Made by a program: the position numbers and the translations under genes. The notes under the pieces are model-generated. The model searched no databases, was not told the origin of the DNA, and worked only from the letters and a program-made list of their open reading frames with translations. Shown piece after piece: positions 1 to 64,000 of a stretch of 64,000 bases of DNA (position 1 is the first letter of the stretch; each line of letters starts with the position of its first letter). Source of the DNA: Cellulophaga sp. F20128 (GTDB taxonomy: Bacteria; Bacteroidota; Bacteroidia; Flavobacteriales; Flavobacteriaceae); NCBI RefSeq assembly GCF_023015805.1, contig NZ_JALKBA010000004.1, positions 62,001 through 126,000 on the forward strand, written 5' to 3'.

Positions 1-8
1 CTTAGATT

Positions 9-1637
9 TTAAACTTGGATCACCCCCAAATTAAAAGGTTTTTCAATAGGAGCATGATTGGCAGCTTCTATACCCATAGCAATCCATTTCCGGGTATCTA
101 GAGGATCTATTACGCCATCGGTCCAAATACGTGAAGCAGCATAATACGGAGATATTTGTGCATCGTATCTCGCTTTTACCTTATCAAATAACTCTTTTTC
201 TTTCTTTTCGTCTATTTCTTCTCCTTTTTTTAATAAAGATGCTTTTTCAATTTGCATTAAAACTTTGGCTGCAGAATTGCCGCTCATAACTGCAAGTTCG
301 GCACTGGGCCAGGCGGCAATTAACCTTGGATCATAAGCCTTACCGCACATGGCGTAGTTTCCGGCTCCATAACTATTGCCAATGACAATAGTAAACTTTG
401 GAACAACAGAATTACTAACAGCGTTAACCATTTTAGCGCCATCTTTAATGATACCTCCGTGTTCACTTTTACTACCCACCATAAACCCAGTTACATCTTG
501 TAAAAAGACAAGCGGAATTTTCTTTTGATTGCAATTGGCTATAAAACGTGTAGCCTTATCTGCGCTATCATTGTATATAACGCCACCAAACTGCATTTCT
601 CCCTTTTGAGTTTTTACTAATTTGCGTTGGTTTGCTACAATACCCACGGCCCAACCATTAATACGGGCATAACCCGTCAGTATTGTTTTTCCGTAACCTT
701 CTTTGTATTGTTCATATTCAGAGTCGTCTACCAAACGCTTAATAATTTCAAGCATATCATACTGGTCACTTCTCGATTTGGGTAAAATACCATAGATGTC
801 TTGTGGATTTTCTTTGGGCTTTTTGGCTTCAACTCTATTAAATCCAGCTTTATCAAAATCTCCAATCTTACTGACAATATTTTTTATTTTATCCAAAGCA
901 TCGGCATCGTCTTTCGCTTTATAATCGGTAACCCCAGAAATTTCACAATGTGTTGTTGCACCGCCTAAAGTTTCGTTGTCTATAATTTCACCAATCGCTG
1001 CTTTCACCAAATAACTTCCAGCTAGAAAAATACTTCCTGTTTTATCAACAATTAAGGCTTCATCACTCATAATGGGCAAATAGGCTCCACCAGCAACGCA
1101 GCTTCCCATGACCGCAGCAATTTGTGTAATTCCCATACTACTCATCACCGCATTATTTCTAAAAATACGACCAAAATGTTCCTTGTCAGGAAAAATTTCA
1201 TCCTGCAGTGGCAGGTAAACACCAGCACTATCTACGAGGTAAATTATAGGTAATCTATTTTCAATGGCAATTTCTTGGGCCCTCAAATTCTTTTTTCCGG
1301 TGATTGGAAACCAGGCACCGGCTTTAACGGTAGCATCGTTGGCGACAACAATACATTGTCTGCCTTGAACATATCCCATTTTTATCACAACACCTCCGGA
1401 GGGGCAACCCCCGTGTTCAGCGTACATACCATCGCCCGCAAAGGCTCCAATTTCAATAGAATCCGTATTGGCATCTAACAAATAGGCAATGCGTTCTCTA
1501 GCCGTCATTTTGCCTTTGGCGTGTTGTTTTTCAATTTTACTTTTACCACCTCCTAACTTTACCTGTGCCAGTCTTCGTTTTAAATCTGATAAAAGGAGTT
1601 TGTTGTGATCTTCGTTTTTATTGAATTTTATGTCCAT
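9..1637 (-). CDS. Acyl-CoA carboxylase beta (carboxyltransferase) subunit, methylcrotonyl-CoA carboxylase-like
   Basis: The 542-residue protein is the carboxyltransferase half of a biotin-dependent acyl-CoA carboxylase; it would move CO2 from carboxybiotin to an acyl-CoA in the cytoplasm. The N-terminal part has KMTARERIAYLLD, the GDGMYAEHGGCPSGGVV stretch and a crotonase-type oxyanion region (VMGSCVAGGAYLP). The C-terminal half repeats the fold with VFLQDVTGFMVG and GNSYGAGNYAMCG. Length and the GGATTHCEISGVTDYK motif fit methylcrotonyl-CoA carboxylase beta best, but propionyl- or geranyl-CoA carboxylase subunits are close relatives, so substrate is inferred. The ATG at 1637 faces the divergent oxidoreductase gene at 1729; a near-consensus -7 box (TATCTTTA on the minus strand, 1661-1668) lies in between. 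The biotin carboxylase partner is not in the window and may lie to the left. Confidence 0.9.
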   Translation of the reverse strand: MDIKFNKNEDHNKLLLSDLKRRLAQVKLGGGKSKIEKQHAKGKMTARERIAYLLDANTDSIEIGAFAGDGMYAEHGGCPSGGVVIKMGYVQGRQCIVVANDATVKAGAWFPITGKKNLRAQEIAIENRLPIIYLVDSAGVYLPLQDEIFPDKEHFGRIFRNNAVMSSMGITQIAAVMGSCVAGGAYLPIMSDEALIVDKTGSIFLAGSYLVKAAIGEIIDNETLGGATTHCEISGVTDYKAKDDADALDKIKNIVSKIGDFDKAGFNRVEAKKPKENPQDIYGILPKSRSDQYDMLEIIKRLVDDSEYEQYKEGYGKTILTGYARINGWAVGIVANQRKLVKTQKGEMQFGGVIYNDSADKATRFIANCNQKKIPLVFLQDVTGFMVGSKSEHGGIIKDGAKMVNAVSNSVVPKFTIVIGNSYGAGNYAMCGKAYDPRLIAAWPSAELAVMSGNSAAKVLMQIEKASLLKKGEEIDEKKEKELFDKVKARYDAQISPYYAASRIWTDGVIDPLDTRKWIAMGIEAANHAPIEKPFNLGVIQV

Positions 1638-1694
1638 TCGTGTGATATTTCATTTGAGTATAAAGATAAGCTGAATAATATATATGAGATTCAT

Positions 1695-1702
1695 TAACTT
1701 TG
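1695..1702 (+). promoter_or_regulatory. Bacteroidota -7 promoter box for the Gfo/Idh/MocA gene
   Basis: TAACTTTG matches the TAnnTTTG -7 consensus and lies 26 nt before the ATG at 1729. No clear TTTG is found 19 nt upstream, so only the -7 half is supported. If real, transcription starts near 1708, which excludes the in-frame upstream ATG at 1684 as the start codon. Confidence 0.45.
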
Positions 1703-1728
1703 ATAAAATTAGAACTAAGAGAAATAAA

Positions 1729-2712
1729 ATGACACAAAAAATACGTTGGGGAATAGTGGGCTTGGGAAATATAGCAGAAAAATTTGCTCAGGACCTAAGT
1801 GTAGTCAAGGATACAGAATTGGTATCTGTAGCCTCCCGAAGTAGGGAGAAGGCTGAAAAATTTGCATCGAAATACAATGTAAAAAATGCGTATGATAGTT
1901 ATACCAGTTTGTTTCATTGTACCGAAGTGGATGTTATTTATATTGCCACTCCACATACCTTACACGCTGAGTTAAGTATTGAAGCTATGAGTTGTGGTAA
2001 ACATATTTTGTGTGAAAAACCCATGGCTGTAAATGCATCGCAATTAAAAAGAATGATTGCGGCAGCAGTAAAGAACAAGGTGTTTTTAATGGAGGCTTTG
2101 TGGAGTAGGTTTTTGCCATCCATAATCCAAACCAAGGTTTTAATTGGGAATAACACCATTGGTGCTGTGACTCATATGAATGTTGATTTTGCTTTTTACG
2201 GAATGGATAGACCAGCAACGGGAAGGGTGTTAAATCCTAATTTAGCAGGTGGCTCCTTGTTAGATATAGGAATTTATCCTGTGTTTTTAGCCTATTTAAT
2301 CTTGGGAAAACCAAAAAACATCCTGGCATCGGCAAATTTTCATTCCACCGGAATCGAAAAACAAATTTCAGTTATTTTTAATTATGATAATGCACAGGCA
2401 TTACTGTACAGTGGGTTAACCTCCAATTCAGAGGTTAAGGCCGAAATTACAGGAGACAAGGGCAGTATAATTTTAGAGCCTAGGTGGCATCATACGGAAA
2501 ACCTTGTTTTAAATACCCAGGGGCAAACGGAAAGAATGGTAGTTCCTAAATTAGGCTTGGGCTATGCCCATGAGATTTTGGAAGTGAATGCCTGTATTAG
2601 AAGTGGAAAGTTAGAAAGTAGTCTGTGGTCTCATCAAAACAGTTTAGATCTAATTAATTTATTAGACGATATAAGGAAGATTTCAGGAATTGTTTTCCCT
2701 TTTGAAGCCTAA
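1729..2712 (+). CDS. Gfo/Idh/MocA family oxidoreductase
   Basis: A 327-residue NAD(P)-dependent oxidoreductase acting on a sugar or polyol-like substrate. The N-terminal Rossmann domain starts immediately (IRWGIVGLGNIAEKFAQDL), and the EKP motif (ILCEKPMAV), whose Lys is catalytic in this family, lies near residue 95. The C-terminal part is the usual alpha/beta substrate domain with the GGSLLDIGIYP segment typical of the trans-1,2-dihydrobenzene-1,2-diol dehydrogenase-like branch. The frame is open from an ATG at 1684, but the -7 box at 1695-1702 and the fact that the fold begins at once favour the ATG at 1729. Transcribed alone; the next gene is 59 nt away. The substrate cannot be told from sequence. 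Confidence 0.85.
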   Translation: MTQKIRWGIVGLGNIAEKFAQDLSVVKDTELVSVASRSREKAEKFASKYNVKNAYDSYTSLFHCTEVDVIYIATPHTLHAELSIEAMSCGKHILCEKPMAVNASQLKRMIAAAVKNKVFLMEALWSRFLPSIIQTKVLIGNNTIGAVTHMNVDFAFYGMDRPATGRVLNPNLAGGSLLDIGIYPVFLAYLILGKPKNILASANFHSTGIEKQISVIFNYDNAQALLYSGLTSNSEVKAEITGDKGSIILEPRWHHTENLVLNTQGQTERMVVPKLGLGYAHEILEVNACIRSGKLESSLWSHQNSLDLINLLDDIRKISGIVFPFEA

Positions 2713-2771
2713 TTTATTAGGTATTTTAGCTATAAAATTACGATATTTGACAACTAATAAACGAACTAAAG

Positions 2772-2954
2772 ATGAAGATGAATAAAAATACAGTTTTAGC
2801 ATGGGCCACATTTATTATGATCGTTGTAGGTCTAGCCTTAATTGCACTAGGTGCGTTTCGATATGATGATGTAGCTGGATGGGGATTTGCATCCGTAGGG
2901 ATTGGTTTTTTTGCCATTGCATGGGTCTTTAATGCGCTAAAAGGAAGGGTGTAA
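2772..2954 (+). CDS. Small conserved membrane protein (CAL67264-type)
   Basis: A 60-residue protein with two hydrophobic helices (about residues 7-28 and 37-55) joined by a short loop with FRYDDVAG. It resembles the flavobacterial small membrane family usually named CAL67264; I recognise it by its VLAWATFIMI start and the NALKGR end. No function is known to me. It lies 58 nt upstream of ettA on the same strand and could be co-transcribed with it. A second in-frame ATG at 2778 would shorten it by two residues. Confidence 0.75.
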   Translation: MKMNKNTVLAWATFIMIVVGLALIALGAFRYDDVAGWGFASVGIGFFAIAWVFNALKGRV

Positions 2955-3012
2955 AGTACAAAGTTTGTTTAGTTACAAAAGCTAAGAGTAAAAATTAAAA
3001 ATAAATTAAGAT

Positions 3013-4704
3013 ATGTCTGACGATAAAAAAGTCATTTTTTCAATGTCTGGGGTTACTAAGACCTTTAAAACGGCAAATACTCCGGTACTTAAAAATATAT
3101 ATTTAAGTTTCTTCTATGGGGCTAAAATTGGAATCTTAGGTCTTAATGGCTCTGGTAAATCTACCCTATTAAAGATTATTGCGGGACAGGATAAAAATTA
3201 CCAGGGCGATGTAGTTTTTTCTCCAGGATACAATGTTGGGTATTTAGAACAAGAACCACAATTAGACGAAGAAAAAACAGTACTAGAAATAGTGAAAGAA
3301 GGGGTTGCAGAAACTGTAGCTATCTTAGATGAATACAATAAGATAAACGATATGTTTGGCTTAGAAGAAGTGTATTCTGATGCGGATAAAATGGACAAGT
3401 TAATGGCTAGGCAAGCCGTATTGCAAGATCAGATAGATGCCAGCAATGCTTGGGAATTAGATACCAAACTAGAAATTGCCATGGACGCCTTACGTACGCC
3501 GGAAGGGGATAAAAAAATAAGTGTACTTTCTGGTGGTGAACGCAGAAGAGTTGCCCTGTGTAGGTTGTTATTGCAAGAACCAGAAATTCTATTATTAGAT
3601 GAACCTACCAACCACTTGGATGCAGAATCTGTACATTGGTTGGAACATCATTTGGCGCAATATAAAGGTACGGTTATTGCCGTAACCCACGATAGGTACT
3701 TTTTAGATAATGTAGCGGGATGGATTTTAGAATTAGACAGGGGAGAAGGGATACCTTGGAAAGGGAACTATTCTTCTTGGTTGGAACAAAAATCCAAGCG
3801 AATGGCAGATGAAAGCAAAGTAGCTTCCAAACGCCAAAAAACATTAGAACGAGAGCTAGAATGGGTACGACAAGGTGCCAAAGGAAGGCAGACGAAACAA
3901 AAGGCTCGTCTAAAGAACTACGATAAATTAATGAGTCAAGATCAAAAACAACTTGATGAAAAATTAGAAATTTATATTCCCAATGGTCCCCGTTTAGGTA
4001 CCAATGTAATCGAGGCAAAGGGAGTTAGTAAAGCCTATGATGATAAATTGTTGTATGAAGATCTAAGTTTTAACTTACCACAAGCTGGTATTGTTGGTAT
4101 TATTGGACCCAATGGTGCTGGAAAGACTACCATTTTTAGAATGATTATGGGAGAAGAAACTCCTGATAAAGGCTCCTTTGAAGTGGGTGATACCGCAAAA
4201 ATTGCCTATGTAGATCAGAGTCACTCTAATATAGATACTGAAAAGACCATTTGGCAAAACTTTAGTGATGAACAAGAGTTGGTTATGATGGGCGGCAAAC
4301 AAGTAAATTCTAGAGCCTATTTAAGTAGGTTTAATTTTTCGGGTAGCGAGCAAAACAAAAAAGTAAGTATGCTTTCTGGAGGTGAGCGTAACCGCTTGCA
4401 TTTGGCCATGACCTTAAAAGAAGAAGGTAACGTGCTACTTTTAGATGAGCCTACCAATGATCTGGATGTGAATACCCTAAGAGCTTTGGAAGAAGGTTTA
4501 GACAATTTTGCAGGTTGTGCAGTAGTTATTTCGCATGATAGATGGTTTTTAGATCGTGTTTGTACTCATATTTTAGCTTTTGAAGGAGATTCGCAGGTGT
4601 ATTTCTTTGAAGGTTCATTTTCAGAATATGAAGAAAATAAAAAGAAACGTTTGGGTGGCGATTTAATACCGAAGCGTATCAAATACAAAAAATTAATTCG
4701 ATAA
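3013..4704 (+). CDS. ettA: Energy-dependent translational throttle protein EttA (ABC-F ATPase)
   Basis: A 563-residue soluble ABC-F protein with two ATP-binding cassettes and no membrane segment. Cassette 1 has Walker A GLNGSGKST (residues 43-51), the signature LSGGERRRVALCR and Walker B LLLDEPTNHLD. A charged, Arg/Lys-rich linker (KRQKTLERELEWVRQGAKGRQTKQKAR) carries the P-site tRNA-interaction motif of the family. Cassette 2 has GPNGAGKTT, LSGGERNRLHLAMTL and LLLDEPTNDLD. EttA binds the ribosomal E site and gates the start of elongation according to ADP/ATP ratio. Length and linker match EttA rather than Uup, which has a C-terminal coiled coil. A bidirectional hairpin at 4725-4758 ends the unit. 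Confidence 0.95.
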   Translation: MSDDKKVIFSMSGVTKTFKTANTPVLKNIYLSFFYGAKIGILGLNGSGKSTLLKIIAGQDKNYQGDVVFSPGYNVGYLEQEPQLDEEKTVLEIVKEGVAETVAILDEYNKINDMFGLEEVYSDADKMDKLMARQAVLQDQIDASNAWELDTKLEIAMDALRTPEGDKKISVLSGGERRRVALCRLLLQEPEILLLDEPTNHLDAESVHWLEHHLAQYKGTVIAVTHDRYFLDNVAGWILELDRGEGIPWKGNYSSWLEQKSKRMADESKVASKRQKTLERELEWVRQGAKGRQTKQKARLKNYDKLMSQDQKQLDEKLEIYIPNGPRLGTNVIEAKGVSKAYDDKLLYEDLSFNLPQAGIVGIIGPNGAGKTTIFRMIMGEETPDKGSFEVGDTAKIAYVDQSHSNIDTEKTIWQNFSDEQELVMMGGKQVNSRAYLSRFNFSGSEQNKKVSMLSGGERNRLHLAMTLKEEGNVLLLDEPTNDLDVNTLRALEEGLDNFAGCAVVISHDRWFLDRVCTHILAFEGDSQVYFFEGSFSEYEENKKKRLGGDLIPKRIKYKKLIR

Positions 4705-4724
4705 TTATTCTGTTTACTGTATTA

Positions 4725-4758
4725 AAAAGCTCCTGAGAAATTATCCTTAGGAGCTTTT
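4725..4758. terminator. Bidirectional intrinsic terminator between ettA and the MBL lipoprotein gene
   Basis: A 13-bp stem (one G-T pair) is formed by 4725-4737 and 4746-4758 with an 8-nt loop. The stem is A-rich at its left foot and T-rich at its right foot, so it can serve both convergent genes. Confidence 0.8.
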
Positions 4759-4774
4759 ATATTTTAAAGAAGGC

Positions 4775-5569
4775 TTAATAGTCGTTTTTTGGATACCAAT
4801 CTAATTGAATAACTTCTATAGATGAATCACCTTCATTTACTAATTTTTTAAACTGTGACACATCACTAACATCCGGTTTTCCTCGGTAATGATAAGGGTA
4901 AACCTGTTTTGGTTTAAATTCTAAAACAGCAGATGCGGCACTTTCTTCGGTCATTGTATAAGGCAGGTTCATGCAAATAAAAGCCTTATCTATATTTTGC
5001 AAGGCACGCATTTCTGGAATATCTTCCGTATCGCCTGAAAAGTAAATGCGTTCATCACCTTTTGTTACTAGGTAACCATTTCCTCTTCCTTTTTCGTGAA
5101 ATTTAAGAGCTTCTTCCCGTAAATTATACATGGGAATGGCAGTTACTGTGATTCCATACCGTTCTTTAGATTCTCCATTAGATAAAATATCCAATTGGGG
5201 TGTAAATTCAGAAGGAATTTTATCTGCCACGGCCTGTGGTACTATGATTTTGGCTTTGCTAGTATTCAAGGCTTGTAGTGTTTCCACGCTAAAGTGGTCA
5301 CCGTGAATATCAGTTATCAAAATTAAATCGGGCTGTTTCTGCCCAGCAAATGCTTCTGCGCCACCAATAGGGTCAACATATACTGTAGTTTCTCCCCATT
5401 CTAAAACAAGGGTAGCATGTTCAATTGGGATAATTTTTAAGTCGGCTTGCGCTTTAATTTCCTCGGTAACTATAGGTTCAATTGCAATATCCTCTGTGGT
5501 TTCCTTCTTGTCTTTACAACTCATTAAGGTAAAAACACATACGGATAGAATGTAAATAGTTGTTTTCAT
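4775..5569 (-). CDS. MBL-fold metallo-hydrolase lipoprotein
   Basis: A 264-residue protein with a lipoprotein signal (hydrophobic stretch ending LMSC, Cys18). The metallo-beta-lactamase fold follows: IEHATLVLEW at the first strand, the metal motif TDIHGDH (family HxHxDH, with Asp in place of the first His), then YFSGDTEDIPEM and a final YPYHYRG. It resembles the UlaG-like/YcjY-like MBL proteins often annotated as L-ascorbate-6-phosphate lactonase relatives, but its placement outside the cytoplasm makes that role unlikely; the substrate is unknown. It follows the CDF transporter by 37 nt on the same strand, so the two are probably one operon. Confidence 0.8.
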   Translation of the reverse strand: MKTTIYILSVCVFTLMSCKDKKETTEDIAIEPIVTEEIKAQADLKIIPIEHATLVLEWGETTVYVDPIGGAEAFAGQKQPDLILITDIHGDHFSVETLQALNTSKAKIIVPQAVADKIPSEFTPQLDILSNGESKERYGITVTAIPMYNLREEALKFHEKGRGNGYLVTKGDERIYFSGDTEDIPEMRALQNIDKAFICMNLPYTMTEESAASAVLEFKPKQVYPYHYRGKPDVSDVSQFKKLVNEGDSSIEVIQLDWYPKNDY

Positions 5570-5606
5570 ATGATTTATTTTTAGGATTCGATCTATGATT
5601 AGTTTT

Positions 5607-6476
5607 TTATTTATCGGGTTCTATATGAATAAGTACTTCTGCTAAATTAGGAATTTTTTGCCGCAAATAATCTTTTAAATTATGCGCAATGTCGTGTCCT
5701 ATTTTTACGGAAACTGATCCATTGACAATGACGTGTAGATCTGCATGGTATTTCATTCCTATTTTTCGAACAAAACATTTTTCTGTACCTAGGACTCCTT
5801 CTACATGCATGGATTTCTCTCTAATTATTACAATAAGGTCATCATAACGTTGCTCATCCATAATTTCACCTAAGGCGGGTCTAAAAATTAAGTAGCTGTT
5901 GTATAAGATAAAGAATGACGCCAAAAGTGCTGCCCAATCGTCTGCAGTTTCATACCCTTTGCCAAAGATTATAGCAATTGAAATTCCAATAAACGCTGTA
6001 ATTGAGGTTATAGCATCACTTCTATGGTGCCATGCATCTGCTCTCAACGAAGAACTGTTTGTTTCCTTACTTTTTTTTAGAACAATACGGTATGCTATTT
6101 CCTTCCATAAAATAATACAGCCCAATACAATTAAGGTCCATGCTTTTGGTATTTTATGGGGAGTTAAAATATTCTGAATACTTTCATAGGCAATAATTGT
6201 AGCCGAAGTCACAAGAAAGGCAACTACAGTAAAGGTGATTAGCGGTTCAATTTTACCATGACCATAGGGATGATTTTTATCGGCTGGTCTTTTGGCGTAC
6301 TTAAGTCCAAACAATACCAATAAGGAAGAAAAAATATCGGTGGTAGATTCAATGGCATCAGCGATTAAGGCATATGAATTTCCAAAAAAACCAGCAAATC
6401 CTTTTATTATAGCCAAACAGACATTACCTATAATACTAAAATAGACAGTTTGGATCGCTTTTTCTTCGTTCTTCAT
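5607..6476 (-). CDS. Cation diffusion facilitator (CDF) family transporter
   Basis: A 289-residue inner-membrane metal/H+ antiporter with six predicted helices and a cytoplasmic C-terminal domain of the ferredoxin-like CDF type (VRKIGMKYHADLHVIVNG, DIAHNLKDYL). Transport-site residues are visible: TM2 carries E43xxxD47 (ADAIESTTD) and TM5 carries H150xxxD154 (DAWHHRSDA). Glu at the first TM2 position instead of the His of zinc CDFs is a subfamily trait and leaves metal choice (Zn, Fe, Mn or Co) open. The histidine-containing loop NHPYGHGKIEP is present. First gene of a likely two-gene operon with the MBL lipoprotein downstream. Confidence 0.92.
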   Translation of the reverse strand: MKNEEKAIQTVYFSIIGNVCLAIIKGFAGFFGNSYALIADAIESTTDIFSSLLVLFGLKYAKRPADKNHPYGHGKIEPLITFTVVAFLVTSATIIAYESIQNILTPHKIPKAWTLIVLGCIILWKEIAYRIVLKKSKETNSSSLRADAWHHRSDAITSITAFIGISIAIIFGKGYETADDWAALLASFFILYNSYLIFRPALGEIMDEQRYDDLIVIIREKSMHVEGVLGTEKCFVRKIGMKYHADLHVIVNGSVSVKIGHDIAHNLKDYLRQKIPNLAEVLIHIEPDK

Positions 6477-6661
6477 TGGCTTAGTTGGAGACTAGATCAT
6501 AAGGCTTAGACAGTACTCTATGGAATTTATATTATTTCATACAGACCAATAGGTTTAAATGAAATTTACCGTTAAACGATTAATTATGACTTTAATCAGA
6601 TTTTAAAATGCAAAAAATCTAAATGTTAAATTAAATCGTATATAAACTTGAACCAATAGAT

Positions 6662-6669
6662 TAGCTTTG
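6662..6669 (+). promoter_or_regulatory. -7 promoter box of the coiled-coil membrane protein gene
   Basis: TAGCTTTG fits TAnnTTTG and is 37 nt before the ATG at 6707. No TTTG lies at the standard distance upstream, so this is a half-supported promoter. The rest of 6477-6661 is AT-rich and holds no gene I can see. Confidence 0.45.
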
Positions 6670-6706
6670 TAAAGTTAATAAATAATAGAGAATTAATAGT
6701 ATTGTT

Positions 6707-7594
6707 ATGAATGAGAAAAAAAGTAATACAGGATTAAAGGTCATTGCGGTTTTATTAGGTGTGGGATTGTTAGGCTCTTTAGCCTATACAGTATCATTAT
6801 ATAAAGACAGAGAAAAGACCAAAACAGTTTTGACTCAAGAAAAAGAGTATGTTGTAAATGACTTAACTAGTTTGCAGTCTGAATACGACAAAGCAATTAT
6901 GGAGAGTAATGCTACCAATGAAGAATTGGTAGAGGCTAGAGACAGAATTACAAAATATATTGATTCTGTGAAGACTATGAAGGCCGATATTACCTCACTT
7001 TCTAGATACAGAAGACAAGTAGATTTGTTAAAGAAGGAAAGAGCTTTTTTACTTAAGAAAGTGGACTCCTTAACGCAGTCTAATTCTTTATTAGCTATGG
7101 AAAGAGATAGTACGTATCAAGAATTATCGAGACAAACGGTATTTAATGATTCTCTGGTTGTACAAAACACCCAATTAGCGGATGCTGTTGAAAAAGGTTC
7201 TGCCTTAAATTTATCGAAATTCTCTGTAGATGCGGTAAGAGAACGTAACAGCGGAAAATTAGTTTCTACAACAAGAGCTCGATCTACGGATAAAATTAAA
7301 GTATGTTTTACTATTGCAGACAATGCTATTGCACAAGCGGGCGATAAGCAATTCTTTATTGAAGTTTTAGATCCTCAAGGCAACGTTTTAGGTGAAGGAA
7401 ATACAACAACCAATGAGAACGGTGCTTCTTTAGCATATAGCAAAGGAACTGCTTTTTACTATGAGAATAAGAATTTAGATGTCTGTGATTACGTAAACAA
7501 ACCAGCAGGTGATTTCCAAAAAGGAAAATATATGGCTATCGTTTATGATTCAAAATTAAAGATTTTAGCTAAAAACGAGTTTGAATTAAAATAA
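6707..7594 (+). CDS. Membrane-anchored coiled-coil protein, unknown function
   Basis: A 295-residue protein. A short polar N terminus is followed by one hydrophobic helix (about residues 11-28), then a long charged heptad-like region to about residue 150 that should form a coiled coil, then a globular C-terminal domain (about 165-295) rich in beta strands (KVCFTIADNAIAQAG, QFFIEVLDPQGNVLG, DFQKGKYMAIVYDSKLKIL). The predicted topology is an inner-membrane anchor with the coiled coil and domain in the periplasm. I recognise this layout from other Flavobacteriaceae but no function. It has its own promoter-like box and a strong terminator at 7619-7657. Confidence 0.8.
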   Translation: MNEKKSNTGLKVIAVLLGVGLLGSLAYTVSLYKDREKTKTVLTQEKEYVVNDLTSLQSEYDKAIMESNATNEELVEARDRITKYIDSVKTMKADITSLSRYRRQVDLLKKERAFLLKKVDSLTQSNSLLAMERDSTYQELSRQTVFNDSLVVQNTQLADAVEKGSALNLSKFSVDAVRERNSGKLVSTTRARSTDKIKVCFTIADNAIAQAGDKQFFIEVLDPQGNVLGEGNTTTNENGASLAYSKGTAFYYENKNLDVCDYVNKPAGDFQKGKYMAIVYDSKLKILAKNEFELK

Positions 7595-7618
7595 GAAACA
7601 CTATTCATTTTTTTGCAT

Positions 7619-7657
7619 AAATAAAGGGTATAATCATTATGATTATACCCTTTATTT
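7619..7657. terminator. Bidirectional intrinsic terminator between 6707 gene and fumC
   Basis: An 18-bp perfect inverted repeat (7619-7636 with 7640-7657) with a 3-nt centre. Its outer part is A/T-rich so that each strand ends in a T-rich run, as expected between converging genes. Confidence 0.8.
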
Positions 7658-7671
7658 AGTGCAAAATGGGA

Positions 7672-9069
7672 TTATTTTAAGGTTCCCACCATTTCTTCTG
7701 GTTTTACCCAATCATCATATTGTTCGGCTGTAACGTAACCTAAGTTAATAGCTTCTTCTTTAAGCGTAGTCCCGTTTTTATGTGCTGTATTGGCTATTTC
7801 TGCCGCTTTGTAATACCCTATTTTAGTATTTAGAGCTGTAACAAGCATTAAAGAGTTGTTCAATAATTCTTTAATAATGGCGTAGTTGGGCTCAATACCT
7901 ACCGCACAATTAATTGTAAAACTAACACAAGCATCTCCTAGTAATTCGGCCGATTGTAAAATGTTGGCTGCCATCATTGGCTTAAAAACATTAAGTTCGT
8001 AATGCCCTTGTGTGCCACCCACGGAAATGGCTACATCATTACCCATAACCTGAGCGCAAACCATAGTTAAGGCTTCACATTGCGTAGGATTCACTTTTCC
8101 TGGCATAATTGAACTACCCGGTTCATTTGCAGGGATAATTATTTCACCAATACCCGAACGTGGACCAGAGGCCATCATTCTAATATCATTAGCAATTTTA
8201 TTTAAAGATACGGCTAGTAACTTCAAAGCACCATGGCTTTCAACGATGGCATCATGTGCAGCAAGTGCTTCAAATTTATTTTCTGCTGTTATAAAAGGTA
8301 AGCCTGTAAATTCTGCAATATATTTTGCTACAAGTACATCATATCCTGCAGGTGTATTTAAACCGGTACCAACAGCAGTACCACCTAAAGCTAGTTCGCT
8401 TAAATGTGGCAATGTGTTTTCTAAAGCCTTTAGACCGTGATTTAATTGAGATACATAGCCCGAAAATTCTTGACCTAAGGTTAGGGGGGTGGCATCCATA
8501 AGATGCGTCCTTCCAATTTTTACTACTTTGGCGAATTCCTTCGATTTTTTATCCAAAGTATCTCGCAGTTGTTTTACACCTGGAATCGTGTTTTCCACAA
8601 TTTTTTTATACGCAGCAATATGCATTCCTGTTGGAAAAGTATCGTTAGAAGATTGCGATTTATTGACATCATCATTGGGTTGAATGGTTTTTTCACCTTC
8701 ACCAATTACATGACCAGCAATTTCATGAGCCCTGTTGGCTATTACCTCATTCAGATTCATATTACTCTGTGTGCCAGAACCTGTTTGCCAAATTACAAGC
8801 GGAAATTGGTCATTGTGTTTTCCTGCTAAAATTTCATCACAAACGGTAGCAATTAAATCTCTCTTTTCCTCTGCTAAAACACCTAATTCACAATTTGTAT
8901 AGGCAGCCGCTTTTTTTAAATAAGCAAAACCATATACTATATCTAAAGGCATAGAAGCAGCAGGGCCAATTTTAAAATTGTTTCTAGAGCGTTCTGTTTG
9001 TGCTCCCCAATATTTATCTGAAGGTACTTCTACCTTACCCATTGTGTCTTTTTCGATTCTAAAGCTCAT
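7672..9069 (-). CDS. fumC: Fumarate hydratase class II
   Basis: A 465-residue cytoplasmic fumarase that interconverts fumarate and L-malate in the TCA cycle. Family marks are present in order: [12 protein letters not shown] near the N terminus, [51 protein letters not shown] with the active-site His, GTAVGTGLN, and the fumarate-lyase signature [11 protein letters not shown]. Length equals that of other class II enzymes, which need no Fe-S cluster. It is transcribed alone; a -7 box at 9091-9098 places the 5' end about 17 nt before the ATG. Confidence 0.97.
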
Positions 9070-9090
9070 TATACTAAATTTTTATAGCTG

Positions 9091-9098
9091 CAAAGGTA
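9091..9098 (-). promoter_or_regulatory. -7 promoter box of fumC
   Basis: On the minus strand this reads TACCTTTG, an exact TAnnTTTG match, 22 nt upstream of the fumC ATG. There is no exact TTTG 19 nt further upstream. The rest of the 9099-9270 interval has no gene that I can support. Confidence 0.5.
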
Positions 9099-9270
9099 CA
9101 ATATTGTGAAAATAATTTTGACTATTTTAAGGCTAGATTTGGATGAAACTATAAACAATCACCTTTTTATGTTCGGAATATTTACTTCAGTCTCCGGGTT
9201 AAAAAATAGTAGGTATTATGATTTTAGTAGGGGACCCAGGCTGCTTTGAAGTAGGTCTTTATGAAATAGA

Positions 9271-11688
9271 TCAATTCAATTTATAGGTAAAGGTAGCTCT
9301 AATATTTCTTTGGTCAGATTGTAGTTCGTTATACGATTGGGAATTGGAAAGCTGGGTTTCTGAATACCGGATATATTGATTGAAAATATCAGTAACTCCA
9401 ATAGAAATTGATGCCTTGTTTTTTAATATAGACTTGCTCAAGGCAATGTCTAACCGAGTTAAACTTTTGGTTTTGGTTTGAGAATTTGTATTGGGGCCAA
9501 TATGGTAAAAATTTGACTGAAAATCTACCTTGTAAATTAGCGGAAATTTTGCACTAAATTTAGAAAACCAACTAACTTGGTTGGCCTCAAAATTGGTATT
9601 AATTATTTCATTAGTAACGGAATGATATACATAAGTTCCTGTTAGATTTTGTTTGTAAAGCAGGGTGTTTAAGGAAAATCTATAATCTTTAAGAGGAACA
9701 AAGGTTGTGGTTACATCGATACCGTACCTATCTTCCTTCCCGATGTTTCTTTTGGTTTTTGCTATTATTGGAGCATTTAGATCAGTTCCGTTGCTTGTTA
9801 TTGTTTCTGTGTCTCCTGTTTCTATGGTAACATTTTGCAATACGTCATTGGTTCTTTTGTAGTAAAGTGCAGATGTAAAAGTAATTTTATTCCATTTGTT
9901 CAGGTAATTAAACTCAAATGAATTGGTGAACATAGAGGTGAGGTCCGGGTTGCCATAATAGAGGTTGGTTTTACTAACTCTATTGGGAAAGGGGTTTAAG
10001 TTTCCAGCTGTGGGTCTACCTATTCGGCTGCTAAAATTTAAACTTAACTTTTCCTTAGTGCTAAGTTCGTACCCTAAAAATAATGAGGGAAACCAGTTTG
10101 TATACGATTTGTTATCTACCGTATGGGAATTCGTTAAAAGAACAGATACATCGGTGTTTTCTACACGCATTCCGGCAGAAATTGTTAGCTTATTAAAACC
10201 TTGACCAAATTGAAGGTAGGCTGCATTTACTTTTTGGTTGTAAACAAGATCGTTGCTGAAATTATAATTTTTAACAAAACTATTATTTATAATAGCGCCT
10301 TCAAGATAATTTATATGGTAATTATCAAAAACACCGCTATACCCCAATTCTATTTTTGAATTGTATGCTTGTCCAAAGGGTAGGATATAATCTACTTGTA
10401 AAAGCTGACTTATTTCGTGGTTATCGGTGATCGCTTTATCAAATAACCAATTATTACTTCCTATTTCGAAGGCTTCAGAAATAGCTCTGTCTTCTAATTC
10501 TAAACTTCTTGTGTATTGATAATCTACAGTTAATAAATGGCCTTTAGCATTAAATTTTTTATTGTAATTTGCAGCGTAACTTACGGTCTCTAGTTGACTA
10601 TCTTCCACAGTATTTCTGGTTCTGTTTACTAAAAAATCGCTGGGTTCATCAAAATTAATGATGGATATACCCGTATGATCAAGACCCGTAGTTTTTGTAT
10701 AGCTAATAGAATTGGTAAGACTACTAGAAGTATTAAGAAGGATTTCTAAGCCAAGTGTTGCAGTTAGATTTTTACTGTGTCGATCTAGAGAACGGTATTC
10801 ATTTTCATAACCCGTAGTAATGCCACTTGAGTCATAAAAATCATTATTGAATAAGGAATAACCAGGTCTTTCCCTATCGGTGTAGGCTGTATTGCTGAAC
10901 AAGTTAAAATTCTTCCGTTTTAAATTGAGAACAGTTCCAATTTTTTGGGATTTGGGATCCGAAAATGTGGTTGAAACCGATCCGCTAATACCCGATTTTT
11001 TGTTTTTCCGTAAAATGATGTTTAAAATACCAGCAGAACCAGAAGAACTGTATTTTGAAGATGGATTTGTAATTACTTCAACCTTTTCTATAGAGCTAAC
11101 AGGCATTTGTTTGAGGGCTTCTGGGCTAATTCCAGAAAGGGTAGAGGGTTTTCCGTTAATTAATATTTTAACGTTGGTATTACCTCTTAGGCTTATAGTT
11201 CCTTGAGCATCTACTGAAACGGAAGGAATGTTGTTTAAAACATCTGAGGCCGAACCACCAATTACAGTGAGATCTTTTCCTACATTGTATATTTTTTTAT
11301 CCAAGCGAAGTTCTACCGTAGTTTTATCGGCTATAAGTTCTACACCTGCCAATTGTTCTGCTTTTTGTGCTAATTTTATTTCACCAAAATCCTTAGAATT
11401 TAAAAACTTGTATTTTTTCTTTTCATAGGTCTTATAGGAAATAAACTCTACTAAAATATCGTAATAACCAGCGTCTACGGTAATGTTGAATTTCCCTTTT
11501 TGATTGGTAATTCCACCAGTTACCAAAGCAGGGTTATTCGTGTTTTGCAAGATCACCGTTGCATATTCCAGTGGCTGACTAGTCTCTTGACTAACCACAG
11601 TTCCTGTTATTTTAATTTTTTTTAAAGTGCTTTGTGAATGAGATAGGAAAGCAAAAAGCAAAAGAATTGGAAGGCTGATTTTTTTCAT
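9271..11688 (-). CDS. TonB-dependent-receptor-like outer-membrane beta-barrel protein (paralogue A)
   Basis: An 805-residue outer-membrane protein: a signal peptide (residues 1 to about 18), a carboxypeptidase-regulatory-like beta domain (KITGTVVSQETSQPLEYATV to about 110), a TonB plug region (IYNVGKDL, DVLNNIPSVSVDAQG, SLRGNTNVKILINGKPS) and a C-terminal barrel ending in aromatic/polar strands (ATFTYKLN). This layout is the family called outer membrane beta-barrel family protein in Bacteroidota, whose ligands are mostly unknown. It is clearly paralogous to the 12211-14700 protein, sharing most of its first 200 residues. A minus-strand -7-like TATTTTTG sits at 11773-11780. It has no neighbour in the same operon, unlike its paralogue. 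Confidence 0.88.
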   Translation of the reverse strand: MKKISLPILLLFAFLSHSQSTLKKIKITGTVVSQETSQPLEYATVILQNTNNPALVTGGITNQKGKFNITVDAGYYDILVEFISYKTYEKKKYKFLNSKDFGEIKLAQKAEQLAGVELIADKTTVELRLDKKIYNVGKDLTVIGGSASDVLNNIPSVSVDAQGTISLRGNTNVKILINGKPSTLSGISPEALKQMPVSSIEKVEVITNPSSKYSSSGSAGILNIILRKNKKSGISGSVSTTFSDPKSQKIGTVLNLKRKNFNLFSNTAYTDRERPGYSLFNNDFYDSSGITTGYENEYRSLDRHSKNLTATLGLEILLNTSSSLTNSISYTKTTGLDHTGISIINFDEPSDFLVNRTRNTVEDSQLETVSYAANYNKKFNAKGHLLTVDYQYTRSLELEDRAISEAFEIGSNNWLFDKAITDNHEISQLLQVDYILPFGQAYNSKIELGYSGVFDNYHINYLEGAIINNSFVKNYNFSNDLVYNQKVNAAYLQFGQGFNKLTISAGMRVENTDVSVLLTNSHTVDNKSYTNWFPSLFLGYELSTKEKLSLNFSSRIGRPTAGNLNPFPNRVSKTNLYYGNPDLTSMFTNSFEFNYLNKWNKITFTSALYYKRTNDVLQNVTIETGDTETITSNGTDLNAPIIAKTKRNIGKEDRYGIDVTTTFVPLKDYRFSLNTLLYKQNLTGTYVYHSVTNEIINTNFEANQVSWFSKFSAKFPLIYKVDFQSNFYHIGPNTNSQTKTKSLTRLDIALSKSILKNKASISIGVTDIFNQYIRYSETQLSNSQSYNELQSDQRNIRATFTYKLN

Positions 11689-11932
11689 TAATTAAATATC
11701 TAAATCTCAAATTTCATAAACTTATCTAGTAGGAAATGTTATGCTTATTGAATTGCGGACTGTTTATTGTTCCAAAAATAAATCCAATTAAATATTGTAA
11801 TGTAATGATATGAAAATTTATTATAATAGAGAATTTTATTACAAATTAAATTGACTGTTATGATTTCTTACAAGTAATTTTCGTCAATTATCTAATGCGT
11901 TGAAAAAATATTTTATTTTTTTTAAAAATTGA

Positions 11933-11963
11933 TTTGTACTATTCATCTTAACAAGTATCTTTG
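11933..11963 (+). promoter_or_regulatory. Full Bacteroidota promoter (TTTG - 19 nt - TATCTTTG)
   Basis: TTTG at 11933-11936 and TATCTTTG at 11956-11963 are separated by exactly 19 nt, matching the -33/-7 consensus of Bacteroidota primary sigma factor promoters at every defined position. Transcription should start near 11969, before the ATG at 11986. Confidence 0.75.
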
Positions 11964-11985
11964 TAAACGTAAAAAGAAATTACTT

Positions 11986-12159
11986 ATGTTTGAATTTGAC
12001 CAGTATTTAGGTTTTTTAGCTTTTTTAACTATCCTTACAATAGGGTTTTGGTTAATGATATTTTTACTAACTTTTGTGATCCCATATTGGTTGGGTGGAT
12101 CAATCATAGAACTGATTAAAGAAAAACGTGCCGCTAGGAAAGCGAAACGTACAGAATAA
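11986..12159 (+). CDS. Small single- or double-pass membrane protein, 57 aa
   Basis: A 57-residue protein: a long hydrophobic segment (about residues 9-37) and a strongly basic tail (IKEKRAARKAKRTE), so the tail should be cytoplasmic. The frame extends upstream to a TTG at 11929, but the well-formed promoter at 11933-11963 lies inside that extension, so ATG 11986 is the start. The gene is short but framed by a consensus promoter and a strong terminator, which argues that it is real. I do not recognise a function. Confidence 0.7.
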   Translation: MFEFDQYLGFLAFLTILTIGFWLMIFLLTFVIPYWLGGSIIELIKEKRAARKAKRTE

Positions 12160-12188
12160 AAAAAAGAGGCTTATTAGCCTCTTTTTTT
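12159..12188. terminator. Intrinsic terminator, shared by convergent genes
   Basis: A 13-bp stem (12159-12171 with 12176-12188), a 4-nt loop, GAGGCT/AGCCTC core, seven A on the left and seven T on the right. It begins at the stop codon of the 57-aa gene and also lies just downstream of the minus-strand receptor gene. Confidence 0.9.
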
Positions 12189-12210
12189 ATGTTCTTTTTT
12201 CAAGGAATGA

Positions 12211-14700
12211 TTAAAATTCTCCTTCACTATCATTATAATTTTGTTGCTGTCTTTGATTGGCCTTTCCTTTAGGTTGATTAAAGCGATAGACTAAACCTAA
12301 AGTAAAAGATCTTTGTCTCCATTGAAATTCACTGTCTGAAGTAAAGAATGCCGTTTCTGTAAATGATTTTCTGATGGCAGAATTAAATACATCATTTACA
12401 TTAAAGGTTATTGTACTATTATCTCCAAATACATCTTTACTAAAAGCCATACTTAAGAAAAACATAGAACTCGATTTTGTTTGAGAGTTTTCAGAAGGAC
12501 CGCGAAAGTATCCGTTTGTTTGCCATTCTATTTTGGTTGGTAAAGTAACTTTAGCACTTAGGCGTGAAGACCAACTCGTATTTTTTGCACCGTAATCTAC
12601 CGTGTTAAAAACACCTTCTGTCTGAAATTGATAGAAGTTAAAGCTTCCATTAAGTCGCAACCATTGGGAAGGATTGTACATTACCCCAGCTTCAGCCCCA
12701 ACACGTTCATTGGTAGATAAATTAATAGGTATAGATCTTATGATTCTAATACCATCAGAAGTAACCTCGCCTGTCTCTTCTTGAATTCGTTCAAAAGCAT
12801 TAGTTTCTTTTTGGTAATAAATGGAAGAGGTTAAGGTTAACTTATCCCATCGTTTTAAGTAGCCTAAATCAAATGCATTTGCATAGGCAGGATCTAGGTC
12901 AGGATTCCCTTGAAAGACATTGGTTCTACTGGATCTAGACGGAAATGGGTTGATGTAATATCCTCTAGGTCTGTTAATTCTTCTATTGTAGCCTAAAGAA
13001 ATATTTTCCATCTCGTTTAATTCAAAAATAAAATTAAGAGTAGGAAAAAGACCTAAATAATTTTTATCAAAATTTAAATCAACATCTTGTCCTATAATAT
13101 CTTGCAAGGCTTCAGCGTCATATTCAGAAACCACACTTCCCTTTAGTTGCGTATTCTCTAAACGTAAACCTAATAAAAAAGAAAATTTACCAAATTTGTT
13201 TCCGTATTGTGAATACACGGCATTTACGTTTTCATCGTAAGTAAACTTGTTTGTTAAATCTAAATTTGTTTCATATTGCCCAGAATTTTGATTTAAGGTA
13301 TCTAACTGGTAATCGTTTATACTTTGTTCAAAATTTCCTCTATAGCCTGCTTCAAATTGTGCATCTCCCATAGGAAGTACATAATCCATTTGGAACAAGT
13401 ATTCATTCTGTATTTCATCTTTATAAACGTTTTCTCGAGCTAACAATTCATTTAGAGGAACTGTACTGTTTTCCTCAATGGTTGTTAAAACATCTTCAAC
13501 ATCCTTAGAGTATTGAAAATCACCGGTTAACTTATGGCCGTCTTCATTAAAGCTATTGGTGTAGTTTAAGGATACTTGGTAACTTTTATCGTCTTCAGAA
13601 TCTCCTTCAGAACGGAAGGTTCTACTTGCAATATCCGAATCTAGGTACCGTATGTTATCATTTTCCGTAATATCAGATTCATCAGAAATACGACCAAAAA
13701 CACTGGCCGTCACAGAAGACTTTTCAGAAATAAAATACTCTGCTCCTATATTTGCATTAAACCCTTTGTCTTTTCTTTCAATAGCTCTATCTTCTATGAT
13801 TCTATCAAAATCTCCACTTGCATAGGTATTGTCAAAATACCCACTTCCTGGAGACTCTCTGTACGAATACCCAAGGGTGTTAAAAAGGTTAAATTTGGTA
13901 GTCCTTAAATTGAGGTTTGTATTAATTTGTGATGATAATGGGTAACCAAAAGTAGTGTTCAAGGATCCGTTAAAGCCAAGTGTTTTTTCCTTTTTTAGGA
14001 CGATGTTTAAAATACCTGCAGTCCCTTCAGCATCGTATCTAGCAGACGGACTGGTAATAACTTCAACCTTTTCAATGGCATCTGCCGGCAACTGGCGCAA
14101 TGCATCTGTTGATCCAAAACCAGCCATAGCAGATGGCTTGCCGTTAATAAGAATTCTAACATTCTCATTTCCTCGCAAACTAATGGCTCCGTCTATATCA
14201 ACGGTAACCGACGGCACATTGTTTAGTGCATCGCTTATGTTTGCGCCACTATTAGCAATATCTTTACCAATATTGTATATTTTTTTATCCAATCTAATTT
14301 CTACTGTTGTCCTTTCGGCAACAACTTCTACACCTTCTAATTCTTCGGCATTTAAGCCTAGCTTAATGACACCTAAATCTATAGATTTTGATAAAGATTG
14401 ATTGGTTAAGCTGTACGTTTTATAAGATAAGAATTCAATCCTAATATCGTAATTGCCAGCATCTGCGGTAACATTAAATTTTCCTTGTTCATCTGTTATA
14501 CCTCCAGTTAGGATGGTGGGGTCTACAACGCTTTGAAGTATTAAAGTTGCATATTCTAAAGGTCTGCCAGTTTCTTGATCAACTACAGTACCTGTGATTT
14601 TTATTTTTTTTGGGTTGTTTGTTGCACTGTTTGGATTAGGGCCCTGTGCTTGAATAATTAAAGTTGTACATAATAACAATAAGGAAAATGCTTTTTTCAT
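12211..14700 (-). CDS. TonB-dependent-receptor-like outer-membrane beta-barrel protein (paralogue B)
   Basis: An 829-residue protein with a signal peptide (about 1-18), a carboxypeptidase-regulatory-like domain (KITGTVVDQETGRPLEYATL), a plug-like region (DALNNVPSVTVDIDG, SLRGNENVRILINGKPS, VEVITSPSARYDAEG) and a large barrel. The barrel is followed by a polar Gln/Asn-rich tail (KGKANQRQQQNYNDSEGEF) after the expected last strand (TLGLVYRFN), which is unusual because barrel proteins normally end at the C-terminal aromatic residue. It starts 2 nt after the stop of the small secreted protein gene at 14703-15161, so the two are translationally linked. It is a paralogue of 9271-11688; ligand unknown. 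Confidence 0.88.
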   Translation of the reverse strand: MKKAFSLLLLCTTLIIQAQGPNPNSATNNPKKIKITGTVVDQETGRPLEYATLILQSVVDPTILTGGITDEQGKFNVTADAGNYDIRIEFLSYKTYSLTNQSLSKSIDLGVIKLGLNAEELEGVEVVAERTTVEIRLDKKIYNIGKDIANSGANISDALNNVPSVTVDIDGAISLRGNENVRILINGKPSAMAGFGSTDALRQLPADAIEKVEVITSPSARYDAEGTAGILNIVLKKEKTLGFNGSLNTTFGYPLSSQINTNLNLRTTKFNLFNTLGYSYRESPGSGYFDNTYASGDFDRIIEDRAIERKDKGFNANIGAEYFISEKSSVTASVFGRISDESDITENDNIRYLDSDIASRTFRSEGDSEDDKSYQVSLNYTNSFNEDGHKLTGDFQYSKDVEDVLTTIEENSTVPLNELLARENVYKDEIQNEYLFQMDYVLPMGDAQFEAGYRGNFEQSINDYQLDTLNQNSGQYETNLDLTNKFTYDENVNAVYSQYGNKFGKFSFLLGLRLENTQLKGSVVSEYDAEALQDIIGQDVDLNFDKNYLGLFPTLNFIFELNEMENISLGYNRRINRPRGYYINPFPSRSSRTNVFQGNPDLDPAYANAFDLGYLKRWDKLTLTSSIYYQKETNAFERIQEETGEVTSDGIRIIRSIPINLSTNERVGAEAGVMYNPSQWLRLNGSFNFYQFQTEGVFNTVDYGAKNTSWSSRLSAKVTLPTKIEWQTNGYFRGPSENSQTKSSSMFFLSMAFSKDVFGDNSTITFNVNDVFNSAIRKSFTETAFFTSDSEFQWRQRSFTLGLVYRFNQPKGKANQRQQQNYNDSEGEF

Positions 14701-14702
14701 TC

Positions 14703-15161
14703 TTACTTTTTAGGTTTTTTCTTTTTTCTTTTTTTGGCTTTTTTAAAACCACTCTCTTCTAATGCCACATATGCCTCATACTTTTCTTCTGGCAAGGCTG
14801 CTTTTAATTCCTCAGATTGTTCTTTGCGAAGTCTTTCTATACTTTCCTTCATTATATCGCCTTCTAATTTCAAAATTTGAAGCTGCATGTATTTTTTAAT
14901 ATACTTTGTAAGTGTGGTGCTTACAATTGCTTTTTCAAAATCATTGAGATCAATAGATTCAATAATTATTGGCATCTGTAACTCTACAATCTCTTCTGCA
15001 GTTAAAGGTTCTGGTTTTTCATTGGACTGTGTTTGTGGCATTTGACTTCTTTGTCTGCCATAGCCTTCATTTCCATATCCATTTCCATATTGTGCTTCTA
15101 CCGTTGTAGCCGCTACTATAATTAGTACTGCTGTGAATAAAAATCCTTTCTTGGTTTTCAT
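14703..15161 (-). CDS. Small secreted protein with basic tail (paralogue 1)
   Basis: A 152-residue protein with a signal peptide cut after about VEAQ (residue 24), a Gly/Tyr/Asn/Gln-rich linker, then a helical domain starting LTAEEIVELQMPIIIESIDLN and ending EEKYEAYVALEES, and finally a Lys-rich tail (KKAKKRKKKKPKK). The helical domain is paralogous to the protein at 15614-16084 (shared MPII, TTL.KY.KK, ELKA, KFEAYV/KYEAYV positions). It is immediately upstream of the paralogue B receptor with 2 nt between them, suggesting a periplasmic helper or stability factor for that barrel; this is inference. Spy/CpxP-like chaperones are a distant possibility. Confidence 0.75.
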   Translation of the reverse strand: MKTKKGFLFTAVLIIVAATTVEAQYGNGYGNEGYGRQRSQMPQTQSNEKPEPLTAEEIVELQMPIIIESIDLNDFEKAIVSTTLTKYIKKYMQLQILKLEGDIMKESIERLRKEQSEELKAALPEEKYEAYVALEESGFKKAKKRKKKKPKK

Positions 15162-15268
15162 AACTTTCTGAGTTATTTAGATTTCAAAATTAAAGCAAGG
15201 TTTAACTCTGTTTGGTTAAATGTTTGTTAAATTGATTCCCTTGAGTATCCGGAAAAATTCTGGACAAC

Positions 15269-15610
15269 TTAAAGTATAGTGTCTATTAGTTCTGTAGGCC
15301 TTCCTATGACAGCTTTATCTCCATTTATAACTATGGGCCTTTCTATTAGTTTAGGATGTGTTAGCATAGCCTCAATAATTTGGTCGTTAGTTAGTGCTTT
15401 GCCTTTGTAATTTTCTTTCCAAATGGCTTCATTCTTACGAACAAGTGTCAGAGGCGTACAATTAAGTAATTCTATAATATGAACTAATTCCTTTTTCGTA
15501 GGAGTATCTTTTAGATACTGAACTACTTCAAATTCTTTACCCGAATCTTGCAGTAGTTGCAGTCCTTGGCGCGATTTAGAACAGCGGGGGTTGTGGTATA
15601 TTTTAATCAT
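15269..15610 (-). CDS. arsC: ArsC-family arsenate reductase (glutaredoxin type)
   Basis: A 113-residue thioredoxin-fold protein. It starts with the ArsC signature IYHNPRCSKSR, whose Cys10 is the catalytic thiol that attacks arsenate, and has the later substrate-binding Arg in LIERPIVI (LxERPIV motif of the glutaredoxin-linked class). Spx and YffB share the fold, but the NPRCSKSR motif and ERPIV fit ArsC. No arsenite efflux pump or ArsR is nearby, so a role in arsenic resistance is not supported by context. It starts 3 nt after the stop of the secreted protein gene at 15614, and so is in its operon. Confidence 0.85.
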   Translation of the reverse strand: MIKIYHNPRCSKSRQGLQLLQDSGKEFEVVQYLKDTPTKKELVHIIELLNCTPLTLVRKNEAIWKENYKGKALTNDQIIEAMLTHPKLIERPIVINGDKAVIGRPTELIDTIL

Positions 15611-15613
15611 TCT

Positions 15614-16084
15614 TTAATATGGGAAAATTTGGAATAATTTGAAAGAAGGACGTTTTCTATAATACATCGTTTCTCTTAAATTAACATAAGCTTCAAATTT
15701 TGATTTTGTTAATATTGCTTTTAATTCGTTCAATTGTTTTTCTTCAAGCGTTTTTACATATAGCTTTAGGGAATCGTTATGAATTTGAGCTTTGTCCAGT
15801 GTCAAGGATTTTTTGAGGTATTTAACTAGTGTGGTATTAACCAATGATGCTTCGTTTGAATCTAATTTGATAGTTTCAGCAATTATTGGCATATAAACTT
15901 CTATGATATCTTCAGGAGTTTGCTTCTTGGGATTTGAAGATGATGTAGTTTTGTAATATTTCTCTGTTGGCAATTTTTCAACCGGAAAAGGTTCATCTAA
16001 ATTAATATAACGCTGCGCGTTTACAGCAGGGATAGTTAGAAGTAGAATGATAAATGCATTTATATAGATTTTTATTACACCCAT
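15614..16084 (-). CDS. Small secreted protein (paralogue 2)
   Basis: A 156-residue protein with a signal peptide (residues 1 to about 23, ending AVNAQ), a linker, and a helical domain (TPEDIIEVYMPIIAETIKLDS to KFEAYVNLRET) that matches the 14703-15161 protein along its length but lacks the Lys-rich tail; it ends in an aromatic/basic tail instead. It is the first gene of a minus-strand run: this gene, arsC, paralogue 1, receptor B. Two receptor genes and two such helpers within 7 kb suggest an old receptor-helper duplication. No known function. Confidence 0.7.
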   Translation of the reverse strand: MGVIKIYINAFIILLLTIPAVNAQRYINLDEPFPVEKLPTEKYYKTTSSSNPKKQTPEDIIEVYMPIIAETIKLDSNEASLVNTTLVKYLKKSLTLDKAQIHNDSLKLYVKTLEEKQLNELKAILTKSKFEAYVNLRETMYYRKRPSFKLFQIFPY

Positions 16085-16182
16085 AATTTCCTAATTTTAA
16101 AGTTTGTATTTTAAACCTAACGGCCACAAATTTTATGCCATAGTGGAAAACTAAATTGTTGTTCAATAGATACTTATATAAT

Positions 16183-17278
16183 TTAATAGTCTCTTTGTCC
16201 CATCATCATAAGATAGGCTTTTAAAAACGGATCAATATTGCCATCCATAACAGCATCTACATTACCGGTTTCTTCGGCCGTGCGTACATCTTTTACCAAT
16301 TTGTAAGGATGCATCACATAGTTTCTAATTTGAGAGCCCCATTCAATTTTCATTTTTCCAGCTTCAATTTCACTACGGGCTTCTTGTTTTTTTCGCAATT
16401 CAATTTCATACAATTGCGATTTAAGCATTTTCATAGCCGTTGCCCTATTGTCGTGCTGGGAACGAGAATCGGAACACGAAATTTGAATTCCAGAGGGTTT
16501 GTGGCTTAATTGTACCTTGGTTTCTACCTTGTTCACATTTTGGCCTCCAGCACCACTAGACCTCGCTGTTGTAATTTCAATATCTGCAGGGTTAATGTCT
16601 ATCTCAATACTCTCATCCGCTAGCGGATACACGTATACAGATGCAAATGAGGTATGCCTTTTTGCATTGCTATCAAACGGAGAAATACGGACCAGTCGAT
16701 GAACACCATTTTCTCCCTTTAACCATCCAAAAGCAAAGTCACCTTCAATTTCTAAGGTTACGGTTTTAATGCCAGCAACATCGCCCCCTTGGTAATTGAG
16801 CTCTTTGATTTTATATCCATTTTTCTCACTCCACATAAGGTACATGCGCATTAGCATTGCTGCCCAATCGCAACTTTCTGTTCCCCCAGCACCCGCGGTT
16901 ATTTGTAAAATAGCAGGGAGTTCATCACCTTCTTCAGAAAGCATGTTCTTAAACTCTAACTTTTCAATATGTGTTTGAGCCTTGATGAAATGGGTTTCAA
17001 CCTCTTCAGCGGTAACCTCTCCTTCTTTTAAAAACTCTAACAATACTTCCAAATCGGCCACCAAAACTTTGGCATCCTCATAATCTTTTACCCACTTCTT
17101 TTTGGATTGTAATGTTTTCATCTGTGCCTGGGCACTTTGAGCATTATCCCAAAAATTAGGCGCTAAGGTTTTTTCTTCTTCATTTTCGATCTCTATAAGC
17201 TTGGCATCAACGTCAAAGATACCTCCTTAACGCACCAAGGCGATCTAATAGATCTTTGTACTGATCTGTTGTTATCAT
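16183..17278 (-). CDS. prfB: Peptide chain release factor 2, made by +1 programmed frameshift
   Basis: RF2 ends translation at UGA and UAA. The gene starts at ATG 17278, reads 21 codons to an in-frame TGA at 17215-17213, shifts +1 there, and continues in the frame that ends at 16183, giving 364 residues, the usual RF2 length. The zero frame ends GALRRYL-stop; the shifted frame continues [15 protein letters not shown] and [14 protein letters not shown], typical RF2 N-terminal sequence. The SPF stop-recognition tripeptide (about residue 200) and the GGQ peptidyl-hydrolysis motif ([13 protein letters not shown], about 244-246) are intact. A promoter is visible at 17295-17324. Reading only the downstream frame from ATG 17121 would wrongly give a truncated 312-residue protein. 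Confidence 0.96.
17212..17227 (-). promoter_or_regulatory. prfB programmed +1 frameshift site
   Basis: On the minus strand: AGGAGG (17227-17222), three nucleotides, then CTT TGA C (17218-17212). An internal Shine-Dalgarno-like element three bases before the CTT slip codon, in-frame TGA, then C, is the well-known autoregulatory prfB frameshift signal: low RF2 lets the ribosome pause at UGA and slip to read on. Confidence 0.95.
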
Positions 17279-17294
17279 TTCTAATAATTTTAAG

Positions 17295-17324
17295 CAAAAA
17301 TAGAACATAACTATGGTTGTGCAA
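17295..17324 (-). promoter_or_regulatory. prfB promoter (TTG - 19 nt - TATTTTTG)
   Basis: On the minus strand TTG (17324-17322) and TATTTTTG (17302-17295) are 19 nt apart, fitting the Bacteroidota consensus apart from ATTG instead of TTTG at -33. The expected start near 17290 gives a short leader before ATG 17278. Confidence 0.6.
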
Positions 17325-17467
17325 TCTATTTTATATAAATTTAGAAAATCTTAAAAAAATAGAACAATAGAACCCATAAAAGGGTATTAGCCAAAGGTAT
17401 AAACGCGTTATTTTTATACGGGCCAAATACAACAGAATACTGCACAAACAAAACCTAAAACGAGCGT

Positions 17468-18490
17468 ATGAAAATTAACCTTATCAGTGATACCGTTACC
17501 AAGCCTACCGCAGGTATGTTAGCTGCTATATTAGCTGCTGAAGTTGGAGATGATGTTTTTAAAGAAGACCCAACAGTAAATAAATTAGAAAGTAAGATTG
17601 CGGCAATGTTTGGTATGGAGGCCGCCTTGTTTTTCCCCAGTGGTACTATGGCAAATCAAACTGCAATCAAATTACATACACAACCGGGCGATCAGTTGAT
17701 TTGCGACAAGTATGCTCATGTGTATAATTATGAAGGAGGAGGAGTTAGTTTTAATAGCGGTGTCTCTTGCAAATTGGTCGATGGTCATCGGGGAATGATG
17801 AAGGCTGAACAAATTGTAGCCGCGATTAATCCGCCAGATTTTTACCACAGTCCATTAACTTCATTGGTGTGTATAGAAAATACGGCCAATAGGGGTGGAG
17901 GTGCTTGTTGGGATTTTGAAGCGCTAAAAGCAATTAGAACGGTTTGCGACACCCATAAGTTGGGGTATCATTTAGATGGAGCTCGACTGTGGAACGCCTT
18001 AGTAGCCAAGGGGGAATCGTGTGAGCAATACGGCTCTTTGTTTGATACCATCAGTGTTTGCTTAAGTAAAGGCTTGGGCTGCCCCGTTGGGTCTGTTCTT
18101 CTAGGAACTGCCAAAGATATTCAAAGAGCAATACGGGTTCGGAAAGTGTTGGGTGGGGGAATGCGTCAGGCTGGATTTTTAGCAGCAGCTGGTATTTACG
18201 CTTTGGACAACCATTTGGGTCGCTTGGTAGAAGATCATAAAAAAGCTAAAGAAATAGGTGAAACCCTTGCAACTTTAAGCTTTGTTAAAAGTGTAGAACC
18301 CATAGAAACCAATATTGTTATATTTGAATTGGACGAAACCTTTATGACACTCCCTGCTTTTTTAGAACTACTAAAAAAGAACAATGTAACAATTATTGGA
18401 ATGGGTCAAGGAAAGCTACGTATGGTAACACATTTAGATTATACAGCTGCTATGCATGACAAGTTTATGACTATTTTAAAAGGGCTATAA
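17468..18490 (+). CDS. ltaE: Low-specificity L-threonine aldolase
   Basis: A 340-residue PLP enzyme of the beta-eliminating lyase group that cleaves threonine or allo-threonine to glycine and acetaldehyde. It starts with the typical SDTVTKPTAGML and GDDVFKEDPTVNKLE motifs; the PLP Lys is K201 in SVCLSKGLGCPVGS; HLDGARLWNA supplies the cofactor-binding Asp and the substrate Arg. The gene's 3' end overlaps the convergent DUF1508 gene by 6 nt. A bifurcated choice between L-threonine and beta-hydroxy-aspartate substrates cannot be settled from sequence. Confidence 0.92.
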   Translation: MKINLISDTVTKPTAGMLAAILAAEVGDDVFKEDPTVNKLESKIAAMFGMEAALFFPSGTMANQTAIKLHTQPGDQLICDKYAHVYNYEGGGVSFNSGVSCKLVDGHRGMMKAEQIVAAINPPDFYHSPLTSLVCIENTANRGGGACWDFEALKAIRTVCDTHKLGYHLDGARLWNALVAKGESCEQYGSLFDTISVCLSKGLGCPVGSVLLGTAKDIQRAIRVRKVLGGGMRQAGFLAAAGIYALDNHLGRLVEDHKKAKEIGETLATLSFVKSVEPIETNIVIFELDETFMTLPAFLELLKKNNVTIIGMGQGKLRMVTHLDYTAAMHDKFMTILKGL

Positions 18491-18799
18491 TTTGGTGTTT
18501 AAAATCATACTAGTTTTAAAATTTTTAATACCATTTTCCATGCCAGCTTCAGAACTGTATAACTGACTGGTGCCGATAACTTTTCCCTCTAAACTTTTAA
18601 GGTTAAAAAGAAATTTACCTGTAGTCGCTGTTTTTCGTTCAAAAATGCCTTGATCATGAAGTGATGTAGTAATTGTTTTGATGATTGCTTCTATTTCTTC
18701 CTTGCTACTAAAAATAGCACCTTGTAATAAAATAATATTATTTTCAGTTTTTAGATGAAATGTAAAGGTGCCATTATCGTTCTCTACTATTTGAATCAT
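18485..18799 (-). CDS. DUF1508 (YegP family) protein
   Basis: A 104-residue protein built of two copies of the short YegP beta-beta-alpha unit: FTFHLKTENNIILLQGAIFSSKEEIEAIIKTI and FLFNLKSLEGKVIGTSQLYSSEAGMENGIKNF. The paired G.S..Y.S..... GI pattern is the DUF1508 hallmark. Function is unknown, though members are common, small and cytosolic. Its stop codon lies inside the end of ltaE on the other strand. Confidence 0.8.
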   Translation of the reverse strand: MIQIVENDNGTFTFHLKTENNIILLQGAIFSSKEEIEAIIKTITTSLHDQGIFERKTATTGKFLFNLKSLEGKVIGTSQLYSSEAGMENGIKNFKTSMILNTKL

Positions 18800-18850
18800 G
18801 CATTTATCTTTTGCTTAAAGATATAAAATTATTTAGTACAGATTGCCAAA

Positions 18851-18887
18851 TTAAAAGGGCTTTCAATTATTTTGAAAGCCCTTTTAA
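18851..18887 (-). terminator. Intrinsic terminator downstream of the thioredoxin-like gene
   Basis: A 16-bp perfect inverted repeat (18851-18866 with 18872-18887), 5-nt loop, with a GGGCTTTC/GAAAGCCC core. It lies 19 nt past the stop of the thioredoxin-like gene on the minus strand. Confidence 0.8.
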
Positions 18888-18905
18888 ATGTAGTGTCATT
18901 CTATT

Positions 18906-19361
18906 TTATTCGATGTGTTTTTTAAGGAACTTTATATGTTTTTGTATATTACCATCGTTATTATACCCTGAAAGCGCTCCCATCTCTTTTCCTTCCTTGT
19001 TTAATACTTTTAAATTGGGGAAAACACCGCGTTTGTTTAATTGAGCCATAAGGTCCATATTATGTTTCAATTGTTCCGTAGAAATGACCCCTTTTTTTCT
19101 GGGTATATCGATATATAGTAGCTCGTAATTTTTAGCAATCTCTTGAAACTCATTGGTGTCGAACAAATCTTTTTTTAATAGTTTGCATGGTCCACACCAA
19201 TCGCTTCCAGTAAAATAAATTAGAATTTTTTTATCCTGCTTCTTGGCCTTTTTTAGTGCCGTGTTAAAATCTGTCTGCCATTCTACACCGTCATTGCTGC
19301 TATAGTCTTGTTGAATTCCAAATGCAAAGGGTATTAAAAAGAGTAGGATTATATATTTCAT
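18906..19361 (-). CDS. Secreted thioredoxin-fold protein
   Basis: A 151-residue protein with a signal peptide (about residues 1-15) and a thioredoxin-like domain of the DUF255/thioredoxin_7 kind: DFNTALKKAKKQDKKILIYFTGSDWCGPC. The redox motif is C56-G-P-C59, and VFPNLKVLNKEGKEMGALSGY supplies the cis-Pro region. It should act in the periplasm as a thiol reductase or disulfide carrier. It follows the YbaB gene (39 nt) on the same strand and ends in the terminator at 18851-18887. Confidence 0.85.
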   Translation of the reverse strand: MKYIILLFLIPFAFGIQQDYSSNDGVEWQTDFNTALKKAKKQDKKILIYFTGSDWCGPCKLLKKDLFDTNEFQEIAKNYELLYIDIPRKKGVISTEQLKHNMDLMAQLNKRGVFPNLKVLNKEGKEMGALSGYNNDGNIQKHIKFLKKHIE

Positions 19362-19399
19362 GTTCCTTTTTTTAAAGTAATAGCAATAATTTTGCCAAT

Positions 19400-19726
19400 C
19401 TATTTAAATAACGAATCCATTCCTGGAATATTGGGTAATCCGTCTTTTACAGCGGCAGCTAGTTCTATTTCATTAATTTGTGTAGCTCTTTCTATTGCTC
19501 TGTTTAGGGTGCTAATTAGATGATCTTCAAGTTGTTCTTTGTTTGCTAATAGGGCATCACTTATTTCTATATTTTTGATTGTTCTGTTGGCAGTTATAGT
19601 TACTTTTAATCCATCATCACTGGATTTTTCATCGATTAAAACCGTATGCAGTCTCTGCTTTTGAGCTTCCACTTTTTTTTGGGTTTCTTTAAGTTTACCC
19701 ATCATTCCCATCATATCTCCAAACAT
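19400..19726 (-). CDS. YbaB/EbfC nucleoid-associated protein
   Basis: A 108-residue DNA-binding protein with the family's Met-rich start ([26 protein letters not shown]), a three-stranded sheet with [15 protein letters not shown] and a C-terminal helical end. YbaB proteins form tweezer-like dimers on DNA. In other bacteria the gene lies between dnaX and recR; that context is absent here. A -7-like TAATTTTG (19757-19750, minus strand) and TTG 18 nt upstream of it lie just before the start. Confidence 0.9.
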
Positions 19727-19786
19727 ATTTTGTAATTTAGTTAGATATCCAAAATTACTAAAATGTTTTTTAATTCAATTTTAAAA

Positions 19787-21925
19787 ATGAAAATCATAAA
19801 ACAATGCTTAGTTCTTTTAGTTAGCCTTATTTTTGCGACTTCATGTAATACTAAGAATAAGCCTATGGCAACCATTAAAATTCCTGTTGCAAAAAAGAAC
19901 CCTAAAGAGCTAACAAAACATAATGATGTTCGAATTGATGATTACTATTGGCTTAATGATCGGGAAGACAAAGAGGTCATTGCTTATTTGGAAGAAGAAA
20001 ATGCATACTACAATACCTTAACGGCTCATACCAAAGACTTTCAAACTACTTTGTTTGAAGAGATGAAAGGTCGCATTAAAGAAGATGATGCCTCTGTACC
20101 ATATAAGCAAAATGGGTATTGGTATACAACACGTTATGAAATAGGCAAGGAATATCCAATATTTGCGAGACATAAAGGAGAAGAGAAGGCTGCGGAAGAA
20201 ATTATGTTTAATTGTAATGAATTGGCCAAAGGGCATGATTATTTTAATTTGGGCGGAATTTCTATTAGTTCAGATAATAATTTGGCTGCTTTTGGCGTAG
20301 ATACAATATCAAGAAGAGAGTATACTATAAAAATTAAAAATTTAACGACGGAAGAGGTTTATGAAGACGTCATTGAAAATACAACAGGAAGTAGTGTTTG
20401 GGCTGCAGATAACAAAACCTTGTTTTATACAAAAAAGGATCCGGTAACCTTACGGTCCGATAAAATATACAAGCATAAATTAGGGACAGCTGCTACAGAA
20501 GATGTATTGGTTTATGAGGAAAAAGACGAAACCTTTAGCTCCTTTATATATAAGACAAAATCTAAAAAATATATAGTCATAGGATCCTCTAGTACCCTAA
20601 CAACGGAGTATCGTTTTTTGGAAACATCAAATCCAGATGGGGAATTTAAGATATTCTCGAAACGAAAAAGAGGTTTAGAGTATTCCATTGCACATTATGG
20701 TAATGAATTCTTTGTACTTACCAATAAGGATAAGGCCTTTAATTTTAAATTGATGAAATGTGATGAGAATGCAACGGAAGCCGACCATTGGAAAGAATTT
20801 ATCCCGCACCGGGAAGGTGTTTTATTGGAAGATATCGATATTTTTAAAGCCTATTATGTACTTTCTGAACGGGAAAATGGATTAAATAATTTAAAGATAG
20901 TTCGCTGGGATACTTATGCCGCTTATTATCTGCCTTTTGAAAACGAAACCTATACTGCTTATGTAGGCGCAAACCCAGATTTTGATACTAATATTTTAAG
21001 GTATGGCTATAACTCCTTAACCAATCCTAGTGCTGTTATCGATTTTAATATGGATGACAAATCCAAAGAAATTAAAAAAGAACAAGAGGTTTTAGGCGGT
21101 ACTTTTGATAAAAACAACTATAAGTCTGAACGCATTTGGGCCACGGCTAGAGATGGTGTAAAAATACCAATGTCCGTAGTTTACCATAAGGACACAAAAT
21201 TAGATGGTAGCAGTCCGTTACTGCAATATGCTTATGGTTCTTACGGGTATACCATTGATCCTTATTTCTCAACGGTTCGTTTAAGTTTGCTAGACAGAGG
21301 ATTTATCTATGTAATTGCACATATTAGGGGTGGTGAATATTTGGGAAGAAAATGGTATGAAAACGGAAAGCTCTTGCAAAAGAAAAATACGTTTACAGAT
21401 TTTATTGACTGTTCTACTCATTTAATTGAACAGAAATATACAAGTAAAGACCACCTATATGCTTCTGGAGGGTCAGCAGGAGGTTTGTTAATGGGTACAA
21501 TTTTAAACCTGGCGCCAGAACTTTATAATGGTGTTGTTGCAAGTGTTCCTTTTGTAGATGTGGTTACAACTATGCTCGATGAGTCTATTCCGCTAACAAC
21601 GGGAGAATATGACGAGTGGGGAAATCCTAACGTTAAAGATTATTATGATTATATGAAATCATATTCACCATATGATAATGTTGTTGCGCAAGCTTATCCA
21701 ACGATTTTGGTGACCACAGGTTTACATGATTCCCAAGTACAATATTGGGAGCCAGCAAAGTGGGTTGCTAAACTAAGAGACCTAAAAACAGATTCTAATT
21801 TATTGTTTTTAGATACCAATATGGAAGCTGGTCATGGCGGTGCATCCGGTAGGTTTGAAGCCCTAAAAGAGGTGGCCAAAGAATATGCATTTTTGCTAGA
21901 TTTAGAAGGTAAAATTAAGATTTAA
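19787..21925 (+). CDS. Oligopeptidase B-type S9 serine peptidase, lipoprotein
   Basis: A 712-residue prolyl-oligopeptidase-family enzyme. The ATG at 19787 gives a lipoprotein signal (LIFATSC, Cys about residue 19); an upstream ATG at 19763 only adds eight residues before it. The N-terminal half (from DDYYWLNDREDKEV) is the beta-propeller; the C-terminal alpha/beta-hydrolase has Ser563 (GGSAGG), Asp648 (GLHDSQ) and His683 (AGHGGASG). These spacings (85 and 35 residues) equal those of the Escherichia coli oligopeptidase B triad, so it should cut short peptides after basic residues. A lipoprotein signal places it outside the cytoplasm, in contrast to the cytosolic E. coli enzyme. Confidence 0.9.
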   Translation: MKIIKQCLVLLVSLIFATSCNTKNKPMATIKIPVAKKNPKELTKHNDVRIDDYYWLNDREDKEVIAYLEEENAYYNTLTAHTKDFQTTLFEEMKGRIKEDDASVPYKQNGYWYTTRYEIGKEYPIFARHKGEEKAAEEIMFNCNELAKGHDYFNLGGISISSDNNLAAFGVDTISRREYTIKIKNLTTEEVYEDVIENTTGSSVWAADNKTLFYTKKDPVTLRSDKIYKHKLGTAATEDVLVYEEKDETFSSFIYKTKSKKYIVIGSSSTLTTEYRFLETSNPDGEFKIFSKRKRGLEYSIAHYGNEFFVLTNKDKAFNFKLMKCDENATEADHWKEFIPHREGVLLEDIDIFKAYYVLSERENGLNNLKIVRWDTYAAYYLPFENETYTAYVGANPDFDTNILRYGYNSLTNPSAVIDFNMDDKSKEIKKEQEVLGGTFDKNNYKSERIWATARDGVKIPMSVVYHKDTKLDGSSPLLQYAYGSYGYTIDPYFSTVRLSLLDRGFIYVIAHIRGGEYLGRKWYENGKLLQKKNTFTDFIDCSTHLIEQKYTSKDHLYASGGSAGGLLMGTILNLAPELYNGVVASVPFVDVVTTMLDESIPLTTGEYDEWGNPNVKDYYDYMKSYSPYDNVVAQAYPTILVTTGLHDSQVQYWEPAKWVAKLRDLKTDSNLLFLDTNMEAGHGGASGRFEALKEVAKEYAFLLDLEGKIKI

Positions 21926-21998
21926 AAAAAAATAACTAAATTTGCCACGTAATTGATAAGTAAATCAACAAATCTTATCAATCTATAACCAAACACGC

Positions 21999-23039
21999 AT
22001 GGAAAATAAAATCAATGCCTACAGTAATATTTTAGAATTAATTGGAAATACACCACTAATTAAAATTAATAAAATTACTGAGTCTTTTGAAGGAGAGTAT
22101 TATGCCAAGGTTGAAGCTTTTAATCCTGGTCATTCTGCAAAAGATAGAATTGCTATTCATATTATTGAAGAAGCAGAGAAAAAAGGAATCTTAAAAGAAG
22201 GGAGTACAATTATAGAGACTACTTCTGGCAATACGGGTTTTAGTATCGCTATGGCAAGTATTGTAAAAGGATACAATTGTATTCTTGCCGTTAGCTCTAA
22301 ATCTTCACCAGATAAAATTGATATGCTTCGTACTATGGGAGCACAGGTCTATGTTTGCCCAGCACATGTTAGTGCAGATGACCCGCGGTCATATTATGAA
22401 GTAGCCAAAAGATTACACCAAGAAACGGAAGGATCTATCTATATAAATCAATATTTTAATGCGTTAAATAGAATGGCGCATTACCGTTCTACTGGGCCGG
22501 AAATTTGGGAACAAACCAATGGTAATATTACTCATTTAATTGCTTGTAGTGGCACTGGAGGTACTATTTCAGGAACCGCTATGTACTTGAAAGAGCAAAA
22601 CCCAAAAGTAAAAGTTATTGGTGTAGATGCATACGGTTCTGTATTAAAAAAATACCATGAAACTCGTGAATTTGATGCAAATGAAATTTATCCCTACCGT
22701 ATTGAAGGTTTGGGAAAGAATTTGATTCCTGGCGCTACAGATTTTGATGTTATAGATAAGTTTGTTAAGGTATCTGACGAAGAAAGTGCACATACTGCAA
22801 GAGAAATCTCTAGTAAAGAAGGTATTTTTGCAGGCTATACATGTGGTGCTGCTATGCAAGCGGTAAAACAATTGTACGCAGAAGGAGAGTTTAATCAAAA
22901 TAGTAGGGTCGTAATTATATTTCCAGACCACGGTTCACGATATATGAGTAAAATATATAGCGATGAATGGATGGAAGCGCAAGGCTTCTTAAATGCAGTA
23001 AAAGCAGAGGAAAAACCAGAAATTCAATTTGTTAAATAA
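21999..23039 (+). CDS. Cysteine-synthase-fold PLP enzyme, probable cysteate synthase (CapA-like)
   Basis: A 346-residue fold-type II PLP enzyme. K48 in [10 protein letters not shown] takes the place of the PLP Lys in the usual P(G/S)xSxKDR motif, and the SGNTG phosphate loop is at 76-80; GTGGTISG binds the PLP phosphate later. The [10 protein letters not shown] spelling differs from housekeeping CysK. Its neighbour at 23164 is an alpha-oxoamine synthase. In gliding Bacteroidota the pair of a cysteate synthase (phosphoserine plus sulfite) and a cysteate fatty acyltransferase starts capnine (sulfonolipid) synthesis; I infer that role here. Cysteine synthase or cystathionine beta-synthase activity is the alternative. 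A -7 box (TAAATTTG, 21937-21944) lies 55 nt upstream and a terminator follows at 23064. Confidence 0.75.
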
Positions 23040-23063
23040 CAAACAAATTGTCCAATAAATATT

Positions 23064-23097
23064 AAAAACAATGAAATAAATTTCATTGTTTTTTTTT
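23064..23097 (+). terminator. Intrinsic terminator after the cysteate-synthase-like gene
   Basis: A 13-bp stem (23064-23076 with 23081-23093), 4-nt loop and a run of nine T. It suggests that the oxoamine synthase gene downstream has its own promoter; a TATTTTTG -7-like box lies at 23135-23142. Confidence 0.85.
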
Positions 23098-23163
23098 GTT
23101 CGTGAAATTGTTATGAAAACTTGCCAAAATTCTATATTTTTGCAAACAGCCAAAACAGCTTAG

Positions 23164-24423
23164 ATGAGAGATTTATTTGATAGAATACTAGCAAACAAGG
23201 GTCCATTAGGAAAATGGGCTTCGCAAGCCGAGGGATATTTTGTTTTCCCTAAATTAGAAGGAGTTATTTCCAATAAAATGAAATTCCAAGGGAAGGAAGT
23301 TATTACTTGGAGTGTTAATGATTACTTGGGTTTGGCAAATCATCCTGAAGTTCGTAAGGTTGATGCGCAAGCAGCCGCAGATTACGGTTCTGCTTATCCA
23401 ATGGGTGCTCGAATGATGTCTGGTCATACAGATTTACACGAAAAACTTCAAAATGAATTAGCGCAATTTGTAAATAAGGAATCTGCTTATTTATTAAACT
23501 TTGGATATCAGGGTATGGTTTCGACCATTGATGCCTTGGTTTCTAAGGATGATATCATTGTATATGATGTAGATTCGCACGCCTGTATTATTGATGGTGT
23601 TCGTTTGCATATGGGGAAACGATTTACCTATAAGCATAACGATGTAGAAAGTTTAGAGAAAAATTTAGAGCGTGCTACCAAAATGGCAGATCAAACTGGA
23701 GGAGGTATCTTAGTAATCTCTGAAGGTGTTTTTGGAATGCGTGGGGAGCAAGGAAAATTGAAAGAGATTGTAGCACTTAAGAAAAAATACAATTTTAGGT
23801 TTTTAGTTGATGATGCACACGGTTTTGGTACCTTAGGTAAAACGGGGGCAGGAGCAGGTGAAGAGCAAGGCGTTCAAGATGATATTGATGTGTACTTTGC
23901 CACCTTTGCAAAATCTTTAGCCAGTACAGGAGCGTTTATTGCTGCTGATAAAGAAATTATTGATTATTTAAAATACAATTTGCGTTCTCAAATGTTTGCA
24001 AAATCATTGCAAATGCAGCTTGTTGTTGGGGCATTAAAGCGTTTAGATATGCTTAAAACAATGCCAGAACTAAAAAATAAGCTTTGGGAAAATGTAAATG
24101 CATTGCAAAGCGGATTAAAAGAACGTGGTTTTGATATAGGAACAACAACCAGTTGTGTAACACCTGTATTCTTAAATGGAAGTATACCAGAAGCTATGGC
24201 TTTGGTTAGGGATTTAAGAGAAAACTATGGTATTTTCTGTTCTATTGTGGTGTATCCGGTAATTCCTAAGGGGTTAATTCTATTGCGAATGATTCCTACT
24301 ACTACCCATACACTAGAAGATATAGCAGTGACATTAAACGCTTTTGATGCCATACGTGAACGTTTGAATAACGGTACCTACAAAAGACTTTCTGCTGCTG
24401 TAGCAGCTGCTATGGGCGAATAG
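23164..24423 (+). CDS. Alpha-oxoamine synthase, probable cysteate fatty acyltransferase (CapB/serine palmitoyltransferase-like)
   Basis: A 419-residue fold-type I PLP enzyme of the serine palmitoyltransferase/KBL/BioF family. The signature features are GSAYPMGARMMSGHTDLH, the PLP-stacking His139 (DVDSHAC), the DDAHGFG motif (D217, H219) and the Schiff-base K250 in TFAKSLASTGAF. The family condenses an acyl-thioester with an amino acid; with cysteate the product leads to capnine, with serine to sphinganine. Its position next to a cysteine-synthase-fold gene favours the cysteate substrate, by analogy with the Flavobacterium johnsoniae enzyme required for capnine and efficient gliding. Substrate is inferred, not seen. 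A -7-like box precedes it. Confidence 0.8.
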   Translation: MRDLFDRILANKGPLGKWASQAEGYFVFPKLEGVISNKMKFQGKEVITWSVNDYLGLANHPEVRKVDAQAAADYGSAYPMGARMMSGHTDLHEKLQNELAQFVNKESAYLLNFGYQGMVSTIDALVSKDDIIVYDVDSHACIIDGVRLHMGKRFTYKHNDVESLEKNLERATKMADQTGGGILVISEGVFGMRGEQGKLKEIVALKKKYNFRFLVDDAHGFGTLGKTGAGAGEEQGVQDDIDVYFATFAKSLASTGAFIAADKEIIDYLKYNLRSQMFAKSLQMQLVVGALKRLDMLKTMPELKNKLWENVNALQSGLKERGFDIGTTTSCVTPVFLNGSIPEAMALVRDLRENYGIFCSIVVYPVIPKGLILLRMIPTTTHTLEDIAVTLNAFDAIRERLNNGTYKRLSAAVAAAMGE

Positions 24424-24440
24424 TCTATTTTATTTCATAT

Positions 24441-24480
24441 AAAAAATCCCAAGTAATAAGTATTACTTGGGATTTTTTTT
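24441..24480. terminator. Bidirectional terminator between oxoamine synthase and GNAT-like gene
   Basis: A long stem (24441-24458 with 24461-24478; innermost pairs are probably unpaired loop), ATCCCAAGTAATA core, flanked by A-rich and T-rich runs that serve both converging genes. Confidence 0.85.
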
Positions 24481-24499
24481 TTGGTGATCTATACATCAA

Positions 24500-25618
24500 C
24501 TAGATGTTTTTTCTGTAGGTTCTACGTCTTCTAAAAATCTCTGGATCAAAATTTTTCCAAAGTTGTCTAATTGCTGTGTTTTCTTCTAATTCTGGAGTTC
24601 TTATACAATTTAGTATGTTTTTTTCCTTAAATGTTTTGTGGTATTCATTAAAAAGAATGGCAGTAACCCCCTTGTTTTGGTATTCTGGATGTACGCCTAT
24701 GAGGTAAAATATAACTTCTTTGCTATGTTTTTTTGCTTTTAGTAAATGGTAAGCGCCAAAGGGGAAAAGTTTTCCTTTTGCTTTTTGTAAGGCTTTAGAA
24801 AAGGATGGCATTACAATAGAAAAAGCGACAAGATTATCGTCTTTATCCACAACAAATTTGATGTATTCTGGGTTAATAAAGCTAATGTATTTCTTTTTAA
24901 AATGCTCTTTTTGAATATCGTTAATGGGAACAAAAGAAGACAAGGAAGCATAAGAATCGTTAAATAGATCAAACATCTTGTCTGCCATAGGCATTACATC
25001 CTTGGTCTTTGTAAAATTAAGCGCTCGTAATTGATATCTTTTTTTTACTAATTCTTGTATCCTTGCAAAGAACTCTGGTTTTGCATTGGCAAAAGGAAAC
25101 TTGTTTTCTAGGTATTCCTTTTCTTTTACAAGGCTATATTGTTCATAATGTTTTACATAATAGGGGTGGTTATACCATGTAATCATATTGCCAATATGTT
25201 CATAGCCCTCAGTGACAACACCAACTTTATCCAAATTAGAAAAACCTACAGGTCCTTCCATATATTCTAAGTTATTTTGTTTGCCAATTTCTTCAACCTT
25301 TTGTAAAAGGGCATCAGATATGGCGGTATCATCATAAAAATCGAACCAGCCAAACCGCATTTTTTTTACTTTCTGTTCCTTTACTTCTATCCAATTTACA
25401 ATAGCAGCAATTCGGCCAACAATTTTATGGTCTTTATAGGCTAGGAAGAACCAAGCATCCGCATCTTTAAAAATGGGGTTTTTTTCCTTGTCAAAAGTAT
25501 TTAATTCATCACTAATTATAGGGGGTACCCAATAGGGAGAATCTTTGTAAATAGCGAATGGAACCTTTACAAATTTCTTTAAATCGGCCTTTGATGTGGC
25601 TTCTACTACAGTAATCAT
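24500..25618 (-). CDS. GNAT-type acyltransferase family protein
   Basis: A 372-residue protein of the family beginning with a KADLKKFVKVPFAIYKDSPYWVPP motif and containing KIVGRIAAIVN, GWFDFYDD, EYMEGPVGFSNLDKVG, and a GNAT cofactor-like segment IGVHPEYQNKGVTAILFNEY near residue 318. The usual database name is GNAT family N-acetyltransferase; older names such as GTP cyclohydrolase for this family are not supported by its sequence. It lies convergent to the capnine-type oxoamine synthase gene. An N-acylating step is needed to turn capnine into N-acylcapnine, so this is a reasonable, unproven candidate. It is transcribed alone. Confidence 0.75.
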   Translation of the reverse strand: MITVVEATSKADLKKFVKVPFAIYKDSPYWVPPIISDELNTFDKEKNPIFKDADAWFFLAYKDHKIVGRIAAIVNWIEVKEQKVKKMRFGWFDFYDDTAISDALLQKVEEIGKQNNLEYMEGPVGFSNLDKVGVVTEGYEHIGNMITWYNHPYYVKHYEQYSLVKEKEYLENKFPFANAKPEFFARIQELVKKRYQLRALNFTKTKDVMPMADKMFDLFNDSYASLSSFVPINDIQKEHFKKKYISFINPEYIKFVVDKDDNLVAFSIVMPSFSKALQKAKGKLFPFGAYHLLKAKKHSKEVIFYLIGVHPEYQNKGVTAILFNEYHKTFKEKNILNCIRTPELEENTAIRQLWKNFDPEIFRRRRTYRKNI

Positions 25619-25702
25619 ATTCTAAAATATTTTGTAAGTCCAATATTAGGAATATTAATCTATAAGAGAAAGCTTGTTGTTTAAAAGTTTACGAGATCGT
25701 AA

Positions 25703-26725
25703 CTAAAATTCAATTTCATCAATTTCTTGAGGCGTCCTTTTAGAGTTTTTGTTTTTCTTACTTTTGGATTTGGCCTTTTTTCGAGCCCTTTTTAAATCCT
25801 TCTTTCTAATTTTCCCGTCTTTGCCTGTGGCATTTTGATCTTCAATAGCAATTTCCTTATCCTTGTGCATATCCAATCGATATGAAAATCCGGCCGCCGC
25901 AAATAATCGGGTAGGAGTGTCCTTAATGTTGGCTCCTATATGTACGTCTACTTGCATATTCTTTCCTAATAAGTGGGCTGCACCTCCACGAAAAATAACG
26001 TCGGCATACCGATCACTTTTTATTCCTTGATTTTCTGCAAATACACTCCACTTCGGATTTCTAAGCGCGTGAGATAAGGATATAATATAATTCCATTCAG
26101 GAAAGTCTGTTCCAATTCTATCATAGGCAACATTAGTGATAAGCACAAATTTAGGCGATAACCTACTTTGTGTGGCAATCATAGCTCTTGGTGAAATTAT
26201 AGCTTCATTGGGGTAGTACGGATTGTCTCCCAATACAAAATTGGCACCTCCATATACAGAAATTGCAGGGATTAAATTTTTAAGTTGAAACCTATTGTTC
26301 GCCTTCCAGCTGTACAAATTGGGTTTATTTCGCTCCTCATTCTTATAGGGATCATAAATTAAATATTTAAGTCCTAATCTATTTCGTTTAAATGCCGTGT
26401 ATTTCTCATCAGGAAAACCAACGTTAGAAAAACTTCGATTTTCATTTACAAAGGTCCCTTCGTAATACAGTTCTAATTCTTCAAATAGCAGCCCATACCT
26501 AAGAGCTATATCGGCCCCTAAAAAGACAGAAGAGGTGTTTAGTGTATTGTGGTCTTGTTTTTCATAGGATATTCCAAATTCTGACTGTAATACATTAGTT
26601 CCAATAGCATATGCACTTACAGATTTACCCGGTCTGTTAGAGTTAATCACATCTGTATATTGTGAAATTCCCAAAAAAGGTAGCACGATAAGAATATAAA
26701 GGAATCCAATTTTTAATTTTTTCAT
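25703..26725 (-). CDS. Outer-membrane transporter-like protein (phenol-degradation MetA type)
   Basis: A 340-residue secreted protein with a signal peptide (MKKLKIGFLYILIVLPFLGISQ) and a beta-barrel-like body that starts INSNRPGKSVSAYAIGTNVLQSEFGISYE and alternates aromatic and polar strands. A Lys-rich basic tail (KKDLKRARKKAKSKSKKNKNSKR) before an acidic end is notable. It fits the Phenol_MetA_deg/transporter barrel family, whose substrates are unknown. The frame extends to ATG 26848, but the extra 41 residues overlap the start of the divergent gene at 26829 and precede the signal peptide, so ATG 26725 is preferred. It faces the DUF4834 gene across a short divergent gap. Confidence 0.75.
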   Translation of the reverse strand: MKKLKIGFLYILIVLPFLGISQYTDVINSNRPGKSVSAYAIGTNVLQSEFGISYEKQDHNTLNTSSVFLGADIALRYGLLFEELELYYEGTFVNENRSFSNVGFPDEKYTAFKRNRLGLKYLIYDPYKNEERNKPNLYSWKANNRFQLKNLIPAISVYGGANFVLGDNPYYPNEAIISPRAMIATQSRLSPKFVLITNVAYDRIGTDFPEWNYIISLSHALRNPKWSVFAENQGIKSDRYADVIFRGGAAHLLGKNMQVDVHIGANIKDTPTRLFAAAGFSYRLDMHKDKEIAIEDQNATGKDGKIRKKDLKRARKKAKSKSKKNKNSKRTPQEIDEIEF

Positions 26726-26828
26726 ACTATTGTGGTTATCTAAAGTCACTTTTATAATTATTTTAAGAGTTTTACTCTCTATATACAACGACAGAATTGT
26801 ATTTTTGATATAAATTTTTAAAACAATT

Positions 26829-27092
26829 ATGGATTTTTTAATAACCATTCTGGTAATTATTGGGGTTTACTACCTAATAAAATATTTAGTGCGATTATTT
26901 GCTCCAAAAATGCTTAATTATGCAGCGAAGAAAACAGAACAACATTTAAAGAAAAAGTTTGATGAATTTGCTCAACAAAATTCTGGGAATCCGGAGAATA
27001 AGGAGAAAGCATACCCAAATAAAAAGACAGATTTAAAAGCGAATCCATCCAAGAAGGTTGGTGAATATATCGACTTTGAAGAAGTAGACTAA
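26829..27092 (+). CDS. DUF4834 family membrane protein
   Basis: An 87-residue protein with one N-terminal transmembrane helix (about residues 3-22) and a charged cytoplasmic tail ending GEYIDFEEVD, the hallmark of the DUF4834 family found upstream of YfhO genes in Flavobacteriaceae. A -7-like TATTTTTG is at 26800-26807. It precedes the YfhO gene by 20 nt and shares its strand; the run 26829-32284 is probably one operon for surface glycan synthesis. Confidence 0.85.
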   Translation: MDFLITILVIIGVYYLIKYLVRLFAPKMLNYAAKKTEQHLKKKFDEFAQQNSGNPENKEKAYPNKKTDLKANPSKKVGEYIDFEEVD

Positions 27093-27112
27093 CTGTAGTT
27101 TAAAACCAACCA

Positions 27113-29548
27113 ATGAAACTTAATTTAAAATTTTTTATTCTTAACTTTTTTGTTTTAGCAATCTTTATCGTTACATCATTGGCCTATTTTAGTCCAGTTT
27201 TACAAGGGAAAAAAATATTCCAATCCGATATAGCTCAATATACAGGAATGGCCAAAGAGCAAAATGATTTTAGAGCCAAAACGGATCAAGAACCCTACTG
27301 GACCAATAGTGCTTTTGGAGGCATGCCAACGTATCAACTGGGAGCTAATTATCCGCACAATTACGTAAAGAAGTTAGATAAAGTTATACGATTTTTACCA
27401 AGGCCTGCAGATTATTTATTTCTTTATTTTCTAGGCTTTTATATTTTATTATGTTGTTTAAAAGTAGATTATAGGTTGGCTGTGCTTGGCGCCTTAGCCT
27501 TTGGGTTTTCTACCTATTTAATTATCATTATTGGCGTTGGCCACAATGCAAAGGCCCATGCCTTAGGATACTTACCGATGCTTCTAGGAGGAATAGTGTT
27601 GACCTTTAGAAAAAAGTACATGGCTGGCTTTCTATTGGCTGCGATAGCAATGGCATTAGAAATTAATGCAAACCACTACCAAATGACCTATTACTTTATG
27701 CTTTTGGTGCTGATTCTGGGTGTGGTATATTTAATTGATGCTTTAAAAAAGAAACAGTTAAAACATTATTTTGCTTCCGTAGGGATTTTAATCGTTGCTG
27801 TGGTGCTTGGTATTGCTACCAATGCTACAAACTTAATGGCTACCAAAGAATATTCGGATTGGAGTACTCGTGGAAAATCTAACCTTAGTATTAATCCAGA
27901 TGGTACCGAGCGGATCAGTACAGGGGGGTTAGACAAGGAATATATTACCCAATACAGTTATGGAATTGCAGAGTCTATGAATATATTTATACCGAGGTTG
28001 TTTGGCGGCTCTAATGCTGAAGACCTAGGAAAGGATTCTAAAACATACGACTATTTAATTGATAAAGGTCTTTCTAGCTCAACCGTCTTAGAATTTACCC
28101 AGGGGCTAAATCTATATTGGGGCGATCAGCCCGGAGTAGCAGGTTCGGCTTATGTTGGTGCAATTTTATTTTTCTTATTTGTTTTTGGTTTGTTTATTGT
28201 CAAGGGAAAAGCAAAATGGTGGTTGTTGGGGGGAGTAATCATGTCATTGGTACTTTCCTGGGGTAAAAATTTTAGCGCATTAACTGATTTTATGATCGAT
28301 TATTTTCCGCTGTATGACAAGTTTAGGGCAGTATCCTCTATACAGGTTATTTTGGAATTATGTATACCAATTTTAGCAATTTTAGCCTTGATGAAATTGT
28401 TTAAAAATGAGGGTGATCAGAAGGATTATATCAAAAAATTAAAATTAAGTTTTGGAATTGTTGGAGGCGTTTGTGTGGCTTTATTTTTGACAAAAGGGAT
28501 GTTTTCTTTTGAAGGACAAAGTGATTCTGTTTTACAAAAGTATTACGGGGCCGAAGTTTTAACGATGATGAAGTTAGACCGAGAAGCAGTGTATACAAGC
28601 GATATTATTCGTTCATTTAGTTTTATACTACTGGCGGCACTTACCCTTTGGTTTTTTATCAAACAAAAAATAAATAAAAATATAGTAGTTGTACTTCTTG
28701 GCTTGTTAATCTTATTAGATTTAGTTGGAGTAGCCAAGCGTTATGTAAATGATGGTGATTTTGTTAGAGCAAGACAGATGGAAAATCCTTTTCCTGAATC
28801 AAATGCAACAAAGCAAATAAAAAAAGACAAGTCTGTATATAGAGTATACAATCCTTCTGAGGGTCTAAATGGGGCAAGTACTTCGTTTTATCATAACTCC
28901 ATTGGGGGTTATCACGGGGCTAAACCTGGAGCAATGCAAGATTTGTTCGATTTTCATATTTATAAGAACAATGTAAGGGTATTAAATATGCTTAATGTTA
29001 AGTATGTATTTCAACAAGATGAAGAAGGGAATAGTTACCCAGCTATAAATCCCAATGCCTTAGGAAATGCGTGGTTTGTAACTCGATTATTAAAAGTGAA
29101 TTCAGCCAATGAAGAAATAATGGCACTTGATAGTTTACATGTGGCAACAGAAGCAGTTGTCAATACATCTGATTTTCCATCAATTTCTAAATTTAATTTT
29201 GAAAAAGATACTACGGCGAGCATTCACTTAAAGGAATATAAACCAAATCACTTAACCTATACGTCTTCTAGTGCTTTTAACTCCTTGGCCGTTTTTTCTG
29301 AAATGTATTATAAGCATGGTTGGAATGCCTATATTGATGGTAATATTATTCCGTATTTTAAAGTGAATTATATTTTACGTGGGTTAGAAGTTCCAGCAGG
29401 GGATCATATTATTGAGTTTAAATTTGAACCACAAGTTGTAGTGACAGGAAGTAAGATTGCCTTAGGTAGTTCTATTGCCTTAGCTGTTATTGCATTGGTA
29501 GGAATGGGTATTTCATTTTGGAGGTCTAGAAAAAAGAAGGTATCCTAA
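27113..29548 (+). CDS. YfhO family multispanning membrane protein
   Basis: An 811-residue membrane protein with about a dozen hydrophobic segments up to residue 540 and a C-terminal soluble part that ends with one more helix and a basic tail (SFWRSRKKKVS). The N-terminal region holds the GT-C-like PYWTNSAFGGMP motif near residue 62 of YfhO proteins, which are thought to add sugar to teichoic or lipid-linked polymers in Firmicutes; in Bacteroidota the substrate is unknown. The next gene starts in the stop codon (TAATG, 29548), so the pair is translationally coupled. Confidence 0.85.
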   Translation: MKLNLKFFILNFFVLAIFIVTSLAYFSPVLQGKKIFQSDIAQYTGMAKEQNDFRAKTDQEPYWTNSAFGGMPTYQLGANYPHNYVKKLDKVIRFLPRPADYLFLYFLGFYILLCCLKVDYRLAVLGALAFGFSTYLIIIIGVGHNAKAHALGYLPMLLGGIVLTFRKKYMAGFLLAAIAMALEINANHYQMTYYFMLLVLILGVVYLIDALKKKQLKHYFASVGILIVAVVLGIATNATNLMATKEYSDWSTRGKSNLSINPDGTERISTGGLDKEYITQYSYGIAESMNIFIPRLFGGSNAEDLGKDSKTYDYLIDKGLSSSTVLEFTQGLNLYWGDQPGVAGSAYVGAILFFLFVFGLFIVKGKAKWWLLGGVIMSLVLSWGKNFSALTDFMIDYFPLYDKFRAVSSIQVILELCIPILAILALMKLFKNEGDQKDYIKKLKLSFGIVGGVCVALFLTKGMFSFEGQSDSVLQKYYGAEVLTMMKLDREAVYTSDIIRSFSFILLAALTLWFFIKQKINKNIVVVLLGLLILLDLVGVAKRYVNDGDFVRARQMENPFPESNATKQIKKDKSVYRVYNPSEGLNGASTSFYHNSIGGYHGAKPGAMQDLFDFHIYKNNVRVLNMLNVKYVFQQDEEGNSYPAINPNALGNAWFVTRLLKVNSANEEIMALDSLHVATEAVVNTSDFPSISKFNFEKDTTASIHLKEYKPNHLTYTSSSAFNSLAVFSEMYYKHGWNAYIDGNIIPYFKVNYILRGLEVPAGDHIIEFKFEPQVVVTGSKIALGSSIALAVIALVGMGISFWRSRKKKVS

Positions 29549-30834
29549 TGCAGAAGGTACTCATCATTACCTATTATTGGCCACCGGCAGGTGGTCCTGG
29601 AGTGCAGCGATGGTTAAAATTTGTAAAATATCTTCAGGATTACGAAGTTGAACCTATTGTTTATATTCCAGATAATCCTAATTATCCTATTATTGACGAA
29701 TCATTCGTTGATGAGATTCCCAAGAATATAAAAATATATAAGCATCCTATTAAGGAGCCATATGGGTGGGCTAATTTTTTATCAAAAAATAAAACAAAAC
29801 AGATTAGTTCAGGAATAATTCAGCAAAAGAATCAGTCTTTGGTTGAAAAAGTATTGCTTTGGGTCCGCGGTAATTTCTTTATTCCTGATGCACGGAAAAA
29901 TTGGGTAAAACCCTCCGTTTCCTATTTGACAGAAATATTAAAAAAAGAAAATATAAAGACGGTAATCACTACTGGTCCGCCGCATAGTGTGCATCTAATA
30001 GGGTATAGACTACAACAAAAAATAGGTGTAAAATGGGTGGCAGATTTTAGGGATCCATGGACCACTATAGGGTATCATAAAAAATTAAAACTCAGTGCTG
30101 CATCAGAAAAAAAGCACAAAGACTTAGAGCATTTGGTATTGAATAGTGCAGATAGTGTTATAGTGACGAGCACTACCACAAAAGAAGAATTTTCTAGCAT
30201 AACCAACAAGCCTATTGAGGTAATTACCAATGGATTTGATGGTCCTATTTCTGATGCTTTGGATTTAGATGTACAGTTTACCATTTCTCATATCGGATCT
30301 TTGTTAACAGGTAGAAATCCTTTGAACCTATGGAAGGCCCTATCGGAATTAATTGATACCAATGAAGCTTTTAAAGAACATTTAAAACTTCAATTTGTGG
30401 GTGTAGTTAGTGAAGATGTATTGGCTAGCATTTATGAATATGGCTTAGAACCCTATGTTAAGCTAATTGGGTATGTTTCTCATACTGACGCTATTCACTA
30501 TCAAGAGAAATCTCAAGTTTTGTTGCTATCAGAGATAGATTCGCCAGACACAGAGGGTATTATTGCAGGGAAACTGTTTGAATATATGAGGGCCAAAAGA
30601 CCTATTTTAGGAATAGGTCCAAAGAACTGGGAGGTAAGCTGTATTATCAAAGATACAAATACAGGAGTTGCTTTTGATTATTCAGATAATTCTAATTTAA
30701 AAAGTTTACTTTTAGAATGGTTTAAGTTGTATCAAGAAAAGAACCTAAAGGTTCAGTCTACCAATATATCGAAATACAGCAGAAAAGAACTTACAGCTAA
30801 ATTAGCAGCACATATCTATGGGTATCGTATTTAA
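29548..30834 (+). CDS. Glycosyltransferase family 4 protein
   Basis: A 428-residue GT-B glycosyltransferase. The N-terminal Rossmann lobe starts VLIITYYWPPAGGPGVQRWLKF (the G-rich loop), the middle has VKWVADFRDPW, and the C-terminal donor lobe has NGFDG, ISHIGSL and the E-x7-E-like ESIDSPDTEGIIAGKLFEYMRA region. This is a common flavobacterial type whose donor and acceptor sugars are not known. It overlaps the YfhO stop by 1 nt and the flippase start by 17 nt. Confidence 0.85.
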   Translation: MQKVLIITYYWPPAGGPGVQRWLKFVKYLQDYEVEPIVYIPDNPNYPIIDESFVDEIPKNIKIYKHPIKEPYGWANFLSKNKTKQISSGIIQQKNQSLVEKVLLWVRGNFFIPDARKNWVKPSVSYLTEILKKENIKTVITTGPPHSVHLIGYRLQQKIGVKWVADFRDPWTTIGYHKKLKLSAASEKKHKDLEHLVLNSADSVIVTSTTTKEEFSSITNKPIEVITNGFDGPISDALDLDVQFTISHIGSLLTGRNPLNLWKALSELIDTNEAFKEHLKLQFVGVVSEDVLASIYEYGLEPYVKLIGYVSHTDAIHYQEKSQVLLLSEIDSPDTEGIIAGKLFEYMRAKRPILGIGPKNWEVSCIIKDTNTGVAFDYSDNSNLKSLLLEWFKLYQEKNLKVQSTNISKYSRKELTAKLAAHIYGYRI

Positions 30835-32284
30835 ACAAACACTAAACAATACCATCATTACCTTTTTGGGCTTTGGGATAGGTGCAGTAAACACACTTTT
30901 TTTATACACCAATTTTTTAACGGAAGAATACTACGGTTTGGTAATGGTTATTTTAGCCACGGCTGCTATTTTAATGCCCGTATTAACATTTGGCGTACAA
31001 AATACATTGGTTAAGTTTTATAGCAGTTATAAGAATTCTAAAGATACCGACGGATTTTTAAGTTTAATGCTACTCTTGCCGTTAGTACTTATAGTACCAC
31101 TAGCCTTATTTAGTTATTTTGCAAATGACCTTATTGGGCGTTTTGTAGCAGGAGAGGAAAATATTTTAGTTAAAGATTATATCTGGTATATCTTTTTGAT
31201 AGGGCTGGCTATGGCTTATTTTGAGGTGTTCTACGCTTGGGTAAAAGTCCACATGAAATCTGTTTTTGGTAACTTTATGAAAGAAGTTTTCGGTAGATTG
31301 TGTATTGCTATTTTATTAGGATTAGTCTATTTTAATGCAATTACGGTCCCGTTCTTTCTCAAGGCATTAGTGGGGGTTTATATCCTACGAATGTTGATTA
31401 TGAAAATTTATGCATTTATTTTACATAGACCAAAATTAACATTTCATTTTCCTAATAATGTAATATCCATTATAAAATACAGTGCCCTAATAATACTGGG
31501 AGGTTCTGCCGCCGTAGTGCTATTAGAGGTTGATAAGTTTATGTTAAACCGGTATGTAGCTATAGAAAATATCGCTTTTTATGGGGTATCTGTTTTTATT
31601 GCCACGGTTATTACGGTGCCTTATAGGGCGATGCATCAAATTACATATCCGCTAACGGCTAAGTTGTTAAATGATAAAGACAAAGCAGGCTTAAAAAAAC
31701 TGTACAAAAAGTCATCATTAACCCTGTTTATTGTATCCGGAATTTTATTCTTATTGATTATTTTAAACATTGAAGAATTGTACAAATTAATGCCTGAAGC
31801 CTATAGGGGAGGGGTAACGGTCGTTTTCTTAATAGGGCTTACAAAAGTATTTGATTCAATTCTGGGTAATAATAATTCCATTCTTTTTAATTCGGATTAT
31901 TACAGGGCTGTTTTGGTAATGGGCGTGCTTTTGGCTGTTGTTGTGGTTTTATTAAATTATTTATTTATTCCGATCTACGGTTTAGAAGGTGCTGCTTGGG
32001 CTACATTTATTGCAATCGTAAGCAATAATATTATTAAGGTTGTGTATGTTGAATTTAAATTTAAAATGCATCCATTTACTTTAGATTCGCTAAAAGTATT
32101 TGCACTTTTAGTAGCTCTAGGAATAGGATTCTTTTTTATTCATTTTAATTTTCACCCCATCTTAAACATAATTATCAAAAGTGTTCTCATGATTTTGGTC
32201 TATGTTGGGGCACTGTATATATTTAAAATTTCTGAGGATGTGTACGCAATTTTTTCATCCTACAAACCTAAAAATAAAGGGTAA
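30818..32284 (+). CDS. Polysaccharide flippase (Wzx/MOP superfamily)
   Basis: A 488-residue membrane protein with about 14 predicted helices and no soluble domain, starting FKQTLNNTIITFLGFGIGAVNTLFLY. The residues LLEVDKFMLNRYVAIENIAFYGVSVFIA are typical of lipid-linked oligosaccharide flippases of the MOP family. It is the last gene of the DUF4834-YfhO-GT4-flippase run, so it most likely exports a lipid-linked glycan precursor made by the two proteins before it. A terminator-like hairpin follows at 32292-32323. Confidence 0.85.
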   Translation: MGIVFKQTLNNTIITFLGFGIGAVNTLFLYTNFLTEEYYGLVMVILATAAILMPVLTFGVQNTLVKFYSSYKNSKDTDGFLSLMLLLPLVLIVPLALFSYFANDLIGRFVAGEENILVKDYIWYIFLIGLAMAYFEVFYAWVKVHMKSVFGNFMKEVFGRLCIAILLGLVYFNAITVPFFLKALVGVYILRMLIMKIYAFILHRPKLTFHFPNNVISIIKYSALIILGGSAAVVLLEVDKFMLNRYVAIENIAFYGVSVFIATVITVPYRAMHQITYPLTAKLLNDKDKAGLKKLYKKSSLTLFIVSGILFLLIILNIEELYKLMPEAYRGGVTVVFLIGLTKVFDSILGNNNSILFNSDYYRAVLVMGVLLAVVVVLLNYLFIPIYGLEGAAWATFIAIVSNNIIKVVYVEFKFKMHPFTLDSLKVFALLVALGIGFFFIHFNFHPILNIIIKSVLMILVYVGALYIFKISEDVYAIFSSYKPKNKG

Positions 32285-32291
32285 AAAATAA

Positions 32292-32323
32292 AAGCCTCAG
32301 AGGAATAAATCTCTCTGAGGCTT
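32292..32323. terminator. Terminator hairpin between flippase and Ser/Arg-rich gene
   Basis: An 11-bp stem (32292-32302 with 32313-32323), AAGCCTCAGAG / CTCTGAGGCTT, 10-nt loop. The T-rich run is on the minus strand (below 32292), so it mainly ends the convergent minus-strand gene. Confidence 0.75.
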
Positions 32324-32351
32324 CAACAACCAACCTAAAAACTATCTTTAA

Positions 32352-33614
32352 TTACCTTACAGAACTTCTACTTCTTGTATTTGTGCTACTTCTTTTAGAG
32401 CTAGAAGGTGCCTTGGCAGAACTTCTTTTAGAGCTACTACTTCTCGTAGAGGATACCCTACTTTTACTAGAGCTACTTCTAGATGGTGCCTTTGTGGCGC
32501 TACTTTTAGAACCTCTGCTTGCCGTAGACCTATTAGCCGTTGATCTAGTTGTACTTTGGGGTTTTTTATAAACCGTTGTTTTACTTTTTATAGAACTCCT
32601 ATTTGCAGGAGTGCTATAAGAACTAGACCGTGTTGTAGATCTTGTATTGCTATTAGCAACTGGCTTCCTTGTACTACTAGATTTACTTACGCTAGTTCTC
32701 GGTGCGCTAGTATTTCTATGTATGGTACTGGCTCTCTTAGAATTGCTAGAAACAGAATTTCTACTACTTCTTTGTGCTACAGCCTTTCTTGAAGTCCCCT
32801 TGTCATAAGCAACAGACCTATTTGATCTCACTTGTTTTTGTGCAACGGCTTTCGAGTTGGTTCTATAGCCATTTGTTCTAACTGTTCTGTTACTTCTTTG
32901 TGTTACACGCCTATCATTCTTATACACTTTAGCTCTACTATTGTGATTGTAGTGTTTGTTGTACTTGTAATGTTTTCCAATTTTCACATAGGAGTGCCTT
33001 ACATTATTATGATATGGGTTATAGTACGTATATCTTACTGGACTATAATATCTTCTATAAGGGATTGTTTGTACTAAGCGTAAATTTAGAGCGGGTCTAA
33101 TAAAAAACCGGTCAAAAGGCCTGAATACATAATTTCTATTGTATACATTGATGTATCCTCTGTGATAATCATAATATCCTCTGTTGTTGTAGTAAATATT
33201 CATACTACCTAACCTAGAAATTCTATTGTTACTATAGTTGATATTGATATTACCTATTTGCTCAACCCTACCGTAATAATCGTAATAAATTGGAACATTT
33301 TCTATTTGTAAAATTGCTCCGTAATCATCATATTGCACATATGGATTGTAGTCATATCCTGTATTAAAGGTAATATTACTATTTCTACCTAAACTAATAT
33401 TGGCATTTACATTAACTCTATTGTTAATGTAAAAATCGAATTCACCATCGGGAAAAATTGAAAATGTAATTCCATCTTCTACAAAGACAAAAGAATCGTT
33501 ATAGCTATAAGCATTGCTATTTGCAACCTTATCATCTGTGTTTTCTATTGTTACAGCCAATGTACTGAATGTACCAACTATAAGTGCTGTTAAAAAGAGT
33601 ACTGATTTTTTCAT
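32352..33614 (-). CDS. Secreted protein with Tyr/Asn-rich domain and very basic Ser/Arg-rich tail
   Basis: A 420-residue protein, no family function known to me. A signal peptide (MKKSVLFLTALIVGTFSTLA) is followed by a conserved flavobacterial domain (about 40-200) with VFVEDGITFSIFPDGEFDF, YDYNPYVQYDDYG and many Tyr/Asn pairs. The last 200 or so residues are low complexity, built from Ser, Arg, Lys and Thr (for example SSSKRSSAKAPSSSKRSS) and hugely positive. The frame also extends upstream to a TTG (33644), but ATG 33614 opens a clean signal peptide. The basic tail would bind anionic polymers such as polysaccharide or DNA; inference only. Upstream 33615-33921 is AT-rich with no gene. Confidence 0.8.
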   Translation of the reverse strand: MKKSVLFLTALIVGTFSTLAVTIENTDDKVANSNAYSYNDSFVFVEDGITFSIFPDGEFDFYINNRVNVNANISLGRNSNITFNTGYDYNPYVQYDDYGAILQIENVPIYYDYYGRVEQIGNININYSNNRISRLGSMNIYYNNRGYYDYHRGYINVYNRNYVFRPFDRFFIRPALNLRLVQTIPYRRYYSPVRYTYYNPYHNNVRHSYVKIGKHYKYNKHYNHNSRAKVYKNDRRVTQRSNRTVRTNGYRTNSKAVAQKQVRSNRSVAYDKGTSRKAVAQRSSRNSVSSNSKRASTIHRNTSAPRTSVSKSSSTRKPVANSNTRSTTRSSSYSTPANRSSIKSKTTVYKKPQSTTRSTANRSTASRGSKSSATKAPSRSSSSKSRVSSTRSSSSKRSSAKAPSSSKRSSTNTRSRSSVR

Positions 33615-33921
33615 AATATAAGGTTTTATAATTTCAGAACGCAACTGTTTACATTCTGATAGCTATATTACAAACAACGTGCCAAAATATATAAAACTAC
33701 TTTAGAATACTGGTAATCAGTTATTTAAAATTTAATGTTTTAAAATGAATTGTGATTTATATAATCTCTAATTACTACTTTTAGTATAATTTATTTGAAA
33801 CCCAAGGGTATTTTGGAATAATTTATTTGGTAATTAGGAACCATCTTAGCCCTTGTTATAGTCCTTAATTTGTGTAGTATTTAAATTTATTATGGTAATA
33901 ACAAACGGTTAAGGAACGGTA
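33615..33921. other. AT-rich intergenic region, no gene seen
   Basis: About 300 bases between the Ser/Arg-rich gene and the end of uvrA (both minus strand). I see no ORF with protein-like content, no hairpin with T-tract and no full promoter; it should hold the promoter of the Ser/Arg-rich gene. Confidence 0.5.
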
Positions 33922-36705
33922 TTAATTGTTTAATTTCTCTTTTAAATACTTTGTTGTATGCGATCTTTTGTTTTTTATAATTTCTTCAGGGGTGCCTTCT
34001 GCAATTAATTCACCGCCCTCAGAGCCTCCGTTAAGACCTAAATCTATAATATAATCGGCACATTTTATTAAATCGATATTATGTTCTATTACAACCACAG
34101 AGTGTCCTTTAGCCAGTAAAGCATTAAAGGATTTTAGTAATTTTTTTATGTCGTGAAAATGAAGTCCGGTTGTTGGTTCATCAAAAATAAACAACGATTT
34201 GTTCGTTGTTTTCCCTTTAATTAAGAACGATGCGAGTTTTATACGTTGGGCTTCCCCTCCAGATAGCGTAGAAGAAGACTGTCCTAAAGTTACATAACCT
34301 AAGCCTACATCTTGTAGGGGTTTTAGCTTGGTCATTATTTTAGTTTGCTGCTGTTCCCCAAAAAAGTCGATGGCATCATCAATAGTCATGGTGAGAATAT
34401 CATCTATATTAGCCCCAAAGAATTTTACTTCTAGGACTTCTTTTTTAAATCGTTTCCCGTTGCAGGCATCACATTCCAAATGAACATCGGCCATAAACTG
34501 CATCTCCACTGTAATTTCACCTTCGCCCTTGCATTTTTCACAGCGTCCGCCATCTACGTTAAACGAAAAGTGTTTGGCTTGGTATGCTCTTAATTTGCTT
34601 AGTTTCTGTGAAGCAAAAAGTGCTCTTATGTCATCGTATGCCTTAATATAGGTTACTGGGTTAGATCTAGATGACCTGCCAATTGGATTTTGATCTACAA
34701 ACTCAACATTTTTAATTTCCTTGTATTTCCCTTCTACCTTCGTATACTGTCCGGCTTTAACACCATAACCTCCCACTTCTTTTAATACAATGGGATATAA
34801 AAGGTTTTTAACCAAAGTACTTTTACCACTACCTGAAACTCCGGTGATCACAGTAAGCACGTTTAAGGGAAAGGTAACATCTATGTTCTTTAGATTGTTT
34901 TCCCGTGCGCCTATAATTTTGATATAATCTGTAAATGTTCTTCGTTTCTTTGGAACCTCAATTTTTTTGGTTCCATTTAAATAGCTCGCGGTTAAAGATG
35001 ACGAAGCTAATATATCTGCCATAGTTCCATTAGCAACAACCTCACCACCATGCGTTCCTGCCTCTGGGCCTATATCTATCACTTGGTCTGCAGCTTTCAT
35101 AATATCTTCATCGTGTTCTACCACAATAACGGTGTTGCCTAAGTCTCTTAGCGATTTTAATACGTCTATTAAGTTTTCTGTATCCTTTGGGTGCAACCCA
35201 ATACTAGGCTCATCTAAAATATACATAGAGCCCACTAGACTGCTTCCTAATGAAGTTGCCAAGTTTATTCGTTGACTTTCACCACCAGACAAGGTGTTGG
35301 ATTTTCGGTTTAATGTTAAGTAACGCAATCCAACTTTATATAAAAAATTTAACCTGGTTGTTATTTCTTGTAAAAGCCTTTTGGCGATTTGGGTATCATA
35401 GGCATCCAATTGAATAGTATCAAAAAAATGGGTAAGGGTATCTATTGGCATCTCTACCAATTGCGAAATACACTTCTTATTTACCTGAACATAATCGGTT
35501 TCCGTGCGTAAGCGTTTTCCTTTACATTGGTTGCATTTTGTTTTGCCTCTATAGCGCGACAACATAACCCGATTCTGAATTTTATAGCTCTTCTCTTCTA
35601 ACATTGCAAAAAACTGCGTTAGTCCGGTGAAATATTCATTACCATCCCAAACAAGTTGCTTTTGAGCTTCGGTTAATTCATACCAGGGTTTGTGAATGGG
35701 AAAATCAAATTTATATGCTGCAGCAATAAATTCATCCTTGTAGGCACCCATACTTTCACCTTTCCAAGGGAACAGCGCACCTTCAAAAATTGATAATGCT
35801 GTATTTGGTACTACTAAGTCCTGATCAATACCGATTACATCTCCATATCCTTCACATTTAGGACAGGCGCCAAAAGGATTGTTAAAACTGAATAAATGTA
35901 CGTTAGGTTCAATAAAGCTAATACCATCTAATTCAAACTTATTACTAAAAGTAGTTTGTTTTCCAGTGGCTAACTCTTCAATAATACAATTACCTTGGCC
36001 TTCAAAAAAAGCGGTATCAACTGCATTTGCCAATCTATTGTAAAAATCTTCATCATCCTTAGTAATGATTCTATCAATGACCAAATCAAACTTCCTACCT
36101 ATTTTTGTAATAGAATCATCAATACGTAAAATTTCACCTTTATATTTTATTCTAGCATAACCTTGTTGCGAAAACATTTCTAAGGCTTTTAAGGGCTCTC
36201 TATCTTTTATGACATCAATAGGTGCCAATAATAAAAGTTTTGTGTCGTCATCATACGTTTTAATATGATTCATAACATCGGTTACGGTATGCTTCTTAAC
36301 TTCTTTACCAGATACCGGAGATATGGTTTTTCCTATTCTAGCGTATAACAGCTTTAAATAGTCATAAATTTCCGTTGTTGTTCCTACTGTAGAACGAGGA
36401 TTCGTAGAATTAACCTTTTGTTCTATTGCAATGGCCGGAGATATACCTTTAATATAATCTACTTTAGGCTTATCTAACTTTCCCAAAAATTGCCGAGCAT
36501 AGGAGGAAAGACTCTCTACATACCTACGTTGGCCCTCTGCATAAAGAGTGTCAAAAGCAAGGCTAGACTTACCGGAACCTGATAAACCTGTAATAACAAC
36601 TAATTTATTTCTAGGAATAATTACATCTATATTTTTGAGGTTGTGCAGTTTGGCACCTTTTATAATGATATTATGTTTGGGGTCGACGTCTAAAACTGTA
36701 TTCAT
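33922..36705 (-). CDS. uvrA: Excinuclease ABC subunit A
   Basis: A 927-residue UvrA, the damage-sensing dimer of nucleotide excision repair. The first ATPase has Walker A GLSGSGKSSLAFDTLYAEGQ (GLSGSGKS at 40-47) and the second GVSGSGKSTLVKNLL; both signature loops (LSGGESQRINLA, LSGGEAQRIKLA) and Walker B (YILDEPSIGLHPKD, FIFDEPTTGLHFHD) are present. Zinc modules with CPKCEGYG and CEKCKGEG...CDACNGKR are intact. The frame continues upstream to a TTG at 36756, which is unlikely as a start; ATG 36705 fits the family N terminus. The 5' end of the gene faces the sigma factor gene across a 250-nt divergent region. Confidence 0.97.
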   Translation of the reverse strand: MNTVLDVDPKHNIIIKGAKLHNLKNIDVIIPRNKLVVITGLSGSGKSSLAFDTLYAEGQRRYVESLSSYARQFLGKLDKPKVDYIKGISPAIAIEQKVNSTNPRSTVGTTTEIYDYLKLLYARIGKTISPVSGKEVKKHTVTDVMNHIKTYDDDTKLLLLAPIDVIKDREPLKALEMFSQQGYARIKYKGEILRIDDSITKIGRKFDLVIDRIITKDDEDFYNRLANAVDTAFFEGQGNCIIEELATGKQTTFSNKFELDGISFIEPNVHLFSFNNPFGACPKCEGYGDVIGIDQDLVVPNTALSIFEGALFPWKGESMGAYKDEFIAAAYKFDFPIHKPWYELTEAQKQLVWDGNEYFTGLTQFFAMLEEKSYKIQNRVMLSRYRGKTKCNQCKGKRLRTETDYVQVNKKCISQLVEMPIDTLTHFFDTIQLDAYDTQIAKRLLQEITTRLNFLYKVGLRYLTLNRKSNTLSGGESQRINLATSLGSSLVGSMYILDEPSIGLHPKDTENLIDVLKSLRDLGNTVIVVEHDEDIMKAADQVIDIGPEAGTHGGEVVANGTMADILASSSLTASYLNGTKKIEVPKKRRTFTDYIKIIGARENNLKNIDVTFPLNVLTVITGVSGSGKSTLVKNLLYPIVLKEVGGYGVKAGQYTKVEGKYKEIKNVEFVDQNPIGRSSRSNPVTYIKAYDDIRALFASQKLSKLRAYQAKHFSFNVDGGRCEKCKGEGEITVEMQFMADVHLECDACNGKRFKKEVLEVKFFGANIDDILTMTIDDAIDFFGEQQQTKIMTKLKPLQDVGLGYVTLGQSSSTLSGGEAQRIKLASFLIKGKTTNKSLFIFDEPTTGLHFHDIKKLLKSFNALLAKGHSVVVIEHNIDLIKCADYIIDLGLNGGSEGGELIAEGTPEEIIKNKRSHTTKYLKEKLNN

Positions 36706-36823
36706 GTTCGTATTTAATAGTGTAAAGATACAATTTGTACCTTTTAATATCCACAAAAGACCCTTTTACATCAAAAATTGCTGTAATCACAACAATCATT
36801 TTTACTAAAGGTCTTATTTTGTA

Positions 36824-36831
36824 TATATTTG
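36824..36831 (+). promoter_or_regulatory. -7 promoter box of the sigma factor gene
   Basis: TATATTTG fits TAnnTTTG. A TTTA, one base off the -33 TTTG, stands 19 nt upstream (36801-36804). The start would be near 36837, giving a long 5' leader of roughly 120 nt before ATG 36956. Confidence 0.45.
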
Positions 36832-36846
36832 AAGTGTAATTAAACT

Positions 36847-36858
36847 TATAGGCCTATA
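36847..36858. promoter_or_regulatory. Perfect 12-bp palindrome in the sigma factor leader
   Basis: TATAGGCCTATA reads the same on both strands and lies 16 nt past the -7 box, at the expected start of the transcript. It is a candidate operator for a dimeric regulator, but a chance palindrome cannot be excluded. Confidence 0.3.
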
Positions 36859-36955
36859 CAGCGAACATTACTTTTTTAAAACTATAACATATTGACTGCG
36901 CTAATTTCTCATACTGGGAGAGGTGCATATTTATAACCAAAAAAAAGTAATTTGT

Positions 36956-37537
36956 ATGGAACTACAGATTGAAGACTCAGCATTAGTAAAAAGTTATATT
37001 AGAGGAGATGAAAAATCTCTTGAAATTTTGATAAAAAGGCACAATCAGCGAATTAGTAGCTTTATTTATTCTAAAGTTTTGGATCGAGATATAACTGAGG
37101 ATATTTTTCAAGATACCTTTATTAAAGTAATTAAAACTTTAAAAAAAGGATCCTATAGTGAAGAGGGTAAATTTTTACCTTGGGTAATGAGAATTGCACA
37201 CAACTTGATTATAGATCACTTTAGGAAAAATAAACGAATGCCTAAGTTTGAAGGTAGTGATGATTTTAATATCTTTTCAGTGATTAGTGACGATAAGTTA
37301 AATGCTGAAAAACAATTAATAAAAAATCAAATTGATACAGACCTTAAAGTTCTTATAGAAGAATTGCCAGACGATCAAAAAGAAGTTTTACTAATGCGTA
37401 TCTATAAGGATATGAGTTTTAAAGAAATTTCTGAGAATACTGGAGTAAGCATTAATACTGCACTTGGTAGAATGAGATATGCTTTAATCAATATGCGAAA
37501 GATCATAGAAAAGCACAATATCGTTTTAACGAATTAA
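36956..37537 (+). CDS. RNA polymerase sigma-70 family (ECF) sigma factor
   Basis: A 193-residue sigma factor of the ECF group. Sigma region 2 is visible (EDIFQDTFIKVIKTL, YSEEGKFLPWVMRIAHNLIIDHFRKNKR) and sigma region 4 follows (LPDDQKEVLLMRIYKDMSFKEISENTGVSINTALGRMRYALINMRK, the helix-turn-helix for the -35/-33 element). The GTG at 36923 would add 11 residues; ATG 36956 is preferred because it starts the domain. No anti-sigma factor gene is adjacent; instead a 48-residue gene follows 71 nt downstream, before a shared terminator. Confidence 0.92.
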   Translation: MELQIEDSALVKSYIRGDEKSLEILIKRHNQRISSFIYSKVLDRDITEDIFQDTFIKVIKTLKKGSYSEEGKFLPWVMRIAHNLIIDHFRKNKRMPKFEGSDDFNIFSVISDDKLNAEKQLIKNQIDTDLKVLIEELPDDQKEVLLMRIYKDMSFKEISENTGVSINTALGRMRYALINMRKIIEKHNIVLTN

Positions 37538-37608
37538 TTGGTTTTCTACCGAAAGGCATAATATTTCTAAAATAGTGGCGTTATCTTATTATAACAATAC
37601 TATTTTAT

Positions 37609-37755
37609 ATGGAAAAAATTTACTCTAAACAACAAAACAACTCTTGTGGATTAGCAAAAGCATCGACGGAAACAGTTCAGTTTTTATTGAGTTTCTCTAA
37701 ATCAATGCATGTTATAAACTACAAGGAAATGCAATTTGAAAACATTTTAAACTAA
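37609..37755 (+). CDS. Conserved 48-aa protein after the sigma factor
   Basis: An ATG-started frame of 48 codons, MEKIYSKQQNNSCGLAKAST... ending FENILN, on the same strand as the sigma factor. It has no signal peptide or membrane segment; one Cys at residue 13 and an alternating hydrophobic stretch near residues 24-33. I recall near-identical short proteins beside the same sigma factor in other Flavobacteriaceae, which argues that it is real. It has no known function; given its place, a role as a small regulator or anti-sigma-like peptide is a guess. Ends 3 nt before a strong terminator. Confidence 0.7.
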   Translation: MEKIYSKQQNNSCGLAKASTETVQFLLSFSKSMHVINYKEMQFENILN

Positions 37756-37757
37756 AC

Positions 37758-37786
37758 AAAAGAGCCGCTACTAGCGGCTCTTTTTT
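37758..37786. terminator. Bidirectional terminator between 48-aa gene and nth
   Basis: An AAAAGAGCCGC / GCGGCTCTTTT stem (37758-37768 with 37774-37784) with a 5-nt loop and T-run on the plus strand. The A-run on the left gives the same on the minus strand for nth. Confidence 0.88.
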
Positions 37787-38433
37787 GTTTTATAGTACTC
37801 GTTTATTACGGTTTTCCTACCAATTGTCTTTGTAATTATATCCTTTTCTAAATCCCACCCTCTAGCAGGTGAATATTGACGCCCATACCAAATAATTTGA
37901 AGGTGTAAATCATTCCATATTTCTTTGGGAAATAAGCGTTTTGCATCCTTTTCTGTTTGCACTACATTTTTTCCGTTGGTAAATCCCCATCGATACATAA
38001 GTCGATGTATATGAGTGTCTACAGGAAAAGCAGGTATGCCAAATGCTTGTGAAATTACAACGCTTGCCGTTTTATGGCCAACAGCTGGTAATTCTTCTAA
38101 GGACTCCAAATCTCGAGGTACCTTTCCGTTGTGTTTGTCAATTAATATTTTTGAAAGCCCGTATATTCCCTTAGATTTCATTGGGGACAGCCCAACCGGT
38201 TTAATTATTTCTCTAATTTCTTCAGCAGTTAGTTTTATCATATCATAAGGGTTATCTGCTTTTTCAAATAATAGTGGGGTAATTTTATTGACACGTACAT
38301 CTGTACTTTGGGCAGACATAAGAACTGCAATTAGCAGGGTATAAGGGTCTTTATGGTCTAATGGAACCGGAATAGTTGGATAAAGTTCTTGTAAGGTTTG
38401 TATTGTAAATGTAACTTTTTCTGCCTTCGTCAT
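37771..38433 (-). CDS. nth: Endonuclease III family DNA glycosylase without Fe-S cluster
   Basis: A 220-residue base-excision glycosylase/AP lyase. The HhH motif with the catalytic Lys is LEELPAVGHKTASVVI (K121) and the catalytic Asp is D139 in FPVDTHIHRL, exactly one residue later than in Escherichia coli Nth (K120, D138). The C-terminal Cys4 [4Fe-4S] loop of Nth is replaced by WYGRQYSPARGWDLEKDIITKTIGRK, and the whole protein has no cysteine. So the fold is that of Nth but the cluster is absent, as also seen in other flavobacterial homologues I recall. It should still remove oxidised pyrimidines. It ends at a bidirectional terminator. Confidence 0.9.
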   Translation of the reverse strand: MTKAEKVTFTIQTLQELYPTIPVPLDHKDPYTLLIAVLMSAQSTDVRVNKITPLLFEKADNPYDMIKLTAEEIREIIKPVGLSPMKSKGIYGLSKILIDKHNGKVPRDLESLEELPAVGHKTASVVISQAFGIPAFPVDTHIHRLMYRWGFTNGKNVVQTEKDAKRLFPKEIWNDLHLQIIWYGRQYSPARGWDLEKDIITKTIGRKTVINEYYKTKKSR

Positions 38434-38485
38434 TTTTACTTAATTTTACTAGAAATTAATAAAAACGAATTTAATTAAAATACTT

Positions 38486-38938
38486 ATGAATACTTTAAAA
38501 GTAGGAGACAAAGTACCAGAATTCACAGCCATAGATCAAGATGGCAATTCAATAAATTTATCAGATTATAAAGGAAAAAAATTAATTGTATTTTTTTATC
38601 CTAAAGCAAGTACTCCTGGTTGCACGGTTGAGGCTTGTAATTTACGGGACAATTATAAAGAACTACAAGCAGAAGGATTTGAATTATTAGGGGTTAGTGC
38701 AGATTCTCCTAAAAGACAATCTAATTTTAAAAATAAGTATGAATTCCCATTTCCATTGCTAGCAGATGAAGATCATACGGTTTTAAATATTTTTGGAGTT
38801 TGGGGAACTAAAAAATTCATGGGAAAAGTATATGATGGGATCCATAGAAAAACATTTTTATTGGATGAAAATGCAATTGTTACCAAGGTCATAGACAAAG
38901 TGAAAACAAAAGAGCATACCGCTCAGATTCTAGAATAA
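38486..38938 (+). CDS. bcp: Thioredoxin-dependent thiol peroxidase (BCP/PrxQ)
   Basis: A 150-residue peroxiredoxin that reduces hydroperoxides with thioredoxin. Peroxidatic C46 sits in YPKASTPGCTVEAC, and the resolving C51 is five residues later, which is the alpha-helix-2 disulfide of the PrxQ subfamily. The trailing GVSADSPKRQSNFKNKYEFPFPLLADED and the terminal domain are ordinary. It is transcribed alone, with a strong terminator at 38947-38978. Confidence 0.95.
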   Translation: MNTLKVGDKVPEFTAIDQDGNSINLSDYKGKKLIVFFYPKASTPGCTVEACNLRDNYKELQAEGFELLGVSADSPKRQSNFKNKYEFPFPLLADEDHTVLNIFGVWGTKKFMGKVYDGIHRKTFLLDENAIVTKVIDKVKTKEHTAQILE

Positions 38939-38946
38939 AAGTTAAT

Positions 38947-38978
38947 AAAAAAAACCGCAGTAAACTGCGGTTTTTTTT
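38947..38978. terminator. Bidirectional terminator after bcp
   Basis: Eight A, CCGCAGT, 2-nt centre (probably a 4-nt loop), ACTGCGG and eight T: a 13 to 15-bp stem spanning 38947-38978. It reaches the stop codon of the convergent minus-strand gene at 38977. Confidence 0.92.
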
Positions 38979-40425
38979 ATTTAGGTTCTTCTTCTTTTCG
39001 AACAAATAGATTGTTTTTCTTTATGGTTTCTGCAATACCTTCAGGCAACATTTTTTCCCATCCCTCTTCACCATTCCTCATTTTCTTTAAAACATCCCTA
39101 GAGAAAATATGCAGTATTTCTGGATCATAATCAAAGATATCCATCACCTTACCATTGTATTTAAAGAACTTGTATAGTTCTTTCATTCTAGGGTGAACCT
39201 TTACATTATTACTTGTCATGATTTGACCTGTTTCCTCATTTTTCATAGGATACAGATATACTTTTAAATCTTTAAAGAATAATTTGCCAAAAGCTTCAAG
39301 AATACCCCCACTTAGATGTCGGTAGTACTTTTCATCAAAAACTTCAACCAGATTATTAACTCCCATAGTTAACCCAATTTTGGCCTTAGTATAGTTGCTA
39401 AAATATTCTACTAGCTTATAATATTCCTGAAATTTAGAAATCATAACGGTATGGCCTAAAGAGCATAATAGTTTTGCTCGGTCCATAAAGTCTTGTTCAT
39501 CTATTTCTCCACTTGCTTTAAGATTTGAAAGGGTTATTTCAAAAATAACTATGGTTTTGTCTGGATTTACGGTTTGTTCTCCTAGAAAAATATCATGTGA
39601 TTTCTCGAACATATCCATATTTACTTTGGTTACGGGTCTATAACTACCCCGTAATGCTAAGATGTTCTTTTTGTATAATACCGTTGCTGGTAATAAATTG
39701 TTGCCATCTGGTCCAAACATAACAGCATCTGTCATATCATTTTTAATTAACTGTAAGCTAATTAATCTATTGTCTACATTTTTAAAATTAGGTCCAGAGA
39801 AATTAATCATATCAATTTCTACGGTATCATGGTCTATGTGGTCGTATAAATATTTAAGTAATTTTATGGGCTTATGATATTTATAAAAAGCTCCATATAT
39901 AAGATTAACCCCTATTGTTCCTAAAGTTTCTTGTTGTAACCTGGCTTCGTTTTGTTTAAAACGAATATGCATTATTATTTCATCTAACTCTTTTTGTTCT
40001 GGGTCTAATTGAAACCGAATTCCAACCCATCCATGGCCTTTATATTTTTTAGCAAAGTCTATTGTAGCAACTGTATTGGCATACGAGAAAAATAATCTAT
40101 CAGGATGTGTTTCTCTACTAATGCGCTCTTCCATAAGTCTCATTTCATGGGAAAGCATCTTTTTTAACCTTGATTGAGTTACGTATCGCCCATCAGGCTC
40201 ATCTCCATAAATAGCATCACTAAAATCTTTGTCGTAAGCACTCATAGCTTTTGCTATAGTACCTGACGCCCCGCCAGATCTAAAAAAATGCCTAGCCGTT
40301 TCTTGTCCGGCACCAATTTCAGCAAAAGTGCCATAGATATCGGGATTTAAATTTATTCTAAGAGTTTTTGCTTTTATAGACGGTATATTCTCAAAAGCAA
40401 AATCCTTTTTCATAACTGATGACAT
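38977..40425 (-). CDS. Large conserved protein of unknown function
   Basis: A 482-residue soluble protein (or 478 if it starts at ATG 40413) with no signal peptide and no membrane segment. It has a highly conserved-looking start (FENIPSIKAKTLRINLNPDIYGTFAEIGAGQETARHFFRSGGASGTIAKAMSAYDKDFSDAIYG), a middle with RLFFSYANTVATIDFAKKYKGHGW and a C-terminal KMLPEGIAETIKK. In other flavobacterial genomes it is labelled nicotinate-nucleotide adenylyltransferase or even TonB-dependent receptor; neither name is supported by motifs that I can see. A -7-like box (minus strand TAACTTTG, 40455-40448) fits the start. It is convergent to bcp. Confidence 0.75.
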   Translation of the reverse strand: MSSVMKKDFAFENIPSIKAKTLRINLNPDIYGTFAEIGAGQETARHFFRSGGASGTIAKAMSAYDKDFSDAIYGDEPDGRYVTQSRLKKMLSHEMRLMEERISRETHPDRLFFSYANTVATIDFAKKYKGHGWVGIRFQLDPEQKELDEIIMHIRFKQNEARLQQETLGTIGVNLIYGAFYKYHKPIKLLKYLYDHIDHDTVEIDMINFSGPNFKNVDNRLISLQLIKNDMTDAVMFGPDGNNLLPATVLYKKNILALRGSYRPVTKVNMDMFEKSHDIFLGEQTVNPDKTIVIFEITLSNLKASGEIDEQDFMDRAKLLCSLGHTVMISKFQEYYKLVEYFSNYTKAKIGLTMGVNNLVEVFDEKYYRHLSGGILEAFGKLFFKDLKVYLYPMKNEETGQIMTSNNVKVHPRMKELYKFFKYNGKVMDIFDYDPEILHIFSRDVLKKMRNGEEGWEKMLPEGIAETIKKNNLFVRKEEEPK

Positions 40426-40503
40426 TCTTCTGTGTTTTTACAATGCCCAAAGTTAACAAGATAGATTCATCTATTAAATAAATATGTTATAAATTTGATA
40501 AAA

Positions 40504-41280
40504 ATGAAAGGATTGTTGAAAATTACATTTTTAGGTACAGGTACATCACAGGGAATGCCTGTCATTGGTAGTAATCACCCAGTTTGCCTAAGTACTAATA
40601 AAAAAGATAAACGCCTTAGGGTATCTGTATTAATTTCATGGGGATCATACAATTATGTGATCGATTGTGGCCCGGATTTTAGACAACAAATGCTTACAAA
40701 CCCTATAAGTCACTTAAATGGTATTCTCTTTACACATGAGCATGCAGATCATACGGCAGGTTTAGATGATATAAGGCCTTTTTGTTTTAGACAAGGAGCT
40801 ATTCCTATTTATGCGGATAGACGAGTACTCAATGCTTTTAAACAACGCTTTGCCTATATTTTTAATGAGGAAGAACGCTACCCAGGAGCACCGGAGTTGC
40901 TCAGTAATGAATTCAAAGAAAACACCTCGTTTGTTATTGGTGACAAGGAAGTAATGCCAATAAAATCATTGCACATGAATTTGGAGGTATTTGGTTTTAA
41001 AATTGATGATTTTGTGTACTTAACCGATGTAAAGGTTATGGAAGATAGTGAGATTGAAAAAATAAAAGGAGTTAAGGTATTGGTCGTTAATGCCTTGCGT
41101 GTAGACCCTAGTCCTTCACATTTTAATCTTCAGGAAGCCCTTGAGTTTGTTGAAAAGGTACAACCACAAAAAGCCTATTTTACACATATTAGTCATTTGT
41201 TAGGTTTTCATGATGAAGTGGAAAAAATATTGCCAAAAAATGTACATTTGGCATATGATAATTTAACATTAACGATATAG
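40504..41280 (+). CDS. PhnP-like MBL-fold metallohydrolase (phosphodiesterase type)
   Basis: A 258-residue protein. The start ITFLGTGTSQGMPVIG and the HxHxDH metal motif (THEHADHTAGLDDIRPF, H78, H80, D82, H83) mark the PhnP/RNase Z-like branch of the MBL fold, known for cyclic phosphodiester hydrolysis. The last His-rich block is HISHLLGFHDEV. An in-frame TTG at 40495 overlaps a TAAATTTG -7-like box, so ATG 40504 is the better start and the transcript could be leaderless. A membrane protein gene follows after 10 nt. Confidence 0.85.
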   Translation: MKGLLKITFLGTGTSQGMPVIGSNHPVCLSTNKKDKRLRVSVLISWGSYNYVIDCGPDFRQQMLTNPISHLNGILFTHEHADHTAGLDDIRPFCFRQGAIPIYADRRVLNAFKQRFAYIFNEEERYPGAPELLSNEFKENTSFVIGDKEVMPIKSLHMNLEVFGFKIDDFVYLTDVKVMEDSEIEKIKGVKVLVVNALRVDPSPSHFNLQEALEFVEKVQPQKAYFTHISHLLGFHDEVEKILPKNVHLAYDNLTLTI

Positions 41281-41290
41281 CTTTAATCTA

Positions 41291-41785
41291 ATGAAGAAGA
41301 ATTTATTATTATACCTATTTATATTTGCAGCATTAATAGCGTTGTACCAATTTGTAAGTGCAAGTAATATGCTAAAAGATAAAAATGGCAAGATAGATTT
41401 CTTACGATCTAAAGTAGTTAGCCTAGAAGATTCTGTGCAAACGGCAGCGATAAAAACAATGGATCTTCAATATTTTCTATTGGAAAATAATGATGATGCT
41501 TTGTCTTATTACGATCATTTGAAAATTAAAAATCTTGCACGGTACATTGCTGATAAGCTTATTGAAACCAATGAAGCAAAAGGCGATAACCCTTTAGTTC
41601 CTTATGAAGGAATGGAAGGAGATTTTAAAATAAATAAAATTAAAGTACTAAACCATAAATGGATTATTTCTGATTTCTCTGATGGCAAATTCTGGGGAGA
41701 ATTATTGATTAAGTATGAGCTTAAGGATGATTTAAGCATAGACTTTACTTTAATAGATCATCTATTATACCGTAGGAATAATTAA
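41291..41785 (+). CDS. Membrane-anchored protein of unknown function
   Basis: A 164-residue protein with a N-terminal hydrophobic helix (about residues 5-24), a short coiled-coil-like stretch (FLRSKVVSLEDSVQT), then a globular beta-rich domain (DFKINKIKVLNHKWIISDFSDGKFWGELLIKYELKDD). No family is recognised. It follows the PhnP-like gene by 10 nt, so the two are probably co-transcribed, and its 3' end overlaps the convergent esterase gene by 4 nt. Confidence 0.75.
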   Translation: MKKNLLLYLFIFAALIALYQFVSASNMLKDKNGKIDFLRSKVVSLEDSVQTAAIKTMDLQYFLLENNDDALSYYDHLKIKNLARYIADKLIETNEAKGDNPLVPYEGMEGDFKINKIKVLNHKWIISDFSDGKFWGELLIKYELKDDLSIDFTLIDHLLYRRNN

Positions 41786-42441
41786 ATTTTATCTTTCAAC
41801 CATTCTTTTAGTGAATAGAAATTCTGAGGAGAAACCCCATGTCCAATAGGGAATTCTTCATACTTGTGTTTAATCTGTAAATTCGATAATATAAGTGGTG
41901 TCTTTTGTGCCCAACTAACAGGAATTACCTGATCTACAGTTCCGTGAGAAGCGTATATATTTAAATGACTTAGCCCTTTTATATCCGTTTCTGTGTCTAT
42001 TAAGTTTTCATTGATATATCCACTTAATGCGATAACATTTTTTATTTTTTCTGGATAAGAGATTGCGGTAGCATAGCTTAATATTGCGCCTTGACTAAAC
42101 CCTAAAAGCGTTACATTGTTTTTGTCTAAGAAGTAGGTATTGCATGCCTCTTCTATAAAATTTAGTATTTTTTTTATTGAAAGCAAGGCCTCTTGATCAT
42201 CACTCCATTTTCCTTTTTCGGCATCAAAATTAATAGCATACCAAGCATTACCATATGGTTGCATAGGGTAGGGAGCCCGGATAGAAATTACACAAAGCTC
42301 CTCTGGTAATTCTGCTGCAAAAGAAAAAAGGTCTTCTTCATTACTTCCATAACCATGAAGCATAAATAATACAGGAGTTTTATCTTTAAGTATTGTTGCT
42401 GGTTTTATAAGGTGATGTAGGGATAGGGGTGCTGTTGTCAT
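41782..42441 (-). CDS. Alpha/beta hydrolase of the carboxylesterase/phospholipase family
   Basis: A 219-residue esterase. It has the HGYGSNEEDL oxyanion segment, the nucleophile S116 in GFSQG, the acid D170 (HGTVDQVIPV) and His201 (GHGVSPQNF). This catalytic layout matches the YpfH/acyl-protein-thioesterase-like family. The frame extends to a GTG at 42480, but ATG 42441 is preferred: it starts 1 nt after the stop of the upstream DUF4870 gene and the extra residues add nothing. It is the last gene of the minus-strand six-gene run. Confidence 0.85.
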   Translation of the reverse strand: MTTAPLSLHHLIKPATILKDKTPVLFMLHGYGSNEEDLFSFAAELPEELCVISIRAPYPMQPYGNAWYAINFDAEKGKWSDDQEALLSIKKILNFIEEACNTYFLDKNNVTLLGFSQGAILSYATAISYPEKIKNVIALSGYINENLIDTETDIKGLSHLNIYASHGTVDQVIPVSWAQKTPLILSNLQIKHKYEEFPIGHGVSPQNFYSLKEWLKDKI

Positions 42442-42442
42442 G

Positions 42443-42766
42443 CTATTGAATAAAAGTAAACCATTTTTGAGAAATATCACCGAGTATTGGAATCGGTTGT
42501 TTTTTGTTGTTTAATACGCCTAAGAAACCATAGGTCCAAAGTACCATATAAGAAATATACAAACCTATAGAAGCATAAAAATCTAACCATTGACTAATGA
42601 ACAATGCAAATGCGATAAAAAATAAATTCAATCCAAATGCTTGTCGAATATGGAAGCGCGCAAATTCATCTTTTGGTTCCATATTCATTGTTAAGGCAAT
42701 TAAGGTACCAACAGGTGATAGGTAGGTTAGAATTGCAGTAGTTTTACCCTTGGGTGAATCACTCAT
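42443..42766 (-). CDS. DUF4870-type small membrane protein
   Basis: A 107-residue membrane protein with three hydrophobic stretches and the family motif TAILTYLSPVGTLIALTMNMEPKDEFARFHIRQAFGLNL. The ARFHxRQA segment is typical of the DUF4870 group. It follows the dihydroorotase-like gene by 17 nt on the same strand and precedes the esterase by 1 nt. Function unknown. Confidence 0.8.
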   Translation of the reverse strand: MSDSPKGKTTAILTYLSPVGTLIALTMNMEPKDEFARFHIRQAFGLNLFFIAFALFISQWLDFYASIGLYISYMVLWTYGFLGVLNNKKQPIPILGDISQKWFTFIQ

Positions 42767-42783
42767 AAATGTAATGTTCTAAA

Positions 42784-44043
42784 TTAGTTTTTAATAGTAA
42801 CCGTGTTATTTGCTATAACACCAAAAATTTCGCCCCTTAATGCCAGGTTGTAAAACATGCTATTTTTGGAAGTACTGATCGTGTTTTTTTCTGTATGGGT
42901 ATAGGCTGTGTTCTCATCAAACAAAGTGAGATTCGCTTTTTCACCTTCAGCAAATAACGGGGTATGAATTCCGTACCTATCTCTCCCTTTTGTTAAGGTA
43001 TTAACAGTTGTTTCTACATCAAAGATTGTATTGAGGATTCCAAAGGCTGTTTCTAATCCTATGGTACCATAGGCTGCATTATCAAATTCAATTTTCTTCT
43101 GTTCAATATCTAGTGGTGTGTGATCGGTTGTAATAAAATCGATGACTCCAGATTTTACTCCTTTTATAAGTGCAGTTACATCTTTCTTGGTTCTCAATGG
43201 CGGAAGTACCTTAAAATTGGTATCAAACTCCTCTAAAGTTTCATCGGTAAAGACCAAGTTTGGTAACGCCACATTGCAACTAACGTCTAATCCTTTTTTC
43301 TTCGCATCTGCAATAAGTTTAACAGAACCTGCAGTTGAAATGGTTGGAATGTGTAATTTACCTCCGGTATATTCCAAAATGAATAAATCTCTAGCTACTT
43401 GTAATTCCTCGGCCAAAGCAGGGATTCCTTTAAGTCCTAAACTTGTAGAAACACTTCCTTCATTTACGATACCTTTTCCGGCAATTTTAGTGTCTAATGG
43501 AAATGAATAGACCAATCCGTTAAAATTTTGTGCGTACTGTAAGGCTATTTTTAAAAGGTTAGCGTTGTCCGTTGGTTTTTTATGATCAGCATAACCAACT
43601 GCTCCTGCATTGCTCATGTCAAACAACTCGGCCAAGTCTACACCTTCACTATTCACCGTTAAAGCTCCAAGCGGGTGAAGGGTTGTACTCGTGTTTTTAG
43701 CCCTGTCTTTTATAAATGAAATTGTAGAACTTGTATAAGGTACAGGGTTTGTGTTTGGATTAAGTATGATGTCGGTAAACCCACCGTTAGCCGCTGTTTT
43801 AAGTCCGTTTACAATGGTTTCCCTTTCTTCATATCCTGGCTCACCAAAAGAAACACTGCTATCAAACCAGCCTATAGAAACACATAAATTATCACGGCTA
43901 ATTACCTTTACGTCGCCATCCTCTTTTATCGTAGGAGCTATTGTATCAATAATACCATTCTTTAGCAAGATATCTCGCTTTTGTAAATGGAGTTTCTTGT
44001 TGGTGCTATCAAAAATTTTGGCCGATTTTATTAGTATGTTCAT
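42784..44043 (-). CDS. Dihydroorotase-like protein lacking its metal ligands (pseudoenzyme)
   Basis: A 419-residue protein with the layout of class I dihydroorotase. Where active enzymes have DxHxHxREPG, this protein has residues 61-70 DSSVSFGEPG, with Ser at 63 and 65 and Gly at 67: both His ligands and the substrate Arg are gone. The third ligand His (HCED) is Ser180 and the fourth (HICHVST) is Thr234; only Asp307 in TTDH remains. It is therefore predicted to be catalytically dead, as are the inactive PyrC' subunits that scaffold aspartate transcarbamoylase in Pseudomonas. The frame extends to a TTG at 44112; ATG 44043 is the start and it overlaps the BatA-like stop by 4 nt. Confidence 0.85.
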   Translation of the reverse strand: MNILIKSAKIFDSTNKKLHLQKRDILLKNGIIDTIAPTIKEDGDVKVISRDNLCVSIGWFDSSVSFGEPGYEERETIVNGLKTAANGGFTDIILNPNTNPVPYTSSTISFIKDRAKNTSTTLHPLGALTVNSEGVDLAELFDMSNAGAVGYADHKKPTDNANLLKIALQYAQNFNGLVYSFPLDTKIAGKGIVNEGSVSTSLGLKGIPALAEELQVARDLFILEYTGGKLHIPTISTAGSVKLIADAKKKGLDVSCNVALPNLVFTDETLEEFDTNFKVLPPLRTKKDVTALIKGVKSGVIDFITTDHTPLDIEQKKIEFDNAAYGTIGLETAFGILNTIFDVETTVNTLTKGRDRYGIHTPLFAEGEKANLTLFDENTAYTHTEKNTISTSKNSMFYNLALRGEIFGVIANNTVTIKN

Positions 44044-45962
44044 GAAAGATATTTTTGGATAAGAACTTCTAGTACTAGAAAAAACATTGCAAAAATAACA
44101 AACCATTTCCAAAGCTCAGATACCTTTTGCTTATTTTCTAAATTTTGAAATAATTTCGTTATCGATTCATTCGTTGTGCTTGCATCCAAAGCGTGTACAT
44201 CAAGATAGGTCAATACACTTTCTTTTCTAGGGTAATTTAAACTAATTGTATTTAATATAGAATCTCCTTTATTAACAGTATAAATTCCATCTGTATCCGG
44301 AACATCGTTTAATGTAAGGGTTATTTTGGTTGCAAACGATTGTTGTAAGGGAATGTATTCTGTACTGCCCTTGGTTAGTTTTAAAATATTGTCATTTTCT
44401 AATGGTGTTTCTATATCTACTTTTGTTGTTACACCTACGACGTTATATAATTGGGGCAGTTTAAGACTACTGGAACCCATTGTATAAAATGTAGGTACAA
44501 TTAATGGAGCGTTTTTAAAGTTGGAATGCTCTTTAGATAGGGCAGCTGTAAAAAAATAGAATCCGTTTGCTCCCACTAAAAATGGAGCTTGATTATCGAA
44601 ATTTAAAAGGGTGGGTGCTGTGGTTTTAACTGGAAAATAACTTTGAACCGTTGGGTATTGAAAATTGGTAATGTTTTTCTCAAATACATTTTTATACAAG
44701 GGATGAGAAAACGCAATGTCTGTAATTTTACGCGCCATAGGAATAGAGCTACTCATTGCAGTTGAATAATAGGATCCAAGTAATTTATTATAGATAGCCA
44801 CAGTGCTTTGTATTGCGGGTACTACAACCAGGCTACCACCATTTGTTGTAAAGGAATGCAATGAATTTATTAATGATTCAGGGAGGGTTACAAGCTCGTT
44901 TAAAACAATAAGATTTTGGTTTTCTAGCGTACTGTAATTTAGTTGTTTTAGTGCAACTGTTTGCAGTGCAAATTCATCCTCAGTAAATATTCGATCCAAA
45001 TAATCTGAATCACTCTCAGAGATCACTAACACCTTTATTTTCTCTTTTTTGTTGATCGTAAAAAAGAGTTGATTGTCATAAGACAAGGCCTTATCTAACA
45101 CTTCAATTTTACCGTCAAATGCTGTGTTTTTTGGTAGAGTGAAAATCACAGTTGCTGTTTTATTTTGATTAAATAGGGCCGATGTTTTAGCAAATAACTG
45201 ATCCTTATTATATAGCGAAACAGCAATATTTTCTGTTGCAGTGCTGCTTAATAAAGTTGCGGTCAATTCCATATTTTCAGCATCAATTTTAGAAATATAG
45301 GCACTGTCTATACTAATATTATTGCTGTGGTTAGGATTTAATTTTATAAAATGGGTATGGACAGTAGTGGCACTATCTATTTTGGTAGTACCCATAGCCT
45401 GTTGAAAATCTGAAATAATTATTAAATCCTTTTCAGTATTATTTTTTGAACTAAAAATAGTATTCGCTTTTATACTAATTTCATGCAAACTCAATTGGTT
45501 ATTGGTATATTTTAAAGACAGTAAATCGTTTTGAATATCCTTTAGACTTGTGTTTTTATAGGTGTTAGAATTGGTAAACAGGCTAAATTGATTTTCCTTT
45601 CTTAGGTTTTTTATTAGTTCTTGCGTAGCATCCTTTAGCAGATCGATGTCATTATTCTTGGCCTGCATGCTAAAAGAATTATCTAAGTATATTACAGTTT
45701 CCTTTTGCTTTAAGGCGCCTTTTTGTGCAAAAAAAGGTTGTGCAAAAGCTAGTATTATGCCCGCAAAAATTAAAAGTCTTGTAAAAAGGAGCAACCATTT
45801 CTTTAGGTTGCGGGTTTTTCTGGATTCCACTTGTACTTTTTGTAATACTTTTACATTAGTAAAGGGAGTTTTTTTAAATTTCCGAAGTTGAAAAAGATGA
45901 ATGAATAGCGGAACTAATAGTAAAAATAAAGCCCAAAGAAGTTCCGGATATTTAAACTGCAT
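44040..45962 (-). CDS. BatA domain-containing membrane protein with vWA-like region
   Basis: A 640-residue protein. The N terminus holds the BatA-type double helix (LLWALFLLLVPLFIHLFQLRKFKKTPFTNV and WLLLFTRLLIFAGIILAFAQPFFA). A von Willebrand A-like region follows with VIYLDNSFSM (DxSxS metal-site start) and DLIIISDFQQ. A long soluble region and a C-terminal helix (WFVIFAMFFLVLEVLIQ) complete it. BatA proteins belong to the aerotolerance/MoxR-linked systems, but no MoxR gene is nearby. Its stop and the ATG of the next gene overlap (ATGA), so both are translated in a coupled way. Confidence 0.85.
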   Translation of the reverse strand: MQFKYPELLWALFLLLVPLFIHLFQLRKFKKTPFTNVKVLQKVQVESRKTRNLKKWLLLFTRLLIFAGIILAFAQPFFAQKGALKQKETVIYLDNSFSMQAKNNDIDLLKDATQELIKNLRKENQFSLFTNSNTYKNTSLKDIQNDLLSLKYTNNQLSLHEISIKANTIFSSKNNTEKDLIIISDFQQAMGTTKIDSATTVHTHFIKLNPNHSNNISIDSAYISKIDAENMELTATLLSSTATENIAVSLYNKDQLFAKTSALFNQNKTATVIFTLPKNTAFDGKIEVLDKALSYDNQLFFTINKKEKIKVLVISESDSDYLDRIFTEDEFALQTVALKQLNYSTLENQNLIVLNELVTLPESLINSLHSFTTNGGSLVVVPAIQSTVAIYNKLLGSYYSTAMSSSIPMARKITDIAFSHPLYKNVFEKNITNFQYPTVQSYFPVKTTAPTLLNFDNQAPFLVGANGFYFFTAALSKEHSNFKNAPLIVPTFYTMGSSSLKLPQLYNVVGVTTKVDIETPLENDNILKLTKGSTEYIPLQQSFATKITLTLNDVPDTDGIYTVNKGDSILNTISLNYPRKESVLTYLDVHALDASTTNESITKLFQNLENKQKVSELWKWFVIFAMFFLVLEVLIQKYLS

Positions 45963-46015
45963 TCCTTAATTTAATTTCCCAAATATAAGCAATTAGATGA
46001 AAAGGATCTGCTTCT

Positions 46016-47026
46016 TTAGCAAAAGAAAAAATAATCTTTCATAGCTGCTAATTCGAACTGTTTTAACTTATTTCTAATACTTTTTTGAGCCTCCTCATTA
46101 GCCACAGTTATAATGATTTGACTTTTTTTTACGGAAGATATGGCTGAAAAATGTAGTAAACGTTGGTTGTATATATCCTTTCCAATTTTCTTAGGATTGT
46201 TGCAAACCCAAAGAAAAGGGGTTTTATTGTGTATTAATTTTTTAGCAATTTCTTTTCCTTTGGATCCAGCGCCCCAAACAATAAGGGTATGGGTTAATTT
46301 GTATTCCAATGCTAAGAAGTAGTCTAATTTAATATCTAAAAAGTAGTTTTGAGCATAATGCGCGCTAGTTCTCGAGGATCTAGTGTCGTAATCTCGCCAT
46401 AGATGTAAAACTTGGTTGCAAGGAATGCATTGTAGCTCTGTTTTATAAAAGCGAAATGCAAGGTCATAATCTTCAGGATATCTATTGGGGTTAAAGGCAT
46501 TAGCTTTTTCAAAATCGTTTTTATGTAGCATCCAACAAGGAGATGGGATGACGCACTCCTTATAAATTTCAGAAAAATTACTTCCAGTAATCGTTAGTTT
46601 ATTGAGCCATTCTTCATAGCGTTTGTAACCGTTGTTTACACCAGTCGCACAAAAATATTCAACCTTTCCAATTGCAATATGTCCTTTTCCTTTTTTTAAA
46701 AGTGAACTTAGCATAACCTCCAATTTATTGGGAGTCATAATATCATCAGCATCCATTCTTGTAATATATATTCCGCTAGATAAGGTGTAGGCAAGTTGTA
46801 GTGCCTGGATTATACCTTTTCCTGTATTTGTTGTACATGTAATTCGCGAATCTTGGGTAACATAAGAATGCAATAGTTGTTCACTATTGTCTGTAGAGTG
46901 GTCGTTTATAGCAATTAGCTCCCAGTTTTTATAGGTTTGTGAAAGGATAGATAGGATACATTCATCAAAATAAGCAGCTACATTTTTAAAAGGTATTAAG
47001 ATGCTTATTAGTGGTGTTTGCATCAT
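46016..47026 (-). CDS. Glycosyltransferase family 2 with C-terminal Rossmann-like domain
   Basis: A 336-residue protein. The N-terminal GT-A domain begins LISILIPFKNVAAYFDECILSILSQTYKNWELI and has the metal-binding ITRMDADDIM. After about residue 230 there is a separate segment with TLIVWGAGSKGKEIAKKLIHNKTPFLWVCNN, a nucleotide-binding-like GxGxxG start, not found in ordinary GT2 proteins. The two-domain layout suggests a transferase fused to a dinucleotide-binding module. It follows the SGNH hydrolase by 7 nt, and precedes the BatA-like gene by 53 nt. Confidence 0.85.
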   Translation of the reverse strand: MMQTPLISILIPFKNVAAYFDECILSILSQTYKNWELIAINDHSTDNSEQLLHSYVTQDSRITCTTNTGKGIIQALQLAYTLSSGIYITRMDADDIMTPNKLEVMLSSLLKKGKGHIAIGKVEYFCATGVNNGYKRYEEWLNKLTITGSNFSEIYKECVIPSPCWMLHKNDFEKANAFNPNRYPEDYDLAFRFYKTELQCIPCNQVLHLWRDYDTRSSRTSAHYAQNYFLDIKLDYFLALEYKLTHTLIVWGAGSKGKEIAKKLIHNKTPFLWVCNNPKKIGKDIYNQRLLHFSAISSVKKSQIIITVANEEAQKSIRNKLKQFELAAMKDYFFFC

Positions 47027-47033
47027 GAGGTAC

Positions 47034-47726
47034 CTATTTTTTTCTCTTTAAAGCTTTGGCAATTGCCTTATCGGCCAGAGGAGCCATTAACTGATAACCA
47101 AGAAGATTGGGGTGTACCCCATCTTTAGAATGAATTTTTTTCAATCCGTTTTCTGGCGTAGCCATTGCCGAAAAATAATCCAAATAGACAATTTTCATTT
47201 CTTTGGCATATGCTTTAAGTATTGCGTTTAGCGCTGGAATTTTAGTATTTGGGCTTTTATTGGGGCTCCATTTATAATCAAATGCGGGTAGGGTAGAAGA
47301 AATAACAACTTTAATATTGTTTGCACGTGCTATTTCCGCCATACTCTTAATGTTGTCTGCAATTTCTTCTAATGTAGCTGGTCCCGTATTCCCTGCGATA
47401 TCGTTGGTGCCTGCCAAAATAACAACAACTTTTGGTTTTAGATTAATTACATCTTGCCTAAATCGCAATACCATTTGCGGTGTAGTTTGTCCGCTAATTC
47501 CCCTATTGATATAGGCTTTGTCTGAAAAATATTCGGGCATAAGATTGCCCCAACCCTGTGTAATTGAATTCCCCATAAAAACAACTCTGTCTTCATTTTT
47601 ATCAGGTTCCTCTAATTTTTCATTGGCTTTTTTAAACCGGTTTAAATTAGCCCAATCTTGGGCACTAGCGTTAAATGCCATAAATAAACATATAAGTAAA
47701 GAAGCGGTAAATACTGTGTTTTTCAT
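47034..47726 (-). CDS. Secreted SGNH/GDSL hydrolase (PAF-acetylhydrolase-like)
   Basis: A 230-residue secreted enzyme with a signal peptide (MKNTVFTASLLICLFMAFNASAQ). Blocks of the SGNH family: VVFMGNSITQGW with the nucleophile S54, ILAGTNDIAGNTG with the oxyanion Asn, and DGVHPNLLGYQ with the Asp and His of the triad. This layout resembles platelet-activating-factor acetylhydrolase-like and rhamnogalacturonan acetylesterase-like enzymes; a deacetylase role on glycans is possible. It begins a minus-strand run whose next gene is a glycosyltransferase. Confidence 0.9.
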   Translation of the reverse strand: MKNTVFTASLLICLFMAFNASAQDWANLNRFKKANEKLEEPDKNEDRVVFMGNSITQGWGNLMPEYFSDKAYINRGISGQTTPQMVLRFRQDVINLKPKVVVILAGTNDIAGNTGPATLEEIADNIKSMAEIARANNIKVVISSTLPAFDYKWSPNKSPNTKIPALNAILKAYAKEMKIVYLDYFSAMATPENGLKKIHSKDGVHPNLLGYQLMAPLADKAIAKALKRKK

Positions 47727-47781
47727 CTTTCGGTAAACTTGAAGAGCCTAATATAAAGATAAAAATGGAATAGTGTAGAAT

Positions 47782-47820
47782 AATTGAAGTTGATGATTTT
47801 TAAAAACATCAACTTCAATT
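47782..47820 (-). repeat. Inverted repeat, terminator-like hairpin
   Basis: A perfect 14-bp inverted repeat (47782-47795 with 47807-47820) around an A/T-rich centre. It lies downstream of the 47849-48292 gene on the minus strand and before the SGNH gene. No T-run follows, so Rho-independent termination is only probable. Confidence 0.55.
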
Positions 47821-47848
47821 ATTTGCAAGGTAGGCTGTACTAATTTTT

Positions 47849-48292
47849 TTAAATTTTTTTAATATTGGTGTTAAGGCCTTCTACGATACCCATTATATTG
47901 TTCACGGTCTCCTTAAAATGATGCCGTACTAAATCGTTTGGGATTTTAATAGTTGTAAACCCATTTTTAAAAGAATGCATTGCTTCTTCTAAGTCATTTA
48001 GAGCCTGTTCATGCGTAAGCATGTTGTATTCAGTGTCAATCTCAATATTGAGCTTTACGCGAGATATGGCTATGTCAACAGACTTTTTACCATCCCACCA
48101 CTCTAACATTGGGTTTACGTTTTTCTCTTTCAGACCATAGTACAATTGTATGGCCTCTTTGGGGGTTTTATTCTTTAAGATTAATTTGTTTAATCTTAGT
48201 TGATGCTTGGTACATAATGCAACACCAAATGCGTCTATCGCATTTTTAAGTTCAATATGGCTAAGCTCATTCTTACATTCTAAACATGTCAT
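47849..48292 (-). CDS. Zinc-finger plus nuclease-fold-like protein, unknown function
   Basis: A 147-residue protein. The N terminus has C3xxC6 and C27xxH30, a likely zinc site. The central part, KSVDIAISRVKLNIEIDTEY (D73, E84, D86), has the spacing seen in restriction-endonuclease-like (DUF559/VSR) folds, and HEQALNDLEEAMHSFKNGFTTIKIPN closes the domain in the same way. The family is conserved in Flavobacteriaceae by my recollection, but function is unknown, and the nuclease reading is inference. No partner methyltransferase or other defence gene is nearby. Confidence 0.65.
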   Translation of the reverse strand: MTCLECKNELSHIELKNAIDAFGVALCTKHQLRLNKLILKNKTPKEAIQLYYGLKEKNVNPMLEWWDGKKSVDIAISRVKLNIEIDTEYNMLTHEQALNDLEEAMHSFKNGFTTIKIPNDLVRHHFKETVNNIMGIVEGLNTNIKKI

Positions 48293-48777
48293 TCAAAGTA
48301 GGTTTAATCTCATTTGGGATTATTATAACAGATTTTTTTTAGGTTTATTACTTACTTTCGTTGAACTACAGCCATCTTTTTATGTTTTAGATGAAATGCA
48401 TTAAAAATGAATTCATTAGCTGAATTGTTTTTTTTAGAGGATGTGAATAAAGTGTACCCTGCAAGGAGGTAATGATATGATTCGATTTCAAATTAATTAA
48501 GCATAGTCAGTAAAGTAATTCGATAGGAATTAAAAGTGGTAACTATTCATTTTTTTGTTAGTAGGGCCAAGCTTTTTTTGTGAATTTACCTTTGTATAAA
48601 ATTGATAAAACGAATACAACCTTTCATTATTTTTCAAGGGATAATAATTTGGTTAATCCTCCTGTATGTTTTATTTCTCTGTTTTTATTTTTTGAAATAA
48701 AATTTTGGTTAAATTCACCTTTTTAATTAATTGATTTTTGTGTATGTATTTGATACACATTTAAATTTTTACCGAAT
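48293..48777. other. Long intergenic region upstream of the surface-protein locus
   Basis: This 485-nt gap is AT-rich. It has a TACCTTTG -7 box (48587-48594, plus strand) that could drive the 48778 gene with a long leader, and a 21-codon micro-ORF (48407-48472, MNSLAELFFLEDVNKVYPARR). A full Shine-Dalgarno consensus AAGGAGGT at 48463-48470, rare for this genome, sits at the end of that micro-ORF. I see no tRNA or other RNA gene in it. Confidence 0.4.
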
Positions 48778-49533
48778 ATGATATCAAAAAACATAAGAAC
48801 TTTTATTCTTATATTTTTCGCCTTAATTTCACGGTTGGTTTGGTCTCAGGAAGTTTCGACTACAGCTGAGATATACAATTGGTTTGATGCTAAGGTTGGG
48901 CCTGAAAATACAGCCATCTTTAATGGTTACCTTGATACTGGTGATGGTTTCTTTGAGAAAAATAAATCATTTAAGAATACACATCGGTATTTTGAATCCT
49001 ATGATTTTTTTATTGGATCTTTAGTGTATAGTGGACAACCGTATTTTGATTTACAACTCAAATATGATTTATTTGAAGAAGAACTTTTAATTCATCTTAA
49101 AAATAGGGAAGGAATGCTGATACCCATACAACCTATTAAAAATAAGGTTGAACGCTTTTTTATAGGTGAGAATCAATTTGTAAACTTGAACAACTATAAA
49201 ATCCAAGGTGCAGGTATAAATGGGTTTGCAGAGGTACTCTATGAATCACCTTCCATAACCCTCTTTAAAAAACATAAAAAAACACGGCGGTCTATAGTGG
49301 ATGATGAAAGATTACTTTATAAATATAAGAAAGCAAATTTTAATTTCATCCTTTATGAAAATAGATTTTATAGGGTAAAAAATAGAAGTGATTTTATGAG
49401 TGTTTTTCCAAAATATAAAAAAGAAATTAAAAAATATGGTATTAAAAAGTCATCACTAGATTTGGATATGATTCATCTTTTAGAAGGTTTGCAAATTTTA
49501 ATACAAACTAAAACAAGTGAATTTGAGAACTAA
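48778..49533 (+). CDS. Secreted protein of unknown function, first gene of a surface locus
   Basis: A 251-residue protein with a signal peptide (MISKNIRTFILIFFALISRLVWSQ) and a body of mostly charged and aromatic residues (HRYFESYDFFIGSLVYSGQPYFDLQLKYDLFEEELL). The recurring pattern of strands suggests an outer-leaflet or surface-exposed protein. Similar proteins accompany DUF4249/TonB-receptor loci in Bacteroidota, but no function is known to me. Its 3' end overlaps the receptor gene by 17 nt, so translation is coupled. Confidence 0.75.
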   Translation: MISKNIRTFILIFFALISRLVWSQEVSTTAEIYNWFDAKVGPENTAIFNGYLDTGDGFFEKNKSFKNTHRYFESYDFFIGSLVYSGQPYFDLQLKYDLFEEELLIHLKNREGMLIPIQPIKNKVERFFIGENQFVNLNNYKIQGAGINGFAEVLYESPSITLFKKHKKTRRSIVDDERLLYKYKKANFNFILYENRFYRVKNRSDFMSVFPKYKKEIKKYGIKKSSLDLDMIHLLEGLQILIQTKTSEFEN

Positions 49534-52291
49534 AATTATAACCGTCTTATTTGTTCATTTTTTGGTTTTCGGATTTGCTCAAGAAAACAAAGATTTAATT
49601 TCTTTAAGTTTTGAAAATGCCAAAAGAATTGATGTAATTCATACTTTAGAAGAAAAAACTAATTATACCTTTTATTTCGTTGAGGAATGGTTGGACCAAA
49701 ATGTTATTTCGGGAAGCTTTAGGAACGCAGCTTTGTCAGATGTTCTAGGTTTTATATTTGAGAAAACAAATCTTAATTATTTTATTCTAAATTCCAAAAG
49801 TATAATTCTTACTCAAAACCGGGTTGTTTATAGCGAATTACCTCCTAATTTTTTTGGAAAAAAAGAAATATCCGTTGATGAAGAAAAGCATTCTCCTGTA
49901 GTAAATAAGCCAATTTTTTATTCCAAAAATAGTTCTTCAAGAGAAATTGAGACCGAAACTTCTATTATCGGCAAGGAAAACGTTCTAGACAAACGTAAAA
50001 TGTTTACGGTCAGTGGATATGTCACAGACAGTAAAAGCGAGAATACAATTTCAGATGTTTTAATTTTTGTTCAAAACGCGGGTTCAGGAACTGTGTCAAA
50101 TGGTCTTGGCTATTATGAAATATCGATCCCTAAAGGTGAAAATGAGCTTGTAATTAGTTCTATGGGGTTTAAAGAAATTCAGAAGAAGATTATCGCCTAT
50201 AATGATGGTGTCCTTAATATAGCTATGACTGAAAATATAGAAGAATTAGATGAAGTTATTCTCGATGGTAACCAAAACAGCAATGTTGAAGAAGCTGAAA
50301 TGGGTGCCAATGAAATCAGTTCAGAAGAAACTAAGAACATTCCAATGGTTATGGGAGAGCGCAATATTTTAAAAGTTGCTACAACCTTACCAGGAATAAC
50401 TACTGCCGGTGAAGGCTCGGGAGGGTTTAATGTAAGAGGAGGCAAAACAGACCAAAACTTAATACTTTTGGATGATGCAGTATTATATAATCCGGCACAT
50501 TTTTTCGGTATTTTTCAAGCCTTAAATCCATTCACAACAAAATCCATTAAAATTTATAAAGGAAGTGTTCCTGCACAGTTTGGTGGTCGACTCTCATCCG
50601 TTTTTGATATTACAACAAAAGATGCTAATTTAAAGGAGTTTCAAGGAGAGGCATCTATAGGACCTGTAACAAATAATGTGGCTCTAGAAATTCCTTTGAA
50701 GGAGAATAAAACGGCTGTAATGCTTGGAGGTCGAAGTTCATATTCTGACTGGATCTTAAAATCCTTAAATGAGAAATCACTAGAAAATAGTAAAGCCTCT
50801 TTTTTTGATCTTGTTGCCAAGTTTAATACCAAAATAGATAACACAAGTGAAATACGAGGTACGGCCTATTATAGTAAGGACGACTTTAGTATTACATCAG
50901 ATTCTATGTATACCTATAGTAACCGATTGTTTTCTGTAAATTGGTTAAAAAAAATCAACGAAAAAAATATAGGAAGTTTTTCCATTTTCAATAGTCATTA
51001 TAAATACAACATAGATTATGAAGGTGTGGGCAATAGTAATTTTGCTTTTTATTACGACATTAATGAAATTGGGTTAAAATTGAATATTGATTACCTATCT
51101 AGTAAACAACATAAAATAAATTATGGGGTATCTTCCAAAAAATACATTGTTAGCCCTGGAAATATAGATCCTTTGGGAGAGAGCTCGGATATAGCATCAT
51201 TACATATAGCCAAAGAGCAGGGTATGGAATCTGCTATATATCTTACAGATAACTATGAAATAAACGACAAATGGCTGGTAAGCATGGGGCTTCGGTATTC
51301 CATGTTTCAAGCGTTAGGTAGTGCTTCACCCAGAGTATATCAAAATAATATGCCAAAAAATGAAGAAACTATTATTGATACCTTGAGTTTTGGTAAAAAT
51401 AAAATTGTAAAAAACTATGGCGGATTAGAAACCCGATTATCTGGGAGATACCTGCTCAATAAAAAGGTATCTCTTAAAATGGGTTACAACAGCATGTATC
51501 AATATGTTCATACCTTAACGAACAATACAACAATGTCTCCAATTGATATTTGGAAACTATCAGATTATAACGTAAAACCACAACAATCGGAACAAATAGC
51601 ATTGGGTATTTTTAAAAATATAGAAGGGAATACCTATGAAGTTAGTATTGAGGGCTATTATAAAAAATCAAAAAATATTCCAGATTTTAAAACGGGCGCG
51701 CAACTTTTGTTGAATGAAAATGTAGAGACTGAAATATTACAGGGAGAAGGTAAATCTTATGGGGTAGAACTTTTAGTACGGAAGAACCAAGGTAAACTTA
51801 ATGGGTGGATAGGGTATACCTACTCAAGGTCCTTCTTAAAATTAGATAGTGATTTTGAAGAGGAGGAAGTGAATAAAGGTGATTATTTTCCCTCAAATTA
51901 CGACAAACCTCATAATTTAAGTATAGTTTCAAACTTAAAATTAACGAGGAGATTTAGTCTTTCAGCAAATTTTGAATACCAAACAGGAAGGCCAATTACA
52001 TACCCCATAGGTAATTTTGAATATCAAGGTTCTACGTATACCGTTTATAGTGATAGAAATAAATACAGAATCCCTGATTATTACAGGTTAGATTTAAGTT
52101 TTAATGTAGAAGGAAATCATAAGTTAAAAAAACCGGGGCATGGTTATTGGAATTTTTCCATATATAATGTTTTGGGGAGAAACAATCCATATGCTGTATT
52201 TTTTGTGACTAAGGATGGGGACGTAAAAGCATATAAAAGTTCAATTTTTTCTATTCCAATTCCTACGATTTCATATAATATTAAATTCTGA
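49517..52291 (+). CDS. TonB-dependent receptor with STN and carboxypeptidase-regulatory domains
   Basis: A 924-residue outer-membrane receptor: a signal peptide (1 to about 22), an STN-like secretin/TonB short domain (about 25-102), a carboxypeptidase-regulatory-like domain (VSGYVTDSKSENTISDVLIFV, about 165-235), a plug (NVRGGKTDQNLILLDDAVLYNPAHFFG, about 300-390) and a barrel ending PIPTISYNIKF. STN domains signal to an anti-sigma factor (FecR type) in known systems, but no sigma or anti-sigma gene is adjacent here. The start is GTG 49517, since no ATG precedes the signal peptide, and it lies inside the upstream gene. The two DUF4249 lipoproteins downstream are likely partners. Confidence 0.85.
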   Translation: MNLRTKIITVLFVHFLVFGFAQENKDLISLSFENAKRIDVIHTLEEKTNYTFYFVEEWLDQNVISGSFRNAALSDVLGFIFEKTNLNYFILNSKSIILTQNRVVYSELPPNFFGKKEISVDEEKHSPVVNKPIFYSKNSSSREIETETSIIGKENVLDKRKMFTVSGYVTDSKSENTISDVLIFVQNAGSGTVSNGLGYYEISIPKGENELVISSMGFKEIQKKIIAYNDGVLNIAMTENIEELDEVILDGNQNSNVEEAEMGANEISSEETKNIPMVMGERNILKVATTLPGITTAGEGSGGFNVRGGKTDQNLILLDDAVLYNPAHFFGIFQALNPFTTKSIKIYKGSVPAQFGGRLSSVFDITTKDANLKEFQGEASIGPVTNNVALEIPLKENKTAVMLGGRSSYSDWILKSLNEKSLENSKASFFDLVAKFNTKIDNTSEIRGTAYYSKDDFSITSDSMYTYSNRLFSVNWLKKINEKNIGSFSIFNSHYKYNIDYEGVGNSNFAFYYDINEIGLKLNIDYLSSKQHKINYGVSSKKYIVSPGNIDPLGESSDIASLHIAKEQGMESAIYLTDNYEINDKWLVSMGLRYSMFQALGSASPRVYQNNMPKNEETIIDTLSFGKNKIVKNYGGLETRLSGRYLLNKKVSLKMGYNSMYQYVHTLTNNTTMSPIDIWKLSDYNVKPQQSEQIALGIFKNIEGNTYEVSIEGYYKKSKNIPDFKTGAQLLLNENVETEILQGEGKSYGVELLVRKNQGKLNGWIGYTYSRSFLKLDSDFEEEEVNKGDYFPSNYDKPHNLSIVSNLKLTRRFSLSANFEYQTGRPITYPIGNFEYQGSTYTVYSDRNKYRIPDYYRLDLSFNVEGNHKLKKPGHGYWNFSIYNVLGRNNPYAVFFVTKDGDVKAYKSSIFSIPIPTISYNIKF

Positions 52292-52298
52292 TTTCAAA

Positions 52299-53516
52299 AT
52301 GAAAAACGGATTTTTAAAATTGGATAGGTATAAAAAAAATGTTGTAGTGATGTTTGCTTTGCTTATGGCTACAGGGTGTATAGAAGAATTCAAGGCCAAA
52401 ACCGAATCCTTTGAAAGTTTACTTGTAGTAGAGGCCGTTTTAACAAATGAAAATAAAAAGCATACAATTAAATTAAGTAGAACATTTAGGTTTGAAGAAT
52501 ATAACTCAGCCCCTGAACAATTTGCAGTTGTTAGTATTAAAGATACCCAGAACAGTGAATATCTGTTTATAGAGTCTAATCCGGGAATATATACTTCTGT
52601 GACAGAATTTAGTGCCCAAGCAGAAGTAGGGTATACTTTATATATAGAAACAGGTCTAGGTGAAAAATATATTTCCAAATCAGAAATTTTTAAAAATGGA
52701 GCAGAAATAGAAAATATATATGCAGAGGAACAAATGGATGAAGAAGGAAAAACAGGTATAGGAGTGTTTTTAGATTCAAATGACCCTATAGGTGAAACCG
52801 ATTATTACAGGTTTGAATATGAAGAAACCTATAAAATAATTGTTCCGAAATGGGACCCTAATGATTTAATAATTTCTTCTGAAGCCCTATTAACATTTAC
52901 GGAAGTCCCAAAAACTAAAGAAATACAAGTGTGTTATAGCACAAATTATTCTGATAAAAATATTTTAAAATCATCAGTCGGATTAAATTCTACTAAACTC
53001 TTGAAAACTCCCATTCGTTTTATTAATAAGGAAGATTATATGATTTCTAATAGGTATTCTATTTTTATAAAACAGTATTCAGTATCTAGAGAGGCTTATA
53101 CTTTTTATAAAGATTTGAATGATTTTTCCGGGAATCAAAGTTTGTTTTCTCAAAGGCAACCTGGATTCTTACAGGGTAACATATCTTCAGTAAATAATGA
53201 AAATAATGTAATTGGTTTTTTTGATGTGTCTTCAGTAACAAGCAAACGATTATTTTTTAATTATAGAGATTTCTTTGATTTTTATATATTTTCTTATCCG
53301 TATGAGTGTAACACAATACAACCCGTAAACCCTGCAATAATAAAAAATTTAATAGATTGGGGTTATGTTTATGTTGGTATTAATTACTGTACTATAGCCC
53401 CAACAATCGAGTGTGATTTTACCATTCCACAAGGACCGTATTTATTTGTATCTAAAGAATGTGGAGACTGTACTGTAATCGGAACTAATATTAAACCTAA
53501 TTTTTGGATAGACTAA
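52299..53516 (+). CDS. DUF4249 lipoprotein (tandem copy 1)
   Basis: A 405-residue lipoprotein: its signal has a lipobox (ALLMATGCIEEF, Cys at about 27). The body is a DUF4249 domain with the family's TESFESLLVVEAVLTNENK start and ISSVNNENNVIGFFDVSSV end, and cysteines near the C terminus (CSYSTNYS-like stretch, CNTIQ, CDFTIPQGPY, CGDCTVIGT). These proteins usually follow a TonB receptor and may act as its surface-exposed substrate-binding partner; this is inference. It is a paralogue of the next gene, starting 8 nt after the receptor's stop. Confidence 0.85.
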   Translation: MKNGFLKLDRYKKNVVVMFALLMATGCIEEFKAKTESFESLLVVEAVLTNENKKHTIKLSRTFRFEEYNSAPEQFAVVSIKDTQNSEYLFIESNPGIYTSVTEFSAQAEVGYTLYIETGLGEKYISKSEIFKNGAEIENIYAEEQMDEEGKTGIGVFLDSNDPIGETDYYRFEYEETYKIIVPKWDPNDLIISSEALLTFTEVPKTKEIQVCYSTNYSDKNILKSSVGLNSTKLLKTPIRFINKEDYMISNRYSIFIKQYSVSREAYTFYKDLNDFSGNQSLFSQRQPGFLQGNISSVNNENNVIGFFDVSSVTSKRLFFNYRDFFDFYIFSYPYECNTIQPVNPAIIKNLIDWGYVYVGINYCTIAPTIECDFTIPQGPYLFVSKECGDCTVIGTNIKPNFWID

Positions 53517-53531
53517 TTATAAAAAGTAGAA

Positions 53532-54767
53532 ATGAAATTCAATTTAAAACAATTTTTTAACCATAAGAAACATATTATTTTAAGTATGTTTATACTTCTT
53601 TTGGCTATTGGTTGCATTGAAGAATTTAATGCTAAAACTGAATCTTTTGAAAGTTTACTAGTGGTAGAGGCTGTTTTAACGGATGAACACAAAAACCATG
53701 AAATTAGATTAAGTAGAACCTTCCGGTTTGAAGAGTATGATGCAGCCGCAGAACAAAGGGCTGTTGTTCGTATACAGGACAATCAGAATAATGAATTTGT
53801 GTTTTCGGAAACTGCCCCAGGAATATATAATTCTATGGTTGAATTTAGTGCGCAACCTACTATAGAATATACGCTTTTTATAGAAACAGATAGCGGTGAA
53901 AAGTATACAACCAAATCTGAAATTATACCACAAGACACACAGATAGAAAATGTTTATGCAGAAGCAAAAACAGATGAAGATGGTGCCCTAGGGGTCGGAG
54001 TTTTTTTAGATAGTTATAATCCTTCTGGTGAAAAGGGTTATTACAGGTATGAATATGAAGAGACACATAAGGTAATTGTTCCAAAGTACAATGATTCCAC
54101 TTTAATTTTGGTGTCTCAAAATCCAATAACTTTTGAGTTGGTTCAAAAAACAGAACAAAAAAAAGAATGTTATGTAACCAACTATTCTATATCCAATATT
54201 CTAGAGTCGGGAGTAGATTTAAATACAGATAGAATACGTAAAACTCAAATTCGTTTTATTCCAATTACAGATTATGTACTTGCTAACAGATATTCTATCG
54301 TAGTTAAACAATATTCCGTTTCGCGGGAGGCTTATGCATTTTATAAAAATTTAAATGATTTTTCGGGCTCTCAAAATCTATTTTCACAGGTACAACCGGG
54401 ATTCATAAAAGGCAATATCTACGCTGAAAATAATGAGAATAATGTCATTGGTTTTTTTGATGTTTCTGCTGTCACGAGATCGGAGCGAATATTTTTTAAC
54501 TATCAAGATTTTTATCCAAATAGTGACGGTCCAGAATACCCCTATAGTTGTGATAGAATTACGCCATGGCCTTACCAATTGGTGCCAATGATAGAAGAAA
54601 ATAGAGTAGTTTACTCACAAGAAAATCCATGCTTAACAGCTGACCCGCCAATTGATTGTGATTTTGGTCCTGACAATCCACAAGGACCATATGAGGTAAC
54701 TTATTTAGAGTGTGGTGATTGTACAACGTTTGGAACCAATGTTATTCCCGAATTTTGGGAAGAATAA
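53532..54767 (+). CDS. DUF4249 lipoprotein (tandem copy 2)
   Basis: A 411-residue DUF4249 lipoprotein with a signal and lipobox (LLLAIGCIEEF). It shares long stretches with copy 1, for example AKTESFESLLVVEAVLT, GVFLDSYNPSGEKGYYRYEYEETHK and NNENNVIGFFDVSAVT, so the pair comes from a tandem duplication. The C-terminal CDFGPDNPQGPYEVTYLECGDCTTFG block matches the end of copy 1. It starts 15 nt after copy 1's stop and precedes the plug-like protein by 5 nt. Confidence 0.85.
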   Translation: MKFNLKQFFNHKKHIILSMFILLLAIGCIEEFNAKTESFESLLVVEAVLTDEHKNHEIRLSRTFRFEEYDAAAEQRAVVRIQDNQNNEFVFSETAPGIYNSMVEFSAQPTIEYTLFIETDSGEKYTTKSEIIPQDTQIENVYAEAKTDEDGALGVGVFLDSYNPSGEKGYYRYEYEETHKVIVPKYNDSTLILVSQNPITFELVQKTEQKKECYVTNYSISNILESGVDLNTDRIRKTQIRFIPITDYVLANRYSIVVKQYSVSREAYAFYKNLNDFSGSQNLFSQVQPGFIKGNIYAENNENNVIGFFDVSAVTRSERIFFNYQDFYPNSDGPEYPYSCDRITPWPYQLVPMIEENRVVYSQENPCLTADPPIDCDFGPDNPQGPYEVTYLECGDCTTFGTNVIPEFWEE

Positions 54768-54772
54768 TAAAA

Positions 54773-56542
54773 ATGCGAATGAAAAAATTAATCTATAGAA
54801 TTGTAATCATCATCAGTGCCATAAGCAGTGTTAAGGGGCAAAGTATACCGAATAGTCCTACTGATCAATTATTTCGGTCCAAGATTCCAACAGAAAAAGT
54901 CTATCTTCATATGAACTCCTCATTGCTATTTGTAGGGGAATCACTTTACTATTCCTTTTATTGCTTAAATGGAGACACGGATAACTTAAGTTCATTGAGT
55001 GATATTGGATATGTTGAATTGGTGTCTGAAGATAAGATCGTGGTTCTTAAGCAAAAATTGAAGTTAGAAAAAGGAATGGCATCTAGTGATCTATTTATTC
55101 CAGTATCCATACCGTCTGGGAATTATAAAATTATTGGATACACCAAGTGGATGGTAAACCAGAATTCATTTTTTCAGGAAGATATCAGTATAATTAATCC
55201 CTATCAAGAAAATCAAAAAGCTATTTTACAGCAAAACGATGTGCAATTAAGGCTAGAAAAACCACAATTAAGAAATAAGCTAGACGATAATTTTGAACTG
55301 CTTATGGACAAAACTTCCTTTAAAAAGCGCAGTAAGGTTACCCTTAAAATGATTAACAGATCTAATTCTGCAGCGAATCTGTCAATGACTGTAGGAAATA
55401 TTAGCCCAATTAAACCCAACGCAACCCAACAAAGTGCAACAGGTGTTTTAAAGGATAAACCTAGCGCTAATACATTTAAACTGAAGAGAGATTCTATTTG
55501 GCTTCCTGAAGTAAGAGGAGAAATTATTAGTGGAAAAATTATACCCATTAATGATACCTTAAAAGTATCAAACATTAATATATCCTTATCAATCCCGGAT
55601 AAAATTAATGGCTTTATAAAAATAGCGAATACTAATAATAAGGGTGATTTTTACTTTAATATATCTGAAGAATTTTATTCTGAAGTGGAAGCTGTTTTTC
55701 AAGTAATTCACAAGCATAAGCAATTGTATAAAATTGAGTTAGATGCTAATGTTACATTGGATTATTCAGATTTAAACTTTGAGAAATTCAGTATTAGTCC
55801 GGCAATGGAAAAATTAATTAAGCAACGGAGTGTTTATAACCAAATAGAAAATAGTTATTTCAGTGTAAAGCCAGATTCTATAGTTGAAAAGCAAACAGAA
55901 TTTTTGTTTAATGGAAGGGATGTACTCGTTTTTGATTTGGATGATTATACTCGGTTTAATACAGTAAAAGAGACATTAGTAGAAATTATAGAGCATGTAT
56001 GGGCAACCAAAGAAAACGAAAAAAATGTACTTCGTGTTAGGCAGAGAAGTACCTATTACGGTAACGCATTAAGTACAGAGAGTGAAGATCCCTTGGTTCT
56101 TGTTGATGGAGTTTTTGTACAGGATTATAATACGGTTATTAATTATGATGCACGAAAGGTTAAAACCATTAGTGTTATTAGAGATAAGTATGTTTATGGG
56201 GATCGTATCTATCAAGGGGTTATTTTAATACAAACTAAAACTGGGGACTTTATGTTGCAAGATCAAGGAGCTTATATTCTGAGAAGAAAACTAATCTATC
56301 CCGAAAAAAATAAAAGTTATTTTAAACAAGAATACTCCACTCAAAATCAAAACAGAACGAAACGTTTTCCTGATTTTAGGAGCCAACTTTTATGGGAACC
56401 TCATTTGTATACTAAAGCTCATGAAACACAAGAAATTAGCTTTTATACTTCCGATGTAGAAGGTGATTTTAAAGTGGTTTTAGAAGGGTTTATGCAAAAT
56501 GGAAAGGCTATCTCCATTGAGAAATTTTTTAAGGTTAGGTAG
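54773..56542 (+). CDS. Secreted MG2/plug-like protein of the TonB-receptor locus
   Basis: A 589-residue secreted protein: signal peptide (MRMKKLIYRIVIIISAISSVKGQ), a beta-rich region with KIPTEKVYLHMNSSLLFVGESLYYSFYCLN typical of MG2-like domains, and near residue 430 a plug-like segment PLVLVDGVFVQDYNTVINYDARKVKTISVIRD. There is no barrel, so it is not itself a receptor. The frame extends to TTG 54719 inside copy 2 of DUF4249; ATG 54773 or 54779 starts a clean signal peptide. Last gene of the locus; an inverted repeat follows at 56568-56597. Confidence 0.8.
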   Translation: MRMKKLIYRIVIIISAISSVKGQSIPNSPTDQLFRSKIPTEKVYLHMNSSLLFVGESLYYSFYCLNGDTDNLSSLSDIGYVELVSEDKIVVLKQKLKLEKGMASSDLFIPVSIPSGNYKIIGYTKWMVNQNSFFQEDISIINPYQENQKAILQQNDVQLRLEKPQLRNKLDDNFELLMDKTSFKKRSKVTLKMINRSNSAANLSMTVGNISPIKPNATQQSATGVLKDKPSANTFKLKRDSIWLPEVRGEIISGKIIPINDTLKVSNINISLSIPDKINGFIKIANTNNKGDFYFNISEEFYSEVEAVFQVIHKHKQLYKIELDANVTLDYSDLNFEKFSISPAMEKLIKQRSVYNQIENSYFSVKPDSIVEKQTEFLFNGRDVLVFDLDDYTRFNTVKETLVEIIEHVWATKENEKNVLRVRQRSTYYGNALSTESEDPLVLVDGVFVQDYNTVINYDARKVKTISVIRDKYVYGDRIYQGVILIQTKTGDFMLQDQGAYILRRKLIYPEKNKSYFKQEYSTQNQNRTKRFPDFRSQLLWEPHLYTKAHETQEISFYTSDVEGDFKVVLEGFMQNGKAISIEKFFKVR

Positions 56543-56567
56543 CTCTATTTATCCTATTGTAAACCGC

Positions 56568-56597
56568 TTAACTAAGTTATTCCGGTAACTTAGTTAA
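56568..56597. repeat. Perfect 12-bp inverted repeat after the surface locus
   Basis: TTAACTAAGTTA (56568-56579) and its reverse complement at 56586-56597 enclose the 6-nt loop TTCCGG. No T-run follows, so it might be a Rho-type end or a regulatory hairpin rather than a classical terminator. Confidence 0.55.
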
Positions 56598-56684
56598 ACA
56601 CCATCCTTCAAAATGAATTTGTAATTTATTGCTATTGATAAATTGGAAACCTTAGAGGTAAAAAAATTTAAATGCGGAAAAGAG

Positions 56685-57449
56685 ATGAAGAAGAATATAT
56701 TTCAAATCGATATTAATTGTGATGTTGGTGAGGGTATTGGGAATGAAACCCGTATTTTCCCTTATATCTCATCCTGTAATATTGCTTGCGGCGGCCATAC
56801 CGGTACGCTTCAGCAAATGGTTGAAATGGTACAATTAGCTAAGAAAAATGGAGTAAAAATAGGGGCACACCCATCTTATCCAGATCCTATTAATTTTGGT
56901 AGAAAATCCATGCTTATATCTGAAGATGAATTGATTCAAAGTATTCAACTTCAAATTAAAAATTTAGAACTTGTTATTAAGGAGCATAACAGTACTTTGC
57001 ACCATATAAAACCTCATGGTGCCTTGTACAATGATATTGCAAATAATAAAAAATTGGCTACCACTTTTTTAAAGGCTATTGAAGGCTATAAGGTAACAAC
57101 TGTGCTTTATGTGCCCTATGGTTCTGTAATAGCTGGTCTTGCAGTTACAAAAGGATTTAAAATAAGTTATGAAGCTTTTATGGATAGAAATTATAACGAT
57201 GACCTAAGTTTAGTTGAGCGTTTTAAGCCTAATGCTATGATTAAAAATTCTAGGGCAGTCCTCCATCATATTTTACCAATGATAAAGAATAATATAGTAA
57301 TTACTAATTCAAAAAAAAGTATTAGATTTAATGCAAATACGTATTGTATTCACAGTGATACCGAAAACAGTAGTAGTATATTATTGTATCTTTATAATGA
57401 ATTACCCAAACATTCCATTTCCATAAAAAAATGTACAAATACCCCGTAA
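56685..57449 (+). CDS. pxpA: 5-oxoprolinase subunit A (LamB/YcsF family)
   Basis: A 254-residue protein that forms part of the ATP-dependent 5-oxoprolinase PxpABC, which hydrolyses 5-oxo-L-proline to glutamate. It has the LamB/YcsF signatures DINCDVGEGIG, SSCNIACGGHTGT and GAHPSYPDPINFGRK and a later HIKPHGALYNDIA. The frame extends to a TTG at 56643; ATG 56685 is preferred because the domain starts there. It overlaps pxpB by 19 nt, so the three pxp genes are one translated unit. Confidence 0.92.
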   Translation: MKKNIFQIDINCDVGEGIGNETRIFPYISSCNIACGGHTGTLQQMVEMVQLAKKNGVKIGAHPSYPDPINFGRKSMLISEDELIQSIQLQIKNLELVIKEHNSTLHHIKPHGALYNDIANNKKLATTFLKAIEGYKVTTVLYVPYGSVIAGLAVTKGFKISYEAFMDRNYNDDLSLVERFKPNAMIKNSRAVLHHILPMIKNNIVITNSKKSIRFNANTYCIHSDTENSSSILLYLYNELPKHSISIKKCTNTP

Positions 57450-58168
57450 GTATAAAACAATTTGGAGAAAAAGCTATTATCATAGAATGGCCTCATTACG
57501 TAGAAGAAGCTATCTTAAATGACATACTTCAATTTAGTACAAGTCTTAAAGCAAACTATTTAAAAAACAACAATTTTGAATTGGTAACTGCATATAATTC
57601 ATTAACACTGATCTTTTATGATACCAATTTTAATTTTAATAAAACCAAAGATTTTCTTTTAGGCTGTTATAAAAATGAAGAGCAGCAAATTCTTTTTAAA
57701 AATTCTGTTTGGAAAATCCCTGTTTGTTATGATGAGGAGTTTGGAGTGGACCTTTTAGAGGTGGCCCAAAAATTGAGGATGACCCCAAAACAAGTAATTA
57801 AAAACCATACAAGTACTACATATACAGTGTATGGTATAGGATTTTTACCTGGGTTTATGTACTTGGGAGGATTATCTAAAGAAATGGAGGTACCTAGAAG
57901 GGAAGTTCCTCGTTTAAAAGTGTTGAAAGGTGCTGTTGGCCTAGCGTCAAAACAGACAGGAATTTATCCACAAGAGTCGCCCGGAGGATGGAATATTATA
58001 GGCAATTGTCCATTTCCCTTGTTTGATGCCAAAGTTGAAATTCCAATCTTTGTAAGCGTTGGGGATAAAATTCAGTTTTATGCCATATCAAAATCGGAAT
58101 ATGATCTATTAAAAATAGAAATTGAAATCGGAATTTTTACTACTAAAAATATGTTAGCGAATGGTTAA
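57431..58168 (+). CDS. pxpB: 5-oxoprolinase subunit B (KipI family)
   Basis: A 245-residue protein of the allophanate hydrolase subunit 1/KipI family. The signature GIGFLPGFMYLGGLSKEMEVPRREVPRLKV (near residue 137) and the GLASKQTGIYPQESPGGWNIIGNCPFPLFD stretch are typical. In 5-oxoprolinase it joins PxpC to phosphorylate the substrate. The start codon overlaps pxpA and its stop overlaps pxpC by up to 8 nt. Confidence 0.92.
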   Translation: MYKYPVSIKQFGEKAIIIEWPHYVEEAILNDILQFSTSLKANYLKNNNFELVTAYNSLTLIFYDTNFNFNKTKDFLLGCYKNEEQQILFKNSVWKIPVCYDEEFGVDLLEVAQKLRMTPKQVIKNHTSTTYTVYGIGFLPGFMYLGGLSKEMEVPRREVPRLKVLKGAVGLASKQTGIYPQESPGGWNIIGNCPFPLFDAKVEIPIFVSVGDKIQFYAISKSEYDLLKIEIEIGIFTTKNMLANG

Positions 58169-59000
58169 AATGCTTAAAGCTGGTTTTTATACTAGTATAC
58201 AAGATTTAGGACGGTTTCACCATAGGAGTCAAGGAATTCCTGTTTCTGGAGCAATGGATTCTTATGCGGTTACCCATTTAAACAAGCTTTTAGAAAATGA
58301 AGAAAATGCGGCGGTCTTAGAAATTACAATTACAGGTCCAACCTTAGAGTTTACGGAAGATACTTATATCGCTTTTGGCGGCGCAGAATTTGATGTTCAA
58401 TTAAACGGAATCCCTGTAAAAGATCATAAAATTCATAAAATTGGGAAAGGCGATGTACTTAGTTATGGAACGCTCATTAAGGGCTACAGAGGTTATTTGG
58501 CTATAAAAGGCGGATTTAAAACAGATGAAATATTGGGTAGTAGATCATGGTTTAAGCCGGTAACAACCAAGGGCTCATTTCTTAAAAATGATAAAATTCC
58601 ATACACCCCAGAAACACTTTTCTCACCTTTACTCAGTGAGGTAACTTTAAAATCGCACTTATTAGATAAAGAATTAACGGTTTATAAGGGCCCCGAATTT
58701 GATCAATTATCAGCGGAACAACAAGGACGCTTATTTTCTAAAGGTTTTACAATAGCAAAAGAAAATAACCGAATGGCATATCAACTCAATGAATTATTAG
58801 AGGCACATCAATTGTCAATGTTAACGTCTGCAACATTACCTGGTACTGTACAACTAACTCCTGCTGGAAAGTTAATCATATTAATGAAAGATGGTCAAAC
58901 TACAGGAGGCTATACTAGAGCTTTGCAATTATCGGAAGAATCCATACATATATTGGCACAAAAGAAAACAGGAGATACCATTACTTTTAAACTAATTTAA
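58161..59000 (+). CDS. pxpC: 5-oxoprolinase subunit C (KipA family)
   Basis: A 279-residue protein of the biotin-dependent carboxyltransferase-like/KipA family. Motifs: AGFYTSIQDLGRFHHRSQGIPVSGAMDSYA, LEITITGPTLEFTEDTYIAFGGAEF, and the C-terminal PAGKLIILMKDGQTTGGYTRALQL. It pairs with PxpB. A second in-frame ATG at 58170 would start the protein 3 residues later, just after the pxpB stop. The ilv leader begins right after it; the -33 box of the ilv promoter lies 14 nt past the stop. Confidence 0.92.
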   Translation: MVKMLKAGFYTSIQDLGRFHHRSQGIPVSGAMDSYAVTHLNKLLENEENAAVLEITITGPTLEFTEDTYIAFGGAEFDVQLNGIPVKDHKIHKIGKGDVLSYGTLIKGYRGYLAIKGGFKTDEILGSRSWFKPVTTKGSFLKNDKIPYTPETLFSPLLSEVTLKSHLLDKELTVYKGPEFDQLSAEQQGRLFSKGFTIAKENNRMAYQLNELLEAHQLSMLTSATLPGTVQLTPAGKLIILMKDGQTTGGYTRALQLSEESIHILAQKKTGDTITFKLI

Positions 59001-59013
59001 GAAATGGTAATGT

Positions 59014-59044
59014 TTTGCATATTTAAATTTTTTAAGTAATATTG
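59014..59044 (+). promoter_or_regulatory. ilvD: Promoter of the ilv leader (TTTG - 19 nt - TAATATTG)
   Basis: TTTG (59014-59017) and TAATATTG (59037-59044; one mismatch to TAnnTTTG) are 19 nt apart. The start would lie near 59049-59050, only 3-4 nt before the leader ATG at 59053, so the leader would be nearly leaderless, as is tolerated in Bacteroidota. Confidence 0.55.
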
Positions 59045-59052
59045 CCATAGCA

Positions 59053-59106
59053 ATGAAGAACAAATTTAATATAATACAAGTCATTCTTACCACTTTCGGG
59101 GGGTGA
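59053..59106 (+). CDS. ilv operon leader peptide
   Basis: A 17-codon reading frame, MKNKFNIIQVILTTFGG, ending TGA at 59104-59106. Positions 7-12 are Ile-Ile-Gln-Val-Ile-Leu, i.e. five of six codons for the three amino acids made by the downstream operon, the hallmark of a ribosome-mediated attenuator. It ends immediately before an alternative RNA pairing that would let a stalled ribosome control the terminator at 59130-59165. It lacks a Shine-Dalgarno sequence, as is normal here. Its size and place are too well fitted to the ilv operon to be chance, in my view. Confidence 0.8.
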   Translation: MKNKFNIIQVILTTFGG

Positions 59107-59141
59107 TACGGTCTTATATTGATTTTAAGAAGCCTGTGTCA
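59104..59141 (+). promoter_or_regulatory. ilv antiterminator (alternative RNA pairing)
   Basis: TGATACGG (59104-59111), which begins at the leader stop codon, can pair with 59134-59141 of the terminator's left arm, six Watson-Crick and two G-U pairs. With a bulge it can be lengthened by TCTT (59112-59115) with AAGA (59127-59130). Forming it takes away 8 of the 13 left-arm bases of the terminator. A ribosome finishing the leader at TGA would cover the 5' strand and force termination; one stalled at the Ile/Val/Leu codons would leave it free. Confidence 0.65.
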
Positions 59142-59165
59142 TATCAAAATGACACAGGCTTTTTT
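59130..59165 (+). terminator. Attenuator terminator upstream of ilvD
   Basis: A perfect 13-bp stem (59130-59142 with 59149-59161), 6-nt loop, and six T (59160-59165). It lies 24 nt after the leader stop and 218 nt before the ilvD ATG. Downstream, 59166-59382, is AT-rich leader with no gene; it holds a TTTGAT-A-ATCAAA palindrome (59238-59250) and a TATATTTG box (59325-59332), which might be a second promoter. Confidence 0.88.
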
Positions 59166-59382
59166 ATTCACTTAAAAAACGATCTAAATATCGCTAAAAA
59201 AAATAGATGGATGTGATATCTTTTATGGGTTTATTTGTTTGATAATCAAATGTTTAATCCATTTTAAAGGAAGTTGAATTTATACAAAAAAACAATGTTA
59301 AAAAAATGAAGAATCTTAAAGAATTATATTTGAATGATATAGTATTTTCAACAGGAATCAAGAATTGCAAGAAATAATATAA

Positions 59383-61059
59383 ATGGAATTAAACAAGTAT
59401 AGTAAGAACGTTACACAAGACCCTACACAACCCGCTGCACAAGCCATGTTGTACGGAATAGGTTTTAAAGATGAAGATTTTAAAAAACCAATTGTTGGAA
59501 TTGCAAGTACTGGTTACGAGGGAAACCCTTGTAATATGCATTTAAATGATTTGGCTTTAGATGTGAAAGCTGGGGTAAACTCCAATGAATCTGTAGGTTT
59601 AATATTTAATACCATTGGTGTTAGTGATGGTATTTCTATGGGAACACCGGGCATGCGTTTTTCTTTACCTTCAAGAGATATTATTGCAGATTCTATGGAA
59701 ACCGTGGTTCAAGGGATGTCTTATGACGGTTTGGTAACTGTTGTGGGTTGTGATAAAAATATGCCTGGTGCGTTAATGGCGATGATTCGTTTAAACAGAC
59801 CTTCAATTTTAGTATATGGAGGAACCATAGCTTCGGGTTGCCATAACGATAGAAAATTAGATATTGTTTCTGCTTTTGAAGCCTGGGGTGAAAAAGTGGC
59901 GGGCACCATGAAAGAGGAGGAATTTGGATGTATTATAAAGAAAGCAATTCCTGGTGCTGGTGCTTGTGGCGGTATGTATACGGCAAACACTATGGCCTCT
60001 GCTATAGAAGCATTAGGTATGTCCTTGCCTTATAATTCTTCTAATCCAGCTGTGGGTAAAGAGAAAAAGGAAGAATCTATAGCTGCTGGAAAGCAAATGT
60101 ATTATTTGCTAGAACACGATATTAAACCTTTAGATATTATTACTAGGAAATCCTTAGAAAATGCCATTCGTTTGGTTACAATAATGGGAGGCTCCACAAA
60201 TGCAGTGCTTCACTTTTTAGCTATCGCTAGGGCTGCTGATATCGATTTTACTTTACAAGATTTTCAACATATTAGTGATACAACACCGTTTATAGCAGAT
60301 TTAAAACCAAGTGGAAAGTATCTAATGGAAGATATTCACCGTATTGGAGGTGTTCCAGCAGTTTTAAAATATTTATTGAAAAATGGAATATTGCATGGAG
60401 ATTGCTTAACAGTAACAGGTAAAACTTTAGCAGAAAATTTAGTGGATGTTCCAGATTTAATTGAAGGTCAGGATGTTATTCGACCCTTAGATAATCCTAT
60501 TAAAGCAACCGGACATTTACGTATGCTCTACGGAAATTTAGCTGAGAATGGTTCTGTGGCTAAAATTACTGGAAAAGAAGGCTTATTATTTAAAGGTACA
60601 GCGAAAGTATTTAATAGTGAATATGATGCCAATGATGGTATTCGCGACGGTAAGGTTAAAAAAGGTGATGTGGTTGTTATTCGCTATGAAGGCCCCAAAG
60701 GGGGACCAGGAATGCCGGAAATGCTAAAACCAACAGCTGCTATTATGGGTGCTGGACTAGGGAAAGAAGTTGCTTTAATTACAGATGGTCGTTTTTCTGG
60801 TGGTACCCACGGATTTGTAGTAGGACATATTTCTCCTGAAGCACAAGATGGTGGAACTATTGCCTTGGTTCAAGATGGGGATATTATCACCATTGATGCA
60901 GAAACAAATGCGATCAATGTAGATGTTACCGATGCCGAACTCGCAAAACGCAAACAAGCTTGGGTTGCCCCAGCATTAAAATTTAAAAAAGGTGTATTGT
61001 ATAAATATGCACGTTCTGTATCATCTGCTTCACAAGGTTGTGTTACAGATGAATTTTAA
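59383..61059 (+). CDS. ilvD: Dihydroxy-acid dehydratase
   Basis: A 558-residue Fe-S enzyme that dehydrates 2,3-dihydroxy-isovalerate and 2,3-dihydroxy-3-methylvalerate, the third step of valine/isoleucine synthesis. The Cys ligands are visible: C50 (GNPCNMHLN), C123 ([11 protein letters not shown], next to the D124/K125 pair) and C195 ([11 protein letters not shown]). The signature GGSTNAVLH and the C-terminal [16 protein letters not shown] are intact. Length is standard for the enzyme. It is the first structural gene of the ilvD-B-N-C operon, preceded by the attenuator. Confidence 0.97.
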
Positions 61060-61149
61060 CTAAAAATAAAATCAAAAAATACAAAAGTAGCTGTAGCATT
61101 TTAAAGGCTTTTAAATAGATACAGATTCTTTTAACTTGAATTTTTTAAA

Positions 61150-62883
61150 ATGGAGACATTAAAAGAAAGAAAGACTTCAGTAAAAAGCAAGACAACACTA
61201 AAAATTAGTGGGGCTGAAGCAATTATACATTGTTTAGTAGCCGAAGGTGTAGACTTATTATACGGTTACCCAGGTGGGGCTATTATGCCCGTTTACGATG
61301 AGCTTTATAAGTTTCAAGACAAATTAACCCATATTTTAACCCGCCATGAACAAGGGGCTACCCATGCTGCCCAAGGGTATGCAAGGGTAACGGGTAAAGT
61401 AGGAGTGGCCATGGCAACCTCTGGACCTGGTGCCACTAATCTAGTGACAGGTTTGGCAGATGCGCAGATAGATTCTACACCTATGGTGTGTATCACTGGG
61501 CAAGTAACACGTCATTTATTAGGTTCAGATGCCTTTCAAGAAACAGATATTATTGGTATTTCTACACCTGTTACCAAGTGGAATTATCAAGTAACAAGGG
61601 CAGAAGAAATTCCAGAAATATTAGCGAAGGCATTTTATATTGCACGATCTGGACGTCCAGGTCCTGTATTAATAGATATTACTAAAAATGCCCAAATAGA
61701 TGAATTCGATTTTAGTTATACGCCATGTACAGGAGTACGCAGTTATAACCCTTTTCCGAAGCCTGATGTAACCCAAATTGAAGCTGCTGCAGCATTAATA
61801 AACAATGCTAAAAAGCCTTTAATCGTTTTTGGTCAAGGTGTTATTTTAGGAGAAGCCGAGGAACAATTAAAAACATTGGTTGAAAAAGCAGGAATACCAG
61901 CAGCTTGGACAATTTTAGGACTATCCGCATTAGATACAAACCATCCATTAAATGTTGGTATGGTAGGTATGCATGGTAACTATGCTCCCAACATGTTAAC
62001 CAATGAATGTGATGTTTTAATTGCGATTGGGATGCGCTTTGATGATCGTGTTACTGGTAGTTTAGACACCTATGCAAAGCAAGCCAAAATTATTCATTTT
62101 GATATAGATCCTGCTGAAATAAATAAGAACGTAAAGGTAGATGTTGCCGTTCTTGGAAATTCTAAGGAGACGCTGGGGTTAATACTCCCTTTAATTAATA
62201 AAACTGAGCATACTACTTGGCACAACCAATTTAAGGATAAATATAAAATTGAGTTTGATGCTGTTATTAATAAGGATATTCACCCCACCAAGGAAAAGTT
62301 AACAATGGGTGAAGTTATAGAGCAAATCAATATTGCTTCTAATAACAGTGCCGTTATTGTTACAGATGTTGGTCAGCACCAAATGATAGCATGCCGATAT
62401 GCTAAATTCAATCAAAGTAAAAGTAATATTACTTCTGGTGGTTTAGGTACAATGGGTTTTGCCTTACCCGCTGCTATTGGCGCAAAAATGGGAAGAATGG
62501 ATCGAGAAGTAGTTGCTATAATAGGAGATGGAGGCTATCAAATGACTATACAAGAACTGGGTGTCATTTTTCAGCACAAAGTACCCGTTAAAATTGTGGT
62601 TCTCAACAATGATCATCTTGGGATGGTTCGGCAATGGCAAGAATTATTTTTTGAAAAAAGATATGCTTCAACGGTTATGGTAAATCCAGATTTTGTAAAA
62701 ATTGCTGAAGGCTATCATATCAAATCTAAACGAATTAGTGAACGTAGTGAATTGCAATCAACCATTGCAGAAATGATGGCATCTAAGGAGGCATACTTCT
62801 TAGAAGTAAAGGTGGAAAAAGAGGATAATGTATTCCCTATGATTCCATCAGGGGCTTCGGTTTCAGAAGTGCGATTAAAATAA
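61150..62883 (+). CDS. ilvB: Acetolactate synthase large (catalytic) subunit
   Basis: A 577-residue thiamine-diphosphate enzyme that joins pyruvate to pyruvate or 2-oxobutyrate. The N-terminal Pyr domain has GYPGGAIMPVYDELY and the catalytic E67 (RHEQGATHAAQGYARVTGK); the central FAD-binding domain and the C-terminal PP domain follow, with IIGDGGYQMTIQELGVIF giving the ThDP/Mg-binding motif. It starts 90 nt after ilvD and is followed by the small subunit gene 54 nt later. Confidence 0.97.
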   Translation: METLKERKTSVKSKTTLKISGAEAIIHCLVAEGVDLLYGYPGGAIMPVYDELYKFQDKLTHILTRHEQGATHAAQGYARVTGKVGVAMATSGPGATNLVTGLADAQIDSTPMVCITGQVTRHLLGSDAFQETDIIGISTPVTKWNYQVTRAEEIPEILAKAFYIARSGRPGPVLIDITKNAQIDEFDFSYTPCTGVRSYNPFPKPDVTQIEAAAALINNAKKPLIVFGQGVILGEAEEQLKTLVEKAGIPAAWTILGLSALDTNHPLNVGMVGMHGNYAPNMLTNECDVLIAIGMRFDDRVTGSLDTYAKQAKIIHFDIDPAEINKNVKVDVAVLGNSKETLGLILPLINKTEHTTWHNQFKDKYKIEFDAVINKDIHPTKEKLTMGEVIEQINIASNNSAVIVTDVGQHQMIACRYAKFNQSKSNITSGGLGTMGFALPAAIGAKMGRMDREVVAIIGDGGYQMTIQELGVIFQHKVPVKIVVLNNDHLGMVRQWQELFFEKRYASTVMVNPDFVKIAEGYHIKSKRISERSELQSTIAEMMASKEAYFLEVKVEKEDNVFPMIPSGASVSEVRLK

Positions 62884-62937
62884 ATATTAATTAAATAAAT
62901 CCGATTTTTCACCTTGAGATTCGAGGTTCGGAGCAAT

Positions 62938-63471
62938 ATGAAAATGGAAAATAATTGGTATACCATATCGGTTTATTCTGAAAACAACGTTGGCTTGTTA
63001 AACAGAATATCAGGCATATTTTTAAAGCGACATATAAATATAGAAGGACTTAATGTTTCTAAATCAGAAATTGATGGGGTTTCTAAATTTACTATTGTCA
63101 TTCATACAACAGAACAATGGGTGCAAAATATTGTGGGTCAAATAGAAAAGCAAATAGAGGTTATTAAAGCTTTTTATCATCCAGACGATGAAATAATTTA
63201 CCAAGAATCTGCTTTGTTTAAAATCTCTTCAGATTTGTTGTTTGATGAACGCCAAATACAAAACATTATAAAAGACAACAATTCACAGATTGTAACCGTG
63301 GCACGCGATTTCTTTGTTTTATCCAAATCAGGAAAACGAGATGAGATTGATAAAATGCACAGCGAGCTAGAACCTTATGGTATTATGCAATTTGTTAGGT
63401 CTGGTAGAATAGCAGTAAGTAAAGCAGAAATGCGCATCAGTAGTTTATTAGAAGAGTTTCAACATAATTAA
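62938..63471 (+). CDS. ilvN: Acetolactate synthase small (regulatory) subunit
   Basis: A 177-residue regulatory subunit. The N-terminal ACT domain (WYTISVYSENNVGLLNRISGIFLKRHINIEGLNV) binds valine for feedback inhibition of the large subunit. A frame extension upstream starts at TTG 62914; ATG 62938 or 62944 is preferred. It sits between ilvB and ilvC in the usual order. Confidence 0.92.
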   Translation: MKMENNWYTISVYSENNVGLLNRISGIFLKRHINIEGLNVSKSEIDGVSKFTIVIHTTEQWVQNIVGQIEKQIEVIKAFYHPDDEIIYQESALFKISSDLLFDERQIQNIIKDNNSQIVTVARDFFVLSKSGKRDEIDKMHSELEPYGIMQFVRSGRIAVSKAEMRISSLLEEFQHN

Positions 63472-63515
63472 TTAATCAATCCTAAAATTATTGGGATAAA
63501 AAAGAGTACAAGAAA

Positions 63516-64000
63516 ATGTCAAATTATTTTAATACGTTATCACTTAGAGATCAATTAACCCAATTGGGAAAATGTAGATTTATGGATTCTTCGGAATTCT
63601 CAGAAGGTGTAACGGCCTTAAAAGGTAAAAAAATAGTAATTATAGGTTGTGGAGCACAAGGTTTAAACCAAGGTTTAAATATGAGAGATTCTGGTTTGGA
63701 TATTTCATTTACTTTAAGAGCTGCTGCAATTCAAGAAAAAAGAGATTCTTATAAAAATGCAACAGAAAACGGATTTACGGTTGGCACCTATGAAGAATTA
63801 GTGCCAAGTGCAGATGTTGTAATCAACTTAACGCCAGATAAGCAGCATACTAATGTGGTAACAACAGTAATGCCATTAATGAAAAAAGGGGCAACCCTTT
63901 CGTATTCTCATGGTTTTAATATTGTGGAAGAAGGGATGCAGATTCGTGAGGATATAACCGTTATTATGGTTGCACCTAAGTGTCCTGGTTCTGAAGTTAG
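63516..64000 (+). CDS. ilvC: Ketol-acid reductoisomerase, 5' part (cut by the window end)
   Basis: The first 161 codons of ilvC. The protein starts [20 protein letters not shown] and has [17 protein letters not shown] (NAD(P)-binding GxGxxG) and [11 protein letters not shown], which identify KARI; the R..R-type loop after the second strand ([19 protein letters not shown]) is the longer class II form. The product joins the second step of valine/isoleucine synthesis. The rest of the gene is outside the window. Confidence 0.95.

Follow-up and report, generated by a model that had tools for sequence, protein, structure and literature searches.

The region upstream of the ilv operon in Cellulophaga sp. 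F20128 contains what we take, with a probability of about 0.92, to be a classical ribosome-mediated attenuator, which would admit RNA polymerase from the promoter P1 to ilvD-B-N-C-A whenever charged tRNA for Ile or Val runs short. Direct reading of the DNA and comparison across species together show a leader frame, control codons, and three mutually exclusive predicted hairpins with co-varying arms. These point convincingly to a complete attenuator of 1:2, 2:3, and 3:4 pairings, whose mechanism, as judged from sequence, would be ordinary leader-peptide attenuation. The case is one of covariation rather than of resemblance: all the sequence parts of translation-coupled attenuation are present and maintained in a phylum without Shine-Dalgarno initiation and with another promoter code.

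The ilv locus and its predicted RNA structures

The locus comes from assembly GCF_023015805.1 (GTDB lineage Bacteria; Bacteroidota; Bacteroidia; Flavobacteriales; Flavobacteriaceae), contig NZ_JALKBA010000004.1, positions 62,001-126,000 of the forward strand. This whole stretch of 64,000 nt is the window, and coordinates below are positions in it, position 1 being its first letter. The region studied, read directly from the sequence, extends from the end of a pxpC-like gene at 59000, the last of the upstream pxpABC-like genes and on the same strand as ilvD, to the start of ilvD at 59383. Its features and those of the operon are as follows.

59014-59044, + strand: promoter P1, with TTTG at 59014-59017 (-33-like) and TAATATTG at 59037-59044 (-7 box)
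59053-59106, + strand: leader ORF encoding MKNKFNIIQVILTTFGG, ATG at 59053, stop TGA at 59104-59106, 17 codons
59066-59122, + strand: 1:2 hairpin (protector), 59066-59074 with 59114-59122 and 59080-59091 with 59098-59107, from the MFE fold
59103-59142, + strand: 2:3 antiterminator, 14 bp, 59103-59111 with 59134-59142 and 59112-59116 with 59126-59130
59127-59165, + strand: 3:4 intrinsic terminator, 59127-59142 with 59149-59164, loop 59143-59148, six T at 59160-59165
59325-59332, + strand: predicted promoter P2, perfect -7 box TATATTTG, expected +1 at about 59337, downstream of the terminator
59383-61059, + strand: ilvD, dihydroxy-acid dehydratase (TIGR00110, 753 bits, cut-off 618), the first gene under the predicted regulation
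61150-62883, + strand: ilvB, acetolactate synthase large subunit (TIGR00118, 720 bits, cut-off 538)
62914-63471, + strand: ilvN, acetolactate synthase small subunit (TIGR00119, 103 bits, cut-off 57)
63516-64000, + strand, continuing past the window: ilvC, ketol-acid reductoisomerase (NF003557, 941 bits)
2029-3312 of L136, after ilvC beyond the window end: ilvA (TIGR02079, 620 bits)

The coordinates of ilvN are those of the longest frame, and an internal ATG is probably the true start. Taken together, ilvD-B-N-C-A cover the common Ile/Val path and the Ile entry step. The leu genes are separate from the ilv operon, on the other strand, and a Leu leader looked for before leuC in the window genome was not seen. 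The gene in the leuA position (L136, 7622-9136, minus strand) has a citramalate synthase model as its best match at 674 bits, below the cut-off of 950, hinting at either a threonine-independent isoleucine route or a divergent LeuA.

The -7 box of P1 matches five of the six fixed positions of the Bacteroidota TAnnTTTG motif, with a spacer of 19, and its -33 part is poorly conserved among related loci. By analogy with F. psychrophilum, in which TAnnTTTG occupies -12 to -5 (PMC9723704), the P1 +1 would fall at about 59049. Between this promoter and the operon lies the short frame expected of a leader-peptide attenuator, with a run of end-product codons, ATA ATA CAA GTC ATT CTT (I I Q V I L), at codons 7-12 (59071-59088). 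A generic consensus scan listed neither P1 nor the terminator; this is no evidence against them because the scan models sigma-70 hexamers and a T run that begins after the stem.

The segment 59045-59170 folds at -38.7 kcal/mol (z = -5.3, none of 200 shuffles as good), and its MFE fold consists of two hairpins. One is 1:2, formed by the leader codons and the sequence around and after the stop, in which the control codons are paired with the 5' strand of the antiterminator, as a protector would have them. The other is the 3:4 terminator, a perfect stem of up to 16 pairs ahead of the first structural gene. With the downstream terminator arm left off (59101-59145), the antiterminator forms, with 9+5 pairs and -12.4 kcal/mol (z = -2.7, equalled or bettered by 3 of 200 shuffles). 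Its 5' strand begins at the leader stop codon, where a ribosome at the stop would mask it, and its formation would exclude the terminator. The fold of 59101-59165 reaches z = -6.0, and 59049-59145 taken as a whole folds no better than shuffles.

An earlier, sequence-only reading of this DNA had described a promoter-like pair at 59014-59044, a 17-codon leader at 59053-59106 with I I Q V I L, a 13-bp terminator with six T at 59130-59165, and an antiterminator pairing 59104-59111 with 59134-59141 and 59112-59115 with 59127-59130. Promoter and leader are borne out by direct reading, the terminator stem proves to be perfect over more pairs than described, and folding recovers the antiterminator with each helix one pair longer. 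The 1:2 hairpin, the second promoter at 59325-59332, and ilvA after ilvC go beyond that description.

From these parts a course of events may be proposed. The first ribosome would probably load on the ilv leader in a near-leaderless fashion, the frame beginning about 4 nt from the expected 5' end of the mRNA. When Ile and Val are ample, a ribosome at the stop (59104) would sit over the antiterminator's 5' strand, and transcription would end at the terminator, near 59165. When Ile or Val is short, the ribosome would stall on codons 7-12 and open the 1:2 hairpin, leaving 59103-59116 free to pair with 59126-59142, and transcription would go on. On an untranslated leader, the control codons would pair with strand 2 and the terminator would form, making "off" the default. 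P2, lying past the terminator, would provide a basal supply independent of the attenuator.

Conservation, covariation, and a predicted second promoter

We collected ilvD and its upstream DNA for 80 named loci, for the genus and its relatives, and for one genome per genus of the family, and searched automatically upstream of ilvD for a short ORF rich in Ile, Val, and Leu followed by a terminator. An Ile/Val-rich leader and a terminator precede ilvD in 61 of 130 genera (one or two each); the reverse strand gives 5 of 130 and shuffled sequence none of 130. Among the congeners with ilvD, 15 of 17 have both, 14 of them by the automatic search and one more with a GTG-started leader. The other two, L127 and L128, are without leader and terminator upstream of ilvD and have kept the second promoter and ilvD. 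Beyond the genus, Ile/Val-rich leaders are present at about 100 further loci. Comparison of the related genomes upholds the sequence-only reading: they retain the leader frame with its control codons, the terminator, and arms that compensate each other, and only those 2 of the 17 congeners are without the element. This comparison shows the predicted attenuator to be real and widespread in Flavobacteriaceae.

Downstream of the terminator, the window and 16 congeners share a TAnnTTTG that is located at -57 to -59 relative to ilvD and differs among them at its two free positions. The 17th congener has it too, and across the family it occurs at -75 to -40 from ilvD in 34% of 130 genera versus 3% of shuffled sequences. 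Because this conserved P2 lies past the terminator, the attenuator probably governs only the share of ilvD-B-N-C-A transcription that comes from P1. One could go further and hold that the attenuator is real but minor, with P2 carrying most ilv transcription and the attenuated P1 being a decaying remnant: P2 has a perfect box that the whole genus retains, P1 one of 5/6, the control run of the window is weaker than that of its nearest relatives (NIIIIVLVIIIS), and two congeners have lost the attenuator. We consider this unlikely, however, as the arms, the stop position, and the terminator of the window are intact and paired, and 15 of 17 congeners keep the element. The stretch from the terminator to P2 (59166-59324) contains conserved words (TTGAATATG-like, TTGAATTTA, and GTTAAAA) across the genus and its neighbours.

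The arms also argue for the ribosome-mediated attenuator. Among 27 sequences that share the arm type of the window, the 2:3 cells are 96.7% paired, and sliding the partner lowers this to 52% or less; these 27 sequences show no two-sided changes in 2:3, and their variation consists of one-sided G-U changes. The 3:4 terminator is paired in 99.6% of the cells of the comparison, with two-sided changes at two pairs. Because the window's arm type alone gave no two-sided 2:3 change, an arm-swap permutation test was run across arm types. In 66 leaders of several arm types, 2:3 pairing between own arms has a mean of -10.5 kcal/mol versus -7.27 (sd 0.32) between permuted ones, a value reached in 0 of 20,000 permutations, which ignore kinship between species. 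The ungapped helix score of 2:3 likewise gave 0 of 20,000 when arms were swapped, and so did the 1:2 duplex, with a mean of -12.6 for own arms versus -9.75 (sd 0.29) for arms swapped between loci. The two-sided changes in 2:3 come from comparing more distant arm types, in which both strands are completely replaced; wholly changed arm pairs include TGATACGG/CTGTGTCA, GGAATGGT/GCCATTCC, AAAGGGAT/ATCCCTTT, and TGATGGGA/TCTCATCA.

Such covariation bears directly on a rival explanation, in which the hairpin does no more than end transcription of the pxpABC-like genes upstream and the short frame is a product of chance. A terminator is expectable at this place, where a gene on the same strand has just ended. 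From species to species, however, the arms of both the antiterminator and the 1:2 hairpin change in step with the terminator; many genera retain the element next to ilvD; and an equivalent arrangement, with fitting codons, recurs before hisG, trpE, and pheA. All of this makes the rival explanation very improbable. Stopping read-through from the upstream genes may still be a side effect of the ilv terminator.

Sister leaders and control codons

Three further leaders with terminators are found in the window genome: MRNNNTHHHFLTCYQAS with HHH before hisG (L257), MKTITNIWWWNNLRQTS with WWW before trpE (L260), and MNTRYFWNGFYFYFFKRG with FYFYFF before pheA (L258). Each of the three leader-terminator combinations is present in all 18 genus genomes searched, the window genome included, and in the neighbouring genus G001. 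They are a strong internal control for the predicted attenuator, since each pathway has residues of its own in the leader. The least probable reading of all is that a branched-chain amino acid is sensed directly, by a riboswitch or a protein-bound attenuator, with the peptide frame incidental. An intrinsic terminator with alternative structures would suit it equally and no Rfam model covers the element, but the genera have no ligand-binding sequence or fold in common. They have instead conserved a frame rich in Ile/Val and arms that are complementary to each other, and before his, trp, and pheA the control codons are those for H, W, and F/Y. At the gathering threshold no Rfam family matches the element; among the amino-acid leader families the best hit is Thr_leader (RF00506), at 25 bits versus a gathering threshold of 55, which has a general layout like that of the window's element and does not include it as a member.

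The content of the leaders suggests what the attenuator would sense. In 118 leaders Ile makes up 30% and Val 14% of the residues (44% together), as opposed to 7% for Leu, and the sensed supply is therefore likely to be mainly that of Ile and Val. The last Ile/Val codon in these 118 leaders lies at a median of 3 codons before the leader stop, and a ribosome stalled there would be expected to open 1:2 and leave strand 2 free. The earlier proposal that ilvD-B-N-C is controlled by Ile/Val/Leu supply is supported by comparison in its general form, but it narrows to mainly Ile and Val and probably to the P1 share alone.

The choice among synonymous codons is also skewed. GTC accounts for 47% of the Val codons in leaders versus 6% in the long ORFs of the window, that is, it is about eight times commoner, with a p-value of about 1e-38 that is only indicative, the leaders being from many species and the ORFs from one. 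As many as 67 of the 79 leader GTC codons fall in predicted pairs, mostly in the predicted 1:2 stem, and hence the synonymous choice seems to serve the hairpin. The control codons seem to have been selected on two counts, tRNA sensing and RNA pairing.

Probable near-leaderless starts, known systems, and tandem attenuators

Given the placement of TAnnTTTG in F. psychrophilum (PMC9723704) and in F. johnsoniae, where it lies 4-5 nt from the start (PMC6847099), the 5' UTR of the ilv leader is expected to be about 4 nt. This nearly leaderless start, noticed from the window alone as unusual, recurs across the family: in 71% of 106 leaders the ATG is preceded, at a distance of 3-11 nt, by a -7 box with at least 5 of 6 positions, versus 16% after shuffling, and the box-to-ATG distance has peaks at 4-5 and 8-10 nt. 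Within the genus, this distance is 7 in all hisG leaders, 5-8 in trpE leaders, and mostly 16-19 in pheA leaders. The his and trp leaders of the window genome also appear to be nearly leaderless. Near-leaderless loading would suit a phylum in which Shine-Dalgarno sites play no part. Leaderless attenuator leaders are known among Actinobacteria, from Streptomyces lividans (PMC8079986), and have been discussed for C. glutamicum (PMC11857589). The near-leaderless leader is a variation on known practice.

Enteric leaders carry runs of Ile, Val, and Leu codons and are longer than the 17 codons of the window's leader. The ilvGMEDA, ilvBN, and leu attenuators of enteric bacteria, listed as leader-peptide attenuation in PMC1183508, resemble the window's element in their end-product control codons, competing hairpins, intrinsic terminator, and default termination. 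Unlike them, the window has a Bacteroidota -7 promoter, no Shine-Dalgarno sequence, an expected 5' UTR of about 4 nt, and a leader of only 17 codons for Ile and Val, with no recognisable sequence relation. The C. glutamicum ilvBNC leader and S. lividans ilvL (PMC11857589, PMC8079986) share with it a short, leaderless branched-chain leader and competing hairpins, but they belong to another phylum and differ in arms and leader sequence, and the window's operon starts with ilvD.

F. psychrophilum belongs to the same family as the window genome. Its transcriptome (PMC9723704) gave strong clues to leader-peptide attenuation before amino-acid operons, with structured 5' elements at pheA and hisG; the main text does not mention an ilv element and is silent on covariation, control codons, and tandem pairs. 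To these clues, already known for the family, the present analysis adds the covariation evidence, the second promoter, the short-5' UTR pattern, and the ordered tandem pairs. The Flavobacterium ilv leaders found here differ from that of the window: their expected 5' UTR is about 12-18 nt, and their stop codon lies beyond strand 2. Among the open-access papers searched, we found none on an ilv attenuator in Bacteroidota. Some attenuators in Bacteroidetes/Chlorobi were reportedly predicted by Vitreschak et al. in FEMS Microbiol Lett in 2004.

Two attenuators stand in series before ilvD in 10 of the 61 positive genera, and every time a CCTTCC-like one (A) comes first and a CTGTATC-type one (B) second (L163, L183, L189, L191, L193, L196, L203, L204, L207, and L100); Gaetbulibacter L010 and Lutibacter L032 are named cases of this order. 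Only the second kind occurs in the window and its genus. Lineages with both attenuators are interspersed on the IlvD tree with lineages that have A or B alone, which fits an ancestral A+B pair with repeated losses, the alternative being repeated gain. We advance only tentatively, at somewhat less than even odds, the wider proposal that the ilv, his, and trp leaders of Flavobacteriaceae are near-leaderless (expected 5' UTR of about 0-6 nt) and that an A-then-B series before an attenuator-free promoter was ancestral for ilv, the window's genus keeping only B. If this is true, attenuators in series would multiply, giving a steeper response than a single one. Ready test objects are offered by the start codons almost at the mRNA end, by the control codons with their apparent dual role, and by a gene that nature has provided with one attenuator in some genomes and with two in others. 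In L016 (Aquimarina) and L037 (an Ignavibacteriae MAG), the paired ilv attenuators have different arm types and do not follow the A-then-B order.
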